DNA of 64,000 bases from Micromonospora peucetia. GTDB lineage: Bacteria > Actinomycetota > Actinomycetes > Mycobacteriales > Micromonosporaceae. The notes under the pieces are model-generated. The model worked only from the letters and a program-made list of their open reading frames with translations. It made no database searches and was not told the DNA's origin. The stretch spans positions 2,046,001-2,110,000 of the forward strand of contig NZ_FMIC01000002.1 in the NCBI RefSeq assembly GCF_900091625.1, read 5' to 3'. This document shows, in pieces, positions 1 to 64,000 of the stretch. The first letter of the stretch is position 1, and every line of letters starts with the position of its first letter. The translations under genes were made by a program, and so were the position numbers.

Positions 1-3000
1 GCCGTACTGCGGGTCGAGCCGGAGCCGGCGCCGGGCGTCGACGTCCTGCCGACCGTCGCCCGGCAGGCGGGCCTGCGGCTGGTCGTGGCCGGCGACGACG
101 AGCGGCGGTACGGCTTCGCCGACGCCCACCTGCCGGGTCGCGACCGGCTGGCCGAGTCGGTGCGGGCGCTGCAACGCGACGGGGCGGTGGTGATGGTGGT
201 CTCCGCCGACGGCGCCGCGCTCGGGGTCGCCGACTGCGGCCTGGGGCTCTCCGCCCCCGAGGACCTGCCGCCCTGGGGCGCGCACCTGCTGGTCGGTGCC
301 GACCTGCCGGTGGTGGCACTGATGATCGAGGCGACCGGGGTGGCCCGCCGGATGAGCCGGCAGAACATCGGCCTGGCCGTGGCCGGCACCGGCCTCGGCG
401 CGCTGGGGGCGCTCACCGCGGCACCCGCACAGTTGCCCGGCCGCGCCGTCGCGGCCGTGAACGGGGCAGCCGCACTGGCCTTCGCCCACGGCGTCCTGCG
501 AGCGCGCCGGCTGCCCGGCCCGGCGGACACCGCGGCGCCGGCCGTCACCGCCTGGCACCTGATGCCGTCCTCAACCGTGCTCGACCAGCTCGGCAGCGGC
601 CCGGACGGGCTCGCCACCGGCGAGGCCGAGCGCCGCCGGGGCGACGGAACCGGTCAGCCCACGGGCCCGACGGGGCTGCTCCGGGCCTTCGTCGACGAGC
701 TGGCCAACCCGCTCACCCCGGTCCTCGCCGCCGGGGCGGTGCTCTCCGCCACCTTCGGCTCGCTGGTCGACGCAGCCCTGGTCGGCGGGGTGGTCGGCGG
801 GTCGGCACTGCTCGGGGCGGTGCACCAGCACAACACCGAGCGGTCGCTGGCCGAGCTGCTGTCCCGCTCGGCGGTGACCGCCCGGGTACGCCGGGACGGC
901 GCGGAACGGATGCTGCCGGCCGATGACCTGGTGCCCGGGGACGTCATCGTCCTCGAATCGGGGGATGCCGTCCCGGCCGACTGCCGGGTGCTGGAATCGG
1001 CCGGCCTGGAGACCGACGAGTCCTCGCTCACCGGCGAGTCGCTGCCGGTCGGCAAGACCGACCAGCCCGTCGTCGCCGCCGCCGTCGCCGACCGGCGGTC
1101 GATGCTCTACGAGGGCACCACCGTCGCCGCCGGCAACGGAACAGCGGTGGTGGTCGCGACCGGCGCGAACACCGAGGCTGGGCGGAGCCTGGCGATGGCC
1201 CGGCAGGCCCCGCCGTCGAGCGGTGTGGAGGCGCGGCTGGGCCGGTTGACCCGGGCGGCGATCCCGCTGGCCGCCGGCTCGGCGGTTGCGGTGGCCGGCG
1301 CGGGGCTGCTGCGGGGCGTACCGCTGGCGGAGACCGCCGCGACCGCCGCGAACCTGGCCGTCGCGTCCGTGCCGGAGGGGCTGCCGTTCCTGGTCAGCGC
1401 CGCGCAGTTGGCCGCCGCGCGACGGCTGGCGGAACACGGCGCGCTGGTCCGCAACCCGCGCACCATCGAGGCCCTCGGCCGGGTGGACGTGCTCTGCTTC
1501 GACAAGACCGGCACCCTCACCGAGGGGGAGCTGATGCTCGCCGGGGTCGGCGACGACGGCCGGTACGCACCGGTCGACCGGCTCGACGGCGGCCTGTCGA
1601 TCACCCTCGCCGCCGCGCTGCGCGCCACCCCGGCCGCCGCCGACCCCCGCGATCTGGCCCAGCAGACCGACCGCGCGGTCCGGTCCGGCGCGCAGGCGGC
1701 CGGGGTGACCGAGCAGACCGGCGCGGACGGTTGGGAGCCGGTCGGTGGACTGCCCTTCGAGCCGTCCCGCGGCTACCACGCCACGGTCGGCCGAGCCGGG
1801 GACCGGCTGCTGCTCAGCGTGAAGGGGGCGCCGGAGTCGGTGCTGCCCCGCTGCTCCGGCCGGAGGCTGCCGGGGGGAGTCGACGAGCCGCTCGACGACG
1901 AGGGGCGCGGCGGGCTGCACGCCATGCTCGCCGACCGGGCGGGGGTGGGGCACCGGATCCTGGCCGTGGCCGAGTGCCGGGTCTCCTCGTCCGACGTCAC
2001 GGACGAGCAGGTGCGCGACCTGACCTTCGTGGGCTTCCTGGCCCTCGCCGACGGGGTACGCGAGAGTGCCGCCCCCGCCGTGCGCCGGATCCGTCAGGCC
2101 GGCGTGCACACCATCATGATCACCGGTGACCATCCGGCGACCGCCGAGGCGATAGCGGCCACCATCAGCGACCACGAGAACCAGCGGGTGGTCACCGCGT
2201 CGGAACTCGACCAGCTCGACGACGACGCCCTCGCCGCGCGGCTCGCCACCACGGACGTGGTGGCCCGGTGCACCCCCGCGCACAAGGTACGGATCATCCA
2301 GGCGTTGCAGAAGTGCGGGCGTACGGTGGCGATGACCGGCGACGGCGCCAACGACGCCCCGGCGATCCGGCTGGCCGACGTCGGCATCGCCCTCGGCCAA
2401 CGGGGCACCCCGGCGGCCCGGGCCGCGGCCGACCTGGTGGTCACCGACGACCGGCTGGAAACCATCATCGCCACCCTGGTCGAGGGCCGGGCGATGTGGT
2501 CCTCGGTACGCCACGCGCTCAGCATCCTGGTCGGCGGGAACCTCGGCGAGATCGCGTTCAGCGTGCTGACCGCCGCCGCGACCGGCCGCTCGGCGCTCAC
2601 CGGCCGGCAACTGCTCCTGGTCAACCTGCTCACCGACCTGGCGCCGGCGTTGGCGATCGCGGTCCGGCCACCCGGTGCGGACCATGCCGACGGACTGCTC
2701 CGGGAAGGCCCCGACACCTCGCTCGGCGAGACGATGACCCGGGAGATCGGGCTACGCGCCGCCGCCACCACGCTGGGCGCCACCGCCGGTTGGACGTTGG
2801 CCCGCTACACCGGGCGACGCCGGCGGGCGGGCACCGTCGCGCTGGTCTCGCTGGTCGGCACGCAGCTCGGGCAGACGGTGCTGGCCGGTGGCACCAGCCC
2901 GGCCGTACTGGCCTCCACCGCCGCGTCGGTCGGGGTGCTGGCGGCGGTCGTCCAGACGCCGGGAGTCAGCCAGTTCTTCGGCTGCACACCGCTCGGTCCG

Positions 3001-3180
3001 GTCGGCTGGACCATCGCGACGGGCTCCGCGCTCGGCGCCACCTTCGCGAACGGCGCGCTCACCCGCCTGGTGGAACGGCTGCCGCCGGCCGCGTCCCCGT
3101 CGGCACACCCACCGAACCCCGACGGCCGTTCCCCGACCCACGACGCGCACGACACGGCCGACAGGCCGGCACGGCCCTGA
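1..3180 (+). CDS. Cation-transporting P-type ATPase (CtpI-like), 5' end outside window
   Basis: The frame is open from base 1, so the N-terminus lies upstream; 1059 codons are visible. The C-terminal part is a complete P-type ATPase: actuator motif SSLTGES (near visible residue 344), membrane motif PEGLP typical of Ca/Na-type pumps, phosphorylation motif DKTGTLTE (Asp at about 501), and hinge motif TGDGANDAP (about 780). The first 150 residues look like the decayed end of a second ATPase unit, where a segment reading VVSADGAALGVADCGLGL stands in for the normal GDGxNDAPAL motif and hydrophobic helices follow. Such tandem, half-degenerate pumps are known in actinobacteria (CtpI/CtpH group, about 1500-1600 aa). 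The transported ion cannot be told from sequence. The tail is Pro/Ala-rich. Confidence 0.85.
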   Translation, partial: AVLRVEPEPAPGVDVLPTVARQAGLRLVVAGDDERRYGFADAHLPGRDRLAESVRALQRDGAVVMVVSADGAALGVADCGLGLSAPEDLPPWGAHLLVGADLPVVALMIEATGVARRMSRQNIGLAVAGTGLGALGALTAAPAQLPGRAVAAVNGAAALAFAHGVLRARRLPGPADTAAPAVTAWHLMPSSTVLDQLGSGPDGLATGEAERRRGDGTGQPTGPTGLLRAFVDELANPLTPVLAAGAVLSATFGSLVDAALVGGVVGGSALLGAVHQHNTERSLAELLSRSAVTARVRRDGAERMLPADDLVPGDVIVLESGDAVPADCRVLESAGLETDESSLTGESLPVGKTDQPVVAAAVADRRSMLYEGTTVAAGNGTAVVVATGANTEAGRSLAMARQAPPSSGVEARLGRLTRAAIPLAAGSAVAVAGAGLLRGVPLAETAATAANLAVASVPEGLPFLVSAAQLAAARRLAEHGALVRNPRTIEALGRVDVLCFDKTGTLTEGELMLAGVGDDGRYAPVDRLDGGLSITLAAALRATPAAADPRDLAQQTDRAVRSGAQAAGVTEQTGADGWEPVGGLPFEPSRGYHATVGRAGDRLLLSVKGAPESVLPRCSGRRLPGGVDEPLDDEGRGGLHAMLADRAGVGHRILAVAECRVSSSDVTDEQVRDLTFVGFLALADGVRESAAPAVRRIRQAGVHTIMITGDHPATAEAIAATISDHENQRVVTASELDQLDDDALAARLATTDVVARCTPAHKVRIIQALQKCGRTVAMTGDGANDAPAIRLADVGIALGQRGTPAARAAADLVVTDDRLETIIATLVEGRAMWSSVRHALSILVGGNLGEIAFSVLTAAATGRSALTGRQLLLVNLLTDLAPALAIAVRPPGADHADGLLREGPDTSLGETMTREIGLRAAATTLGATAGWTLARYTGRRRRAGTVALVSLVGTQLGQTVLAGGTSPAVLASTAASVGVLAAVVQTPGVSQFFGCTPLGPVGWTIATGSALGATFANGALTRLVERLPPAASPSAHPPNPDGRSPTHDAHDTADRPARP

Positions 3181-3231
3181 ACGCCACCGGTGGCGTCCGT
3201 TGGGGGTGCGCGTCGACTCTGCCCCGTCGAT

Positions 3232-3342
3232 GCTGTCGAGCTGCCCGCACAGATGGGGCACGTCGGCCTCGCCGCCGACGTCGCCCGCCCACTCAACCCT
3301 CCGCCGCACCTGCCGGTCTCACAGATGGGGCAGCTCGACAGC
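3232..3342. repeat. 15-bp inverted repeat enclosing a 13-bp direct repeat
   Basis: GCTGTCGAGCTGCCC at 3232-3246 is perfectly complementary to GGGCAGCTCGACAGC at 3328-3342. CACAGATGGGGCA occurs at 3248-3260 and again at 3320-3332. The element lies between two converging genes, so it could be a terminator or a small dispersed repeat. No open reading frame of note lies in the 3181-3446 gap. Confidence 0.6.
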
Positions 3343-3446
3343 GCCCCGCCACACTGCCCGGAGCCCTTTCCGGGCGCGCCGGGCACCCGACGGCCGCGAT
3401 GCCGACGAACTCGTGCCCCCGTCCTCCCGGCCCGTGCACCCCTGTC

Positions 3447-4436
3447 TCACCCTGCCGGATGCCAGGTGGCGGCGGCGCGGCGCAGCCGGTCGTTGATCGC
3501 CCGGCCCACGCCGACCTCGGGGACCGGCTCGACCAGGATCTCGCCGACCCCGGTGGCGTCCAGTTCGTGCAGCGCGTCGAACAGCCGCGCGGCGGCCTCG
3601 GTCAGATCACCGTCGGCGGAGAGCACCTCCACGGCGGCCCAGTCGCCCGCCGGCCGGTCCCGGAAGGCCAGGAAGCCGCGCCGCACCCCGTCCGCCGCCG
3701 GCGGCTCGCCGCCCGATACCAACCGCAGCGGCGTACGCGGGGCGTAGTGCGCCGCCAGCGTGCCGGGCGCGACCGGCCGCCCCGAGCTGCCCGGGCGTAC
3801 GGTCACCGGGCCGGCGGCCTCCTCCAGCGCCTCGACCGGCAGCGCGCCGAGGCGCAGCACCACCGGCTGCCCGCCCCGGGCGTCCACGATGGTCGACTCG
3901 ATCCCGCACCGCGTCGGCCCGCCGTCGAGCACCACGTCCACGGCGGCGCCCAGGCCCCGCACCACGTGTTCGGCCCGGGTCGGGCTGAGCTGGCCGAACC
4001 GGTTCGCGCTCGGTGCCGCCACCGGCACCCCGGCCTCGGCGATCAGCGCCCGCGCGTGCGCGTTGTCCGGCACCCGGACCGCCATCGTCGCCAGCCCGGA
4101 GGTGACGATCGGCGGGATCGCCGCCGGCCGGTCCACGATCAGCGTGAGCGGCCCCGGCCAGAACCGCTCGGCCAACGCCGCCACCGCCGCCGGCACCGCC
4201 CCCACCAGCTTCTCCAGTTCGGTCGCGTCGGCGAGGTGCGTGATCAGCGGGTCGAAACTGGGCCGCGCCTTCGCCTCGAAGATGCGGGCGGCGGCCCGGG
4301 CGTCCAGCGCGTTCGCGCCGAGCCCGTAGACGGTCTCGGTGGGAAAGGCCACCAACCCGCCGGTACGCAGGACGGAGGCGGCCTCGGCGATGCCGCGGTC
4401 GGCCGGGAGCACGCGCGGGGACGGTCCAGTGGTCAC
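3447..4436 (-). CDS. tsaC: L-threonylcarbamoyladenylate synthase, Sua5 type
   Basis: Predicted to make threonylcarbamoyl-AMP from threonine, bicarbonate and ATP, the first step of t6A37 tRNA modification. The YrdC domain fills about residues 10-205 (GGLVAFPTETVYGLGANA, then KARPSFDPLITH, then VPVAAPSANRFGQLSPT). A C-terminal Sua5 domain follows, with the usual linker ending in PGTLAAHYAPRTPL. At 329 aa this is a full-length Sua5-type enzyme rather than the short TsaC form. The GTG at 4436 is chosen because the frame upstream has no family similarity and would run into the divergent HAD gene. It converges on the ATPase gene. Confidence 0.9.
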   Translation of the reverse strand: MTTGPSPRVLPADRGIAEAASVLRTGGLVAFPTETVYGLGANALDARAAARIFEAKARPSFDPLITHLADATELEKLVGAVPAAVAALAERFWPGPLTLIVDRPAAIPPIVTSGLATMAVRVPDNAHARALIAEAGVPVAAPSANRFGQLSPTRAEHVVRGLGAAVDVVLDGGPTRCGIESTIVDARGGQPVVLRLGALPVEALEEAAGPVTVRPGSSGRPVAPGTLAAHYAPRTPLRLVSGGEPPAADGVRRGFLAFRDRPAGDWAAVEVLSADGDLTEAAARLFDALHELDATGVGEILVEPVPEVGVGRAINDRLRRAAATWHPAG

Positions 4437-4514
4437 ACCTGCGACGCTAACCTGCCGGGGTCGGCGTCGACTCGGCGGTGGCCGGGGCGTCGTCCGGTGC
4501 GCGAGGATGGCGGC

Positions 4515-5270
4515 ATGCTTCCTGCCCCTCGGGCTCTCCTGCTGGACTTCGGCGGCGTCCTGGCCGACGCGCCACCCCAACCACCGGCCGCACCGGGGCT
4601 GGTGCGGCGGCTGGCCGGGCTCGTCGACGACGCCGTCCCGGACGAGCAGATCGCCCGGGACCTCGGCGAAGGCACCCGGGCGTACGCCCGGTGGCGCGAC
4701 GACGTGGGCCGGACAGGTGACCCCGTCGAGCTGCCGCACGGCCAGGTCTGGGCCGACTTCGTGACCCGGTCCTGGCCGCGGGAGGCCCGCGACGCCGTCG
4801 AGCGGGAGGCGACCCCGCTGGCATACGCCTGGACCTGGCGGGAGGAGTGGGCGGTGCGGCCCGGCATCCCCGAGGCCTTACGCCACGCCGCCGACGCCGG
4901 CCTGCCGATGGCGGTCGTCAGTAACACGCTCTGCGGCGCCGCCCATCGGGACTTCCTCGCGGTCGCAGGGCTCTCCGGGCTGTTCGAGGCCGAGTTCTAC
5001 AGCGACGAGGCCGGGCCCCGAAAGCCGAACCCGGAGCTGGCACTGCTGGCGGCCCGCGCGATCACGGTGCCGATCGGCGACTGCTGGTTCGTCGGCGACA
5101 CCGTGCACCGCGACATCGCCTGCGCCCGTCGCGCCGGCGCCGCCGCCGCGATCCTCATGCGGTCACCCCGCACCGACCGGGAGGCGGCGCTGCCGGGAGT
5201 CGAACCGGACGCGCGGATCGAGGACGGCTACGGGCTCCTCGCGCTCCTGCGTGAGCACGCCCCCGCGTGA
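4515..5270 (+). CDS. HAD-superfamily hydrolase
   Basis: A 251-aa haloacid dehalogenase-like phosphatase. Motif I is LLLDFGGVL (nucleophile Asp near residue 11), motif II VVSNT, motif III the Lys in GPRKPNPE, and motif IV WFVGDTVHRD. A helical cap lies between motifs I and II. The second Asp of the usual DxD is replaced by Gly (DFGG), as in many HAD-IA proteins of the phosphoglycolate/haloacid group. The substrate is unknown. ATG 4515 is the only start fitting motif I at the N-terminus. The gene is divergent from the Sua5 gene, with 78 nt between starts. Confidence 0.85.
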   Translation: MLPAPRALLLDFGGVLADAPPQPPAAPGLVRRLAGLVDDAVPDEQIARDLGEGTRAYARWRDDVGRTGDPVELPHGQVWADFVTRSWPREARDAVEREATPLAYAWTWREEWAVRPGIPEALRHAADAGLPMAVVSNTLCGAAHRDFLAVAGLSGLFEAEFYSDEAGPRKPNPELALLAARAITVPIGDCWFVGDTVHRDIACARRAGAAAAILMRSPRTDREAALPGVEPDARIEDGYGLLALLREHAPA

Positions 5271-5372
5271 CAGTGGGTCCCCGAGGCCCATCGCCACGGC
5301 TCATCGATGACCTGCTCGTCATCGACGACCCACCAGCGCCAACAGGATTGTCATGCTCCGGTTTCCCGCGTC

Positions 5373-8192
5373 CTATCCGGTCGTCACCGTACGGATCTTG
5401 TCCAGAATGCGGCCGGCGTCCTGACCCAACTCCACGACGATGTCCAGCGCCTCCCGCCACACCCCACGCGCCGCCGACCGCTCGCCCTCGGCGAGATGGG
5501 TGTCGCCGAGGTGCGTGAGCGTGGCTGACTCGTAGTAGCGTTCACCCGCCTCGCGCCAGAGCGACAGGGCCTGTCGGTAACACTCGGTGGCCTCGGAATA
5601 TCGGCCCAGGTGGTGGTACGCGCACCCCAGGCTGTCCCAGGTGTGGGCCTGCCAGTAGCGGTTACCGGCCTCCTGGTGCAGCGCCAGCGCCCGCTGGCAG
5701 TGGTGTAGCGCCAGCTCGTGGTTACCGAGCTGGCTGTGGTACCAGCCCGCGTTGTTCAGGGCGTTCGCCTGCCCGGATCGGTGCCCGGCCGCCCGGAACA
5801 ACCGCAGCGCCTGTTCGGCGTAGCGCAGCGCGAGCCGGGGCTGGCTCCGATGCTCGGCGACCGTGCCCAGGTTGAGCAGGGTGCGGGCCTGCCCGACCTG
5901 ATCGCCGAGCCCGCGGTAGAGCCGCACCGCGTGCCACAGGTGGTCGCGGGCCTCACCGTGCAGGCCCCGACGCAGGTGCGCGATGGAGATGTTGCGGTGC
6001 GCTCGGGCCTGCCCGTCCCGGTCCCGGACCCGGTTGGCCGCCTCCAGCGCGAGCTGTTGAACGATCGCCTGGTCATGCCAGTGGCCACGCCGGTCCAGGA
6101 ACGTGGTCATGGCCCAGCCGAGCTGCCACGCGTGGACGTCGTGGCCATCGCTGCCAGCCCGCCGCAGAAGATTGAGCAGCACCGGATACTCCTGGCTGAA
6201 CCAGGCCCGGGCCGCCTCGCGGTCGCCGATGACCGCTACGGTCACGCCGAGGACCGCCGCCGGCAGCCGGATCGGATCCCGGTGTGGGTGCAGCCGCAGA
6301 TCGGCAAGGTGGGCGCTGCCCAGGTAGTGGTCGAACATCCGGTGGGTCACGGCCGGCCGCTCGGCGCTGTCCTCCTCGATGTCCGTCCGCTCCACGGCGT
6401 ACGCGCGGAGCAGGTCGTGCATGGCGTACCGGCCGGGCGTGTGCTCGGTGACCATGTGCGCGTACGCGAGTTCGGCCAACAGCGGGCGCACCCGCGAGGG
6501 TGGAACACCGGCGAGGCTGGCCGCCGCGACCGCACCCAGGTCCGGGCCGGGATGCATGCTGAGCAGTCGGAACAGGCGCGCGGCCGGACCACTCAGGGCA
6601 CGGTACGACCAGGAGAAGACCGACCGGACGTCGGTTTCGGCGTCCATGCCCGTGAACCCCTCCAGACCCCCGTGGGCCAGCTCCAACTCCTCGGCGATGG
6701 CCCGCAGGGAAAAGTGGGGGTGACTGACCATCCGGGACGCCACGATCGCCAGTGCCAGGGGCAGCCCCGCCGACCGGGCGGTGATCGTCGTGACGGCCGC
6801 CGGATCGGCGGTGAGCCGGGCCGCACCGAGACGGCGGATCAGCATGCGGTGCGCGTCGCCGAGCGGCAGCGGATCGAGGGTGATCGGATGTGCGCCCTCG
6901 GTCGTCACCAGGCCGGTCAGCCTGCTGCGGCTGGTGATCAGGGTGAGGCAGCCGGGTCCACCCGGCAGCAGCGGGCGGACGTGCGTGCTGTCGCGGGCGT
7001 TGTCCAGCACCAGCAGAACCCGGCGCTCGGCCAGCAGCGTGCGCAGCAACGCCGACTGGGCGGCGAGGCCCTCGGGCAACTGCTGTGCTGGCACACCGAA
7101 CGCGGCCAGGAAACCACGGACCGCCTCGCCGGGGTCAACCGGCGGACCCGTCGGATAAAAGCCGCGCAGGTCGACGTGGAGTTGGCCGTCCGGAAACCGG
7201 TCGACCACGAGGCGGGCGAAGTGGACCGCCAGGGCCGTCTTCCCCACCCCCGCGATGCCGGAGACGACCGCCACCATTGCCGTGCCGGCCCGAGCGGCCG
7301 CGTCCAGCAGCCCGCACAACCCGTCAAGCTCAGCGGTACGTCCGGTGAAGGCGTGCGGCGACGCGGGTAGCTGCGCTGGAACCGGCCTGGCCGGGGTCGG
7401 CGCCGCCGGCCGGCTGGGCTCCGGCCGGGAGATGGCCGTGGGCGCCGTGACCGGCGCCAGTCGCGGGTCGGCTTTGAGGATCGCCCGGTGCAGCTCGGCC
7501 AGTTCCTGTCCCGGCTCGATTCCCAGCTCACCCACCAGCAGTCGCCGCACCTGGTGATACGCCCGGAGCGCCTCGGTGCGGCGGCCGGCCCGGTAGAGGG
7601 CGAGCATGAGCTGCCCGTGGGCCCGCTCGCGCAGTGGTTCCGCCGCGACCAGGTCGGCGATCTCATCCACGAGTTCGACTCCCCCGCCCAACGTGAGTTC
7701 GTGTGACAGGCGTTCTTCCTGGAGGCTGCGGCGTTGGTCGTTGAGCTGCGCCGCCGCCGCCTCGATCAGCCGTCCGGTCACCCCGGTGAAGGCGGGCCCG
7801 CGCCACAGCGCCAGGGCCTCCCGCAGGTGGACGACCGCGCCCGCCAGCTCTCCGGCGGCGGCGAGCCGGCGGCCGTGCTGTGCCCGGTCGGCGAAGACCC
7901 GCAGGTCGATGTCGTCACCCGGGACGCGCAGCACGTACCCGCCGGACTCGGTGCCGATCTCGCCTGCCGTCACCAGCCGCCTACGTAGCATCGACACGCA
8001 GTTGCGAACCACCTTGACCGAGCTGGTCGGCGGATGCTCATCCCAGATCGCCTCGACCAACCGGGACATTGGCACCACCCGGTTCGCGTCGAGCAACAGG
8101 GCGGCCAGGACACGTTGCTCCCGTGATGCGGCCAGGGGAATCTCGCCACGGTCGAGCTGCACTCTGAACGGACCCAGTACCTGAAACCTCAC
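5373..8192 (-). CDS. SARP-family regulator with NB-ARC and TPR domains (AfsR-like)
   Basis: A 939-aa transcription factor. Residues 1-95 form an OmpR-like winged helix (starting MRFQVLGPFRV) and about 100-245 the bacterial transcriptional activator domain (ends LLVGELGIEPGQELAELH). An STAND/NB-ARC ATPase follows with Walker A GIAGVGKTAL near residue 310 and Walker B-like RRVLLVLDNA. The last 250 residues are tetratricopeptide repeats. This is the AfsR/large SARP layout, which activates nearby biosynthetic operons by binding direct repeats spaced 11 bp. It is divergent from the sdp-like operon, whose promoter holds exactly such repeats (8368-8400), so control of that operon is inferred. Confidence 0.92.
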   Translation of the reverse strand: MRFQVLGPFRVQLDRGEIPLAASREQRVLAALLLDANRVVPMSRLVEAIWDEHPPTSSVKVVRNCVSMLRRRLVTAGEIGTESGGYVLRVPGDDIDLRVFADRAQHGRRLAAAGELAGAVVHLREALALWRGPAFTGVTGRLIEAAAAQLNDQRRSLQEERLSHELTLGGGVELVDEIADLVAAEPLRERAHGQLMLALYRAGRRTEALRAYHQVRRLLVGELGIEPGQELAELHRAILKADPRLAPVTAPTAISRPEPSRPAAPTPARPVPAQLPASPHAFTGRTAELDGLCGLLDAAARAGTAMVAVVSGIAGVGKTALAVHFARLVVDRFPDGQLHVDLRGFYPTGPPVDPGEAVRGFLAAFGVPAQQLPEGLAAQSALLRTLLAERRVLLVLDNARDSTHVRPLLPGGPGCLTLITSRSRLTGLVTTEGAHPITLDPLPLGDAHRMLIRRLGAARLTADPAAVTTITARSAGLPLALAIVASRMVSHPHFSLRAIAEELELAHGGLEGFTGMDAETDVRSVFSWSYRALSGPAARLFRLLSMHPGPDLGAVAAASLAGVPPSRVRPLLAELAYAHMVTEHTPGRYAMHDLLRAYAVERTDIEEDSAERPAVTHRMFDHYLGSAHLADLRLHPHRDPIRLPAAVLGVTVAVIGDREAARAWFSQEYPVLLNLLRRAGSDGHDVHAWQLGWAMTTFLDRRGHWHDQAIVQQLALEAANRVRDRDGQARAHRNISIAHLRRGLHGEARDHLWHAVRLYRGLGDQVGQARTLLNLGTVAEHRSQPRLALRYAEQALRLFRAAGHRSGQANALNNAGWYHSQLGNHELALHHCQRALALHQEAGNRYWQAHTWDSLGCAYHHLGRYSEATECYRQALSLWREAGERYYESATLTHLGDTHLAEGERSAARGVWREALDIVVELGQDAGRILDKIRTVTTG

Positions 8193-8367
8193 GTACCTCC
8201 CGCCCTCGTCCGTGCGCCGGTCGGTGCGAACCCGGCCCGGCCGCCACCCGGACGAGCCGTGCCACTTCGGATTGTCACACCGCCACGAGCGCGTGCATAT
8301 CTGGTTGTTGACGGCGGACGGAACCAGTCCGGTCCCGTGGTGTTCGGGGTGCCGGGCCAGGCGCCAG

Positions 8368-8414
8368 CCGGGGACGCTCCGGGGACGAATCAGGGACGGT
8401 CCGGCGCAGAGTGT
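8368..8414 (+). promoter_or_regulatory. Three 11-bp direct repeats plus possible -10: candidate SARP-activated promoter
   Basis: Consecutive 11-mers CCGGGGACGCT (8368-8378), CCGGGGACGAA (8379-8389) and TCAGGGACGGT (8390-8400) share GGGACG at exactly 11-bp steps. Eight bases later comes GAGTGT (8409-8414), a possible -10 hexamer. SARP activators such as ActII-ORF4, DnrI and AfsR bind heptamer repeats on this 11-bp period, with the last repeat about 8 bp from the -10. The site sits 36 bp upstream of the SdpC-like start. Binding is inferred from layout, not shown. Confidence 0.65.
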
Positions 8415-8449
8415 TCCGGGAAGGTCACTTTGATTGGCGGGAGGTAGTC

Positions 8450-9088
8450 ATGACACACCGCAAGGTCTGGCTCAGCCTGTTCGTGCTGGTCCTGGCAACG
8501 GTGTCCGTCGGCTTCGGGGCACGCAGCCAGGCGAACCCCGGCTGGCCGGGCGGGACGCCACGGTACACGGCCACCCAGCTCTCCAACGCGATCCTGTTCA
8601 ACGACGGGCCGGCCGCCCATCGGCTGGTCTACCTGGAGCGCCCGCCGACGCGGTGGACGCCGATGCTACGGCTCGCCCAGAACGCGCTCAACGCGGAGCT
8701 GACCCGTCGGGGCGCCTGGTCCGACGGGTACATCTCGCAGCGGGTGCAGAGCGGCAATCCGGTCCTGGTCCGGGATGGCCTGGTCACCCTCGTCGCGCTG
8801 GCCCGCGAGGTGTTGAACCGGGAATTCGGCAAGGCAACCGTGGACTCCGCCGTGCTCCTGGTCAACGACGCCCTGCTCGAGAACGCGTACGAGGTCGTCC
8901 GAGCCGACTCCTACATCGACATGGACAACAACAACCGGACCCCACTGGAAGTCGGCACAATCAGGGCGATCTTCGCCGGCGGGTTCGCCGACTGGTCGTG
9001 GGACATGGCCGGCAACCCGGCGCCACAGGCCAAACTGGTGCAGGACCAGCTCATCCAGATCATCAGCCGCGACCTGCGGGTCAGGTAG
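8450..9088 (+). CDS. sdpC: SdpC-like secreted protein, candidate antimicrobial precursor
   Basis: A 212-aa protein with an N-terminal signal peptide: basic MTHRK, then a hydrophobic stretch and a small-residue region ending near ARSQA. After the signal, YTATQLSNAILFNDGPAAHRL resembles the conserved start of mature SdpC proteins (Bacillus FSGEDYFRGLLFGQGEVGKLI). In Bacillus, SdpC is cleaved to a hydrophobic 42-aa toxin with a disulfide. Here there is no cysteine at all and no long hydrophobic C-terminal segment, so the active part, if any, must differ. ATG 8450 follows GGGAGG (8439-8444). It is the first gene of the operon; SdpA- and SdpB-like genes follow. No SdpI-like immunity gene is seen. 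Confidence 0.65.
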   Translation: MTHRKVWLSLFVLVLATVSVGFGARSQANPGWPGGTPRYTATQLSNAILFNDGPAAHRLVYLERPPTRWTPMLRLAQNALNAELTRRGAWSDGYISQRVQSGNPVLVRDGLVTLVALAREVLNREFGKATVDSAVLLVNDALLENAYEVVRADSYIDMDNNNRTPLEVGTIRAIFAGGFADWSWDMAGNPAPQAKLVQDQLIQIISRDLRVR

Positions 9089-9094
9089 TCCGCA

Positions 9095-9613
9095 GTGGAC
9101 GACATCGGGCTGGGCCGGCGGATCGCCGCGATCGCGTTGGTCGCCGGATTGCTCGTGGGCTACATCGTCCGGGCGGTGGTGCCGGTGGCCGCGATGCCGG
9201 CCCCACCCGGCCGGTCGGTCGCCCGCGTACTGATACCGGAGGGCTGGGCGTTCTTCACCCGCGACCCCCGCCTGCCCAGCCCGGTGGCCTACACCACGGA
9301 CCGGGACGGACGGTGGCGGGTTGCCCCGGGCCGCAGCCGTGGCCCGGCCGGCCTGGACAAGCGGGACCGGGCCCGCAGCGCGGAGATCTCGCTGCTCACC
9401 CGCCAGTTGGACGGGCCCGCGTGGACCAGGTGTGACCGCGAAGCCGCCGCCTGCCTGGCCACTGCCCGGGAAACCGAAGCAGCCAACACCGCCACCGTCC
9501 GCACGCTCTGTGGCAACGTCGGAATCGTCCTTCAGGAGGTACTCCCGTGGGCCTGGAAAGACCTGCCTACCGTACTCCCGTCGCGAGTGGCCCGGCTCAC
9601 GGTGGCCTGCTAG
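9095..9613 (+). CDS. sdpA: SdpA-family maturation protein
   Basis: A 172-aa protein with one N-terminal membrane anchor (about residues 8-30) and an extracytoplasmic domain. The family signature PEGWAFFTRDPR and, near the end, CGNVGIVLQEVLPWAW match SdpA proteins, which in Bacillus act with SdpB to turn SdpC into active toxin. Four cysteines lie in the C-terminal half. The GTG start is 6 nt after the sdpC-like stop, consistent with one transcript. The last 67 nt overlap the start of the SdpB-like gene. Confidence 0.75.
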   Translation: MDDIGLGRRIAAIALVAGLLVGYIVRAVVPVAAMPAPPGRSVARVLIPEGWAFFTRDPRLPSPVAYTTDRDGRWRVAPGRSRGPAGLDKRDRARSAEISLLTRQLDGPAWTRCDREAAACLATARETEAANTATVRTLCGNVGIVLQEVLPWAWKDLPTVLPSRVARLTVAC

Positions 9614-10572
9614 ACGGGTGGCTGGCCCGGGTCGGCCGTCGCTGCCGACCTGGGCTGTCGGTCGCGCCCTGGTCCAGCGGGGTCGGGCTGGCCCGGACCC
9701 TGCTGGCCGCCGGCACCAGTGCCACCCTGCTGGTCAACCCACCGGCGATCCTGCTGGCCGTGGACGGCGTCGAGCACTGCACGGGACCGGCCGCCGCCGG
9801 TATCTGGTGCGCTCTTCCCTCCGGGCACGGGCAACTCGCCCGGTGGATCGGAATCGCCGTGCTGATCGTGGTGGCCAGCGGCTGGCGTCCCCGGTGGACC
9901 GCGCTGCCACACTGGTACATCTCCTGGAGTGTGATCGCCAACCTGTCCGCGTTGGACGGCGGCGACCACATCACGGCCACCCTTACCCTGCTGCTGCTCC
10001 CGCTGGCGCTCACCGACCCCCGGCGGTGGCACTGGCAACCGCCGCCGGCCGACACCAGGATCGGCACCGGCCGGGTGGTCGCGCACGCCGCTCTGATCCT
10101 CATCTGGCTCCAGGTCGCCTTCGTGTACCTGCACGCCAGCATCGCCAAACTAGACGTGACCGAGTGGGCCGACGGCACCGCAATGTTCTACTGGCTGCGC
10201 ACGCCCGGGTACGAGCCGCCCAGCCTGCTGCGCCCGCTGACCGAGACGGTCACCGGCTCCGCGGCGGGGGTGACGCTGTTCACCTGGTCGGTGCTGGTGC
10301 TGGAGTTCGCTCTGGCCCTGGCCCGACTGTTGCCTCCCGGGCTGCGCCGCGTACTACTCGTCGCCGGCCTGGCGTTCCATATCGGTATCGCGGTCGTCCT
10401 GGAGCTGGTCACGTTCGGCTTCGCGATGAGCGGGGCCCTGCTGCTCTACCTGTCGCCCGTGGGACACCAGGTCAGGCTGCCGGCAATTCACGGTAGCGCG
10501 GGCGCGCAGTACGTGACAGCGCACGTCGGCCCGGACAGGCCTACGGCTGTACCGGAGCAGGACACGGCGTAA
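9547..10572 (+). CDS. sdpB: SdpB-family membrane protein (HTTM domain)
   Basis: A 341-aa multipass membrane protein with about six to eight hydrophobic segments. Motifs match SdpB/HTTM proteins (vitamin K-dependent carboxylase-like membrane fold): GLARTLLAAGT near residue 45, WYISWSVIANLS with GGDHI, and FVYLHASIAKLDVTEWADGTAMFYW. In Bacillus SdpB is needed with SdpA to mature the SdpC toxin. The GTG start lies inside the SdpA-like gene, preceded by AGGAGG at 9534-9539 with a 7-nt spacer, so a true overlapping start is well supported. It is the last gene of the operon. Confidence 0.8.
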   Translation: MGLERPAYRTPVASGPAHGGLLDGWLARVGRRCRPGLSVAPWSSGVGLARTLLAAGTSATLLVNPPAILLAVDGVEHCTGPAAAGIWCALPSGHGQLARWIGIAVLIVVASGWRPRWTALPHWYISWSVIANLSALDGGDHITATLTLLLLPLALTDPRRWHWQPPPADTRIGTGRVVAHAALILIWLQVAFVYLHASIAKLDVTEWADGTAMFYWLRTPGYEPPSLLRPLTETVTGSAAGVTLFTWSVLVLEFALALARLLPPGLRRVLLVAGLAFHIGIAVVLELVTFGFAMSGALLLYLSPVGHQVRLPAIHGSAGAQYVTAHVGPDRPTAVPEQDTA

Positions 10573-10616
10573 CCGGCTTGGCTGTACTCGGAACCGAGAT
10601 CAACCGGTGTTCGTGC

Positions 10617-10692
10617 TGGTGGAGCCCAGGGGACTCGAACCCCTAACCCCTGCCTTGCAAAGGCAGTGCTCTGCCAGTTGAGCTAGGGCCCC
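10617..10692 (-). tRNA. tRNA-Ala (anticodon TGC)
   Basis: The reverse strand reads GGGGCCCTAGCTCAACTGG at the 5' end and folds as a cloverleaf. The acceptor stem is GGGGCCC/GGGCTCC, the anticodon stem CTGCC/GGCAG with loop TTTGCAA, and the T arm has GGTTCGAGTCC. The discriminator A and 3' CCA are encoded (10617-10619). The tRNA-Ile/tRNA-Ala pair after gyrA is conserved in actinobacteria. Confidence 0.97.
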
Positions 10693-10733
10693 GAGGCGGA
10701 CGATGCCGCCGGTGCTGGCAAGTGCCAGCGGGG

Positions 10734-10862
10734 TCAGCGTAGGTCGGGCGCGGTGGTTGCCTCGTGCCAGAGGGCGCGCTCGTCGTTGGAGTCCTTGACC
10801 TTCTTGGCCACCAGGGCTGCCACACCGACGATGCCGGCCAGAATCAGAAGCTTCTTGAACAT
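10734..10862 (-). CDS. DLW-39 family short protein
   Basis: A 42-aa peptide: MFKKLLILAGIVGVAALVA as a hydrophobic N-terminal helix, then a charged segment KKVKDSNDE and ALWHEAT. Tiny proteins of this kind (about 39 aa, with a conserved DLW-type motif) are encoded between the tRNA genes downstream of gyrA in many actinobacteria. Here the motif reads ALW. Function is unknown; a single-pass membrane peptide is likely. It lies between tRNA-Ile and tRNA-Ala on the same strand. Confidence 0.8.
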   Translation of the reverse strand: MFKKLLILAGIVGVAALVAKKVKDSNDERALWHEATTAPDLR

Positions 10863-10905
10863 GGGGCCTACCCCTCGTGCTCGACTGCCGTCCGACGATG
10901 TGCGG

Positions 10906-10979
10906 TGGGGCTAGCTGGAATCGAACCAGCGACCTCAGAGTTATCAGCTCTGCGCTCTAACCGACTGAGCTATAGCCCC
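10906..10979 (-). tRNA. tRNA-Ile (anticodon GAT)
   Basis: The reverse strand starts GGGGCTATAGCTCAGTCGG. The acceptor stem GGGGCTA pairs with TAGCCCC, and the anticodon stem CAGAG/CTCTG holds loop CTGATAA. The T arm is CTGGTTCGATTCCAG. CCA is not encoded (the next bases read CCG), unlike the adjacent tRNA-Ala. Confidence 0.97.
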
Positions 10980-11153
10980 GCGTGGCGACGAGCAAGGTTA
11001 ACCCATCCGTCCGCCCGGCCCCAAATCGGGGGCTGGGCCGACGCCCGGGCGTTGCCGTCGCCTCTGAACCTACCGGAGGCTTCGCGCCCGGCCCAGCCGA
11101 TTACGCCGCCCGCGCGGACCGCTGCGACGCCCGGTGACGTGCTGCGCAACGCA

Positions 11154-11194
11154 CGAAAGCCGGGGCTCCACGCTCGGTGGTGCCCCGGCTTTCG
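11154..11194 (-). terminator. Terminator after gyrB-gyrA-DUF3566
   Basis: A perfect 13-bp inverted repeat (CGAAAGCCGGGGC, loop of 15, complement) lies just downstream of the DUF3566 stop on the reverse strand. Confidence 0.75.
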
Positions 11195-11201
11195 AGGTGG
11201 T

Positions 11202-12113
11202 TCAGTCGCGCTCGGCGAGGGTCAGCTCGACGCCGCCGACCAGGTCCGCGCAGACGTTGTAGACGAACGCCCCGAGGGTGGCGAGCGCCGTGAACAGCAC
11301 GACATTGACCAGGCCGATCAGCGCCGAGCTGAGGATCACGCCCTTGGCGGTGATCTGGAAGCCGCTGGTGCTCTGGCCGCCGCCGGCGCTGACCAGGTCG
11401 GTCAGGCTGTCGTTGACGCTGGTGAACACGCCCATCGCGTCGAGGGCCAGGTAGAGCACCGAGGTGGCCACCACCACGACGATGAAGAGCACCACCGACA
11501 CCGCGAACGCGAACTTCATGACGGACCAGGGGTCGATCCGCTTGAGGTTCAGCCGGGCCCGGCGCGGCCCGCGCGACGCGGCCGAGCTGACCGACGTACG
11601 CGCGGCGCGTACCGCGTCACCCACGCGGGCCGCCCCGACGGCGGCCGCGCCGCTGACGCCCGGCGGAAGGCCGCCCCCGTTGGCGGGGCGACCCATGCCG
11701 GTCGGACGGTTGCCGTCCGGCTGGGGCTTCGCGGTGCCGGTGACCCGGGGCTGGGTGCCGGTGGCGCCGGTGACCCGCGGCTGTGTCCCGGTGGTGCCGG
11801 TCGGCTGGCCGGCACCGATCTTCAACGGTTGCGTCGTTGTCGGTGCGGCGGGGGCCGGCTTGGCGGCGGGGGCCGGCTTGTCGGCCTCCACCGCTTCGGC
11901 CCGTTCCGTCGCGTCCCCGCCCTCGGAGGGCTTGTCCGGGGGCGGTGTCATTCCGGGAGCCCGGGTGAATTTCGGGGCAGGCGCGTCGGCGGGGACGGTG
12001 GCCCGACCCACGGCCGCGCGGCCGGTCGCTGGTGTGCCACTCTTCGCGGCCTCCTCGTCGACCGGGGTGGCCGAGGTCCCCGTGTTCCCCGACTTCGCCT
12101 GTGTCTCCGTCAT
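11202..12113 (-). CDS. DUF3566 membrane protein
   Basis: A 303-aa protein with a long disordered N-terminal half rich in Pro, Thr, Ala and Gly (a TGTQPRVTGA-type repeat near residues 105-125). The C-terminal DUF3566 domain starts RLNLKRIDPWSVMKFAF and holds two transmembrane helices, with FKxxK-type soluble loop sequence SGFQITAKGVI between them. It is the third gene of gyrB-gyrA-DUF3566, 4 nt after the gyrA stop, as in M. tuberculosis Rv0007. Its molecular role is unknown. Confidence 0.9.
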   Translation of the reverse strand: MTETQAKSGNTGTSATPVDEEAAKSGTPATGRAAVGRATVPADAPAPKFTRAPGMTPPPDKPSEGGDATERAEAVEADKPAPAAKPAPAAPTTTQPLKIGAGQPTGTTGTQPRVTGATGTQPRVTGTAKPQPDGNRPTGMGRPANGGGLPPGVSGAAAVGAARVGDAVRAARTSVSSAASRGPRRARLNLKRIDPWSVMKFAFAVSVVLFIVVVVATSVLYLALDAMGVFTSVNDSLTDLVSAGGGQSTSGFQITAKGVILSSALIGLVNVVLFTALATLGAFVYNVCADLVGGVELTLAERD

Positions 12114-12117
12114 TCAA

Positions 12118-14637
12118 CTAGTCCTGTTCGTCAGGCTCGTCGGCATTGCGAGCAATTGCCACGATAGTCACGCCATCCGGAAGGTCCATCAGCTTGACCC
12201 CCATTGTGTTCCGGTCACGCGTGCGGCGTACAGGCTTCACCGGAGTCCGGATGACACCACCGTTGCTGGTGATCGCGAACAACTCGTCGTCCGGGTCGAT
12301 CACCACCGCACCGACCAGGCCACCGCGCCGCTCGGTGATCTTCGCAGTCAGCACGCCCTTACCTCCCCGGCCCTGCACGGGGTATTCCTCGATCGGGGTA
12401 CGTTTCGCGAATCCCCCGTTCGTGGCCACCAGGACGTCCAGCCCTTCGCGGACGACCTCCATGGCCAGCAGGACGTCGTCCTCGCTGAAGCGCATGCCGA
12501 TCACGCCCGAGGTGGCCCGCCCCATCGGGCGCAGCGCCTCGTCGCTCGCGCTGAACCGGATCGCCTGCGCCCTCTTCGAGACCAGCAGCAGATCCTCCTC
12601 GGGGGCGACGAGCGCCGCCCCGACCAGCTCGTCCTCGTCGCGCAGATTGATCGCGATGATGCCGCCGGACCGGGGGGAGTCGAACTCCTCGAGCCGAGTC
12701 TTCTTCACCAGGCCGTTCTTCGTGGCAAGTACCAGGTAGGGGGCCACCTGGTAGTTCGGAATCTCGATGATCTGCGCGATCTGCTCGTCGGGCTGGAATG
12801 CGAGCAGATTGGCCACGTGCTGGCCCTTGGCCACCCTACTGGCTTCGGGCAGCTCGTACGCCTTGGCCCGATAGACGCGCCCCTTGTTGGTGAAGAAGAG
12901 CATCCAGTCGTGGGTTGAGCATACGAAGAAGTGGCTGACGATGTCGTCCTGCCGTAGCGTGGCGCCGCTGACGCCCTTGCCACCGCGCCGCTGGGAACGG
13001 TAGAGGTCGACCTTGGTCCGCTTGGCGTAGCCCGTGCGGGTGATCGTGACGACCACGTCCTCGCGGGCGATGAGGTCCTCCATGGAGACCTCGCCCTCGA
13101 ACGGCACGATCTTGGTCCGTCGCTCGTCGCCCCACTTGGCGATGATCTCGCCCAGCTCCTCGGAGACGATCCTGCGCTGCCGCTCGGGCTTGGCGAGGAT
13201 GTCCTTGAGGTCGGCGATCTCCACCTCCAGCTTGGCCAGGTCGTCGAGGATCCGCTGCCGCTCCAGCGCGGCGAGCCGGCGCAGCTGCATGTCGAGGATC
13301 GCGGTCGCCTGGATCTCGTCGATCTCCAGCAGCCGGATCAGGCCCTGCCGGGCGTCATCCACCGTGGGCGAGCGCCGGATCAGGGCGATCACCTCGTCGA
13401 GGGCGTCCAGCGCCTTCGAGAGACCGCGCAGGATGTGCGCCCGCTCCTCCGCCTTGCGCAGCCGGTACGCCGTCCGCCGACGGATCACGTCGATCTGGTG
13501 CTCGACGTAGTAGCGGATGAACTGGGCCAGGTTGAGCGTGCGCGGCACCCCGTCGACCAGCGCCAGCATGTTGGCGCCGAAGGTCTCCTGGAGCTGGGTG
13601 TGCTTGTAGAGGTTGTTCAGCACCACCTTGGCGACCGCGTCGCGCTTGAGCACGAGCACGATCCGCATGCCGGTACGCCCGGAGGACTCGTCCCGGATGT
13701 CGGCGATGCCGGCGAGCTTGCCCTCCTTGATCAGCTCGGCGATCCGCTCGGCCAGGTTGTCCGGGTTGACCTGGTAGGGCAGCTCGCTGACGACCAGGCA
13801 GGGGCGGCCCCGCTTGTCCTCCTCGACCTCCACCACGGCCCGCATCCGGATCGACCCGCGCCCGGTGCGGTACGCGTCCTGGATCGCCTGGGTGCCCACG
13901 ATCAGGCCGTGGGTGGGGAAGTCCGGCCCCTTGACGATCCCCAGCAGCGCCTCGAGGGTGGTGGCCTCGTCCTCCTCCGGGTGCTCCAGGCACCACTGCA
14001 CCGCCGCGCCGATCTCGCGCAGGTTGTGCGGCGGGATCTTGGTGGCCATCCCGACCGCGATGCCCTCGGAGCCGTTGACCAGGAGGTTCGGGATCCGCGA
14101 CGGCAGGATGGTGGGCTCCTTGGCCCGGCCGTCGTAGTTGTCCTGGAGGTCGACGGTGTCCTCGTCGATGTCCCGCAGCATCTCCATCGCCAGCGGGTCG
14201 AGCTTGCACTCCGTGTAGCGCATCGCGGCGGCCGGATCGTTGCCGGGCGAGCCGAAGTTGCCGTTGCCGTCGACCAGCGGGTAGCGCAGCGACCAGGTCT
14301 GCGCCATCCGGACCAGCGCGTCATAGATCGCCGAGTCGCCGTGCGGGTGGAACTGACCCATCACGTCGCCGACCACGCGGGAGCACTTCACGTAGCCCCG
14401 GTCCGGCCGGTAGCCGGAGTCGAACATGGCGTAGAGGATCTTGCGGTGGACCGGCTTGAGCCCGTCCCGGACGTCCGGCAGCGCCCGCCCGACGATGACG
14501 CTCATCGCGTAGTCGAGGTAGGAGCGCTGCATCTCCACCTCGAGCCCGACCGGTTGGATGCGGTCGTGCTCGACGACGGCGGCGACGGTCTCCGGGGCCT
14601 CGGGCTCGTTCGGTGTGGACTCGGGGATATCGGTCAC
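12118..14637 (-). CDS. gyrA: DNA gyrase subunit A
   Basis: An 839-aa breakage-reunion subunit of the GyrA2B2 gyrase that introduces negative supercoils. The catalytic tyrosine is Y141 in [10 protein letters not shown]. The quinolone region reads [14 protein letters not shown], with Ser102 and Asp106 in the usual sensitive-type positions. The long coiled-coil tower region and a C-terminal beta-pinwheel with the GyrA box QRRGGKG (in [13 protein letters not shown]) are present. The GTG start is followed by an acidic 25-aa lead. It lies downstream of gyrB across a 130-nt gap that contains four DnaA-box-like sites. Confidence 0.98.
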
Positions 14638-14673
14638 TGTTAACCCTTATCAGACTCAGAGTCGTTTTCGTGC

Positions 14674-14725
14674 TGTGGATAACGGCTGTGGATACCGGCC
14701 ATGCTGTGGATAACCCTGTGGATGG
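14674..14725. promoter_or_regulatory. Four DnaA-box-like sites between gyrB and gyrA
   Basis: TGTGGATAA at 14674-14682 and 14705-14713 are perfect matches to the E. coli consensus TTATCCACA (reverse). TGTGGATAC at 14687-14695 and TGTGGATGG at 14717-14725 each differ at the last two positions or fewer. All four have the same orientation within 52 bp, upstream of gyrA. Confidence 0.65.
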
Positions 14726-14767
14726 GCGGGCGGGCCGGTGGATGGCCGGCCAGCCCGCCGAGACCCG

Positions 14768-17220
<2,453 letters not shown>

Positions 17221-17775
17221 ATGGGGCTGGACAACGTCGCGGTGCAGTGGCCGCGGACCGGCCGCTTCTACGATCCGGTCGCGCCGGCCGAGTTCGTCGA
17301 CTTCGGCGACATCGTCGAAATGCCCCGCATCTCCGCGCCCACCGCGGCGCTCGCCGAGCTGATCGCCAAGACCGGCACCGTGCGGGCGACCGCGTACACC
17401 GAGTTGGTGGATCTGCTGCTCGGCCTCGAGGGTGTGCTCTACGCCACGGACGCGGCAGCCGAGGACGAGGACCCGGTGATCGACCCAGACGGGTGCGGCT
17501 GGGTCGCCGGCGGCATCGAGCGGTTCGTGACGGGCCACCGCCCGCACGGCGAGGAGGTCTCCTTCGACTCGGTGAGCCAGGTGCTGCGGTCGCTGCTCGC
17601 CGACGGGCGGCTGGCCGAGCAGCAGCTGCGCTGGCTCGACAGCCGGCTGGACGCGCTGCGCGACGAGAGCGGCGCGGCACCGCAGTGGAACTTCACCTGC
17701 GCCGAACTGGCCGTGCTGGCCGCCTTCTACCGGCGCTGCGCCGACCGCGGCTTCGCCGTCTACGCCGACGCCTGA
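17221..17775 (+). CDS. Conserved hypothetical protein
   Basis: A 184-aa acidic soluble protein without signal peptide or membrane segment. No domain is recognised. The sequence is mostly helical in appearance and contains DFGDIVEMPRISAPTAALAE and a motif WNFTCAELAVLAAFYRRCADRGF near the end. Codon use is typical of the region. The 3' end overlaps the converging MarR-type gene by 16 nt. It may be a lineage-specific gene beside gyrB; no function is proposed. Confidence 0.7.
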   Translation: MGLDNVAVQWPRTGRFYDPVAPAEFVDFGDIVEMPRISAPTAALAELIAKTGTVRATAYTELVDLLLGLEGVLYATDAAAEDEDPVIDPDGCGWVAGGIERFVTGHRPHGEEVSFDSVSQVLRSLLADGRLAEQQLRWLDSRLDALRDESGAAPQWNFTCAELAVLAAFYRRCADRGFAVYADA

Positions 17776-18257
17776 GCGGGACCGGCCGCGCCGGCTCGGT
17801 TGGCGGCGGCGATGACCCGGGTCAGCACGGTGTGCAGGTGGCGCAGTTCCTCGACCGGCATGCCGAGCCGTTCGACGATCGCGGGCGGAATCTGCTCGGC
17901 GCGCTCCCGCAGCGCCTCGCCGGCGGCGGTCAGCGTCACCGCGAGGCTCCGCTCGTCGGCGGAGTCCCGCTCGCGCCGGACGTAGCCGGCCGCCTCCAGG
18001 CGCTTGAGCAGGGGCGACAGCGTGCCCGGATCGAGCTGGAGCAGGCGGCTGAGGTCGCGCACGGACAGCGGCGCGTGCTGCCAGAGCGCGAGCATCACCA
18101 GGTACTGCGGGTGGGTCAGCCCCATCGGCTCGAGCAGCGGCCGGTAGACGGCGACGACGCCGCGCGCGGCGACGGAGAGCGCGAAGCAGACCTGTTGTTC
18201 CAGCGCCAGGGGATCCCCGTCGATCGGGTCGGTCACGGGCGGCCTCCTCGTCGTCAT
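17760..18257 (-). CDS. MarR-family regulator, OhrR-like
   Basis: A 165-aa winged-helix repressor. The N-terminal EQQVCFALSVAARGVVAVYRPLLE and LTHPQYLVMLALW closely match OhrR, in which the N-terminal cysteine (here Cys24) is oxidised by organic hydroperoxides to release DNA. The wing has RRERDSADERSLAVTLT. The start ATG 18257 places Cys24 as in OhrR; longer frames upstream are antisense to the next gene. A perfect palindrome between this gene and the divergent small gene is the probable operator. No ohr peroxidase gene is adjacent. Confidence 0.88.
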   Translation of the reverse strand: MTTRRPPVTDPIDGDPLALEQQVCFALSVAARGVVAVYRPLLEPMGLTHPQYLVMLALWQHAPLSVRDLSRLLQLDPGTLSPLLKRLEAAGYVRRERDSADERSLAVTLTAAGEALRERAEQIPPAIVERLGMPVEELRHLHTVLTRVIAAANRAGAAGPAQASA

Positions 18258-18266
18258 TGCGAGCCT

Positions 18267-18301
18267 ACCAACGATTGGTGTACTAATGATTTGTACACCA
18301 A
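18267..18301. promoter_or_regulatory. Palindromic operator of the OhrR-like regulator
   Basis: TTGGTGTAC (18275-18283) and GTACACCAA (18293-18301) form a perfect 9-9-9 inverted repeat. A second overlapping palindrome, ACCAA-cga-TTGGT, covers 18267-18279. The site lies between the divergent starts at 18257 and 18318, where a MarR dimer could repress both. Confidence 0.7.
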
Positions 18302-18317
18302 CAGAAAGGGCCGGGCG

Positions 18318-18545
18318 ATGAGCGAGGACAAGCCGACCCCGAAGGCCCCCGGCGAGGGCGGACGCCTGATGGCCTTGGCCTTCCGACGCTTCGCCGGCCC
18401 GCCGGAGGTGCAGGGCGCGGTGCAGGGCGGCTCGAACCAGGCCCGCGAGGCCTGGAAGCAGGACCTGGAGCGGCGCAAACAGTGGAGCCGCGAGCAGCGG
18501 GAACGCAAACGCGCCGAGCGCGAGGCCCGACGCGACGGTCACTGA
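18318..18545 (+). CDS. Small highly charged hypothetical protein
   Basis: A 75-aa protein starting MSEDKPTPKAPGEGG. The C-terminal half is a continuous charged helix, WKQDLERRKQWSREQRERK and onward, probably a single alpha-helix or nucleic-acid-binding tail. No domain is recognised. It is divergent from the OhrR-like gene and shares its palindromic operator region. It ends 3 nt before the converging dciA stop. Confidence 0.7.
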   Translation: MSEDKPTPKAPGEGGRLMALAFRRFAGPPEVQGAVQGGSNQAREAWKQDLERRKQWSREQRERKRAEREARRDGH

Positions 18546-18548
18546 CCG

Positions 18549-19187
18549 TCAGCCGTAGGTGTCCCGGGGCCCGCGGCCACGAACCCGGCGCGGCCCCTTT
18601 GACCAGGACGGCGCGGCAGGGCCGTGGATGTGCAACTTGCGCACCACGTTGTGGCCGACCTCGCTGGCGATCTGCTTCAGCAGCGAGCCGGCCAGCAGCC
18701 GCAACTGGGTGGCCCACGCGGTCGAGCGGGCCTCCACGGTCAGTTCGCCGTCCTCCAGCTTCACCGGCCGGCTGTGCTGGGCCACCTCCGAGCCGACCAC
18801 CCGCTCCCAGGCGCCGAACACCGTAGCCTCGGCCGCCGGTTGCTGCCAGCCGCGCGCCTTGACGAGCCGGTTGAGCACCGCGCCGAGCGGCTGCGGATCG
18901 CGCGGGTCCGGCCCCGGGCCGGAGTATCCACGCAGGCGCCGCTGCTGGCCGCCCTCGCCGTCGCCGCCATCCCCGCCGGGGTTACGCCGACGCGTGCGGG
19001 CCGCCGCCTCCCGGCGGGACCTCGCCGCGTCCAGCACCGCCCGGGCCAGTTCCGGCCCGTTCGCCCCCGCCGCCTCGCCGCCCGCCGCGCCGTCGGAGTC
19101 CCCACCGGGCTTCCCGCCGGAGCCGCCGGGCTTCCCGCCACCGCGCCCCGGGCCGAGACGGGCCGGAGGAAGCTGCTCATCCGACAC
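18549..19187 (-). CDS. dciA: DciA (DUF721), replicative helicase loader/operator
   Basis: A 212-aa protein. The disordered Gly/Arg-rich first 110 residues precede a DUF721 domain: [40 protein letters not shown] and [12 protein letters not shown]. DciA interacts with DnaB helicase in bacteria lacking DnaC/DnaI. The GTG at 19187 overlaps the recF stop by 11 nt, indicating translational coupling. It matches M. tuberculosis Rv0004, between recF and gyrB. Confidence 0.88.
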
Positions 19188-20310
19188 GGCGCACCGCCCC
19201 CTCGGCCACGGCGTACCGGGCACCGCGCAGGGAGACCGGCACGTCCTCGTCGACCGCACAGGTCACCAGCAGCTGACTCGCCCCGCCGACCAGCTCCGCC
19301 AGCCGCTCCCGCCGCCCGGCGTCCAGCTCGGCGAAGACGTCGTCAAGCACCAGCACCGGCTCGATGCCGTCGGCGCGGAGCAGGTCGTAGCCCGCCAGCC
19401 GAAGGGCCAGGGCGTACGACCAGGACTCGCCGTGGCTGGCGTACCCCTTGGCGGGCAGCGGGCCCAGGGTCAGCGCCAGCTCGTCGCGGTGCGGGCCGAC
19501 CAGGGTGGTGCCCCGCTCGACCTCGGCGGAGCGGGACTCGACGAGCGCGGCGGTCAGCGCCTCCGTCAGCGCCTCCCGGTCGGTGGTGGGCTCCGCCAGC
19601 TCCACCGACGGCCGGTACGCCATCGCGGCGGCCCCCCGGCCCGCCGCCACCGCGTCGTACGCCTTCGTCACGTGCGGGCCCAGCGCGGCGACCAGCTCCA
19701 GCCGGCCGGCGAGCAGCTCCGCCCCATGCCGGGCCAGGTGGGTGTCCCAGACCGCCAGGGTCGACAGGTCCCCACCCCGCGACCCGCCCGTCTTGCGGGC
19801 CAGGTACGCGGTGCGCAGCAACGCGTTGCGCTGCTTGACCACCCGCTCGTAGTCGGCCCGCACCCCGGCGTACCGGGGCTGGCGGCTGACCAGCAGGTCG
19901 TCGAGGTAGCGGCGGCGCTCGGCCGGGTCGCCCCGGACGAGTTCCAGGTCCTCCGGGGCGAACAGCACGAGCCGAAGCGCGCCGAGCACGTCCCGGGCCC
20001 GGCGGGCCGGCGAACGCCCCAGCCGGGCCCGGTTGGCCTTGCCCGGGACGATCTCCAGCTCGACCAGCAGCTCACGTCCCTCGTGGGCCACCGCGCAGCG
20101 GATCACCGCCGAGAAGGCGCCCATCCGGACGAGGGGGGCGTCCGTGGCGACCCGGTGCGATTCCAGGGTCGCCACGTAGCCCAACGCCTCGACCAGGTTC
20201 GTCTTGCCGACGCCGTTGGCGCCGGTCAGGACGTTCGCCCCCGGCTCCAGGTCCACGCCGACCCGCTCGTACGAGCGGAAGTCGACCAGTTCGAGCCGGC
20301 GGACGTACAC
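19177..20310 (-). CDS. recF: DNA replication and repair protein RecF
   Basis: A 377-aa SMC-like ATPase that helps load RecA at gaps. Walker A is GANGVGKTN (residues 30-38), the signature region is in [16 protein letters not shown], and Walker B is [16 protein letters not shown] 20310 is chosen since it gives the family N-terminus [14 protein letters not shown]. It starts 17 nt after the gnd stop, in the dnaN-gnd-recF-dciA operon. Confidence 0.97.
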
Positions 20311-20327
20311 AGGTGTGTGGATTCCCG

Positions 20328-21200
20328 TCAGCGCTTGTGGACGGCGTGCCCGCCGAACTGCTGGCGCAGCGCGGCGACGGCCTTCATGGCCGGCGAGTCG
20401 TCCTGGCGGGAGGCGAAGCGGGCGAAGAGCGAAGCGGTGATCACGTTCAGCGGCACGGCCAGCCGGACCGCCTCGTCGACCGTCCACCGGCCCTCGCCGG
20501 TGTCCTCCGTGTAGCCGCTCAGCTCGGCCAGCTCCGGATCCTCGTCGAGGGCCCGGTCCAGCAGGTCGAGCAGCCAGGAGCGGACCACGGTGCCCTCGCG
20601 CCAGGACTTGAACACCCCGGGCACGTTGGTTACCAGCTCGGAGGCGGCCAGCAGCTCGTAGCCCTCGGCGTAGGCGTGCATCAGGCCGTACTCGATGCCG
20701 TTGTGCACCATCTTGGCGTAGTGCCCGGCGCCGACCGGCCCGGCGTGCACGAAGCCGAACTCGCCTTCCGGCTTCAGCGACTCGAAGATCGGCATGAGCC
20801 GGTCGACATGCTCCTGGGCGCCACCCACCATCAGCGCGTAGCCGTTCTGCCGGCCCCAGACGCCGCCGGAGACGCCGGCGTCGAGGTAGCCGATGCCGCG
20901 CTCGTTCAGCCGCTCGGCGCGGGGCGCGTCGTCGCTGAACCGGGAGTTGCCACCGTCGATGATGATGTCGCCCTCACCGAGGACGTCGGCGAGCTCGTCG
21001 ATGGTCGCGTCAGTGACGCCGGCGGGAACCATGACCCAGATCGCCCGGGGAGACTCCAGCTTTTCCGCAAGCTCCGCCAGGGTCGCGACATCGCTCAGCT
21101 CCGCGTTGTGGTCGAAGCCGACCACCTCGTGCCCGGCGGCGCGCAACCGCTCACGCATGTTGCCGCCCATCCGGCCGAGCCCTACCAGGCCGAGCTGCAT
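20328..21200 (-). CDS. gnd: 6-phosphogluconate dehydrogenase (decarboxylating), short type
   Basis: A 290-aa enzyme that converts 6-phosphogluconate to ribulose-5-phosphate. The N-terminal Rossmann motif is [12 protein letters not shown], then [10 protein letters not shown], the substrate motif GVSGGVWG, and the catalytic [10 protein letters not shown]. The length matches the short GntZ/YqeC class, which is often NAD-preferring, rather than the 470-aa class. The gene between dnaN and recF is a hallmark of many actinobacterial origins. It lies 40 nt downstream of dnaN. Confidence 0.95.
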
Positions 21201-21240
21201 GTGTTCCTACCTCCGTGCGTCGGGGTCTTCTCGGGTGCGA

Positions 21241-22374
21241 TCAGCGGGAGACGCGGATCGGCATGATGAGGTACCGGTACCCGGGGATGACCTCGCCATC
21301 CTCGCCGGAGGGCGAAATCACCGCGGGCTTGAAGGCATCGACGAACGAGAGCACGGCGAACTGGGCCCCCAGGTTGGTGAGGCCGTCGATCAGGTACTGC
21401 GGGTTGAAGCCGATGGTCAGCGGGTCACCGGTGAAGGTGGCCTCCATCGCCTCGCTGGCCCGCGCCTCCTCGGTGCCGCCGGCCTCGACCACCAGGCCGT
21501 CGGCGCTGAAGCTGAGCAGCACCGGGGTGGCCCGCTCGGCCACCAGGGCAACGCGCTTGACGACCTCGATCAGGGTGCTGACCGGCACCCGCGCCTCGGC
21601 GTTGTGGCTGGTCGGGAAGAGCGAGCGCACCGGCGGGTAGTTCGCTCCGTCGAGCAGCCGGCTGGTGGTGCGCCGGGTGCCGCCGGCGAAGCCGATCATC
21701 CCCTCGCCGGCCGCGCCCTGGGAGAGCGCCATGGTGACCTGGCCACCGATCGGGCCCAGCGCCTTTGCGGTGTCGTTCAGGGTCCGGGCCGGCACGAGGG
21801 CGTTGACGCTCACCTCGGGGTCGTCCGGGTTCCACTGCATCTCGCGCAGGGCCAGCCGGTAGCGGTCGGTGGCGAGCATGGCCAGCGTGCCGCCGGAGAT
21901 CTCGACGCGTACGCCGGTCATCATCGGCAGCGTCTCGTCGCGGCCGGCGGCGATGGCGACCTGGGCGACGGCCGCCGCGAAGGCGACGGCGTCGACGGTG
22001 CCGGCACTCTCCGGCATCTCCGGCAGGGACGGGTAGTCCTCGACCGGCATGGTGGGCAGGGTGAACCGGGCGCTGCCGCAGACCAGTTCGAGGTGGGCGC
22101 CGACAGCGGCGATGTCCACCGGCTTGGCGGGCAGTGCCTTGGTGATCTCGGCCAGCAGCCGACCGGAGACCAGGGCTGCGCCGTCGGCGTCGCCCTGCAC
22201 CTCGACGGTGACCTGGCTGGAGACCTCGTAGTCGAAGCCCGAGACCTGCAGGTTGCCGTCGGTCACCCGCATCATCACGCCGGCGAGCACCGGCACGGAC
22301 GGCCGGCTGGGCAGGCTCTTCGCGGTCCAGGCCACGGCCTCGGCGAGCGCGTCGCGCTCCACTCGGAACTTCAT
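21241..22374 (-). CDS. dnaN: DNA polymerase III beta sliding clamp
   Basis: A 377-aa ring-forming processivity clamp with three repeated clamp domains. It begins MKFRVERDALAEAVAWTAKSL and ends YRYLIMPIRVSR, the usual C-terminal signature (PMR/PIR) of the protein-binding pocket. ATG 22374 is fixed by family alignment; the longer upstream frame runs into oriC-side sequence. It is the first gene of the operon downstream of oriC. Confidence 0.98.
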   Translation of the reverse strand: MKFRVERDALAEAVAWTAKSLPSRPSVPVLAGVMMRVTDGNLQVSGFDYEVSSQVTVEVQGDADGAALVSGRLLAEITKALPAKPVDIAAVGAHLELVCGSARFTLPTMPVEDYPSLPEMPESAGTVDAVAFAAAVAQVAIAAGRDETLPMMTGVRVEISGGTLAMLATDRYRLALREMQWNPDDPEVSVNALVPARTLNDTAKALGPIGGQVTMALSQGAAGEGMIGFAGGTRRTTSRLLDGANYPPVRSLFPTSHNAEARVPVSTLIEVVKRVALVAERATPVLLSFSADGLVVEAGGTEEARASEAMEATFTGDPLTIGFNPQYLIDGLTNLGAQFAVLSFVDAFKPAVISPSGEDGEVIPGYRYLIMPIRVSR

Positions 22375-22559
22375 CAATGCCTCCGCGTCGACGTCAGCGA
22401 CAACTCTCTCATGCCGACCGCTGCCTACCGACCCGCCTGTCCGTGCGGGTACCCATCGCACCTTAGGGCGCGTGGGCATCGGCTGTGCGCCCGACCCCGT
22501 GCTCTTCCCCGGTGCCGGAGAGCCGTCCACGACGGCGTTCCGGCCGATCCACAGGAAGT

Positions 22560-23010
22560 CCAACGGTGATGATTGGTTTTTGTTGTCTTAGAAGAGATAA
22601 CTCGTCATCTTCATCGCACCTGTGCAAACTGTGGAAAACCGGCGTCTGCGCAGCTCAGACAGCTTATCCACCGGTGGTTTAGCTGTGGATAAGCAGGGGT
22701 ATAACTCGGGCCCCCATCCACAGGCTGTCGTCGTCCACAGGCTGTCCACCGTTGTCCACAGGCTGTCCACCGGTTGTCCACCGACTTTCTCCCCAGTTCT
22801 GTGGACAGCCGGAAGCCGCGCAAACGGCGTTATCCCCAGAACCTTCAACAGGTCTCCCACAGGCGAACCGTCGCCTGTGGACAACCACCCGGTTTCCCAC
22901 AGGCGTCCACAGCCTGTCCCCAGGGTTTTTCCACAAGCTGTGGGTAACCGAGAGGTGGGCAGACGGTAGTTTTCCACAGGTTGTGGACGACGAGTTGTGG
23001 ACAACGATCC
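22560..23010. other. oriC: Chromosomal replication origin (oriC)
   Basis: The 807-nt gap between dnaN and dnaA has about 18 DnaA-box-like 9-mers. On the forward strand these include TTATCCACC 22664, CCATCCACA 22714, TCGTCCACA 22731, CTGTCCACC 22742 and 22763, TTGTCCACA 22752, TTGTCCACC 22774, GCGTCCACA 22903 and TTTTCCACA 22927 and 22970. On the reverse strand they include TGTGGATAA 22684, TGTGGACAG 22800, TGTGGACAA 22876 and 22996, TGTGGGTAA 22939 and TGTGGACGA 22982. An AT-rich stretch at 22568-22616 next to dnaN is the likely unwinding element. The boxes run in one direction in the first half and mixed in the second. No gene is seen here. Confidence 0.95.
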
Positions 23011-23181
23011 GGGCGGTGGACGGACACGGCTCAGATGTTGTGGTCTCCACCATGTCGAGGGTCAAGCGCCGGGCCGTCGGGAACGCCAGAAACGCTTCCG
23101 TGGCGGACGAAAAAACGCCCGGCCGATGGTCCGGCCGGGCGCGTCGGTCGCCCCTCTCCGCCGTGGGCGCGGGCGTACGCG

Positions 23182-25017
23182 TCAGGTGTTCTGCTTGATC
23201 CGGTTGGTCAGCTCGGCGATCTGGTTGTAGAGCGACCGGCGTTCGGCCATCTGCTGACGGATCTTGCGGTCGGCGTGCATGACGGTGGTGTGGTCCCGGC
23301 CGCCGAAGGCCTGCCCGATCCGGGGCAGTGACAGGTCGGTCAGCTCCCGGCACAGGTACATGGCCACCTGGCGGGCGTTCACCAGCACCCGGGAGCGGGA
23401 GTGGCCGCGCAGGTCCTCCAGGCTGACCCCGAAGTAGTCGGCGGTGGAGACCATGATCTGGTCGGCGGTGATCTCCGGCCCGGTGCCGTCCGGGATGAAG
23501 TCCCGCAGCACCTCCTCCGCCAGCGACAACTCGACCGTGGCGCGGGTCAGGCTGGCGAACGCCGTCACCCGGATCAGCGCACCCTCCAGCTCCCGGATCG
23601 AGTTCGACACCCGCGAGGCGATGAACTCCAGCACGTCCGGCGGGGCGTAGAGGCGCTCCTGCGCCGCCTTCTTCTGGAGGATGGCGATCCGGGTCTCCAG
23701 GTCCGGCGGCTGGATGTCGGCCAGCAACCCCCACTCGAAGCGGGTACGCAGCCGGTCCTCCAGGGTAGCGAGCTGCTTCGGCGACCGGTCGGAGGTGATC
23801 ACGATCTGCTTGTTGGCGTTGTGCAGCGTGTTGAACGTGTGGAAGAACTCCTCCTGCGTGCGCTCACGGTTCTCCAGGAACTGGATGTCGTCGATCAGCA
23901 GGATGTCGACGTCGCGGTAGCGCCGCTGGAACGCACTGGTCTTGTCGTCCCGGAGCGAGTTGATGAAGTCGTTGGTGAATTCCTCGGTCGAGACGTACCG
24001 GACCGAGCGCGCGTTTCCCAGCGTCGTGGCGTAGTGCCCGATGGCGTGCAGCAGGTGCGTCTTGCCCAGCCCGGAGCTGCCGTAGATGAACAGCGGGTTG
24101 TACGCCTTCGCCGGCGACTCGGCGACCGCGACGCTCGCCGCGTGGGCGAAGCGGTTGGACGAGCCGATGACGAACGTCTCGAACATGTACTTGGGGTTGA
24201 GCCGGTTGCCACCGCTGTCGGCGCCGGGCATCCGGCGGTCGTCCCGGCCACCTGTCCGGTGATCCGCGCCACCCCGGCCGGGGCCGCTGTCGGTGCCGGT
24301 GTCGCGGGGCATGGCCCGGATCACGTGCTGGTCCCGTGGAGAGTCGGCGTCCTCGCGGTAGCGGGGCTCGTACCCCCGGGCGTCGGCCGGCGGGTCCAGC
24401 CGGGAGGCATGCTCGTCGTAGCCCCGACGCTCGGCCGGGTGCCGGACCGGCGCCGACCGGTCACCCCGCGGCGGCTCGGCGAAGGCCGTGCTGAAGAGGG
24501 CCTCCTGCCCGCCCCGATCGCCCGGCCGGTGCCCGTCGTCGTCCGGCGACGAGGCGTCGGGCCGCCGCTGGGGGTGCGCCTGCTCGGGGATGTGTGGCGG
24601 CTGCCCCGCGTCGAGGGCCGCGCCGTCCCGGTGCCCGACCATCCCGTCGAAGCCCGGCGGTGCGTCGGTGTAGTCGAGCGGCCCGCCGTCGTGGTTGGCC
24701 GGCCCGGTCTCGGGCCCGCTGCGATAGACGGTGCCCGCCGGGCGGCCGGAGCCGCCCTCGGGCAGGCGTACGGTCACCGCTACCTGGATCGGCCGACCCA
24801 GCCGGCGGGTGAGCGCCTCCGTGATCGCCGGGCGCAGCCGGGACTCGATCACGTCCCGGGTGAAGGCGTCGGGAACGGAGAGCAGCGCGGTGTCCTCGAC
24901 GATGGCCCGTAGCCGGGTCAGCCGCAGGTACGCCCGCTGCTGCGCGGAGATGATCTCGTCGGCGAGTTCGTCGGTCGTCGCTGTCCACACCGCGGCAAGG
25001 TCGGTCGTACCGGTCAC
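23182..25017 (-). CDS. dnaA: Chromosomal replication initiator DnaA
   Basis: A 611-aa initiator. Domain I is at about residues 1-95, followed by a long disordered Arg/Asp/Pro-rich domain II (about 100-270) typical of high-GC actinobacteria. The AAA+ domain has Walker [11 protein letters not shown] near residue 310 and Walker [11 protein letters not shown]. The C-terminal DNA-binding domain carries the signature [18 protein letters not shown] 25017 gives the expected [18 protein letters not shown] start and has a GAGGGGG-type ribosome site upstream. Two DnaA boxes upstream (25136 and 25147) suggest autoregulation. Confidence 0.97.
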
Positions 25018-25135
25018 CGTCGTGCCACCCCCTCGCCTCTGCTCCGCCGACGCCGCTGTCTTCTCCGGTCGGCCGTCCCGGGCCCGGCGCGTTCGCGCGG
25101 GTGGAAACGACACCCACCGGGCGACCGACCGGTCC

Positions 25136-25155
25136 TCGTCCACAAGTTATCCACA
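25136..25155. promoter_or_regulatory. Two DnaA boxes upstream of dnaA
   Basis: TCGTCCACA (25136-25144) and a perfect TTATCCACA (25147-25155) lie about 120-140 bp upstream of the dnaA start, fitting autoregulation of dnaA. The rest of the 25018-25438 gap shows no gene. Confidence 0.7.
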
Positions 25156-25438
25156 GCCTGTGTACGCACCGATTGTGGCCGCCCGCCGGACGCGGGTCGG
25201 ACCTGCCCCCTGCCTGAACGGGCGCTGAAGCGGGTTCATCGTGCCGAACGATTCACTACCTTGTCCGGTCTTGGCCGCCGGCGACGACCGGACTTTTCGA
25301 CGCTGACCGCAATCGGGCACGGTAACAGCGTTGTCCGCGCGCCATCAACCGGTGACGCGCGGCGACCCTTGTCAACATCAGCGAAAACCGCCGCTTCGGT
25401 CGCCGGTGGGGCCCGGCGTACCGCCCTGCTGGGGGTGT

Positions 25439-25467
25439 TTGACGGTGGTTGTCGCCCTGCGTAGGCT
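25439..25467 (+). promoter_or_regulatory. Likely rpmH promoter
   Basis: TTGACG (25439-25444), a 17-nt spacer, then TAGGCT (25462-25467) form a good housekeeping-sigma promoter about 185 nt before rpmH. A second -10-like TAGGGT lies at 25494-25499 without a clear -35. Confidence 0.65.
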
Positions 25468-25652
25468 GAAATGGCTGCTCTCTCGCCCTCTGCTAGGGTG
25501 ATGGGTGCTTGCTGTCCGCGGTCGCTTCCCTGCATCGCCGAGGTCCCGCTCCGCCGGGCAGCACCGATCGGGGGCCACCGCCGAGGTGGCCTGGACCACC
25601 ACACGATCCCGGCGACCCCTCGCCCGGGGCGTACGAAAACGGAGAGCCTGAC

Positions 25653-25790
25653 GTGAGCAAGCGCACCTACCAGCCGAACAACCGCCGCCGCGCGAAGACC
25701 CACGGCTTCCGGCTGCGCATGCGCACCCGTGCCGGCCGCGCCATCCTTTCGACCCGTCGCTCCAAGGGCCGCACCCGCCTGTCGGCCTGA
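25653..25790 (+). CDS. rpmH: 50S ribosomal protein L34
   Basis: A 45-aa ribosomal protein: [19 protein letters not shown] and onward, ending [12 protein letters not shown], full length. The GTG start follows GGAGAG. It is the first gene of rpmH-rnpA-yidD-yidC, divergent from dnaA, as in nearly all bacteria. Confidence 0.98.
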
Positions 25791-25826
25791 GGCCGACACG
25801 GTCAGGTCCGGGGGACGTGGACAGTC

Positions 25827-26243
25827 GTGCTGGCGGCCGCACAGCGACTGCGGCGTAGCACTGACTTCGCCGCAGCGGTCCGGGGTGGTCGACGTGCCGG
25901 CCGTGGTGCCGTCGTTGTCCACCTGAGCCTGCCGACGACCCCCGACGCCACGACAGCAACCTCGCCGGAGCCGGCGCGGAGCACCGGGACGGAGCAACCC
26001 TCCGGACCGGCCCGCGCCGGCTTCGTCGTGTCCAAGGCCGTCGGGAACGCCGTGGTCCGCAACCGGGTCCGGCGTCGCCTGCGACACCTGGTCCGTGAGC
26101 GGCTGACCGGTCTGCCCGCGGGAAGCACCCTGGTCGTACGGGCGTTGCCCGCCGCGGCCGACGCGTCGTACCCGCGACTCGGCACCGATCTCGATGCGGC
26201 TATCGCCGCGGCGACGGCGCCCCGCGGACGGCGGTCCCGGTGA
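25827..26243 (+). CDS. rnpA: Ribonuclease P protein component
   Basis: A 138-aa protein partner of the RNase P RNA, which trims tRNA 5' ends. The signature is [27 protein letters not shown]; the N-terminal [19 protein letters not shown] is typical. A Pro/Thr-rich insert of about 25 residues ([19 protein letters not shown]) sits in the central loop. GTG start; the stop overlaps yidD by 4 nt. Confidence 0.96.
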
Positions 26244-26527
26244 CCGCCGGACCGACCGGGCCACGGCCGACGACGATCGGTGCCCGGGTGCTGAGCGGGC
26301 CCATCGTCGCGTACCGTCGGTGGATAAGTCCGGCTCTGCCGGCCCGCTGCCGGTTCTACCCGTCGTGCAGTGCCTACGCCCTGGAGGCGGTGGCGGTGCA
26401 CGGCGCGATCCGGGGAGCGGGCCTGACGGCCCGGCGGCTGTTGCGCTGCCACCCCTTCCACCCAGGTGGACACGACCCGGTGCCTGAGCCGGGCGACCGC
26501 CGCCGTGCCGATGCGACTGGAGCCTGA
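26240..26527 (+). CDS. yidD: Membrane protein insertion efficiency factor YidD
   Basis: A 95-aa peripheral membrane protein with the conserved [20 protein letters not shown] segment and cysteine pattern C-x-F-Y-P-S-C, then [12 protein letters not shown]. It helps YidC-dependent insertion. The GTG start overlaps rnpA (GTGA). Confidence 0.95.
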
Positions 26528-26530
26528 GAA

Positions 26531-27514
26531 TTGAGTCTCGACTGGATCTACTACGCGATTTCGTGGATCCTGCTGGCCTGGCATGGGGCCTGGGACGCCA
26601 TCCGGGTGCCGGACACGGCGGTAATCGGCACGAACTGGGCCTGGATCCTCGCCATCGTCTTCCTGGTGGTCACCGTCCGGGTGATCCTGTTCCCCGTCTT
26701 CGTCAAGCAGATCAAGTCGCAGCGCGCGATGCAGGCGCTCCAGCCGCAGGTGAAGGCGCTGCAGGAGAAGCACAAGGGTGACCGGGAGACGCTCCAGAAA
26801 GAGATGATGGAGCTCTACCGGAAGGAAAAGGCCAACCCGCTCATGGGCTGCCTTCCGATGTTCCTCCAGATCCCCGTCTTCCTGGGCCTCTTCCACGTGC
26901 TCCGCCGGCTCGACCCGGCCAACGGGGGCAAGACCCTCTACGGCTGGACGGTCACCCAGTTCGAGAGCGCCTCGGCCGCGAAGCTCTTCACCGCACCGAT
27001 CGCCGGCAAGTTCGGCTCGACCGCCGACGAACTGGCCCGGCTCGGTGCCAACGGCACCACCGTGAAGGTCATCGCCGGCATTCTGGTGCTGATGATGATG
27101 GGCACCACCTACCTCACCAGCCGTCAGATGATCCTCAAGACCGGCTGGGCCGAGGACCCGCAGCAGCGGATGATCCAGAAGCTGATGCTCTACGGCATCC
27201 CGCTGTCGCTGCTCATCTCCGGCGCCATCTTCCCCATCGGTGTGATCATCTACTGGGTCACGAACAACCTCTTCACCCTCGGCCAGCAGCAGTGGGTGCT
27301 GCGTAAGTTCCCGCCGCCGCCGACCGCCACCAGCAAGCCGGTCACCTCGACCCGCAACCCCGTGCAGCCGGCGAAGTTGGGCGGCCTGCTGGGCCGCGGC
27401 AAGCCGGCCCCCCAGGCCCCGGCCAAGCCGGTCGCGCCGAAGATCGCCGGCCCCAAGCCGGGCGCCAAGCCGGCCAACCCCAAGAAGGGCCGCCCCGCCA
27501 AGCGGCAGGGCTGA
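26531..27514 (+). CDS. yidC: Membrane protein insertase YidC
   Basis: A 327-aa insertase of the short, Gram-positive-like type with about five transmembrane segments. The conserved cytoplasmic loop reads KQIKSQRAMQALQPQVKALQ. The membrane signature follows as NPLMGCLPMFLQIPVFLGLF, and later GVIIYWVTNNLFTLGQQ. The conserved groove Arg is in VRVILFPVF. The tail (from about 265) is basic and Pro/Ala/Lys-rich, suited to ribosome contact. The TTG start at 26531 is 3 nt after yidD. Confidence 0.95.
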   Translation: MSLDWIYYAISWILLAWHGAWDAIRVPDTAVIGTNWAWILAIVFLVVTVRVILFPVFVKQIKSQRAMQALQPQVKALQEKHKGDRETLQKEMMELYRKEKANPLMGCLPMFLQIPVFLGLFHVLRRLDPANGGKTLYGWTVTQFESASAAKLFTAPIAGKFGSTADELARLGANGTTVKVIAGILVLMMMGTTYLTSRQMILKTGWAEDPQQRMIQKLMLYGIPLSLLISGAIFPIGVIIYWVTNNLFTLGQQQWVLRKFPPPPTATSKPVTSTRNPVQPAKLGGLLGRGKPAPQAPAKPVAPKIAGPKPGAKPANPKKGRPAKRQG

Positions 27515-27522
27515 GAACCTCC

Positions 27523-27552
27523 GGGCCGCCGTCGGGACACCGGCGGCGGCCC
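27523..27552 (+). terminator. Possible hairpin after yidC
   Basis: GGGCCGCCG (27523-27531) pairs with CGGCGGCCC (27544-27552) just after the yidC stop; no U-rich tail. A second inverted repeat, CCCACGGGC/GCCCGTGGG, spans 27614-27654 in the same 215-nt gap before jag. Confidence 0.45.
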
Positions 27553-27729
27553 GTTCCGCACTGTGCAGCCGCCGTACGGCCGGCGCCGGGCGGAACCGCC
27601 GCGTGCGACGCGGCCCACGGGCGAGACTGCCCGTACGACAGACGTGCCCGTGGGTACCGGCGACCTCCCGCCGGCCCCGGGGAACCAGCGGACCCGACGG
27701 TCCGGCCGAGCGAGTACGGAGATGAGACC

Positions 27730-28320
27730 GTGACCGACACCAGCACCCCCCAAGCCGACCAGTCCCTGGACGACGAGGGGACCGAGCCGACCGCGGTGAA
27801 CGGCGACACCGCGGAGACCGACGAGGAGTCGGGCATCCGGGAGAAGAAGACGGTCGGCGAGAGCGAACTGTTCCGGCAGAGCGAGATCGCGGCCGACTAC
27901 GTCGAGGGCCTGCTCGACATCCTCGACTACGACGGCGACATCGACGAGCTGGTCTCCGGCGGTCGCCCCGTCGTCGAGGTGGTCGGCGCTCGGCTGCAGA
28001 ACCTGGTCGGTCAGCGCGGCGCCACCCTGGAGGCGCTCCAGGAACTCGCCCGGCTGGCCGTCTTTCGGCAGACCGGTACCCCGAGCCGGCTGCTGCTCGA
28101 CGTCGGCGGCTACCGGGCCACCCGCCGCAAGGAACTCGCCGCAGTCGCCAAGAACGCCGTGGAGAAGGTCAAGGAGCACGGTGAGCCCGTGCGCCTGGAG
28201 CCGATGTCCGCGTTCGAGCGCAAGTGCGTACACGACGTGGTCAACGCGATGAGTGGCGTGGAGAGCGAGTCCGAGGGCGTCGAGCCGACCCGGCGCATCA
28301 TCGTCCGGCCGGCGGACTGA
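27730..28320 (+). CDS. jag: Jag/KhpB-type RNA-binding protein (KH and R3H)
   Basis: A 196-aa RNA-binding protein. An acidic N-terminal 45 residues precede a KH-type domain (DYVEGLLDILDYDGDIDEL with SGGRPVVEVVGARLQNLVGQRGATLEALQ). An R3H domain follows with KELAAVAKNAVEKV and ERKCVHDVVNAM. KhpB/Jag partners with KhpA in RNA binding and influences cell envelope growth. GTG start. It is placed between yidC and rsmG, as in M. tuberculosis (Rv3920c). Confidence 0.93.
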   Translation: MTDTSTPQADQSLDDEGTEPTAVNGDTAETDEESGIREKKTVGESELFRQSEIAADYVEGLLDILDYDGDIDELVSGGRPVVEVVGARLQNLVGQRGATLEALQELARLAVFRQTGTPSRLLLDVGGYRATRRKELAAVAKNAVEKVKEHGEPVRLEPMSAFERKCVHDVVNAMSGVESESEGVEPTRRIIVRPAD

Positions 28321-28324
28321 CCGG

Positions 28325-29245
28325 GTGACCCACGACGACACCACGGCCGGTGCCGTGGACGGCCCGGGTGGCACGCCGCCCGGGCCGTCCCCTGTCCGGC
28401 CCGAGCCGAACGTGACCCCCGCCGCGCCGTCGCCGGCCGCGGATTCTGACGCCGCGCCGTCGCCGGCTGCGGATGCCGACGCCCGGCTGGCGCCGGCCGT
28501 CACCGAAGCCACGCCCCCGCCGGCTGTTGCGGTGCTGCCGCCGGAGCTGGCAGGTGCGGCACGCACCCTCTTCGGCGACCGGATCGAGTTGGCTGCCGCG
28601 TACGCCGAACTGCTCGCCACCGACGGCGTGCTCCGTGGCTTGATCGGCCCGCGCGAGGCGCCGCGGATCTGGGATCGCCACCTGCTCAACTGCGCGGCGG
28701 TGGCCGAGCGGATCCCGGAGGGCGCGACGGTGCTCGACGTCGGTTCCGGGGCCGGGCTGCCCGGCCTGGTGCTGGCCATCGCGCGCCCCGACCTGACGGT
28801 GACCCTGATCGAACCGCTCGCCCGGCGCACCTCCTTCCTCATCGAGGCGGTGCAGCACCTCGGGCTGACAAAGATGGTCCGGGTGTTCCGGGGGCGGGCC
28901 GACGAGGCGGCGAACGGGTCGACAGGCGTCGGCCCGTTGAGCGGTGACGTGGTGACCGCGCGTGCCGTCGCACCGCTGGACCGGCTCTCGACGTGGTGCC
29001 TGCCGCTGGCCGTGCGCGGCGGTCGGCTGATCGCCCTCAAGGGCGCGTCCGCCGCCGACGAGGTCGCCGAGCACGCGCAGACCGTGGCCCGGCTGGGCGG
29101 CGGTGAGCCCGAGGTGCACCGCTGCGGCGAGGGAGTGATCGATCCGCCGACGACGGTGGTGGAGATCGTGCGGGAGCGGATGGTCGGGCCGGGTCGACCC
29201 AAGGCCGCCAAACGGTCGGGTGGCGGCCGGCCCCGGCGGCGCTGA
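28325..29245 (+). CDS. rsmG: 16S rRNA (guanine-527-N7)-methyltransferase
   Basis: A 306-aa AdoMet methyltransferase (GidB). The core starts near residue 75 with LAAAYAELLATDGVLRGLIGPRE and WDRHLLNC. The AdoMet motif is VLDVGSGAGLPGLVLA, and VTARAVAPLDRL follows. The first 70 residues are a Pro/Ala-rich extension absent from most RsmG proteins, encoded partly by a 30-nt tandem duplication (28421-28480). GTG 28325 lies 4 nt after the jag stop; a start near residue 60 would also give a complete domain. Confidence 0.93.
   Translation: MTHDDTTAGAVDGPGGTPPGPSPVRPEPNVTPAAPSPAADSDAAPSPAADADARLAPAVTEATPPPAVAVLPPELAGAARTLFGDRIELAAAYAELLATDGVLRGLIGPREAPRIWDRHLLNCAAVAERIPEGATVLDVGSGAGLPGLVLAIARPDLTVTLIEPLARRTSFLIEAVQHLGLTKMVRVFRGRADEAANGSTGVGPLSGDVVTARAVAPLDRLSTWCLPLAVRGGRLIALKGASAADEVAEHAQTVARLGGGEPEVHRCGEGVIDPPTTVVEIVRERMVGPGRPKAAKRSGGGRPRRR
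28421..28480 (+). repeat. 30-nt tandem duplication in rsmG
   Basis: Two adjacent 30-nt units (28421-28450 and 28451-28480) differ at three or four bases and encode AAPSPAADSD and AAPSPAADAD in the disordered N-terminal extension. Confidence 0.8.
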
Positions 29246-29521
29246 GTCCCTGTCGGAGTCCACGCCGGATGTCCGGGTGCCGGCTTCCCGTCCGGCGGTT
29301 GTGTCGTTGAACCGGTGCGGGTGGGCGGAAGGATGAGAACCCGACGTGGACCGGCTGCGCCCGTGAGCCGTAGGCTGGCTGCGCGTCGATAGTGTGGAGC
29401 GGGCGGCAACGGACGTTCACCGGTCCCGCCGCTCCCGCCGGGCCGCACGCTCCGCGGTGCGATCGCGTGCGGCCAGTTGACGCGGTGCGGACCGACCATC
29501 CGAAGCGGGCAGGGATGACAG

Positions 29522-30829
29522 GTGCATGACGACGGCAGGTACGACGATCCACGCGTGACCGGGTCGACGGGCGACCCGGTTTCACGTGAAACCGACTACC
29601 CGAGCTGGGCGCCCGACGGGCCGCCCCGCGGCCGGTCGACCCGACCGCCGGATCGTGATGCGGCAGCCCGGCCGGACGGTGTTGCGCCGGAGCCTCCGGC
29701 GCCGCGCGTCACGTTCGACGGGCCGCGCCCCGGCAATTCGCCCGGCGGTCGGGCGACCCCCATCCGGCGCAACGCCTCGACCTTGGCCCGGTTCGAGTCT
29801 CCCGTGCCGCAGCAGCCCATCCCCGACTCGGTGCCGGGCTCGACCCCCGAATCCGTTCCCGTCACGGACACGTCCGCGTCCCCGGCCGGCTCCCATGGGG
29901 CCGCCGCCGCCAAGGCCGCGTACGTTTCACGTGAAACCCCGACGCGCGAAGAGGATGACCCACCGTTGGCTATGGAGGCGATGCGCGCCGTGCAGATCCT
30001 GAATCCGAGTGGCGAGGTGACAATGCCTCGGCCGGAACGGACCCGGGTCATGTGCGTCGCGAACCAGAAGGGCGGCGTGGGAAAGACCACGACCACCGTG
30101 AACCTTGCGGTGGCGCTCGCCCTGCACGGCAACCGCGTGCTCGTGGTCGACCTGGACCCGCAGGGCAACGCTTCGACCGGGCTGAACGTCCCGCACCACA
30201 CCGGCGTGCCGGACGTCTACGACTGCCTCATCAACAGCGTTCCGCTGGAGGAGGTCGCCCAGGGCGTCGAGGGCATCCCCAACCTCTGGTGCGTACCGGC
30301 GACGATCGACCTTGCCGGCGCGGAGATCGAGCTGGTGTCGGTGGTCGCGCGCGAGTCCCGGCTGTCCCGGGCGATCGACGCCTACCCCGGCCAATTCGAC
30401 TACGTCTTCATCGACTGCCCGCCCTCGCTCGGCCTGCTCACGGTCAACGCGCTCGTGGCCGCGCAGGAGGTGCTCATTCCGATCCAGTGCGAGTACTACG
30501 CGCTGGAAGGGCTGAACCAGCTGATCAACAACATCAACCTGGTCCGTCAGCACCTCAACCCCAAGCTCGACGTCTCCACCATCCTGCTCACCATGTACGA
30601 CCGGCGTACCCGGCTGGCCGACGCCGTCGAGCAGGACGTGCGGAACCACTTCGGCGACAAGGTTCTCCAGGCGGTCATCCCCCGCAACGTCCGTGTTTCG
30701 GAGGCACCCAGCTACGGCCAGTCGGTGATGACCTACGATCCGGGATCGCGGGGGGCGACGAGCTATTTCGAAGCCGCCCAGGAGATCGCCGAGCGTGGCG
30801 TCAAGGAGCCGGTGAACCGGAATGCGTAG
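29522..30829 (+). CDS. parA: Chromosome partitioning ATPase ParA
   Basis: A 435-aa Walker-type ATPase that moves ParB-bound origins. The ATPase domain starts near residue 177: VMCVANQKGGVGKTTTTVNL (deviant Walker A), VLVVDLDPQGNAST, FDYVFIDCPPSLGLLT. A disordered extension of about 145-170 residues precedes it. Two parS sites lie inside this extension and are read in frame as VSRET (29579 and 29924). GTG 29522 is used; a GTG at 29555 is possible. It is 28 nt upstream of parB. The 276-nt gap before it shows nothing notable. Confidence 0.95.
   Translation: MHDDGRYDDPRVTGSTGDPVSRETDYPSWAPDGPPRGRSTRPPDRDAAARPDGVAPEPPAPRVTFDGPRPGNSPGGRATPIRRNASTLARFESPVPQQPIPDSVPGSTPESVPVTDTSASPAGSHGAAAAKAAYVSRETPTREEDDPPLAMEAMRAVQILNPSGEVTMPRPERTRVMCVANQKGGVGKTTTTVNLAVALALHGNRVLVVDLDPQGNASTGLNVPHHTGVPDVYDCLINSVPLEEVAQGVEGIPNLWCVPATIDLAGAEIELVSVVARESRLSRAIDAYPGQFDYVFIDCPPSLGLLTVNALVAAQEVLIPIQCEYYALEGLNQLINNINLVRQHLNPKLDVSTILLTMYDRRTRLADAVEQDVRNHFGDKVLQAVIPRNVRVSEAPSYGQSVMTYDPGSRGATSYFEAAQEIAERGVKEPVNRNA
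29579..29592. other. parS: parS site 1
   Basis: A perfect GTTTCACGTGAAAC palindrome inside the 5' part of parA; it encodes VSRET in the parA frame. Confidence 0.93.
29924..29937. other. parS: parS site 2
   Basis: A perfect GTTTCACGTGAAAC inside parA, again read as VSRET; 345 bp from site 1, a multiple of three. Confidence 0.93.
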
Positions 30830-30856
30830 TGCGGAACAGTCGCTGGGAGGCGTGGC

Positions 30857-31939
30857 ATGAAGAACCGTCCTCGGGGCGGTCTGGGACGGGGCCTTGGGGC
30901 GCTCATCCCGACCGGGCCGGCGCCGACCGCCGTGATCGAGCCGATCACCCCCGCCGAACCGATCAGCACGGCTGAGACGTTGGCGGCCGACGTCGTCGCC
31001 GGCGCGCAGACGGCCGCCGACGACGGCGCCGGCGCGCAGACCGAGGCGGCGGCAACGGCCGTGGTGAGCCCGGCCGTTGCGGCGCAGCCCGAGCCTCAGC
31101 CCGTGCTCAGCCCGGTGCCGGGTGCCAGGTTCGCTGAGATCCCGGTCGACGCGATCGTGCCGAACCCGAAACAGCCCCGCCAGGTCTTCGACGAGGACGC
31201 CCTGGAGGAGCTGAAGACCTCGATCCAGGAGGTCGGCTTTCTCCAGCCGATCGTCGTACGGCAGCTCGACGACGAGAAGTACGAGCTGGTCATGGGCGAA
31301 CGGCGCTGGCGGGCCGCAGAGGCCGTCGGGCGGGAGAACATTCCGGCGATCATCCGGGACACCCGCGACGACGCCATGCTCCGCGACGCGTTGCTGGAGA
31401 ACATCCATCGGGCGAACCTGAACCCGCTGGAAGAGGCAGCCGCCTACCAGCAGCTGCTGGACGAGTTCGGCGCCACCCACGAGGAGCTCGCCCGACGCAT
31501 CGGGCGGAGCCGGCCGCAGATCTCGAACACCATTCGCCTGCTCAACCTGCCGGCGCCGGTGCAGACGCGGGTCGCCGCAGGCATCCTCTCTGCCGGGCAC
31601 GCTCGCGCGCTGCTGAGCCTCGACGATTCCGAGGCGCAGGAACAGCTCGCACTCCGCATCGTCGCCGAGGGGATCTCGGTCCGCGCGACCGAGGAGATCG
31701 TCGCGCTGGCCCTGAGCGATGGTACGAGCACGAAGGAGGCGGCCAAGCGCCGTCCGAGGCCGCACGCCCCCGCGCTCACGGATCTGGCCGACCGGCTCTC
31801 CGACCGGTTCGACACCCGCGTGAAGGTGGACATCGGCCGGAGTAAGGGCAAGATCACGATTGAGTTCGCGACGGTCGACGACCTGGAGCGGATCGTCGAC
31901 CTCATCGGCGTCGGCCAGGAGGAGGAGCCGGAGGCCTGA
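30857..31939 (+). CDS. parB: Chromosome partitioning protein ParB
   Basis: A 360-aa CTPase clamp that loads at parS. The N-terminal [12 protein letters not shown] peptide (ParA contact) is followed by a disordered linker to about residue 90. The ParB/Srx core has [17 protein letters not shown] and the CTP motif [10 protein letters not shown] helix-turn-helix is at [22 protein letters not shown], and the C-terminal dimerisation domain is at about 310-360. Six parS sites lie within 4 kb. Confidence 0.96.
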
Positions 31940-32001
31940 CCTCCGTCGGCCCGGTCGGCTGTACGACCGGGTTCGGTGCCGATGTGAACGGCAGTATCGC
32001 C

Positions 32002-32030
32002 GGCCGCGTGACCCCTCAGGTCACGCGGCC
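32002..32030 (+). terminator. Terminator after parAB
   Basis: GGCCGCGTGACC (32002-32013), loop CCTCA, GGTCACGCGGCC (32019-32030): a perfect 12-bp hairpin 63 nt downstream of the parB stop. Confidence 0.75.
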
Positions 32031-32101
32031 GCTTCGTGTGCTGCGGGTCGAGGCGCCGGTAGCTCATCAGGTGAGGCGACTCGTCCGAGCCCCGCTGGTG
32101 A

Positions 32102-32484
32102 TTATCGTCCAGTTGACTCTGATGCGTCATGACTGTCCAACGCGGGTGGTGTGCCGGTGGCCGAGGGCCGCCGCAGCGAGATTGGCCGCTCGCACAGGGC
32201 AACCGAGTTGCGACCCGGCACGTCGACCGTTCTGACGTGCCGGAAGCCTTGACCGAGGTAGTAGCGGTGCAGGGCGGCGTTGGCCTTCCAGGCGTTCAGT
32301 CGCAGGTAGGCCTCCTCGCCTGGGCGGCCCGCCAGGCCGCCTCGTGCAGCATCCGGGCACCGAGTCCCTGACCGTTGTAGGACCGGCCCACGGCGAGGTG
32401 GCGGACGTGCAGCGGTACGTCCAGGCCGCCGGAGGCCGTCCAGAATTCCTCGTCCGGGTGTACTTGCGGAGCCATGGGAAGCAA
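32102..32484 (-). pseudogene. Broken GNAT acetyltransferase
   Basis: Reverse-strand remnant of a GNAT N-acetyltransferase in two frames. The first frame gives LHVRHLAVGRSYNGQGLGAR (acetyl-CoA loop) and ends after RAAQAR. The second continues EEAYLRLNAWKANAALHRYY and LGQGFRHVRTVDVPGRNSVA. The switch lies near 32308-32325. The N-terminal half of the enzyme is missing, since a stop occurs inside the parS site just upstream (32491). Both truncation and frameshift argue for a decayed gene; a sequencing error could explain only the frameshift. Confidence 0.75.
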
Positions 32485-32490
32485 TCCGGT

Positions 32491-32504
32491 GTTTCACGTG
32501 AAAC
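32491..32504. other. parS: parS site 3
   Basis: Perfect GTTTCACGTGAAAC in non-coding DNA downstream of parB. Confidence 0.93.
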
Positions 32505-32574
32505 CCAAGGCGTGGATCAGGGGAATTCGGGAGCCCTCGCCGCCGTTTCCCGGTCGCCAGGTGCAGGGCGGCCG

Positions 32575-32588
32575 GTTTCACGTGAAAC
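32575..32588. other. parS: parS site 4
   Basis: Perfect GTTTCACGTGAAAC, 84 bp from site 3. Confidence 0.93.
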
Positions 32589-33404
32589 CCGTCCCGCCTG
32601 TGCACCCGCCGGTCTGTGCGGTCCTGATCGCGGCGTGGGTCGTTCGACCCGCGGGTGAACCCACGCCGGCCTCCCTCCCGGCGAACAGGGGCCCGCAGGG
32701 CGTCGGAGTGGAGGCCGGCCTCGGCGAGTTGGAGCCGAGCGCCGTCATGGCCCCCTCCGGTATCACGGCACCGCCGCGACACCGCCGCCGTTCTCGGAAG
32801 CCGGGGCTGGGCGGGCGCCCCGCACGTCCCACCGTTAGACGCCCTCAGAACGTCGTGCCGGCGCGTTGACGTCCCAGCCGTGACGGCACCACGGTCGTTG
32901 GCGTCCAGCGTGCCCAGGGCCGTACCGCCGGGCTTCTGATTCGCTTGGCGCCCTGGCGCCGTGAGAGAACCTGGTTCGTCTGGGGTCCCACCGCCTCGAC
33001 GGCGGCCGTCCCCGGTGGTCGGGCGCTCTCTCCGCAGGTGCGCGGTTGGTGCCAGCCGGACGCGTGCGTCGCGGTGAGGGTGACCCCGAACAGGTCGGCG
33101 ACACGAAGATGCGGAACCCGCTGTCGCCCGGCGCGACTGGCACCGCCCCGTGACCAGGGTGCAACTTCGGTGCCCGACGGCGTGAGTGCAACTCTGGCGA
33201 AGATGCTCCGCCACCGCTACCCGTCGGTGGCGGAGCGACATGCGGCCAACCGTCGTCGCTGGCCCGCCTGTCCGGTCTCACCCCTGCCCCGACTTGCAGG
33301 CGCCGACCCGCAGGTTTCGCCGACCCGACCTCCAACGATTCCCGAGCTGCGGGGCATCAGCGGTGGCTGGCTGGCGAGGGCGAAGCCTGTCGGTCGCGCC
33401 TCTG
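32589..33404. other. Gene-free stretch between parS sites
   Basis: Frames of up to 156 codons exist here, but none has recognisable protein character. A 12-bp hairpin with loop of 8 (GCTCCGCCACCG at 33205-33216, complement at 33225-33236) is the only clear structure. It may hold decayed genes. Confidence 0.5.
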
Positions 33405-33418
33405 GTTTCACGTGAAAC
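33405..33418. other. parS: parS site 5
   Basis: Perfect GTTTCACGTGAAAC, 46 bp before a pair of DnaA boxes. Confidence 0.93.
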
Positions 33419-33463
33419 CGGCGCCTCCGACTCGACAGAGAATTTGGGAGGCGGGCCCGAAAG

Positions 33464-33588
33464 TTATCCACAGGGGTTATCCACAGGGTCACCCCGTTTC
33501 ACGTGAAACCCCGCGTGGAACGGGGTGCCAGCCTGTGGATGACGGCATGTGTTCGGGGTCTCATCGGCCTGTGGATACCTGTGGACAG
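33464..33588. promoter_or_regulatory. DnaA-box cluster beside parS
   Basis: Perfect TTATCCACA at 33464-33472 and 33477-33485, then reverse-oriented TGTGGATGA 33534, TGTGGATAC 33570 and TGTGGACAG 33580. parS sites 5 and 6 flank or interrupt the cluster. It is about 10.5 kb from oriC and just upstream of the HIT-like gene. Confidence 0.65.
33496..33509. other. parS: parS site 6
   Basis: Perfect GTTTCACGTGAAAC inside the DnaA-box cluster. Confidence 0.93.
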
Positions 33589-33684
33589 AGTTGCTCTCCG
33601 CCCCGTATCGCGGCCGGAGTGACACCGCTCCGTCGATCGTTCGGGGTAGGGACAGCGGTGCCGGAACCGGTTAGTGTCAGCGTC

Positions 33685-34401
33685 GTGCACGACACCCCTC
33701 CGTTAGTTCCGGACTTCACCCAGTGGCCGTCCTTTCCCTTCGAGGGCGACCTTCGTGTAAGGCAACTCGATGACCCGGTCCCGGTCGAACCGCCGCGTAA
33801 GGGCGAGGGGCACCGGGAATGCACGGCCTGCAAGGCCCCCGACGACGCCTACATCTGGGTGGGTGAGCGATGGCGGGTACGCGCCATGGACCGCCCCACC
33901 GGGCTGCCGATGGTGCTGATCCTGGAATCCCGTTCGCATCTGGATCTCGGAGACCTGCCGAATCTCCTCGCCGCCGAGTTGGGCGTGATGACCGTACGGC
34001 TGGAGCGGGCCATCCGGTCCCTCGACGGGGTCGCCCGGGTGCACGTCAACCGCTGGGGTGACGGCTCGGCGCACCTGCACATGTGGTTCCTCGCCCGCCC
34101 CTACGGACAGCTCCAGCTACGGGGGACCTTCCTCTCCCTGTGGGACTCCATCCTGCCGCCCATCTCGGAGGCGCGGTGGCGGGAGAACCTCGCCATGGTC
34201 GCCGCCTGGCTGGCGGAGTTCGGGGGGCGCCCGCTGGCTGAGCCCCCGCGTATCCAGTGGCAGGCGCCGTCCAGCTTCACCGGGCAGCCCCCGGCCGACG
34301 AAGAGCCTCCGGAGGGCGAGCCGGTGTCCGTGATCGGGTCCGCCGAGGAGACTCCGCCAACAGAGGAGCCGGAGGTCGAGGCACCCACCAGGGACGCCTA
34401 A
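33685..34401 (+). CDS. HIT-like fold conserved protein
   Basis: A 238-aa protein. An N-terminal ECTACKAPDDAYIWVGERWRVR with a C-x-x-C pair is followed by LPMVLILESRSHLDLGDLP and ARVHVNRWGDGSAHLHMWFLARP. This resembles histidine-triad (HIT) nucleotide hydrolase organisation, with HLHMW in place of HxHxHxx, so the third His is lost and catalysis is doubtful. The tail is acidic and disordered. The start is uncertain: GTG 33685 (VHDTPPLVPDF) follows a TAGTGT -10-like element at 33672 and could be leaderless; GTG 33658 is the alternative. The gene sits between the parS/DnaA-box cluster and a VOC gene. Confidence 0.7.
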   Translation: MHDTPPLVPDFTQWPSFPFEGDLRVRQLDDPVPVEPPRKGEGHRECTACKAPDDAYIWVGERWRVRAMDRPTGLPMVLILESRSHLDLGDLPNLLAAELGVMTVRLERAIRSLDGVARVHVNRWGDGSAHLHMWFLARPYGQLQLRGTFLSLWDSILPPISEARWRENLAMVAAWLAEFGGRPLAEPPRIQWQAPSSFTGQPPADEEPPEGEPVSVIGSAEETPPTEEPEVEAPTRDA

Positions 34402-34530
34402 GGCCCGTGTCGAAGTCGGTCACAGCCACTCGTTGATGGCGCGAGGTGAATGGTGGCCGCCTGCTCCACGCCGAACGGTCACTCCGGTTCGGGCACCACC
34501 GCAGACTCGACGGGCCCTAGCATCGGCGGC

Positions 34531-35268
34531 ATGGCAACGCGGCTGGTTCAAATCAACATGAAGGCTCGGGACGACTCCGCGCTGGGCGGTTTCTGGGCGG
34601 AGGCGCTCGGCTGGAGAGTCTCCAGCGAGGGACCCGGCGTGACCAACCTCGAACCCGAGGGCTTCGTCTACCCCGACCCCGTCGCTGTCTGTCTCGACCT
34701 CATCGTCTCCCCGGAACCCAAGACGGTGAAGAACCGCGTGCACGTCGACCTCGCCACCACCTCGGCGGCCCATCAGGCGGAGGTGGTCACGCGCCTGAAG
34801 GATCTCGGCGCAACACCTGCCGACGTAGGCCAGGGCGACGTCCCATGGACGGTCATGGCCGATCCAGAGGGCAACGAGTTCTGCGTGCTGGACTGGCACG
34901 ACCCGAACCGAGACACCGGACCGATCGCCACGGTAGTGGTCGACTGCGCGAATCCGCGAGCCATGGCCCGCTTCTGGGGCAAGGCCATGGACTGGACCCT
35001 GCACAAGGTGACCGACCACAACGCGGTACTGCGCTCCGCCAAGGGCGTCGGCCCATATCTGCAGTTCCTCCGCACACCCGACGTGAAGACCGTGTGGAAC
35101 CGCGTCCATCTCGACCTCCGCCCATACCCAGGTGACGACCTGGAGGCCGAGGCGGCCAGACTGCGGACTCTCGGCGCCACCGCCATCGACCTAGGCCAAA
35201 ACGATGTCCCGTGGACCGTCCTCGCAGACCCGGAAGGCAACGAGTTCTGCCTCCTCACCCCAGGCTGA
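34531..35268 (+). CDS. VOC-family (glyoxalase-like) protein
   Basis: A 245-aa protein made of two vicinal-oxygen-chelate modules: residues 1-120 and 128-245. Each ends with the same motif, DVPWTVMADPEGNEFCVL and DVPWTVLADPEGNEFCLL, showing internal duplication. The metal-site pattern of each half includes HVDL or HLDL and the terminal Glu of GNEF. Such actinobacterial proteins are usually annotated as glyoxalase-like with unknown substrate. The gene converges on the ddl gene. Confidence 0.88.
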   Translation: MATRLVQINMKARDDSALGGFWAEALGWRVSSEGPGVTNLEPEGFVYPDPVAVCLDLIVSPEPKTVKNRVHVDLATTSAAHQAEVVTRLKDLGATPADVGQGDVPWTVMADPEGNEFCVLDWHDPNRDTGPIATVVVDCANPRAMARFWGKAMDWTLHKVTDHNAVLRSAKGVGPYLQFLRTPDVKTVWNRVHLDLRPYPGDDLEAEAARLRTLGATAIDLGQNDVPWTVLADPEGNEFCLLTPG

Positions 35269-35332
35269 CCTGAGCCCCCGTCAGCCGCTCACTACGGCCA
35301 CCAGCCCGGACTTTGCGACACGCTCTGGACGC

Positions 35333-35381
35333 GCGACGGGCGGCCACTCGGAGGAACTTCCTCCGAGTGGCCGCCCGTCGC
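35333..35381. terminator. 24-bp perfect hairpin between converging genes
   Basis: Arms 35333-35356 and 35358-35381 are perfectly complementary around a single central C. It lies between the VOC gene (+) and the ddl gene (-) and could stop both. Imperfect repeats of GTCGGACCGCGGTGCGGCTG-type sequence follow to about 35490. Confidence 0.7.
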
Positions 35382-35489
35382 AGGTCGGAACGGGGTGTGG
35401 CTGACCGTGGCAGATCGGGACCGGTGCGGCTGGCCAGTGCGGGTCGGACCGCGGTGCGGCTGACCTGTGGGGTGTGGCAGACCGGTCGG

Positions 35490-36488
35490 TCAGGGGTGTC
35501 GGGCTGCGGCGCGGGCCACCAGGGTCCCGACCATCCTGCCGAAGTCCAGGCCGGCTGCCTGGACCGCGAGCGGCAGCAGCGAGGTCTCGGTCATCCCCGG
35601 CGAGACGTTGACCTCCAGCACGTGCGGCTGCCCGGCGGAGTCCACGATGAGGTCGACGCGGCTCAGATCGCGTAGGCCCAGCGCGGTGTGTGCGGCCAGC
35701 GCGACGTCGGCCACCGCGTTGGCCACCTCCGGCTCCAGTCGTGCGGGCGTGTGCCAGGTCGTCCGGCCGGCGGTGTAGCGGGCGGCGTAGTCGTACACCC
35801 CGTTGCGGGGGACGATCTCCACCGCCGGCAGGGCGCGCGGCCCGTTGCCCAGGTCGACCACGGAGACCGCAACGTCCATGCCGGGCACGTACCGCTCGAC
35901 CAGCGCCGTCGAGTCGTACGCGAAGCAGCCGACCATCGCGGCCGGCAGGGATGCCGCGTCCCGGACCACGGCGGCGCCCAGCCCCGAACCGCCCTGGGTG
36001 GGCTTCACCATGAGCGGCAGCCCCAGCCGCTCGACGATCCGGTCCAGCACCGCCACAGCGCCCAACTCGGAGAACCGGTCGTGCGGAAGGGCGACCCAGT
36101 CGGGGGTCGGGATGCCGGCCTCGCGGAGCACCGCCTTTGCCGAGGGCTTGTCCCAGGCGAGCCGCGACGCGCGGGCGTCGCACCCCACGTACGGGATGCC
36201 GCAGAGGTCGAGTACTCCGCGCAGCGATCCGTCCTCGCCGGTGGCACCGTGCAGGGCGATCACGACGGCGTCCGGTGGATCGGCGGTGAGGGCGGGCAGC
36301 AGCGCCACGTCGGCGTCCCGCAACTCGGCGTCCATCCCGACCGCGCGCAGCGCGTCGAGCACCCGGCGCCCGGACCGGAGCGAGACGTCACGTTCGTAGG
36401 AGAGGCCGCCGGCGAGCACCAGCACCCGCAGGTCGGCGGTGACGGCCGGGTCGGTCACGAGAGCACGGTCGGCAGCGGTGGGAGCCAT
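35490..36488 (-). CDS. D-alanine--D-alanine ligase family protein
   Basis: A 332-aa ATP-grasp enzyme. Substrate-binding N-domain VLVLAGGLSYERDVSLRSGRR is typical of Ddl. Then come ALHGATGEDGSLRGVLDLCGIPYVGCDA, the ATP loop KPTQGGSGLGAAVV and the metal site VLEVNVSPGMTETSLLP. Expected to ligate D-Ala or related substrates for peptidoglycan; it may be a second ligase beside a main Ddl elsewhere. ATG 36488 is 7 nt after the aminotransferase stop, so the two genes probably form an operon. Confidence 0.85.
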   Translation of the reverse strand: MAPTAADRALVTDPAVTADLRVLVLAGGLSYERDVSLRSGRRVLDALRAVGMDAELRDADVALLPALTADPPDAVVIALHGATGEDGSLRGVLDLCGIPYVGCDARASRLAWDKPSAKAVLREAGIPTPDWVALPHDRFSELGAVAVLDRIVERLGLPLMVKPTQGGSGLGAAVVRDAASLPAAMVGCFAYDSTALVERYVPGMDVAVSVVDLGNGPRALPAVEIVPRNGVYDYAARYTAGRTTWHTPARLEPEVANAVADVALAAHTALGLRDLSRVDLIVDSAGQPHVLEVNVSPGMTETSLLPLAVQAAGLDFGRMVGTLVARAAARHP

Positions 36489-36495
36489 GCCGGAA

Positions 36496-37809
36496 TCATG
36501 CCAAGTCGGGTCCCGGCGTGTCCGCGCCGGCCTGCCCGCGCCGCGCACCGGGGCGGCCGACCGCGCCGAACACCCGCCGCATGGCGATGTCCTGCTCCAT
36601 CACGCCGGCCAGCCGACGCACACCCTCGCGGATCCGCTCGGGGGACGGGAACGAGAAGTTGAGCCGCATGTTGCCGGTGCCGGTGCCGTCGGCGTAGAAG
36701 CCGGTGCCCGGCACGTATGCCACCCGGGCGGCGATGGCCCGCGGCATCATCGCCTTCGAGTCGAGGCCGTCGGGCAGGGTCGCCCAGACGAAGAGGCCGC
36801 CGCCCGGCGTCGTCCAGGTCGTGCCGGCGGGCATCAGGTCGTCCAGTGCGGCGAGCATCGCGTCTCGGCGTTCCCGGTAGACCTCGCGGTAGACCTTGAG
36901 CTGCTCCCGCCAGGGCATGGTGCCGAGGTAGGTGGAGACGGCGGCCTGCGCGTAGCCGCTCGGGCAGAGGATCTGCGCCTCGCTGGCGATGACCAGCTTG
37001 TCGCGGACGGCGTGCGGCGCGAGGATCCAGCCGACCCGCAGACCGGGGGCGAAGGTCTTGGAGAAGGTGCTGAGGTAGAAGACCCCGTCGCGGCGCCGCG
37101 CGCGCAGCGGCGCCGGCGCGTCCCCCTCGAAACCCAGCTGACCGTACGGGTCGTCCTCGACCACCAGCAGGCCGGCGCGCTCGCAGATGTCGAGCACCCG
37201 CTCCCGCCGCTCCTCGGTCAGCGTCACGCCGGTCGGGTTCTGGTAGGTGGGGATGGTGTAGAGGAACTTGACCCGCCGGCCGGCGCGCGCCTGCTCGGCG
37301 ATGACCGCTTCCAGCGCCTCCGGAATCAGCCCGTCGTCGTCCATCGGCACGTGCGCGACCTGCGCCTGGGCGGCCTGGAACACCCCGAGCGCGCCGACGT
37401 AGGTCGGCCCCTCGGCGAGCACCACGTCCCCCGGGTCGAGGAAGAGCCGGGCCACCAGGTCGAGGGCCTGCTGCCCGCCAACGGTGACCACCACGTCGTC
37501 CGGGGAAGCGCCGCAGGCGGCGTCGATGCCGGAGAGGGCCATCACCTCGCAGATCCGCTCGCGCAGCTCAAGGGTGCCCTGGCCGATGCCGTACTGGAGG
37601 GTGGTGGCGCCGTGCTCGGCGCCGAGCCGGCCGAGCATCTCGCCGACCGCGTCGAGCGGCAGGGCCGCGATGTAGGGAGCGCCGCCAGCGAGCGAGACCA
37701 CCTCCGGCCGGCTGGCCACCGCGAAGAGCGCGCGGATCTCCGAGGCGGTCATGCCCCGCACCCGGCGGGCGTACCGGTCGGTGTAGTCGTCGAGCGTCGT
37801 GCCGGTCAT
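36496..37809 (-). CDS. PLP-dependent aminotransferase, class I/II (LysN/MocR-like)
   Basis: A 437-aa fold-type I aminotransferase without the N-terminal helix-turn-helix of MocR regulators. PLP-binding features: SLAGGAPYIAALP, LQYGIGQGTLELRE, PTYQNPTGVTLT, EDDPYGQLGF and STFSKTFAPGLRVGW (Lys at about 254). It resembles 2-aminoadipate/branched-chain-type aminotransferases. ATG 37809 follows a region with GGTGATG. Coupling to the ATP-grasp ligase suggests amino-acid supply for a dipeptide product, which is an inference. Confidence 0.88.
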   Translation of the reverse strand: MTGTTLDDYTDRYARRVRGMTASEIRALFAVASRPEVVSLAGGAPYIAALPLDAVGEMLGRLGAEHGATTLQYGIGQGTLELRERICEVMALSGIDAACGASPDDVVVTVGGQQALDLVARLFLDPGDVVLAEGPTYVGALGVFQAAQAQVAHVPMDDDGLIPEALEAVIAEQARAGRRVKFLYTIPTYQNPTGVTLTEERRERVLDICERAGLLVVEDDPYGQLGFEGDAPAPLRARRRDGVFYLSTFSKTFAPGLRVGWILAPHAVRDKLVIASEAQILCPSGYAQAAVSTYLGTMPWREQLKVYREVYRERRDAMLAALDDLMPAGTTWTTPGGGLFVWATLPDGLDSKAMMPRAIAARVAYVPGTGFYADGTGTGNMRLNFSFPSPERIREGVRRLAGVMEQDIAMRRVFGAVGRPGARRGQAGADTPGPDLA

Positions 37810-38103
37810 GACATCACCTCGATGGCTGCTCGGGTGGCTCCCACCCCGGCGTACCCGGGACACCGACGACCATGGCGACGCGGGACGCCGGTGTCGATCC
37901 TAGCCGCCACCTGGCAGGACGTCACCGGGACGTGACGGGCGTCCACATCGCGGACCCCGGTCGGCAACCTCGGAAGGAGGGGCATTCGCGCGTCCCCTCC
38001 CACGGCGTCCGTTCGCGGCGTACGATCGCTCGTCGGGGGCAGGAAGGCGGCGTTGTCATTCCGGTGCCGCTCTCGCCCCTGAGCCTAGTGTGGGGATGCG
38101 TCA

Positions 38104-38784
38104 ATGTCGCGACGTCTGGTCAGCTTGACCCTCGACACCCTGGAGGACCTGCCCCGTCCGTGCCGGCAGTGCGTCTACTGGGAGCTTGATCCGGTTTCGG
38201 CGGACCGGGCCTGTGCCGCGGGCGACCCGGGGCTGGAGAAGGAGGCCTGGGTCTCGCAGACGCTGCTGGAGTGGGGATCCTGCGGAAAGCTCGTCTACGT
38301 CGACGGGATGCCAGCCGGCTTCGTCCTGTACGCCCCGCCGGCCTACGTGCCCCGCTCGATGGCGTTCCCCACCTCCCCGGTCTCCGCCGACGCCGCGCTG
38401 CTGATGACGGCCAACGTCGTGCCCGCCTTCGCCGGCGGCGGGCTGGGCCGGATGCTGGTCCAGGGCGTCGCCCGGGACCTCACCAAGCGCGGCATCAAGG
38501 CGATCGAGGCGTTCGGCGACGCCAAGTTCGGCGACGCCAAGTTCGGCGACGCGGCCGACCCCACCGGCGCCTGCGTCGCCCCGGCCGACTTCTTTCTCTC
38601 CGTGGGCTTCAAGACGGTCCGCCCGCACCCGCGCTTTCCCCGCCTGAGGCTGGAGCTGCGGACCGCGCTGAGCTGGAAGTCCGACGTCGAGTACGCGTTG
38701 GAGAAGCTGCTCGGCTCGATGAGCCCCGAGACGCTGCTCCGGCCGGTCCGTCCGGCTCCGGCCACCCGTTCGACGGCCGGCTGA
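38104..38784 (+). CDS. GNAT-family acetyltransferase-like protein
   Basis: A 226-aa protein with a GNAT-like core: GKLVYVDGMPAGFVLYAPP, LLMTANVVPAFAGGGLGRML (acetyl-CoA loop region) and GIKAIEAFGDA. Its N-terminus has PRPCRQCVYWELDP with a C-x-x-C pair. FGDAK is repeated three times near residues 137-150 through a 15-nt duplication (38512-38553). The place between cwlM and parB matches the conserved gene there in other actinobacteria (Rv3916c position). The gene converges on cwlM. Confidence 0.8.
   Translation: MSRRLVSLTLDTLEDLPRPCRQCVYWELDPVSADRACAAGDPGLEKEAWVSQTLLEWGSCGKLVYVDGMPAGFVLYAPPAYVPRSMAFPTSPVSADAALLMTANVVPAFAGGGLGRMLVQGVARDLTKRGIKAIEAFGDAKFGDAKFGDAADPTGACVAPADFFLSVGFKTVRPHPRFPRLRLELRTALSWKSDVEYALEKLLGSMSPETLLRPVRPAPATRSTAG
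38512..38553 (+). repeat. 15-nt tandem repeat in the GNAT gene
   Basis: TTCGGCGACGCCAAG at 38512 and 38527, then a partial third copy at 38542, encoding FGDAKFGDAKFGDA. Confidence 0.85.
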
Positions 38785-38818
38785 CACCGGGCCCCGACGC
38801 GTCCGGAGGGCCGGCGGT

Positions 38819-39982
38819 TCAGTCGACCACCGTTCCGGCGGCCACCACCGCCCGCAGCTCGCTCACGTTGATCGAGCCGGTGGGGACGTCCCGCTCGACG
38901 GGGAAGTACATCCGCTGCACGGCGGCCACGATGGCCTCCACCACCCGGTCCCGGAACCGGGGGTCGACCAGCCGGGCCCGGTCGGTGGGCGAGGTGAGGT
39001 AGCCGACCTCGACGCGTACGGCCGGCATCCGGGTCAGCCGGAGCAGGTCCCACGCCTTCGCGTGCGTACGGCAGTCACGTAGCCCGGTGCGGGCGACGAT
39101 CTCTCGCTGCACCAGCCCGGCCAGCCGCTCCCCGGTCGCCGAGGTGACCCCGTTGTCGGTGCCGTAGTGGTAGGTCGCCACCCCCTCGGCCTCCGGGTTG
39201 TCGTGCCCGTCGAGGTGTAGCGAGATGAACACGTCGGCGCCGAGCGAGTTGGCCAGCTCCGCCCGCCCGACGTCCGGCAGGCAGTCCTCCGGGGCCGGCC
39301 CGCGGGTGAGCAGCACCCGGACGCCGGAGGCGGCGAGCCTGCCCTCCAGCCGGCTTGCCAGGTCGTGCACCAGGTCCGCCTCGGTCCACCGCAGTGGCCC
39401 GGACAGCACCACCACGCCCGGGTCGGTGCCCCCGTGGCCGGGGTCGACGACGACGGTCCGGCCCACCAGCGTCGGGCCGGACTGCCGGATGGCGTCGGAC
39501 TCGCGCAGCCACTGCGGCCGGCCGCCGACGACCTTGCGGCCGAGCCGGCGCAGCGCGTTCATGGTGTGTGGCCCGCACGAGCCGTCGGGCGTCAGCCCGA
39601 CCTCGCGCTGGAACTGGGCGACCGCCCGGGAGGTCCGTACGCCGTAGATGGCGTCCGCGCGTCCGACGTCGTACCCCATCTCCAGCAGTCGTTCCTGAAG
39701 TGAACGGACATCCTCACCGGTGAGTGGCTCCGGGACGGCGTGGTAGAGCGTGCGGGCGCCGAGCCGCCAGCGGGCGGCGTCCAGGGCCCGCCAGGTCTCC
39801 GCGCCGACCCGACCGTCCACGCTGAGCCCCCGGGACTGCTGGAAGGCCCGCACCGCCCGTTCGGTGTGCGTGTCGAACTCGTCGGCGTCCGGCGCCGTCG
39901 GCGCGAGCAGGTCGAGGCCGGTCAACACCGTACGGATCTCGGTCACCGCCGGTCCACGGTCACCGGGTCGGATCGGACGCAC
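38819..39982 (-). CDS. cwlM: CwlM-like N-acetylmuramoyl-L-alanine amidase homologue
   Basis: A 387-aa protein with two N-terminal peptidoglycan-binding modules (about residues 5-70 and 85-155) and an Amidase_3 domain (about 180-365). Zinc ligands appear in VVVDPGHGGTDPG, WTEADLVHD and ISLHLDGH; the catalytic Glu is in VRVEVGYLTS. There is no signal peptide, as for mycobacterial CwlM, which is a cytoplasmic activator of MurA controlled by PknB phosphorylation. The C-terminal tail has Thr/Ser residues (VPTGSINVSEL) that could serve likewise. GTG start. It follows trxA after a hairpin. Confidence 0.9.
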   Translation of the reverse strand: MRPIRPGDRGPAVTEIRTVLTGLDLLAPTAPDADEFDTHTERAVRAFQQSRGLSVDGRVGAETWRALDAARWRLGARTLYHAVPEPLTGEDVRSLQERLLEMGYDVGRADAIYGVRTSRAVAQFQREVGLTPDGSCGPHTMNALRRLGRKVVGGRPQWLRESDAIRQSGPTLVGRTVVVDPGHGGTDPGVVVLSGPLRWTEADLVHDLASRLEGRLAASGVRVLLTRGPAPEDCLPDVGRAELANSLGADVFISLHLDGHDNPEAEGVATYHYGTDNGVTSATGERLAGLVQREIVARTGLRDCRTHAKAWDLLRLTRMPAVRVEVGYLTSPTDRARLVDPRFRDRVVEAIVAAVQRMYFPVERDVPTGSINVSELRAVVAAGTVVD

Positions 39983-40077
39983 GCACGACCCCCTCTGCGC
40001 GGACGGTTGCTGGCCGGGCGGCCCCGGGTTGAGGCTATGCGGTCCGGGGGGCCGGGTGCGGCCCGTCGGGGAAAACC

Positions 40078-40118
40078 CGTCGGCCCCGTACCTGGTCCGA
40101 CCGGGTACGGGGCCGACG
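40078..40118 (-). terminator. Hairpin between trxA and cwlM
   Basis: CGTCGGCCCCGTACC (40078-40092) pairs perfectly with 40104-40118, 15 bp, directly after the trxA stop; it may end or attenuate trxBA transcription. Confidence 0.7.
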
Positions 40119-40132
40119 TGCGTCGGTGCTGC

Positions 40133-40456
40133 TCAGAGCGCTGATTCGATGAGCTTGACGAGCTCGCCCTTCGGCTTTGCACCGGCGATCGACTGCACCG
40201 GCTCGCCGTGCTTGAAGACGGTGAGGGTCGGGACCGACATGATCCGGTAGGCGCGCGCGGTCTCCGGGTTCTCGTCGATGTTGAGCTTGACGATGGTGAC
40301 CTGGTCGCCCATCTCGCCGGCGATCTCCTCCAGCAGCGGCGACACCTTGCGGCACGGGCCGCACCACTCGGCCCAGAAGTCCACCAGGACCGGCTTGTCG
40401 GACTTCAGTACGTCGGCGGCGAAACTCGCGTCGGTGACCGACTTCGTTGCTCCCAC
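40133..40456 (-). CDS. trxA: Thioredoxin
   Basis: A 107-aa thioredoxin with active site WCGPC (Cys32, Cys35) and the cis-proline in SVPTLTVF. It is reduced by TrxB, encoded just upstream. GTG start; 33 nt after trxB. Confidence 0.97.
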   Translation of the reverse strand: MGATKSVTDASFAADVLKSDKPVLVDFWAEWCGPCRKVSPLLEEIAGEMGDQVTIVKLNIDENPETARAYRIMSVPTLTVFKHGEPVQSIAGAKPKGELVKLIESAL

Positions 40457-40489
40457 TATGACCCCTCCTCCGGGACGTGTTTTGGTTGT

Positions 40490-41443
40490 TCAGCCCTGCA
40501 GCGTGGCGATGAAGCGTTCGGCGTCCAGCGCGGCGGCACAGCCCGTGCCGGCGGCGGTGATCGCCTGGCGGTAGGTGTGGTCCACCAGGTCGCCGGCGGC
40601 GAAGACACCGGGCACGCTGGTCCGGGTGCTGGGCGCCTCGACCTTCACGTAGCCCTCGTCGTCCAGCTCCACCTGCCCCCGGAAGAGCTCGCTGCGCGGG
40701 TCGTGACCGATGGCCACGAAGACGCCGGTGACGTCCAGGACCTTGGCCTCGCCGGTGTGCGTGTTGCGTACCCGCACACCGCACACCTTTCCGTCGTCGC
40801 CGAGGATCTCCTCGACCACGGTGTTCCACTCGACCTTGATCTTGTCGTTGCTCAGCGCCCGCTCGGCCATGATCTTGCTGGCCCGGAAGGAGTCCCGGCG
40901 GTGGAGGATGGTGACCGACTCGGCGAACCGGGTGAGGAAGCTGGCCTCCTCCATCGCCGAGTCACCGCCGCCGACGACCACGATGTGCTGGTTGCGGAAG
41001 AAGAAGCCGTCACAGGTCGCGCAGGACGAGACGCCGTGGCCCAGGTATTCCTGCTCACCGGGCACGCCGAGCGGGCGCCACGCGGAGCCGGTGGTGAGGA
41101 TGACCGCCCTGGCCCGGTACGCGGTCTGGCCCACCCAGACGGTGCTGACGGCGTCGGAGCCCAGGCTGCCGGTGTCCTTCAGCTCGACCCGTGTCACGTC
41201 GTCGGTGAGGAACTCCGCGCCGAACCGCTCGGCCTGCTTGCGCATGTTGTCCATCAGCTCGGGGCCGAGAATGCCGTCGGCAAAACCGGGGAAGTTCTCC
41301 ACCTCGGTGGTCGTCATCAGCGCGCCGCCGGACTGCACGCCCTCGATGATGAGCGGCTTGAGGTTGGCGCGCGCCGCGTAGACCGCAGCCGTGTAACCGG
41401 CCGGCCCGGAGCCGATGATGATCAGGTTGCGGACCTCGTCCAC
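40490..41443 (-). CDS. trxB: Thioredoxin reductase
   Basis: A 317-aa NADPH/FAD disulfide reductase. FAD motif [16 protein letters not shown], redox pair CATC (Cys141, Cys144), NADPH motif [13 protein letters not shown], and C-terminal FAD motif [18 protein letters not shown] 41443 is chosen for its GGGAGA ribosome site and family N-terminus. A SigR/SigH-type promoter lies about 95 nt upstream, fitting thiol-oxidative stress control. Confidence 0.97.
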
Positions 41444-41536
41444 TGCCGTCTCCCGATTGTGTTGTTCGCCATCGGCGCGCACCGATGCCGATCCGATGCC
41501 GACGCCCCTCGCGGGCGCCGGCAGCCTGATGTGCAG

Positions 41537-41564
41537 AACGTCATCGTACGAATCGGGGATTCCC
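41537..41564 (-). promoter_or_regulatory. SigR/SigH-type promoter of trxB
   Basis: On the reverse strand GGGAAT (41564-41559), 18 nt, then CGTT (41540-41537). This matches the disulfide-stress sigma consensus GGGAAT-N18-CGTT of actinobacteria. Confidence 0.75.
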
Positions 41565-41623
41565 GAGCCGGCCTTCCGGTGGGTCAGGTCACGTATACGG
41601 TCAAACGTCCGGTGGCCGCGAAT

Positions 41624-42748
41624 TCACCCTACCCGCGTGCGGTAGCGGCTGTCCGAGCCGGATCCGGGCACACCACATTCCGGCCCGCTCGCCCAGGCCC
41701 AGTGCGCGCCCGTGGCGTCGGTGAAGCGCACGATCAGCGCCGGGCGGCCCTGGAACCGGGCATAGTCGACCACTTCGACCACCAGCGGACCGTTGCCGTG
41801 CTCGGCCTTGATCTCGCCGATGCAGGTGCCCAGCGCGGCGGGGTCGGTGAGTCGGTCGAGCCCGGTGGCGGAGCCGGGCAGCCGCCCGCCCTCCGCCTGG
41901 ACGCCGGGCTTTTCTCCGCCCGGACCTCCGGTGAACGGCTGCGACAGCGGCGATGACCGAAGGACGGCCAGGGACTCCGGCGTGTAGTCCGTCCCGCTGC
42001 GCACCGACGGTTCGCCGGTGATCCGGAACGGTGTGGCGGCGGGGCCGCCGCTCTCGCGGCTCGCTGTGCCCGGCAACGCCGTGTCCGCGGCTCCGTCCAT
42101 CTGCTGGTTCCTGGTGAGCTGGCTGATGCCGAACCCGACCGCCGCGATCGACACGGCGGCCAGCGCGACCGGCCCGGCCAACCGGTTCCAGCGGCGCCCC
42201 CGCCGGCCCGGCCCGGTGATCCCGCCAGGTCCCGGCTCCGACCGGGGTGCGCCGGCAGGACGTCTCCCGGACCCGCCGAGCGGCTGTGCCGGCACCGCAC
42301 CGGCTGCGCCCACCCTGACTGCCGGCCGTCCATCGGCCGGCGTCACGTCGTGCCTCACCGTCCGCTCGCTCGGTTCGGAGCGACTCGGTTCGGACTGGCC
42401 CGGCTCGGAGCGGTCCGGCTCGGAGCGGTCCGGCTCGGAGCGGTCCGGCTCGGAGCGACTCGGAGTGGGGCTTGTGGCGCCGAGGCCGGCTGTGGTGGCG
42501 TTGGCCAGCGCGGCGACGATCCGGTCGGTCACGTCAGTCGGCATCTCGGGGGCGGGTGCGCCCCAGGCGGCCAGGTCCGCGCGGACGTCCGCCACGGCTG
42601 GGGCCAGCAGCGCGTACGCCTGCGCCCAGTCCTCGTCCTCGTCGACCAGTCGGGCGACCAACTCCTCGTCCGGGGTGCCGTCCAGCGCCCCGCCGAGGTA
42701 GTCGGCGAGCAGGTCGTGGTCGACCTCCCTGAACCCCCCGGCAGTCAC
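41624..42748 (-). CDS. Membrane-anchored anti-sigma factor, partner of SigM
   Basis: A 374-aa protein. The acidic N-terminal 95 residues (DHDLLADYLGGALDGTPDEELVARLV) could bind the sigma factor. A linker with repeated RSEPD units follows, then one transmembrane helix (LAGPVALAAVSIAAVGFGI, about residue 195-215), and an extracytoplasmic domain to the end. No zinc-binding HxxxCxxC motif is present. The position just after sigM matches M. tuberculosis Rv3912. The GTG start overlaps the sigM stop (GTGA) and has AGGAGG upstream. Confidence 0.8.
   Translation of the reverse strand: MTAGGFREVDHDLLADYLGGALDGTPDEELVARLVDEDEDWAQAYALLAPAVADVRADLAAWGAPAPEMPTDVTDRIVAALANATTAGLGATSPTPSRSEPDRSEPDRSEPDRSEPGQSEPSRSEPSERTVRHDVTPADGRPAVRVGAAGAVPAQPLGGSGRRPAGAPRSEPGPGGITGPGRRGRRWNRLAGPVALAAVSIAAVGFGISQLTRNQQMDGAADTALPGTASRESGGPAATPFRITGEPSVRSGTDYTPESLAVLRSSPLSQPFTGGPGGEKPGVQAEGGRLPGSATGLDRLTDPAALGTCIGEIKAEHGNGPLVVEVVDYARFQGRPALIVRFTDATGAHWAWASGPECGVPGSGSDSRYRTRVG
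42401..42460 (-). repeat. 15-nt tandem repeat in the anti-sigma gene
   Basis: Four copies of CGGCTCGGAGCGGTC or near copies (42401, 42416, 42431, 42446), with more decayed copies before; they encode the RSEPD linker. Confidence 0.85.
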
Positions 42749-43548
42749 GATTCCTCCTGGTGGGCATCCCGCCGAGACCGTCCCGACCCCGATCGGACGC
42801 CCCCGGGCGACCGTGGGTTCCCTCGGGTGACGGCCGGCACGTTCGGACCTGTCGCCGGGCCCGGCTCCGGCTGCTGCTCGGTCTGCTGCGGGGCGGGCTG
42901 GGGCTTCGCCTGCTGCGGCGCGGGGCGGGGGCGCAGGTGCCCGAGCTGGACCGCCAGGCGGGCCCGGCCCCGGGCGCACCGGCTCTTGACCGTTCCCTCG
43001 GCCACGTCGAGGATCCGGGCCACCTCGGCGACGGGGTAGCCCTGGAGGTCGACCAGGATCAGCGCCGCCCGCTGCTCGGGCGGCAACTCGGCGAGCGCCT
43101 GACGGACCACGAGCGCCGTGTCGTGGTCCTGGACGGGTGCCGCCGGTTCAACTCCCCCGGTGCCGGAGTCGGCGTCCCGGACGCCGTCCGGCAGCGGCAC
43201 CGTGGGGTGCGCCTGGCGGCGGCGGATCCGGTCCAGGCAGGCGTTCACCACGATCCGGTGCAGCCAGGTGGTGACTGCCGAGTCGCCCCGGAACCGGCCG
43301 GCGGCCCGGTGGGCGGACAGCAGCGCGTCCTGGAGGGCGTCGGCAGCCTCCTCACGGTCGCCGAGCGTGCGCAGGGCCACCGCCCAGAGCCGGTCCCGGT
43401 GCCGGTGGAAGATCTCGGTAAAGGCGTGCCGGTCGCCGGCGACGTGGGCGTGCAGCAGGTCGAGGTCCGTCGCCCCGGACGGCTGCGCCGACGACGCGAC
43501 CGGTGGGTCCACCGGCCCACCGGCCGTTCGTTCCCCGCGTACGCCCAT
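42745..43548 (-). CDS. sigM: ECF RNA polymerase sigma factor SigM
   Basis: A 267-aa extracytoplasmic-function sigma factor. Region 2 is HRDRLWAVALRTLGDREEAADALQDALLSA with TTWLHRIVVNACLDRIRR. Region 4 is LPPEQRAALILVDLQGYPVAEVARIL, then VAEGTVKSRCARGR. The C-terminal 70 residues are a Pro/Gln-rich extension. The start may be ATG 43548 or the GTGs just upstream (43551, 43554). The cluster murJ-pseudokinase-sigM-anti-sigma-trxB-trxA-cwlM is conserved in actinobacteria. Confidence 0.92.
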   Translation of the reverse strand: MGVRGERTAGGPVDPPVASSAQPSGATDLDLLHAHVAGDRHAFTEIFHRHRDRLWAVALRTLGDREEAADALQDALLSAHRAAGRFRGDSAVTTWLHRIVVNACLDRIRRRQAHPTVPLPDGVRDADSGTGGVEPAAPVQDHDTALVVRQALAELPPEQRAALILVDLQGYPVAEVARILDVAEGTVKSRCARGRARLAVQLGHLRPRPAPQQAKPQPAPQQTEQQPEPGPATGPNVPAVTRGNPRSPGGVRSGSGRSRRDAHQEES

Positions 43549-43591
43549 CACCACGTCCGGCGGAGGCGGTGCCCGGCGTGCGGCGGCCGGC

Positions 43592-45193
43592 TCACGACCC
43601 CTGGACCGTGATCTCCTGGACGCCGAGCTTGTAGCCGCCGTCGTTCGACGGCAGCTCGGTGATCCAGAACAGCAGGTAGCGGTACTTCTCGTCGGCGTTG
43701 AAGCCGTTGAAGGTCATCTTGGTGCCATCGTGCTCCTCGAACGGCTGGCCGATCGCCGTCTTCTTGTAGTCCGCGAAGAGCTGGGCGTCGCCGGAGGACG
43801 ACGACGGTCGGTCGGTGGCACCGGCGTACAGCTGGGCGGACGCGCCCCGGGCGGAGAGGATGACCTGCACGGACTTGACCGTGTGTTCGCCGCCGAGGTC
43901 GACCCAGACCCCCATGCCCTGCTTGAGGTTGCCGAAGTTGGCCCGCCCTTTGTAGGTCTGGGTCTCCCAGCCCTCGTCCACATCCCCGTCGAACACCTTG
44001 TCGGCGTTCCTGACCTCGGTCCGGTCGCCCTGCGGGTCGATGATCCGGGCAGCACTGATCTTCAGGGGCCCGGCTGTGACGGCGGCCGGGGTGGCCTCGT
44101 CGGTGGGTGCGCTCGACGACGGCGCGGCGACCGGGTTGGTCTGCGGGCTGTCGTCGCCGCCCAGGGTGCTGATGCCGATCAGCAAACCGACCAGGGCGAC
44201 CGCCAGCAGGCCGGCGATGCCGATCGCGACCTTGCGTCCACCGGCGGCGGCCAGCGGTGACGGCTCCTCGCCGGTGTCGGCCGTGAAGCGCAACGGGCCG
44301 CCGTTGTCGAGGAACTGCTCGTCGGCTGACACGTCCAGCCGGGCCAGTTCGGCCGCGAGCACGTCCGACGAGGGCGGCTCGATCTCGGCGTCGAGCAGGT
44401 CCATGGTGAGGTCGTCGAGGTATGCCGGCACGCCCGCCCGGACCTGCCGGGGTGCGGCGAGCGCGCCGCTTGCGTCGCGTACGGCGTCGGGGATGGCTGC
44501 CCGGCCGTGCCCGGCGGTGGCGCCGCGCAGCGGGGCCTCGGCGTGCGGCCAGTGCCCGGTCAGGGCGAAGTAGAGGATCCCGCCGACCGCGCGGACGTCG
44601 CTCTGCTGGCTGTCGGCGCCGTCGGTACGCGCGTCGGCCAGCACGACCCGGCCGTCGTCGCTGATCATCACCGTGCCGGGGTGGACGTTGCCGTGCACCA
44701 TCTCGGTGGCGTGCACCGCGGCGAGAGCGCTGGCCACCGCGTTGCCGATGGTGGTGGCGCGGGCCGGGTCCAACGGGCCGGCGGCGGTCAGCTCGCGCAG
44801 CGACTGCCCGTCGACCCACTCCCGCACCACGTACGCCCGCTCGGCCTCGTCGATCGCGTCGTAGACGCCGACCAGGTTGGGGTGGATAACGCGGCTGGCG
44901 GCGACGGCGCCCTGAAGCATCTCGGTGGCAGAGCCGCCACCCGGGTAGCGCAGCACGACCGCGACGGGACGGCGCAGGATGACGTCGACTCCGCGCCAGA
45001 CCAGCCGACCCGCGCTGTCGTTGTTGATGTGCTCGACCAGCTCGTAACGCTCGGCGAGGATCTCACCGGCCGTGGGAGCACCGAAGGTCATGACCTGAGG
45101 AGCGCTCTCCTCCGCCTCCTGACCTTCGCCGACCTGGGTCACCCGTCCTCCCTCGGTGATCGTGTCGATCGATGGACCCGCACTGCTGGGCAT
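43592..45193 (-). CDS. Membrane pseudokinase with discoidin-like C-terminal domain
   Basis: A 533-aa protein. Residues about 50-290 have a Ser/Thr kinase fold (ILAERYELVEHI, YVVREWVDGQSLREL), but the VAVK lysine is missing (VAVVLRYP), HRD reads HGN (HGNVHPGTVMI) and DFG reads ADA, so it should not catalyse phosphotransfer. One transmembrane helix (about 320-340, VAIGIAGLLAVALVGLLIGI) leads to an outside domain resembling F5/8 discoidin (KVFDGDVDEGWETQT, VWVDLGGEHTVKSVQVI). In mycobacteria this part is fused to MurJ (Rv3910), where it recruits FhaA; here it is a separate gene after murJ. ATG 45193 is the likely start. Confidence 0.85.
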   Translation of the reverse strand: MPSSAGPSIDTITEGGRVTQVGEGQEAEESAPQVMTFGAPTAGEILAERYELVEHINNDSAGRLVWRGVDVILRRPVAVVLRYPGGGSATEMLQGAVAASRVIHPNLVGVYDAIDEAERAYVVREWVDGQSLRELTAAGPLDPARATTIGNAVASALAAVHATEMVHGNVHPGTVMISDDGRVVLADARTDGADSQQSDVRAVGGILYFALTGHWPHAEAPLRGATAGHGRAAIPDAVRDASGALAAPRQVRAGVPAYLDDLTMDLLDAEIEPPSSDVLAAELARLDVSADEQFLDNGGPLRFTADTGEEPSPLAAAGGRKVAIGIAGLLAVALVGLLIGISTLGGDDSPQTNPVAAPSSSAPTDEATPAAVTAGPLKISAARIIDPQGDRTEVRNADKVFDGDVDEGWETQTYKGRANFGNLKQGMGVWVDLGGEHTVKSVQVILSARGASAQLYAGATDRPSSSSGDAQLFADYKKTAIGQPFEEHDGTKMTFNGFNADEKYRYLLFWITELPSNDGGYKLGVQEITVQGS

Positions 45194-45654
45194 GTGGCTT
45201 CCCGCTCTGCCTTCGAAGGAACCGGCCAGCCGGTGTCGACGCGGAGCGCCGGCGCCTGCCGTACCCGTCGAGAGCGACCTTACCCGGGTTGGCCGTCTCC
45301 CCGACATGTCATCTTCGCGCCGCTCCCGGGCCGAGCTGCCGGCAGGCGGCCGGCTTGTCCGGTTGCGCCCGTTGTCAGCCACGTTGCTGGCACATGTACT
45401 GGCCAATCTAGAGGTTGACCGCAAGCGCCCCACCGGGAGGGGCCAGCCGGTACGGCGATCGTGCCGACGTCGCCCGGGTTCCCTCCGACCGGCCCGTCAT
45501 GCTCAGCCGTACGGCTGGTTATCCACAGGCCGATCTGGTGGCTGAGCGGTCAATCACGGAGTTATCCACAGGCGCATCCCCAGGCTGGTGATCCTCGTTC
45601 ACAGAGAGTGCAGTCCGCCCGAAGGGTGCCCGCCGCCCGGAGAACGCGTCTCGG
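45194..45654. promoter_or_regulatory. murJ-pseudokinase gap with two DnaA boxes
   Basis: The 461-nt gap holds no credible gene. Perfect TTATCCACA occurs at 45519-45527 and 45562-45570, each followed by GGC. They lie 325-380 bp upstream of the pseudokinase start and about 90 bp after the murJ stop. Confidence 0.55.
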
Positions 45655-47403
45655 TCAGCGACCCAGCCGCCGACGGATCATGCCCACGACCTCGGTGATC
45701 TCGCCGATCCGCAGGACCATGGCCAGCCCGAGGTAGGTCCCGCCGATCACCGCGCCGCCGACCACGAGTTGGACGATCGCCTCCAGCCGGGTCGGCGTGT
45801 CGTCGCCCGGCAGCAGCTTGACCACGATCAGGCCGACCACCGCCGCGCCGAGCGCCGCGACCGCGACCCGGGCCAGGGTCCGCAGGATCCCGCCGAGGCC
45901 GATCCGGCCGATCCGTGGGCGGAGCAGCCAGGCGGAGGCTATCGCAGCGGCCAGGTACGAGACGGCGTTTCCGATCATCATTCCGGCGGCGGCGAAGTGG
46001 GCGGCGAAGGCTGCGAAGAGGACGATCTGCACGCCGATCCGTAGCGCCACCACCGGGATGTTGATCAGCGCTGGGGTGCGGGTGTCAGGAAGCGCGTAGA
46101 AGGCGAAGTTGAAGAGCTGGCTGACCGCGAACGGAACCAGCGCGAGCGCGGCGACCAGCAGCACCACCGAGGTGTCGGCCGCGTTGTCGTCGCTGAACGC
46201 GCCATAGCGGAACAGCATCACCGACAGCGGCGTGGCCAGCACGGCGTAGCAGACGGCGATCGGGGCCAGCACGGCAGAAACCGTCCGGGTGCCCCGGGAC
46301 AGGTCGGCGGCGACGTCGGCGTACCGGCCGTCCGCGGCAGCGGCGCTCATCCGAGGCATCAGTGCGGTGATGATCGAGACGGCGATGATGCCGTGCGCCA
46401 TCATCAACAGCAGGAAGACGTTGTTGTAGATCAGCGCGCCAGCGTCCCCGTCGCCTGCCCTGTTCAGCAGGTTGAACAGCACGATCAGTCCGACCTGGCT
46501 GACCGCGACGTAGCAGAACATCCAGGCGCCGAGCCGGCCCAGTTCACTCAGGCCCAGGGCGCGGAAATCGAAGCGGAGCCTCCAGCGGAAGCCGACCTTG
46601 CGCAGCGCCGGCAGCAGGCCGATGACCTGGATGGCCACGCCGAGCAGCGTGCCGCCGCTGATCAGGATGATCCGCCCGGCGGTCATCTGCTCCGGCCGGA
46701 TGATCTCCGCGCCGAAGATCGCGATGTAGAGGCCGGCGGTGGCGATCACCACCAGGTTGTTCAGGATCGGCGCCCACATCGGGGCGGCGAAGTGACCCCG
46801 GGTGTTCAGCACCGCGCTGATCAGCGCGCTGAGGCCGGCGAAGAAGATCATCGGCAGCATCAGGTACGACAGGTAGGTGACCAGTTCCCGGTAATCGTCG
46901 CCCCGGGTGTCGCTGGTGTAGAGCGCGGTCAGCAGCGGCGCGGCGGCCACCGCGAGCAGCGCGGCCCCGGCCAGTGTGACCACCGCCAGAGTGAGCAGCC
47001 GCTGGGCGTACGCCTGGCCGCCGTCGGCATCGGCCTTGCGCCGGCGCACCAGCACCGGGATCAGGACACTGGTGAGGATGCCGCCGAGCAGGAACTCGTA
47101 GACCATTCCCGGCAGGATCTGCGCGGTGGTGTAGGCGTCACCGACCAGCGCGCCGCCCAGCGCCGCGGTCAGCACCAGGGTGCGCAGGAAACCCGTACCG
47201 CGGCTGACCAGGCTGCCGATCGCCATCACCGCGCTGTTGGTCGCGGCGCTGGCCTCGCCCACCTGCTCCTGCGGTGGCGCGACCGACTCCATCGCCGGCT
47301 GGTTGAGCGGCTCGGCGGAGATGAACGTGGCGTCGTCCGACGGCCGGCCGGACGCGGCGCCGCCCTGGGCGGCGTTCGCGCTGCGGTAGAGACCGCCGCT
47401 CAT
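45655..47403 (-). CDS. murJ: Lipid II flippase MurJ
   Basis: A 582-aa MOP-superfamily flippase with about 14 transmembrane helices. A 50-residue cytoplasmic lead precedes NSAVMAIGSLVSRGTGFLRT, the conserved first helix. GDAYTTAQILPGMVYEFLLGGILTSVLIPVLVRRR follows, with the catalytic-type Arg pattern of MurJ. No pseudokinase domain is fused at the C-terminus, unlike mycobacterial MviN. ATG 47403; divergent from the CCA-adding enzyme with 132 nt between. Confidence 0.93.
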   Translation of the reverse strand: MSGGLYRSANAAQGGAASGRPSDDATFISAEPLNQPAMESVAPPQEQVGEASAATNSAVMAIGSLVSRGTGFLRTLVLTAALGGALVGDAYTTAQILPGMVYEFLLGGILTSVLIPVLVRRRKADADGGQAYAQRLLTLAVVTLAGAALLAVAAAPLLTALYTSDTRGDDYRELVTYLSYLMLPMIFFAGLSALISAVLNTRGHFAAPMWAPILNNLVVIATAGLYIAIFGAEIIRPEQMTAGRIILISGGTLLGVAIQVIGLLPALRKVGFRWRLRFDFRALGLSELGRLGAWMFCYVAVSQVGLIVLFNLLNRAGDGDAGALIYNNVFLLLMMAHGIIAVSIITALMPRMSAAAADGRYADVAADLSRGTRTVSAVLAPIAVCYAVLATPLSVMLFRYGAFSDDNAADTSVVLLVAALALVPFAVSQLFNFAFYALPDTRTPALINIPVVALRIGVQIVLFAAFAAHFAAAGMMIGNAVSYLAAAIASAWLLRPRIGRIGLGGILRTLARVAVAALGAAVVGLIVVKLLPGDDTPTRLEAIVQLVVGGAVIGGTYLGLAMVLRIGEITEVVGMIRRRLGR

Positions 47404-47535
47404 CTTGTCGCCTCCAAGGCAGGGGTACGTCGGAGCCGGGCCCGGGCCCGCACGTCACAGACGATAGTCAACGGCCACCCGTTACCCGCGCCCGGCGGAC
47501 CACATCCCTGCCGGGACCGATAGTCTGGCGCTCCC

Positions 47536-48996
47536 ATGTCCGAAGCCTCCGCTCCCCACGCCGCCGACCGCCGCGAACTCACCGCCGCACAGCGCAACGC
47601 CGTCGCCGAACTGCTCCGGGTCTCCCCGGTCGCCGACGAGTTGGGCCGCCGGTTCGCGCGGGCCGGCCACGAGCTGCACCTGGTGGGCGGTTCGGTACGC
47701 GACGCCCTGCTCGGCCGACTCGGTGACGATCTCGACTTCTGCACCGACGCGCACCCCGACGAGACCCTGGGCATCGTGCGCGGCTGGGCCGAGTCGATCT
47801 GGGAGACCGGCCGGGAGTTCGGCACCATCGGGTGCCAGCGTGACGGGCTGCGGCTGGAGATCACCACCTACCGCGCCGAGTCCTACGACCAGGTCAGCCG
47901 CAACCCGGTGGTCGAGTACGGCACCGACCTCGCCGAGGACCTGAGGCGGCGCGACTTCACCATCAACGCGATGGCGGTCAGCCTGCCCGAGCACCGGTTC
48001 ACCGACCCGCACGGCGGGCTGGACGACCTGGCCGCCAAGGTGATCCGCACCCCGGGCACCCCGGCGGAGTCCTTCGGCGACGACCCGCTGCGGATGCTGC
48101 GCGCGGCCCGGTTCGCCGCCCAACTGCGCTTCGCGGTGCACCCCGACGCGTACGCGGCGATGACCCGGATGGCCGCCGACCTGGACCGGATCACCGCCGA
48201 GCGGATCCGCGACGAGTTCACCAAGCTGCTCTGCGGCGCGGACCCGATCACCGGGCTGCGGCTGCTGGTCGACACGGGGCTCGCCGAGCACTTCCTGCCG
48301 GAGCTGACCGGGCTGAAGCTGGAGATCGACGAGCACGCCCAGCACAAGGACGTCTACGAGCACACCCTCACCGTGGTGAGCAACGCCGTCTCGTACGAGA
48401 CCGAGGGCCCGGACTTCATCCTGCGGATGGCCGCGCTGATGCACGACGTCGGAAAGCCGGCGACGAAGGCGGTGGGCCCGGACGCCCGGGTCAGCTTCCA
48501 CCACCACGAGGTGGTCGGTGCCCGGCTCACCAAGGCCCGGATGAAGGCGCTGCGCTACCCGAAGGAGATCATCGCCAAGGTCACCACGCTGGTGGCGCTG
48601 CACCTGCGCTTCTACGGCTACGGGCGGGGCGAGTGGACCGACTCGGCGGTGCGCCGCTACGTCGCGGACGCCGGCGACCTGCTGCCGCGCCTGCACAAGC
48701 TGACCCGGTCGGACTGCACCACCCGCAACCGGCGCAAGGCGGCCCAGCTCGCCGCCGACTACGACGCGCTGGAGGAGCGGATCGCCCGGATCTCCGCCGA
48801 GGAGGACCTGGCCCGGGTCCGGCCCGACCTGGACGGCAACGCGATCATGGAGCTGCTGGGCGTGCCGCCGGGGCCCGTCGTCGGGCAGGCCTGGAAGCAC
48901 CTGAAGGAGCTGCGCCTGGAGCGTGGCCCGCTGGACCGCGACGAGGCCGAGGCGGAGCTGCTGCGCTGGGCCCGCGACGAGGGCATCATCGACTAG
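47536..48996 (+). CDS. pcnA: CCA-adding tRNA nucleotidyltransferase
   Basis: A 486-aa class II nucleotidyltransferase. The head has VGGSVRDALLGRLGDDLDFCTDA (catalytic DxD) and LRRRDFTINAMA. An RNA-binding region contains DDPLRMLRAARFAAQL. An HD domain follows (MAALMHDVGKPATK, FHHHEVVGARL). It adds or repairs the 3' CCA of tRNAs; tRNA-Ile in this window lacks an encoded CCA and needs it. In many actinobacteria a NUDIX gene and a large DUF6049 membrane protein gene lie between this gene and murJ; they are absent here. Confidence 0.95.
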   Translation: MSEASAPHAADRRELTAAQRNAVAELLRVSPVADELGRRFARAGHELHLVGGSVRDALLGRLGDDLDFCTDAHPDETLGIVRGWAESIWETGREFGTIGCQRDGLRLEITTYRAESYDQVSRNPVVEYGTDLAEDLRRRDFTINAMAVSLPEHRFTDPHGGLDDLAAKVIRTPGTPAESFGDDPLRMLRAARFAAQLRFAVHPDAYAAMTRMAADLDRITAERIRDEFTKLLCGADPITGLRLLVDTGLAEHFLPELTGLKLEIDEHAQHKDVYEHTLTVVSNAVSYETEGPDFILRMAALMHDVGKPATKAVGPDARVSFHHHEVVGARLTKARMKALRYPKEIIAKVTTLVALHLRFYGYGRGEWTDSAVRRYVADAGDLLPRLHKLTRSDCTTRNRRKAAQLAADYDALEERIARISAEEDLARVRPDLDGNAIMELLGVPPGPVVGQAWKHLKELRLERGPLDRDEAEAELLRWARDEGIID

Positions 48997-49039
48997 TCCG
49001 TGGCTGCGGCCCGGCGCGGGCCGGGCACGACGTACACGA

Positions 49040-49075
49040 ACAGGGCGCCGCCCCCAGCCGGGGACGGCGCCCTGT
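49040..49075 (+). terminator. Terminator after the CCA-adding enzyme gene
   Basis: ACAGGGCGCCG (49040-49050) pairs with CGGCGCCCTGT (49065-49075), 11 bp, between converging genes. Confidence 0.75.
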
Positions 49076-49110
49076 GTGGCGTCAGTGGGTTCGACCGCTG
49101 CCGGGTCGCG

Positions 49111-50628
49111 TCAGCGGGCTTCGACCGCCGTGCCGTCGACCGGCGGCTTGCCGTTGCCGGCGGTCGTCGACGCGGAGCCGAGCTTCGCGAGCAGGCCCGC
49201 CAGGTCGATGCCGGTCAGGTCGCTGCCGAGTTGGAGCCCCTGGGCGACGTTGCCAGCCACCGACTTGGTCAGGGACGAGGCGCCGTCGGTGGAGATGACG
49301 GTCAGCTTGTCGATCGCACCGATCGGGGCGCTGGCCGCCTCGACCACCTGCGGCAGCATCTTGACCAGCAGGTCCAGCACCGCGGCCTCGCCGTACGCCG
49401 CGAACGCCTCGGCCTTGCGGGCCATCGCGTCGGCCTCGGCCTGCCCCTTGGCCAGGATGGCCGCGGCCTCGGCCGTGCCCTCCCGCTCGACCGCCTCGGC
49501 GATGGCGGAGCGGCGGCGCTGTTCGGCCTCGCCCTCCTTGGCGCCCTCGATCGCGTTGGCCTCGGCCAGGGCGGCCCGGCGGGCCCGCTCGCCCTCACCG
49601 GTGAGCCGGGCCTGCTCGGCGGAGGCCTGGGCGGCGGCGATGACGGCCTGACGCTGCGCGTCGGCGTTCAACACAGCCGCGTTGCGGGAGGCCTCGGCCT
49701 CCTGTTCCACCTTGTAGCGGGCGGCGTCGGCCGGCTTGCGTACCTCGGTGTCGAGTTGCCGCTGCTTGAGCTCCGCGTTGCGCTCGGCGACCTTCTGCTG
49801 CTCGGAGAGGATCGCCTGGTCCCGTTCGGCCTGGGCCAGCGGTCCGGCGGCGGCGGCCTTCGCCTTGGCCGCGTCGATCTCCGCCTGGATGGCAGCCTGC
49901 TTCAGCGACAGGTTCCGGTTGGCCACGGCGATCGCCTCCTCGGCGAGCAGCCGTTCCTGCTCGGCCTGCTGCCGGGCACGCGCCTCGGCGATGGCCGCGT
50001 CCTTGAGTACCCGGGCCGCCTCCGGCCGACCCAGGTCCTGCAGGTAGGAGCCCTCGGCCAGGATGTCCTGGAGCTGGAAGGTGTCCAGCACGAGGCCCTG
50101 GTTGGTCATCGAGTGCTCGGCCTCCTCGGCGACCGCGCTGGCGAACGCCGCCCGGTCCCGGATGACCTCCTCGACGGTGAGCCGGCCGACGATCGAGCGC
50201 AGCGCGCCGGCCAGCACCTCCCGGGTGAAGTCCTCGATCTCGTCCTGCTGGTGCAGGAAGCGCTGCGCGGCGGCGCGGATGGCGTCCTCGGTGCCGCCGA
50301 CCTTGACGATCGCGACGCCGTGCAGGTCGGCGCGGATGCCCTGCTTGCTGACCGCGCCCTTGATACCGACGTCGATCCGCCGGCTGGACAGGTCGAGGGA
50401 CTGGAGCTTCTGCACCACGGGCAGGACGAAGACGGACGCGCCGAGCACGACCTTCTGCCCGGAGTTGTCGGTCGACCGGCCGCCGTCGGCGGTCTGCGTG
50501 GTGCGGCCCTTGCGGCCGGTGACGATGAAGGCCTCGTTCGGCCCGGCGACCTTGATCCGGGAGAGCACGAAGAGCACGAGCACGAGGACGAGGAGGAACG
50601 CGCCGCCGATGGCGATGAGAAGGGGCAT
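49111..50628 (-). CDS. Flotillin-like SPFH/band 7 protein
   Basis: A 505-aa membrane scaffold. An N-terminal helix (LLIAIGGAFLLVLVLVLFVL) is followed by the SPFH domain (about 28-200: VAGPNEAFIVTG, DLSSRRIDVGIKG). A long Ala/Glu-rich coiled coil (about 210-420) then has repeated AEAxA segments, and a flotillin tail with LPQVVEAASAPIGAIDKLTVIS. Flotillins organise membrane microdomains. The gene lies directly downstream of the NfeD-like gene, the usual flotillin-NfeD pairing. Confidence 0.92.
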   Translation of the reverse strand: MPLLIAIGGAFLLVLVLVLFVLSRIKVAGPNEAFIVTGRKGRTTQTADGGRSTDNSGQKVVLGASVFVLPVVQKLQSLDLSSRRIDVGIKGAVSKQGIRADLHGVAIVKVGGTEDAIRAAAQRFLHQQDEIEDFTREVLAGALRSIVGRLTVEEVIRDRAAFASAVAEEAEHSMTNQGLVLDTFQLQDILAEGSYLQDLGRPEAARVLKDAAIAEARARQQAEQERLLAEEAIAVANRNLSLKQAAIQAEIDAAKAKAAAAGPLAQAERDQAILSEQQKVAERNAELKQRQLDTEVRKPADAARYKVEQEAEASRNAAVLNADAQRQAVIAAAQASAEQARLTGEGERARRAALAEANAIEGAKEGEAEQRRRSAIAEAVEREGTAEAAAILAKGQAEADAMARKAEAFAAYGEAAVLDLLVKMLPQVVEAASAPIGAIDKLTVISTDGASSLTKSVAGNVAQGLQLGSDLTGIDLAGLLAKLGSASTTAGNGKPPVDGTAVEAR

Positions 50629-50657
50629 GTGACCGTCCTGTTTCTTCTTGAGGGGGT

Positions 50658-51179
50658 TCAGTAGGTCTCGACGTACACGCTGGTCTCGCTGAGCGCCTCG
50701 ACCACGAAGATCTGGGCGCCGACCGGGATCGGTCGGTCGGCGCGAGCGTTGAGCTTGACCGGCTGGCCGGCCACCCGGACCCGGACCTCGCCGTAGCCGT
50801 CGGCGGGCACCGGGGTGACCACCAGGCCGAGTGCGCCGACCAGGTGGTGGCGGGTGGGGGTGGGATCGGTGCGCATGTCACGGGCCGCCCGGCTCAGCCG
50901 GGCCGCGGCCCAGGCGGTGGGCACGGCCGCGACGACGCCGCCGGCCAGGGCCAGCGCGATCATGCCGGGGGTACGCCCACCGAGCAGTTCGTTGACGATC
51001 GCGGCGCCGAAACCGAGGGCCCCGGTGAACCCGGCGACCGCCTCCACCGACACCGGACCGTCGAAGTCCGGGTTGCCGAAATGGAGCAGCTCGGCACCGA
51101 GCAGGGCGAGCGCCAGCACCGCGACGCCCGTGCCGCCGATGATGAGGAAGATCAGGGTCCCCGTGGCCACGGCCTGCAC
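50658..51179 (-). CDS. NfeD-like membrane protein
   Basis: About 173 aa with three or four hydrophobic helices, then a soluble OB-fold-like C-terminal domain (LVGALGLVVTPVPADGYGEVRVRVAGQPVKLNARAD, ending VEALSETSVYVETY). This is the layout of NfeD partners of flotillin. The start is uncertain: GTG 51179 has GAGG 10 nt upstream, while a TTG at 51197 gives 179 aa. Spacing to the flotillin gene is 29 nt. Confidence 0.78.
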   Translation of the reverse strand: MQAVATGTLIFLIIGGTGVAVLALALLGAELLHFGNPDFDGPVSVEAVAGFTGALGFGAAIVNELLGGRTPGMIALALAGGVVAAVPTAWAAARLSRAARDMRTDPTPTRHHLVGALGLVVTPVPADGYGEVRVRVAGQPVKLNARADRPIPVGAQIFVVEALSETSVYVETY

Positions 51180-51219
51180 GATATCGGTGCCTCGCAACGC
51201 GGACCGGGGCGCCGGCCGC

Positions 51220-52359
51220 TCAGCGGGGCGCGACCGCCAGGGTCAGATTGACACCCAGCGAAGCGGGGAGGGCCTGCCGCGCCAGTTCCCGTCCGTCGAG
51301 GTCGACCAGCACCATCTCGGCCGTCCCTCCGACGCGGTGCAGCAGCCGGTCGTCGGCCACCCACACCGCGTTCTCGGCGGGAGCCGGGCCGATCACCCGC
51401 CCGGTCGCCACCTCGGCCAGCTGCGGTCCGTCCTGGCCCTTGATCACCACGAGCCGTCCGTCCGGTGACCACGACCAGGGGCCGGCGGGGTCGCCCGGGA
51501 CGGGCACGAACCGGCTCGGTCGGCCGTCCGCGACGGAGAAGAACTGCACGCCCCGGCGCGGGTGCGGCCGTCCCTCCGACCGGGGTGAGTCGGGATCGGT
51601 CTGCTGGAGCGCGACCTCCCGGCCGTCTCGGCCCCAGGTGAAGAAGCAATAGTCGGTGCAGAAGTACCGGTCGGTGTCCACCGGGAAGGTGCGGTAGGCG
51701 CCGGTGGCCGCGTCGAGCACGCCGAGGGAGAACCCGCCGCTCTCCTTGTCCGACACGGTCAGCGCCAGCTGCCGTCCGTCCGGCGACCAGTGCGGGGTCA
51801 TGATGTGGGTGCCGGTGCGGATCCAGCGGACCATCCCGTCGCGCAGGCCGAGCAGGCCGATCTGGCCGGCGCGTTCGTAGTCGACCACGGCGGCGACGCC
51901 GCCTCGGGGCGCGGCCCACACCTCCTCGTACCGGCGGTCGGCGGCGACGTACCGGCCGCGGTCGCGGTCCAGGGCGTACCCCTGCTCGGCGGGGGTGCCG
52001 GTGGAGCTGGCGCCGGTGAGCACCCAGCCGCCGGGCAGCGTCACGGTCGCCTGCGTCCAGTCGCCGGCCGGGGCGGGTGCGACGGGCACCGTGGGCGGGG
52101 CGGCCGACGCCGACGCCGCCGGGGCGTCGACCGGCGCCCAGGTGGCTGTGTCCTGGGCTGCGTCGGGTCGCAGCCAGACGTACGGCCCGACGAGGGCGAC
52201 CAGCGCCGCGAGGGCGCCGCCGGCCGCAGCCGTGCGACGTCGGCGACGCAGCCGTCGGCCCTGCCGCAGGGCCCGGCCGGCGAGGTCGGGCGCCGTCCGG
52301 GCCTCGGCCGCCATCTCCCGTACGGCGGAACGCAGCACGTCCTCCCCGGAGCCGCTCAT
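51220..52359 (-). CDS. Membrane-anchored WD40-like protein, partner of a SigE-family sigma factor
   Basis: A 379-aa protein. The N-terminal 40 residues are helical and Arg-rich, followed by one transmembrane helix (AAAGGALAALVALVGPYVWL) and an extracytoplasmic beta-propeller-like domain with PD40-type repeats (THIMTPHWSPDGRQLAL, PWSWSPDGRLVVI). Two cysteines (FCTDYC) may form a disulfide. The start ATG overlaps the sigma gene stop by 4 nt, so it is probably its regulator or sensor. Confidence 0.8.
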   Translation of the reverse strand: MSGSGEDVLRSAVREMAAEARTAPDLAGRALRQGRRLRRRRRTAAAGGALAALVALVGPYVWLRPDAAQDTATWAPVDAPAASASAAPPTVPVAPAPAGDWTQATVTLPGGWVLTGASSTGTPAEQGYALDRDRGRYVAADRRYEEVWAAPRGGVAAVVDYERAGQIGLLGLRDGMVRWIRTGTHIMTPHWSPDGRQLALTVSDKESGGFSLGVLDAATGAYRTFPVDTDRYFCTDYCFFTWGRDGREVALQQTDPDSPRSEGRPHPRRGVQFFSVADGRPSRFVPVPGDPAGPWSWSPDGRLVVIKGQDGPQLAEVATGRVIGPAPAENAVWVADDRLLHRVGGTAEMVLVDLDGRELARQALPASLGVNLTLAVAPR

Positions 52360-52871
52360 CGGACCTCCTCAGTGACGCTGTCGTCGAGGGCGGGCACCAG
52401 TTGCCGCAGTCTGGCCAGTGCTTTCGACGTCTGGCTGGCGACCGTGCCGGCCCGACAGCCGAGCAGCGCGGCGGTCTGTTCGACGCTGAGGTCCTCCAGG
52501 TAGCGCAGGGTCAGCACGGCCCGCTGCCGGGGCGGCAGCGACAGCAGCGCGTCGCGCAGCAGCATCCGCAGGTCGGCGTCCTGCCCGCTGTCCCGGCTGA
52601 CGACCCGCTCGGGCAGCACCGCGACCGGCACCTCCGGCCGCCGGGACCGGCGCCGCCATCCCGACACCTGGTCGTGGTAGAGGATCCGTCGTACGTACGG
52701 CTCGGCGTCGCCGCGGATCCGGGACCACCGGGCGTACGCCTTGGCCAGCGCATTCTGCAACAGGTCCTCGGCGCTGTGCTGGTCGCCGGCCAGGACGTAC
52801 GCGATGCGTAGCAGGATGTCCCCCCGTTCGTTGACGAACGCGGTGAACTCCCCGTCGGTCCCTTCAGTCAC
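52356..52871 (-). CDS. SigE-family ECF sigma factor
   Basis: A 171-aa sigma factor of the short actinobacterial SigE family. Region 2: FTAFVNERGDILLRIAYVLAGDQHSAEDLLQNALAKAYARW. Region 4: SLPPRQRAVLTLRYLEDLSVEQTAALLGCRAGTVASQTSKAL. GTG 52871 follows GGAGG at a 5-nt spacing. Coupled to the downstream membrane protein. Confidence 0.92.
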   Translation of the reverse strand: MTEGTDGEFTAFVNERGDILLRIAYVLAGDQHSAEDLLQNALAKAYARWSRIRGDAEPYVRRILYHDQVSGWRRRSRRPEVPVAVLPERVVSRDSGQDADLRMLLRDALLSLPPRQRAVLTLRYLEDLSVEQTAALLGCRAGTVASQTSKALARLRQLVPALDDSVTEEVR

Positions 52872-53027
52872 GGGCACCTCCGGTAGTTCTGACGCCGGCC
52901 GGCGTCCGAACTTTGCCACCGTCCGCAATCTGGCTGTTGACGAGATTTCGGCGGGCCCGGGGCGGGCGACCCGGACCGCCCGGCGGCTCGGACGGAACGA
53001 CGTCGGGCCACCGGGGACAATGGGCGG

Positions 53028-53507
53028 ATGCGTTGGACCGTGCTCGACTCACCCATCGGCGAGTTCTCCGTGGCCACCGACGGAGCCCATGTGTGCCGGG
53101 CCCACTTCGGTCGGGTCGACAAGGCCGCCGAGGAGCCGGGCGACGAGGCGGCCCGGCAGGCCGTGGCGGAGCTGAGGGCCTACTTCGCCGGCGAGCTGAC
53201 CGAGTTCGCCGTGCCGCTGGCGGTGCCGGGCGGTTCCGACTTCGAACGGGGCGTCTGGCGGGAGATGACCGGCATCCCGTACGGGGAGACGCTCACCTAC
53301 GGCGAGGTGGCCCGGCGGTTGGGTGACCGGGGCGCCGCCCGCGCGGTCGGGGTGGCCTGCAACCGGAACCCGATCCCGGTGCTCGTGCCGTGTCACCGGA
53401 TCGTCGGCGCCGGCGGCAAGCTGGTCGGCTTCGGCGGCGGCCTGGACCGCAAGGTGAAGCTGCTGGAGCTGGAGGCCGGGATCGCCCTGCGCCGCGCCTG
53501 GTCGTGA
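53028..53507 (+). CDS. ogt: Methylated-DNA--protein-cysteine methyltransferase
   Basis: A 159-aa suicide repair enzyme that removes O6-alkyl groups from guanine. The acceptor cysteine is Cys122 in VPCHRIVGAGGKLVGFGGG; the helix-turn-helix has TYGEVARRLG and ARAVGVACNRNP. Divergent from the SigE-type gene. Confidence 0.96.
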   Translation: MRWTVLDSPIGEFSVATDGAHVCRAHFGRVDKAAEEPGDEAARQAVAELRAYFAGELTEFAVPLAVPGGSDFERGVWREMTGIPYGETLTYGEVARRLGDRGAARAVGVACNRNPIPVLVPCHRIVGAGGKLVGFGGGLDRKVKLLELEAGIALRRAWS

Positions 53508-53541
53508 CCGATGCGCTCGCGGGGGTCGTAGCGTCGGCGGT

Positions 53542-54072
53542 TCAGCCCGCGACGAGGAACGCGATGCCCAGGCCGATCAGGGTCAGCACCGCGATCCCGC
53601 CACCCGCGATCGCCCCGATCAGCCCGATCTTGGTGTTCCGGTCCATGGCCCGCCGCCAGCCGGACGGGACCAGCACCGAGTCCACCAGCGCGGTCAGCTC
53701 GCGGGAGTCGAACCGGTAGCCGCGCGCCAGGCTGCCGTCGTCGTGGAGGCCTGCGACCACACCGCGCTGGAGGCTCAGTTGGGTGCCCTTGAAGACGTCC
53801 TTGCGGAACGAGGCACCGACCACCTGCCCGTCGAAGCCGAACCGGTAGCTCATCCGCCGGCTCTCCTGATGCCGGGTGTAGATCCGTTTCGCGTCGTCGA
53901 AGCGCAGCACGACGGCGTGGTCGATGGTGAGCCCACTGCGGTGGAACAGGGTGGTCCAGCGCAGGTCGGCCACGTTCAGCCCGATCCGCGCGCCGCCGGG
54001 GAGGGGCGTCACCGCGTACGGGGTGTCGCGGGTCCGTTCCACGAGCCGGGCGACGATCTGCGAAGAGTCCAC
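53542..54072 (-). CDS. Conserved hypothetical C-tail-anchored membrane protein
   Basis: A 176-aa protein. The soluble domain begins VDSSQIVARLVERTRDTPYAV and contains LRWTTLFHRSGLTIDHAVVLRF; a single C-terminal transmembrane helix (IGLIGAIAGGGIAVLTLIGLGIAFLV) ends it. No family is recognised. GTG 54072 is supported by GGGAG upstream. Confidence 0.7.
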   Translation of the reverse strand: MDSSQIVARLVERTRDTPYAVTPLPGGARIGLNVADLRWTTLFHRSGLTIDHAVVLRFDDAKRIYTRHQESRRMSYRFGFDGQVVGASFRKDVFKGTQLSLQRGVVAGLHDDGSLARGYRFDSRELTALVDSVLVPSGWRRAMDRNTKIGLIGAIAGGGIAVLTLIGLGIAFLVAG

Positions 54073-54128
54073 GGTCTGCTCCCGAAGGATGAGGGGCGGT
54101 GAGCTGCTCCGTGCGCACCCCGGCCGGA

Positions 54129-54791
54129 TCAGCTGGGGGCGGGGAGGCAGCCGCCGTCGGCGATGCGGGTGCCGATCTCCACCACGACGTCGCCCGCCCG
54201 GACGTTGCCGAAGACACACGCCTGGCCGGTCCAGCCCGCGAAGACCAGTCCGTCGACGGGGCCGAGGTCGAGCCGGCCCGGCGGCCGCACGTTGACGCCG
54301 GTCAGCCCGGTCGCCACGATCGCCCGCCGGACGGCCTCCTGCCCGGGGTCGTCCTGACCGCCGGCGGTCAGGAGGTTGAGGCTCCTCCGGACTTCCGCAG
54401 CGCAGGATCGGGCACCGCTGGCCGCCTCCGGGCTGAGCGTGCCGCGCTGCCGGAAGCCGTCGTTGGCCGCCTGCTGGCGGCGGAACTCCTCCGCGCGACG
54501 CTGCTCGTCGGTCAGCGGTCCGGGGGGAGGCGATGTGGTGGCCGGAGCGCCGGCACCGGGCCGGCTGGCCTCCCCGGGGCGCGCGGTTGGCGTACCCGCG
54601 CTGACGCAGTCGGCCTCGGCCGGTGCGGAGGTGGCCGGGAGGGCCGATGCCGTGCTGCCTGCCGGTGTGGTCGGACCGGTGCCCGGCGCCGCGCAGCCGG
54701 CGAGGACCGGAAGGAACACCACCGTGCCGGCGACCGCCCCGATCACCCGTCGTGCCGCGCCGCCGAGGCCGGGGCGGGGAAGGGACGTCAC
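54129..54791 (-). CDS. Putative lipoprotein
   Basis: A 220-aa secreted protein with signal peptide and lipobox LAGC (Cys33). A Pro/Thr/Ala-rich linker follows to about residue 90, then a helical segment LTDEQRRAEEFRRQQAANDGF and a folded domain with GTLSPEAASGARSCAAEVRRSL, ending with four cysteines in total. Function unknown. GTG start. It lies upstream of the previous membrane-protein gene by 56 nt and may share its transcript. Confidence 0.75.
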   Translation of the reverse strand: MTSLPRPGLGGAARRVIGAVAGTVVFLPVLAGCAAPGTGPTTPAGSTASALPATSAPAEADCVSAGTPTARPGEASRPGAGAPATTSPPPGPLTDEQRRAEEFRRQQAANDGFRQRGTLSPEAASGARSCAAEVRRSLNLLTAGGQDDPGQEAVRRAIVATGLTGVNVRPPGRLDLGPVDGLVFAGWTGQACVFGNVRAGDVVVEIGTRIADGGCLPAPS

Positions 54792-54882
54792 GGCGACCAG
54801 CCTAACGGCACATCTCCGACCGCTCGACCCCGTGTGACCTCGGGTGGTTGGTGCGCCTACAACGGTGAAGGGCCGGACGCGG

Positions 54883-54914
54883 CGAGGGCCGGGCCCGCAC
54901 GGGCCCGGCCCTCG
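54883..54914 (-). terminator. Terminator after ino1
   Basis: A 15-bp GC-rich hairpin with a minimal loop (arms 54883-54897 and 54900-54914), just after the ino1 stop on the reverse strand. Confidence 0.75.
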
Positions 54915-54935
54915 ATGGTGCTGGTGGTCGGCGCG

Positions 54936-56015
54936 TCAGCTCTTGATGTCGCCGGCGATGAACGCCTCGACGGCGGCGTGCGCGTCGTGGTCGGCGTACT
55001 GCACCGGGGGGGACTTCATGAAGTAAGACGAGGCCGACATGATCGGGCCGCCGATCTTCCGGTCCAGCGCGATCTTCGCGGCGCGGACGGCGTCGATGAT
55101 GACACCGGCCGAGTTCGGCGAGTCCCACACCTCGAGCTTGAGCTCGGCGTTCAACGGGGTGTCGCCGAAGGAACGACCCTCCAGGCGGATGTACGCCCAC
55201 TTGCGGTCGTCGAGCCACGGCACGTGGTCCGACGGGCCGATGTGCACGTCGCTCTTGCTCATCTCGTGCGGGATCTGGGACGTCACCGACTGGGTCTTCG
55301 AGATCTTCTTCGAGACCAGCCGCTTGCGCTCCAGCATGTTCATGAAGTCCATGTTGCCGCCGAAGTTGAGCTGGTACGTGCGCAGCAGCTCGACGCCGCG
55401 GTCCTCGAACAGCTTCGCCAGCGCGCGGTGCACGATGGTGGCGCCGACCTGGCTCTTGATGTCGTCACCGACGATCGGCAGGCCAGCGTCCTCGAACTTC
55501 TTGGCCCACTCCGGGTCGGAGGCGATGAAGACCGGCAGGGCGTTGACGAACGCGCAGCCGGCGTCGATCGCCGCCGCGGCGTAGAACTTGGCGGCCTCCT
55601 CGGAGCCGACCGGCAGGTAGCAGACGACGACGTCGACCTGCGCGTCGCGCAGCGCCTGCGCCACGTCGACCGCCGTGGCGTCGGACTCCTCGACGATCTC
55701 GCGGTAGTACTGGCCCAGACCGTCGAAGGTCGGACCGCGCTGCACGGTGACGCCGGTCGGCGGCACGTCACAGAGCTTGATGGTGTTGTTCTCGCTGGCA
55801 ACGATCGCCTCGGCGAGGTCCATGCCCACCTTCTTGGCGTCCACGTCGAACGCCGAGACGAACTGCACGTCCGAGACGTGGTAGTCGCCGAAGGTGACGT
55901 GCATGAGACCCGGGACGCGGTCGTTCGGGTCGGCGTTCCGGTAGTACTCCACGCCCTGCACGAGGGACGAGGCGCAGTTACCCACACCGACGATGGCGAC
56001 GCGGACGGAGCCCAT
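54936..56015 (-). CDS. ino1: Inositol-3-phosphate synthase
   Basis: A 359-aa NAD-dependent enzyme turning glucose-6-phosphate into inositol-3-phosphate, the start of mycothiol and phosphatidylinositol synthesis. NAD motif [16 protein letters not shown]; catalytic region [27 protein letters not shown] and [18 protein letters not shown] 56015 is preferred over 56042 because GGAGG lies 8 nt before it and the upstream ATGs fall in the PadR gene end. The PadR-ino1 pair matches Rv0047c-Rv0046c. Confidence 0.95.
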
Positions 56016-56038
56016 AGCGTCTGCCTCCTTCTTCTTCA

Positions 56039-56677
56039 TCACGGCCGCTCTTTCCTGGACTCTCCAGGCGGAGGCGGGCTGTTGTCTTCTCGTGGGCCGC
56101 CGGCCGTCCCGGTTGACGGGACCGCCGGGGCACGGCCGGAGCGCTCGTTGGCGATGAGCTCCTCCAGCCAGCGGACCTCGCGCTCACAGGCGTCCAGGCC
56201 GTGGCGCTGTAGTTCCAGCGTGTAGGCGTCGAGGCGCTCGGCCGCCCGGCCGAGCACATCGCGAAGCCCCTCGCGGCGTTCCTCGATCTTTCGCCGGCGA
56301 CCCTCCAGGATGCGGAGTCGGGTCGCCTGGTCGGTCCGGGCGAAGAACGCGAAGTGCACGCCGAATCCCGTGTCGTCGTACGTCTCGGGCCCGGTCTGTG
56401 CGATCAGTTGGGCGAAGCGTTCCTTGCCCTCCGCGGTGATTTCGTAGACCACCCGACCTCGTCGGCTGGTCAGCGCGGGGACCTCCTCGGCGGTGGTGGG
56501 TGGGTCGGCGGCTTCGGTGATCCACCCGGCCGCCTGCAACCTGCGCAGGGTCGGGTAGAGCGAGCCGTAGCTGATCGCCGCCCTGATCGCGCCGAGCTTG
56601 GCGGTCAGCTCCTTGCGCAGCTCATAGCCGTGCATCGGAGACTCCTGCAGGAGGCCGAGGATGGCGAGCTCGAGCAC
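56039..56677 (-). CDS. PadR-family transcriptional regulator
   Basis: A 212-aa repressor. The winged helix is [24 protein letters not shown] with [16 protein letters not shown] and the wing [17 protein letters not shown]; a helical dimerisation domain ([21 protein letters not shown]) follows. A perfect palindrome just upstream is its likely operator, and ino1 directly downstream its likely co-regulated gene. The last 25 residues are disordered. Confidence 0.93.
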
Positions 56678-56719
56678 GGGCCATCCTCTCTGTACCCTCT
56701 ACGCGGAGCGGCAACCGCC

Positions 56720-56744
56720 GCGATGTATCGGACCGATACATCGC
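56720..56744. promoter_or_regulatory. Palindromic PadR operator
   Basis: GCGATGTATCGG (56720-56731), a central A, and CCGATACATCGC (56733-56744) form a perfect 12-1-12 palindrome containing the PadR-type ATGT/ACAT half-sites, 43 bp upstream of the PadR start. Confidence 0.75.
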
Positions 56745-56851
56745 ACGCTAGCGGATCGCTGTTATCACGGCAAACCACCGCTCCGGGGTTCTTTGGTCAC
56801 GCATCGTCACCGTGGTCGCCTCGTCCCGCGTGACCGCGTACCCTTCTCCGC

Positions 56852-57319
56852 ATGCGTACGCAGCGCCAGGTGGTCGACTACTCGCTCCGGAAGCGAGCGG
56901 TGCTGCGTGAGCTCCTCGCCGGCAGGGTCGGCACGTACGACGTCTGTGACGCCTCGCCCTACCTGAAGAACGCGGCCCACTTCCACGGCGAGCCCACCGA
57001 CGAGCGGTGTCCGATCTGCCGGAGCGAGAACCTCACCCACGTCCACTACATTTACGGCGACGAACTCAAGCAGTCCGCCGGCCAGGCCCGGACACTGGCC
57101 GAGTTGCCGGTGCTGGCGATGACGGTGCGTGAGTTCCAGGTCTTCGTGGTGGAGGTGTGCCTCGGCTGTGACTGGAACCATCTGGTCGAGCAGTACCTGC
57201 TCGGTCGGGACGGACTGGCCGGCAGCCCGGAGGGCGGGCCGGATCAGGACGCGGTGGGTGGCGCGGCTGTTTCGGGCACCGGTGCGGGCGGCCGACGGAG
57301 GCGAGAGGCGCAACGGTGA
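56852..57319 (+). CDS. DUF5318 protein
   Basis: A 155-aa protein. The N-terminal MRTQRQVVDYSLRKRAVLRELLAGRVG matches DUF5318. Putative zinc ligands: CDAS, CPICRSENLTHVHYIYGDEL and CLGCDWNH. The tail is disordered. It precedes ponA as in Rv0049-Rv0050. Function unknown. Confidence 0.88.
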   Translation: MRTQRQVVDYSLRKRAVLRELLAGRVGTYDVCDASPYLKNAAHFHGEPTDERCPICRSENLTHVHYIYGDELKQSAGQARTLAELPVLAMTVREFQVFVVEVCLGCDWNHLVEQYLLGRDGLAGSPEGGPDQDAVGGAAVSGTGAGGRRRREAQR

Positions 57320-57515
57320 TCTTCGCTCGATCGGCCGACCCCGGCCAGCACGCGCACGCCCGGGGAGACCGACGGATCGTTGGTCTGATTAGCCCGATTG
57401 ATTCGCAAGTGGCACCGGTCAACCGGCACGCACGTGCCGCTCTCGACGGGTGTCCCATCTCACGGCAACCGGTGGCGGCGCAGCAGCGCTCCACCGCGAC
57501 GGCAGGGTGTGAGGA

Positions 57516-60416
57516 ATGAACTCGTACGGCGATTCCAGTTCCACGCGCGGGCGGGCCCAAATTCCGGGCCAGCACGGCGACCCCGGCGGTGACGCCTCCG
57601 GGGACGGCTGGTCGGCTGCACAGGAGGGTACGGCACCGGGTGGTCGCGCCCCGGTCGCGCCCTGGGCCGCCGCTGGCGGACGGGCCTCGGTCGGCGGCTC
57701 GGCGGCCGTGCCACCACGCGGTGGTTCCGCCTCCGGTTCGGCGTCGGCGGCCGTTCCGCCGCGTGCGGGCTCAGCCGCCGGTTCGGCCTCGGTGGGTTCC
57801 GCCTCCGTCGGCCGGGCCGGGCCGGGCCGGGCCTCGGTGCCGGTCCCGCCGGCGCCCGGCGTGGGCCGGGCGGGCGCGGGCCGCGCGTCGGTGCCGGTCT
57901 CCCCGGCGGCCGGCGGGTCGGCCGGGCGTGCCTCGGTGGGTTCCGCCTCCGTCGGCGCAGCCCCGGCCGGGCGGGCCAGCGTCGGGTCGGCGGCCGTCAG
58001 CGGCCGGGCCACGGCGCGAGCGAGCGTCTCGCCGGTCTCGGGCGGCCCGGGAGGTGGGCCTGGCGGTCCCGGAGGGCCGACCGGCCCCGGCCGTGGTGGC
58101 CGCGGTGCGGGTGGCCCGGCCGGAGCAGGGCGGTCGAAGAAGCGCAAGCGGGTGAATATGCTGATCGCCAGCTTCGCGGTCTTCATCATGCTCGCCGGGC
58201 TCGGCGTGGTCGGCTTCACCTACTACTCGACCAACGTCGTCCTTCCCGACGAGGTTCCGCTGCCGCTCTCCACCACGATTTTCGCCAGCGACAAGAAGAC
58301 GTCGGTGGCCCGGCTGGGCAACGAGAACCGCACCTTCGTCACGATCAAGGACATTCCCGAGCACGTCCAGTACGCCGTGGCGGCGGCCGAGGACCGGAAC
58401 TTCTACAAGCACTCCGGCGTGGACTACAAGGGCATCGCCCGGGCTGCCTGGAACAACCTCAGTGGCGGCGACAAGCAGGGCGCCTCGACGATCACCCAGC
58501 AGTACGCCCGCAACGCGATCGAGAACCTCAAGGACGACAGCTACGCCCGGAAGGTCAAGGAGGCGATCTTCGCCTCCAAGCTGAACGAGAAGTACGAAAA
58601 GCCAGAGATCATGCAGCACTACCTGAACGTGATCTACTTCGGGCGGGGCGCGTACGGCATCGAGGCGGCGGCGCAGACCTACTTCGCGAAGCCGGTGAGC
58701 AAGCTCACCCCCGCCGAGGGGGCCGTACTCGCATCCCTGATCAAGCAGCCGGTAGCCAGCACGACCCACAAGGGCTACGACCCCGCCGTCAATCTCCCCG
58801 CAGCCAAGGACCGGTGGGATTACGTGCTCGGCGGCATGGTCGAGGAGGGGTGGCTGAACGCCGCGGAGCGGCCGACCGCGTACCCGAAGGTGCAGCCGGT
58901 GGCCAAGGACGGCAACGGCTTCGGGGTGAAGAGCCCCCGGGGCAACGTCGTCAACTACGTCCGCCAGGAGATGGAGCAGTGGGGGGTTTGCTCCGACTCG
59001 GGCGCGGCGGGCAAGCCGACCTGCGTCGACGTGCTGCGGACCGGCGGTTACCGGATCACGACCACCATCAACGCCAAGATGCAGGACGCGCTGGAGAAGG
59101 CTGCCCAGCCGGACCGGAAGGGCTCGGTGCTCAACGGGCAGCCGAAGAACCTGATGGCGGCGGCGGTCTCCATCGACCCGAAGTCCGGCCGGGTGCTCGC
59201 CTACTACGGCGGCGACAGCGGCGCCGACTTCGACTACGCGGGCAAGAACACCAACCTCAACGGCGACATCGTCGGTGGTCATCCGCCGGGCTCGTCGTTC
59301 AAGGTCTACACCCTGGCGGCTGCCATCGAGGCCGGCATCTCGGTCAAGTCACGCTGGGACGCCACCCCGTTCAAGCCGGAAGGCTTCAAGGACAAGGTGC
59401 AGAACGCCGGCCGCACCGCGGCCTGCGGCGAGTCCTGCACGCTGGAGGAATCGACCCTCAAGTCGTACAACGTGCCGTTCTTCCACCTGACGGAAAAGAT
59501 CGGTCCCGACAAGGTGGTCAAGATGGCGAAGCAGGCCGGCGTCAGCACGATGTGGACGGTCGACCCGCCCCAGCCGTTCGACCTGGTCAAGGAGAAGCCG
59601 GAGGACCTCGCGCCGAGCAAGTTCGACCGGGTCGTCGGCTACGGCCAGTACCCGATCACCGTGCTCGACCACGCCAACGGGCTCGCCACCCTCGCCAACG
59701 ACGGCGTGTACAACAAGGCGCACTTCGTCCTCACGGTGGAGAAGCAGAACAAGGCCACCGGCAAGTGGGAGAAGGTTCCCGGGACCGGTGAGCAGCGCAA
59801 GCCGCAGCAGCGCATCAAGCGGGAGGTCGCCCAGGAGGTGACCGCCGTGCTGAAGGAGATCCCGGAGAAGAACAACGCCGGACTGGGCAACGGGCGGGAC
59901 GCGGCCGGCAAGACCGGCACCTGGGAGCACAACGGCACCCCGCGTAACGCCCACGCCTGGATGGTCGGCTACGACGACAACCTCGCCACCGCGGTCTGGA
60001 TCGGCAGCCGCGACACCAAGAGGCCGACGATCGTCGACAAGAACAAGAAGGACATCGGCGGTAGCAGCTTCCCGGCCGAGCTCTGGAAGCGGTACATGGA
60101 CGACGCGCTGAAGGGCAAGGACAAGTCGGACCTGCCGAGTGTCACCGGCATCGGTGACGACAAGGCCGGCAACGGCAAAGAGCCCCCGCCGCCTCCGCCT
60201 CCGACGAGCCCGCCGGACTGCGGTCCGCTCGGCCTGCTCTGCCCGCCTGGCGGTGGCAACAACGGCGGTGGCAACAACGGTGGTGGGAACAACGGCGGTG
60301 GCAACCCTCCGGGCGGCCCGACGGCACCCACCAACCCGATCGAACCGCGGCCGGGGGGTGGCAACGGTGGTGGCGGTCTGCTACCGACCACCAGCCCCAG
60401 ACCAGGCGACGACTGA
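57516..60416 (+). CDS. ponA: Bifunctional penicillin-binding protein 1A
   Basis: A 966-aa class A PBP that polymerises and cross-links peptidoglycan. A disordered Ala/Gly/Ser/Pro cytoplasmic tail of about 210 residues precedes the transmembrane helix (about 213-235). The GT51 domain has VAAAEDRNFYKHSGVDYKGI (catalytic Glu near 292) and GASTITQQYARN. The transpeptidase has SSFK (Ser593, Lys596), the SYN motif (KSYNVPFF) and KTG at 799-801. The C-terminal tail is Pro- then Gly/Asn-rich, with a 15-nt repeat at 60249-60305. The cytoplasmic tail is unusually long. Confidence 0.96.
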   Translation: MNSYGDSSSTRGRAQIPGQHGDPGGDASGDGWSAAQEGTAPGGRAPVAPWAAAGGRASVGGSAAVPPRGGSASGSASAAVPPRAGSAAGSASVGSASVGRAGPGRASVPVPPAPGVGRAGAGRASVPVSPAAGGSAGRASVGSASVGAAPAGRASVGSAAVSGRATARASVSPVSGGPGGGPGGPGGPTGPGRGGRGAGGPAGAGRSKKRKRVNMLIASFAVFIMLAGLGVVGFTYYSTNVVLPDEVPLPLSTTIFASDKKTSVARLGNENRTFVTIKDIPEHVQYAVAAAEDRNFYKHSGVDYKGIARAAWNNLSGGDKQGASTITQQYARNAIENLKDDSYARKVKEAIFASKLNEKYEKPEIMQHYLNVIYFGRGAYGIEAAAQTYFAKPVSKLTPAEGAVLASLIKQPVASTTHKGYDPAVNLPAAKDRWDYVLGGMVEEGWLNAAERPTAYPKVQPVAKDGNGFGVKSPRGNVVNYVRQEMEQWGVCSDSGAAGKPTCVDVLRTGGYRITTTINAKMQDALEKAAQPDRKGSVLNGQPKNLMAAAVSIDPKSGRVLAYYGGDSGADFDYAGKNTNLNGDIVGGHPPGSSFKVYTLAAAIEAGISVKSRWDATPFKPEGFKDKVQNAGRTAACGESCTLEESTLKSYNVPFFHLTEKIGPDKVVKMAKQAGVSTMWTVDPPQPFDLVKEKPEDLAPSKFDRVVGYGQYPITVLDHANGLATLANDGVYNKAHFVLTVEKQNKATGKWEKVPGTGEQRKPQQRIKREVAQEVTAVLKEIPEKNNAGLGNGRDAAGKTGTWEHNGTPRNAHAWMVGYDDNLATAVWIGSRDTKRPTIVDKNKKDIGGSSFPAELWKRYMDDALKGKDKSDLPSVTGIGDDKAGNGKEPPPPPPPTSPPDCGPLGLLCPPGGGNNGGGNNGGGNNGGGNPPGGPTAPTNPIEPRPGGGNGGGGLLPTTSPRPGDD
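60249..60305 (+). repeat. 15-nt repeat encoding GGGNN units in ponA
   Basis: GGCGGTGGCAACAAC and near copies at 60249, 60264, 60279 and a partial copy at 60294. Confidence 0.85.
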
Positions 60417-60433
60417 TCGAGGACTGAACGACG

Positions 60434-60478
60434 AACGCCGCCGGCGGCCGGAGCATGTCTCCGGCCGCAGGCGGCGTT
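60434..60478 (+). terminator. Terminator after ponA
   Basis: AACGCCGCC (60434-60442) pairs with GGCGGCGTT (60470-60478), with an inner CGGCCGGAG/CTCCGGCCG stem, followed by TTC. Confidence 0.75.
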
Positions 60479-60545
60479 TCGCGTACCGACTTTGTCGTGG
60501 TCGGGAGGGGACGCGGAGGCCCGAAGTACGGCAGGATGCACCTTC

Positions 60546-62111
60546 ATGAGCACGCAGTCGACGCCAGGCATCGACGACGCCGGTGCCCCTGACCACCCGT
60601 CCCGCTCCGACGGCTTCGTCCGGGGTGTCTCCGGCACCATCGGCGGCCCGCTGGGCGACCACGCCGTCGCGCTGGACCGGCCCGCCGGGCGGGAGAGCCG
60701 GTTCTGGACGGCGGCCCGCATCGTCCTGGCCCTGGTCTGCCTGACCCTGGCGTTGCACTGGGTGCAGAAGTCGCCGTGCCAGGACGGCGCCTGGCAGGAC
60801 AACGAGCAGTACACCCGGTTCTGCTACACCGACGTGCTGGCGCTCTACTACGCCGAGCGGCTCAACGAGGGCGCCGTCCCCTACCAGGACCACCCCGTCG
60901 AGTATCCGGTGCTCACCGGGTACTTCATGGGCGCGCTCGGCCTGCCCGTGCACGCCCTCGGCCAGAACGACCCGGGGCTCAACCAGGGCATGTGGTTCTA
61001 CAACCTCAACGCGCTGGTGCTCGGCGCGCTGGCGGTCGCCACGGTGGCGGTGATCCTCGCCCTGCGCCGCCGCAGACCCTGGGATGCCGCGCTCTTCGCG
61101 CTCGCCCCCGCGCTGATGCTCACCGCCACGGTCAACTGGGACCTGCTCGCCATCGGCCTGGCCGCGTTCGGCCTGCTCGCCTGGGCCCGCAGTCGACCTC
61201 TCGTGGCCGGCCTGCTGCTCGGTCTCGCCGGGGCGGCCAAGATGTGGCCGCTGTTCATCCTCGGCCCGATCCTGGTGCTGGGGCTGCGTGCCGGACGGCT
61301 ACGCGCCGCCCTCACCGCCCTCGGCGCGGCCCTGGTGGCCCTGGTCGCCGTGAACCTGCCGGTCGCCATTCCGTACCGGGAGAACTGGGACCGCTTCTTC
61401 GAGCTGAACTCGACCCGTCCCATCGACTGGGGCACCCTCTGGTACATCGGGCGCTACCTGGACGGCAAGTTCGGCAGCAGCAACCCCGCCGATCTCGGGC
61501 CGTTCGAGTGGTTGAACATCAACATCCCGACGCTGAACACCCTGTCGTACGCCCTCTTCGGGCTGGCCTGCCTCGGGGTGGCCGCGCTGGGGCTGCTGGC
61601 CCCGCGCCGGCCCCGGCTCGCCCAGCTCGCGTTCCTGGTGGTCGCCGCGTTCCTGATCTTCAGCAAGGTGTGGTCGCAGCAGTTCGTGCTCTGGCTGCTG
61701 CCGCTGGTGGTGCTCGCCCGCCCCAAGTGGGGTGCCTTCCTGGCCTGGCAGCTGGCCGAGGTCTGCTACTTCGTGGCCTTCTATGGGGAACTGCTCGGCG
61801 CGGCGACCAGCCGGCCGGTCTTTCCGGAGGGGGTCTTCGTGCTGGCGTCGACGCTGCGCCTGGCCACCGTGGTGCTGCTCTGCGTGCTGGTCGTCCGGGA
61901 AATCCTGAACCCCGAACTGGACGCGGTCCGCAACACCTATCCGGACGATCCGGACGGTGGCCTGTTCGATGGAACCAGGGACGCACCCTGGATGGCCCGC
62001 TGGCGTCGACCCGACCTGGCCTCGCCGCAGCCGAAGGAGCCGGTGACTGTCACGGCGCCACCAGCCTCGGCCAGCAACAGCGAGGATGGGCGGACGGTGG
62101 ACGGCGGATGA
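60546..62111 (+). CDS. GT87-family membrane mannosyltransferase-like protein
   Basis: A 521-aa multipass membrane glycosyltransferase (DUF2029/GT87, GT-C fold) with about ten helices. VPYQDHPVEYPVLTGYFMG contains the acidic loop after the first helix expected of GT-C enzymes, and the membrane core includes GLAGAAKMWPLFILGPILVL. It would use a polyprenyl-phosphate sugar. Placement after ponA equals M. tuberculosis Rv0051. ATG 60546. Confidence 0.88.
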   Translation: MSTQSTPGIDDAGAPDHPSRSDGFVRGVSGTIGGPLGDHAVALDRPAGRESRFWTAARIVLALVCLTLALHWVQKSPCQDGAWQDNEQYTRFCYTDVLALYYAERLNEGAVPYQDHPVEYPVLTGYFMGALGLPVHALGQNDPGLNQGMWFYNLNALVLGALAVATVAVILALRRRRPWDAALFALAPALMLTATVNWDLLAIGLAAFGLLAWARSRPLVAGLLLGLAGAAKMWPLFILGPILVLGLRAGRLRAALTALGAALVALVAVNLPVAIPYRENWDRFFELNSTRPIDWGTLWYIGRYLDGKFGSSNPADLGPFEWLNINIPTLNTLSYALFGLACLGVAALGLLAPRRPRLAQLAFLVVAAFLIFSKVWSQQFVLWLLPLVVLARPKWGAFLAWQLAEVCYFVAFYGELLGAATSRPVFPEGVFVLASTLRLATVVLLCVLVVREILNPELDAVRNTYPDDPDGGLFDGTRDAPWMARWRRPDLASPQPKEPVTVTAPPASASNSEDGRTVDGG

Positions 62112-62125
62112 CGTTCTGATGGCGG

Positions 62126-62154
62126 CCTGTCGGATCCTTCGGGCATCCGACAGG
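62126..62154 (+). terminator. Terminator after the GT87 gene
   Basis: CCTGTCGGAT (62126-62135), 9-nt loop, ATCCGACAGG (62145-62154), 14 nt after the GT87 stop. Confidence 0.75.
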
Positions 62155-62170
62155 AGCCGGAGGGATCCTC

Positions 62171-62726
62171 ATGTTGAGGAAGAAGATCGCCCACCTGGGC
62201 GGTGCGCTGGCGTTCTGCCTGGCTGGCGTCGTTGCCCCGCAGACAGCGTTGGCTGCCCCGCCAACGGTGCCGGCTGCTCCGAGTGCGGTGGAGGAGCAAT
62301 CGGCCACGGTGAGTGCCGAGGAGTTGGACCCGCAGACCGCCACCATGATTCCGGAAGCCGAAACTGGCGGCCACCGGCTGTGGATCGGTGTGTGACGGCA
62401 AAACCCGGCGACGTACAAGATCTACCACAGTGGGTGCTCAACCTGTTACCACTACTGCGCCGACGACGCGCAGACCGTCGCGAGTAACACCGACGGCATA
62501 AACCTGGAACTGCGGTACAGCCCCTCGCTGCCGGACGGCCTGGACCCGGGTCTCGTCGGACTTCTACTACCCGACCGTCCGCAGTTACTACCTGGACGGC
62601 GGGGTCCGGACCTCGTACAGCGGCTTCGCGGGCGCCTACTACACGCCGATGGTCAACGATGCGGGTTTACTCGCCCGGGCGGAGGCGAGCGCCGGCCCCA
62701 CGACCTGGTGGACGTCGAAGTACTGA
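62171..62726 (+). pseudogene. Decayed secreted-protein gene
   Basis: ATG 62171 has GGAGGG just upstream and encodes a clear signal peptide (MLRKKIAHLGGALAFCLAG, then PQTALAAPP). After GGHRLWIGV an in-frame TGA (62393-62395) interrupts. The same frame then continues as NPATYKIYHSGCSTCYHYC and DDAQTVASNTDGINLELRYSP. Near 62548-62550 (a GGG run) the frame shifts by one base and continues VSSDFYYPTVRSYYLDGGVR and TPMVNDAGLLARAEASAGPT, ending WWTSKY and stop at 62726. Without the two lesions it would be a secreted protein of about 184 aa. No family is recognised. Confidence 0.7.
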
Positions 62727-62978
62727 GACCCGGACCAACGGCGGTACTGACAGGGAGGCACCCTGCCCGCTCCTGGATGTCGCGTTCCGGGCGTCCACGT
62801 TGACGCCGGTCGGCTCGTTGAGCACTATCAAACATCCGGTGGTCGAGCTGCTTTCCCGCACCGCTGGGGCAGCTCAACGGCGTACCGGTCGGGAATCCCT
62901 GACCCGTCTGGACGCAATCTGGGAATGACCCGGGATTACCTGCCAGACCGGGCGAGGCGGCTGTGACGGAAGGCTGAC

Positions 62979-63323
62979 ATGGAGTTGACCGGTGCGAGCG
63001 CCGTCGATGTAATCCTGCCCGCATTGCTCGGCACGGCCTGGCTCGGCCTGACCCTCGCCCGTCGGATGTCCGGGTGGTTCTTCGGCCTGGGCGGATGCGT
63101 CGCACTGCTCTGCTTTCCCGCCGGAATTATGGCTGGCCGGTTCGAGCTCGGCGACACCGACTGCACACCGGGCAACCTGTGTTTCTCCGCCAACATGGTC
63201 GACTGGTGGCTAAACGGGCTGTTCGGTCTGTTGACGGTCGCGGTGTTGGCGATCCTTTCCGGGGTTCGCAAGATCTTCGCCGGCGTGGACGACGGGGAGG
63301 TGGCGCCGGAAGAACGAGGATGA
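62979..63323 (+). CDS. Small membrane protein
   Basis: A 114-aa protein with three hydrophobic segments (about 8-27, 33-50, 75-95) and an extracytoplasmic loop with two cysteines (DTDCTPGNLCFSANM). ATG 62979 is preceded by GGAAGG. No family recognised. The 62727-62978 gap before it shows nothing notable. Confidence 0.65.
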   Translation: MELTGASAVDVILPALLGTAWLGLTLARRMSGWFFGLGGCVALLCFPAGIMAGRFELGDTDCTPGNLCFSANMVDWWLNGLFGLLTVAVLAILSGVRKIFAGVDDGEVAPEERG

Positions 63324-63468
63324 CGTGGTGCGGGAGGAGGTTCTGACACATCAGGAGTTTTCTCCGGCATCCATCGGACCGGTCCGGGGTCGGCTCGTTA
63401 CCAGGTGAATCCCCAACGGCCCGTCTCGGCTCACGGGATGCCTGTTCGTTACCCCAGCGGATACGTCG

Positions 63469-63882
63469 TCAGCCGAGCGTGGCATGCGTTCCCTTCACCG
63501 CGAGGATCTCCGCCGGCCCTTGGGCATCCGCATCGTTGATCAGAGTCTGTACTGCCTGGGACAGATCGACGAGCGCGGTCTGGATTGCCTTGAGTGTCGG
63601 CAGGTTGGTCGTCTCGCCTGGCTGGGTAGCATTTGCCGGCCCCCGCAACTGCGTCTCCAGCCGGAGCAGGGCAGGGCCCAGGCCGAGCCCCAGTTCCCGG
63701 TCCAACCGCTGGCGGAGTCGTCGGAGCACCTCCAGCGCGTCGGCCGTACGGAACGCGTGGTGTAGTGCCTGGGCCAGACAGGCGTGCAGGAACTCGTTGT
63801 ACGGATAAATCTGCGTCCACAGGCTCAGGTCGGGGACCCAGGGCCCCGGCAAAGTCGCGGCGTGTCCGATACCGCACCGCAT
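63469..63882 (-). pseudogene. BTAD-like fragment of a SARP-type regulator
   Basis: The reading frame gives YPYNEFLHACLAQALHHAFR and TADALEVLRRLRQRLDRELGLG, then LGPALLRLETQL. This resembles the last third of a bacterial transcriptional activator domain. The DNA-binding domain is absent; an in-frame stop lies upstream at about 63937. Probably a remnant, or a free-standing BTAD-type peptide; the following 60 residues are of unknown type. The upstream part of the window edge was examined and holds no winged helix. Confidence 0.5.
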
Positions 63883-63934
63883 CGGAGCCGCATGCGTCGC
63901 TGCCGTGCGTATCCGGAGCCCCGCCAGCCTCGGT

Positions 63935-63989
63935 GATCATGAAGTTGACTGGCGGGAACCGGGCATTTTGCACCGCTAGCTTCATGATC
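63935..63989. repeat. Inverted repeat GATCATGAAG at the right edge
   Basis: GATCATGAAG (63935-63944) and its complement CTTCATGATC (63980-63989) face each other across 35 bp, with partial matching beyond (GTTGAC versus GCTAGC). It could be a small dispersed palindromic element upstream of the BTAD fragment. Confidence 0.55.
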
Positions 63990-64000
63990 AACACGGTGGG

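Follow-up and report, generated by a model that had tools for sequence, protein, structure and literature searches.

The window analyzed here, 64,000 nucleotides of the Micromonospora peucetia genome (contig NZ_FMIC01000002.1, positions 2,046,001–2,110,000), carries an apparently self-regulated SDP-type cassette that occupies varied chromosomal places in related species and that, as we judge with moderate confidence, probably yields a soluble secreted peptide and not a membrane toxin. SDP-type systems are best known for producing membrane toxins; if this reading is correct, antibiotic-producing actinobacteria would seem to have turned the SdpAB machinery to secreted peptides of another kind, and the cassette offers a defined promoter for switching on the product. 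The cassette consists of a regulatory gene divergent from three genes that we designate C, A, and B in the order in which they occur:

5373–8192, minus strand: AfsR-like large SARP regulator, 939 aa (Trans_reg_C, BTAD, NB-ARC, and TPR matches), divergent from C-A-B
8370–8376, 8381–8387, and 8392–8398, plus strand: three heptamers with an 11-bp period, putative SARP operator
8407–8412, plus strand: putative −10 hexamer, CAGAGT, 8 bp after the third heptamer
8438–8443, plus strand: likely RBS for C, GGGAGG, read from the sequence
8450–9088, plus strand: C, SdpC-family precursor, 212 aa (homology, profile, and alignment)
C residues ~1–28, plus strand: signal peptide, assigned by eye
8876–9025, plus strand: predicted core of C, residues 143–192 with boundaries of our choosing; acidic, non-hydrophobic, without Cys, and of low model confidence
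9095–9613, plus strand: A, SdpA, 172 aa (TIGR04034 and PF17418)
9547–10572, plus strand: B, SdpB/HTTM, 341 aa (TIGR04033 and HTTM)

As the initial annotation had it, the three genes are consecutive on the plus strand and the motifs claimed for A and B are present; C and A are separated by 6 nt, and A and B overlap by 67 nt. We place the start of C at the ATG at 8450, with the GGGAGG ahead of it; the start of a longer open reading frame, at 8411, falls within the predicted promoter. Downstream of C-A-B are genes for tRNA-Ala and tRNA-Ile, a DUF3566 gene, and gyrA/gyrB. The proposed identities of A and B as SdpA and SdpB are borne out above curated cut-offs: A scores 80.1 bits with TIGR04034 (cut-off 53.1) and 83.3 bits with PF17418 (E = 1.9e-23; cut-off 25), and B scores 247.7 bits with TIGR04033 (E = 1.6e-73; cut-off 178.4) and 28.8 bits with HTTM (cut-off 27.7). 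SdpA combines a single predicted helix at the N-terminus with another domain, whose four cysteines are invariant in all 22 aligned proteins; fold searches with the SdpA model yielded no clear match.

The profile check that succeeds for A and B fails for C, that is, C matches no library model used, neither any Pfam family nor TIGR04032 (SdpC). The SdpC signature read in C by the initial annotation nevertheless stands as a family tie, by a homology chain as well as by profile and alignment. The C protein of the window is similar to that of another locus in the family (L022; BLASTP, 35% identity over 149 residues, E = 8e-16), and the latter matches TIGR04032 at E = 5.3e-8, under the curated cut-off; this chain is independent of our own C profiles (family loci; 354 genomes), which include the window C itself. 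Among the aligned C proteins (20 of the 21 from the family, L016 being left out), 16 match TIGR04032 at E ≤ 0.1, and the six of these 16 that were checked singly all fall below the 99.2-bit cut-off; the four that do not match are the window C and those of loci L025, L026, and L027, which together form one clade. These links place the window C in the SdpC family by homology, as a divergent member that fails the library model. All 11 C homologues found also carry a precomputed tag for PF26137, which we take to be the SdpC family. The nearest named relative is from Micromonospora sp. NPDC047074 (89% identical). C carries LFxxGPxA and QSGNP motifs and adjoins A in all four clade loci; in the 20-protein alignment, a conserved carrier (G53, S101, and G102 are invariant) and a conserved C-terminal helix flank a variable segment.

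SdpA (TIGR04034) has matches in 13 of 160 genomes of the genus, in 25 of 354 genomes of the family (at 27 places, and above the curated cut-off in 22 of the genomes), and in 4 of 396 genomes drawn from the phylum, each of these counts including the window's own genome, and in 25 of 392 genomes of one other genus. We read the 27 family loci over 9–14 kb each (the window over its first 20 kb): our profiles detect A and B in all 27, and in 21 of them the gene immediately before A is C, so the neighborhood comparison confirms C-A-B as a recurrent arrangement. The initial annotation had contrasted this order with A-B-C; the order is real but not peculiar to the window, as it is shared by 21/21 loci that bear C. 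The expected co-occurrence in relatives is also seen: the C profile matches 23 of 354 family genomes at E ≤ 0.001, 21 of them strongly (E ≤ 3.4e-33), and every strong-C genome also has SdpA (four of the 25 SdpA genomes are without a strong C). The search gave three more rows for C, all of them weak and partial (E = 1.7e-4 to 5.4e-4); one is a second place in a strong-C genome. Within the stretches read, 16 of the 27 loci have a homologue of the window SARP (E < 1e-8). Taking the 19 BTAD matches of the window's genome as the SARP density, a rough binomial estimate puts the chance of this association at ~6e-17, a value that makes the association look stronger than it is: the loci are not independent (four are one clade), the density comes from a single genome, and every stretch was given a length of 14 kb.

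The adjacency of C and A bears on the reading in which C has a structural or immunity role and SdpAB acts on a substrate encoded elsewhere in the genome. The six loci without C by profile, two of them with a small open reading frame directly upstream of A, speak for this reading; these loci are distant, and five of the six are under the SdpA cut-off. We consider the reading very improbable, given that C immediately precedes A in 21 of 27 loci and that most other C proteins have toxin-like hydrophobic cores (vide infra).

The SARP gene and C-A-B are collinear in the window and in L025, L026, and L027, forming a shared unit of 5.1 kb in which the divergent SARP homologues are 83–88% identical to the window's. 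Nucleotide similarity (85–87%) extends from window positions 5377–5382 to 10483–10505, that is, homology stops at the gene ends, and the flanks in the three relatives differ from those of the window; outside the unit, the first 20 kb of the window has no match (E ≤ 1e-5) to the 14-kb stretches of the clade, except for an extra SARP-to-SARP piece in L027. Because a collinear unit is found between different flanks, it has apparently moved in one piece. The analysis identified no mobility gene, and the shared unit contains no fifth gene. The window copy is located between a TsaC gene (3447–4739) and tRNA-Ala. The tRNA region was found in all 10 genomes searched; in seven relatives whose stretches were fetched, the right (tRNA) flank is present in 7/7, the left-flank P-type ATPase in 6/7, and TsaC in 3/7, and the interval between the flanks ranges from less than 1 kb to nearly 9 kb. 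This variable interval suggests that window positions 3100–10616 are a variable slot near gyrA.

The domain matches of the divergent gene agree with the AfsR-like regulator of the initial annotation; with 531 bits, the protein does not reach the AfsR equivalog cut-off (1430 bits). Upstream of C, the putative operator reads GGGGACG-N4-GGGGACG-N4-AGGGACG (RGGGACG-like heptamers). The −10-like hexamer reads CAGGGT in L025, L026, and L027; the first two of these also have GGGGATC as their middle heptamer. Using 200 first-order random sequences for each of 20 loci, the 11-bp triple has p ≤ 0.005 in all four clade loci, with periods of 8–10 and 12–14 scoring lower. A p-value of 0.005 is reached by six of the 20 loci (the four clade loci, L042, and L045) and not by 14, five of which are SARP-linked; for SARP-linked loci with C, the triple is present within 400 bp upstream of C in 5/10 and absent in 5/10. 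L042 has its own 11-bp triple upstream of C, of the CAACCGG type, and L045 has a triple but no SARP match in the stretch read. The 7.37-Mb genome contains the strict triple a single time (0 for the backwards control), and the window holds one instance of a looser pattern (0.07 expected; 7 of 100 window shuffles hold one). As both patterns were derived from this very site, more weight falls on the conservation in four loci.

AfsR-type promoters have direct repeats with an 11-bp period, the final one 8 bp away from the −10 element (introduction of PMC10936776), and PimR, in the excerpt of its description, recognizes three heptamers with 4-bp spacers (PMC5930380). The computed pattern upstream of C agrees with this published geometry in repeats, period, spacers, and −10 spacing; it differs from the PimR case as excerpted in the heptamer (CGGCAAG for PimR; GGGGACG here) and in its target, an SDP-type operon. 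The antibiotic-type regulatory wiring proposed earlier is supported by this geometry, which is conserved in all four clade loci: a putative SARP operator appears to control C-A-B. From this geometry we infer that the SARP would bind the three heptamers and recruit RNA polymerase. Near the far end of the window, 63643–63942 on the minus strand (contig 2109643–2109942) has a partial BTAD match with an in-frame TGA and is possibly a decayed SARP.

The core of C separates the clade from most of the family. The window core has a net charge of −5, is Asn/Asp-rich, contains Trp, and includes neither Cys nor a stretch hydrophobic enough to span a membrane; its maximum 19-residue hydropathy is 0.63 (0.62–0.85 for the four clade precursors). 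We scored 43 C proteins, of which 21 belong to the family loci and 22 to other genera (two matches without a core-placing motif were left out, and 4 of the 27 other-genera loci have no C within their short stretches). The five lowest are the four clade members and L042 (0.59–0.85), followed by L049 (1.17); the remaining 37 score at least 1.41, and 34 of the 43 at least 1.6. By this scoring, a hydrophobic C-terminal toxin domain such as C141–S182 of SdpC is absent from the four clade precursors. The initial annotation's description of the product as a toxin finds no support in the precursor itself: the excerpted text of PMC6818787 gives B. subtilis SdpC, YitM, and further SdpC groups a hydrophobic C-terminal domain, and the window core has none. 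Since the core is acidic and has neither a hydrophobic stretch nor Cys, its composition makes a soluble secreted peptide, rather than a membrane-collapsing toxin, most likely.

An ordinary SDP-like toxin would require that the weakly hydrophobic stretch LEVGTIRAIFAGGFADWSW insert into membranes after processing and kill neighboring cells. The family identity of A, B, and C is in keeping with such a toxin, LEVGTIRAIFAGGFADWSW occupies the position of the hydrophobic segment of other members, and antibiotics are typically under SARP control; however, the maximum hydropathy is far from the values of at least 1.6 in most members, the helical moment along LEVGTIRAIFAGGFADWSW is low, and the core is negatively charged and devoid of Cys. 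Immunity also counts against a toxin of this type. SdpI (PF13630) has no match in the whole genome at E ≤ 0.001 (as a control, the model matches in 5 of 14 genomes, B. subtilis included), so the absence of a visible SdpI that was first noted at the locus extends to the genome; together with the lack of a further gene in the unit, this agrees with a product for which SdpI-type immunity is unnecessary, but an unrelated immunity protein may be present. We regard the ordinary toxin as a somewhat unlikely explanation.

The missing hydrophobic core could also mean that the toxin segment of C is gone and that C survives only as a passenger or processing competitor. The clade forms a long branch in the C tree, and the three pairs that include L025 have core dN of 0.166–0.201 with dS of 0.185–0.304, that is, their cores are unconstrained. 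Degradation is nonetheless improbable, because C is free of stops in 4/4 loci and aligns over its full length, the operator is conserved, 19 core residues are invariant in 11 C homologues (an Asp/Asn loop varies in sequence and length), and the three pairs among the window, L026, and L027 have core dN of 0.018–0.027 with dS of 0.31–0.58 (dN/dS ~0.03–0.09). The core is strongly constrained among these three of the four clade species; the C-terminal tail has dN of 0.13–0.24 in all six clade pairs. In the SdpA tree, L042, L043, L045, L048, and L049 fall into one group with the clade (support 0.953, with weak branching inside).

We thus favor a soluble secreted peptide, for which an AlphaFold2 model of C run on the 20-protein alignment suggests an architecture: block means of pLDDT are 71–96 for residues 31–130, 39–51 for 141–190, and 69–89 for 191–210, consistent with a helical carrier (~41–140), a short flexible core (~143–192), and a C-terminal helix. 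C would be exported via its signal peptide as an SdpC-family precursor; by analogy with B. subtilis SDP, which requires SdpA and SdpB (PMC6818787, in excerpt), the membrane pair SdpA/SdpB would process or modify C, and the peptide would be released from its core. The product might be a signal or an antibiotic with another target.

Compared with the B. subtilis sdpABC operon as excerpted in PMC6818787, the window shares the SdpA and SdpB families, a secreted precursor with a C-terminal core, and a three-gene operon; it differs in its C-A-B order, the lack of an sdpRI pair in the unit and of an SdpI match in the genome, a SARP instead of Spo0A control, and a core that is non-hydrophobic and without Cys. 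The B. subtilis yitPOM system (same source, in part) shares with the window a precursor that resembles SdpC only outside the toxin core and control by another regulator; it differs in that YitM keeps a hydrophobic core, and YitQ confers resistance. SDP-type genes outside Bacillus, in actinobacteria too, are already known: the excerpts describe weak sdpABC homologues in Brevibacterium (PMC5719810) and SdpAB/SdpC homologues in Streptomyces and Myxococcus (PMC3924187), with no mention there of a SARP link, an operator, or a soluble core. Among the papers listed in our literature search, none was seen to deal with regulation of SDP-type operons by a SARP or with an SdpC core of soluble type; these two features appear to be new.

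The chemistry of SdpB is made directly testable by active-site residues like those of vitamin K-dependent gamma-carboxylase (GGCX). A profile built from 11 of the 27 SdpB proteins was compared with the PDB, and at E ≤ 1 only GGCX was found (seven distinct sequences, E ~4e-5). The alignment is partial, spanning only SdpB profile residues 173–294, and the window SdpB (341 aa) is under half the length of the 758-residue GGCX chain. PMC12589487, in the part available, identifies GGCX K218 as the catalytic base and lists seven residues of the quinol ring pocket. Counted along the alignment in 758-residue chain numbering, SdpB K201 aligns with K218; five of the seven listed ring-pocket residues lie within the alignment, and four are identical in the window SdpB (SdpB/GGCX: V193/V210, W207/W223, F277/F286, and F290/F299), the mismatch being L285 for F294. 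K201, W207, and F290 are invariant in 11/11 SdpB proteins, and F277 is F in 5/11. H160 and M401 of the pocket, the Glu-binding residues of GGCX (N158/N159/H160), and its propeptide-binding domain are outside the alignment. SdpB-type HTTM proteins might be menaquinol-dependent peptide modifiers akin to vitamin K carboxylase, so that the cassette would make a secreted, soluble acidic peptide, perhaps metal-binding or carboxylated, that does not insert into membranes; we consider this specific proposal quite unlikely. No paper in the collection searched has both SdpB and HTTM.

Several other loci of the family are worth recording. L042 (5625–6221, plus strand) encodes another precursor of the SdpC family, also SARP-linked, whose core is not hydrophobic (0.59), and the SdpC-family cores of L048 (5643–6254) and L043 (2237–2845) are Trp/Tyr-rich with some basic residues, in contrast to the bland Ala/Val helices of other members. 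The SdpAB loci without C by profile (L028, L050, L051, L052, L053, and L054) all have a SARP nearby and possibly represent another class of SdpAB-dependent peptide. In L051 (7238–7459, minus strand) and L054 (7062–7265, minus strand), the tiny open reading frame directly upstream of sdpA has a hydrophobic N-terminus and a short polar tail; in L028, L050, and L052, a GNAT-like protein (by eye) is encoded directly after sdpB, followed further on in L028 by an MFS-like gene (also named by eye). L028 (G178:C1) is a second SARP-linked SdpAB locus, without SdpC, in a genome (G178) that also has the window-type unit.
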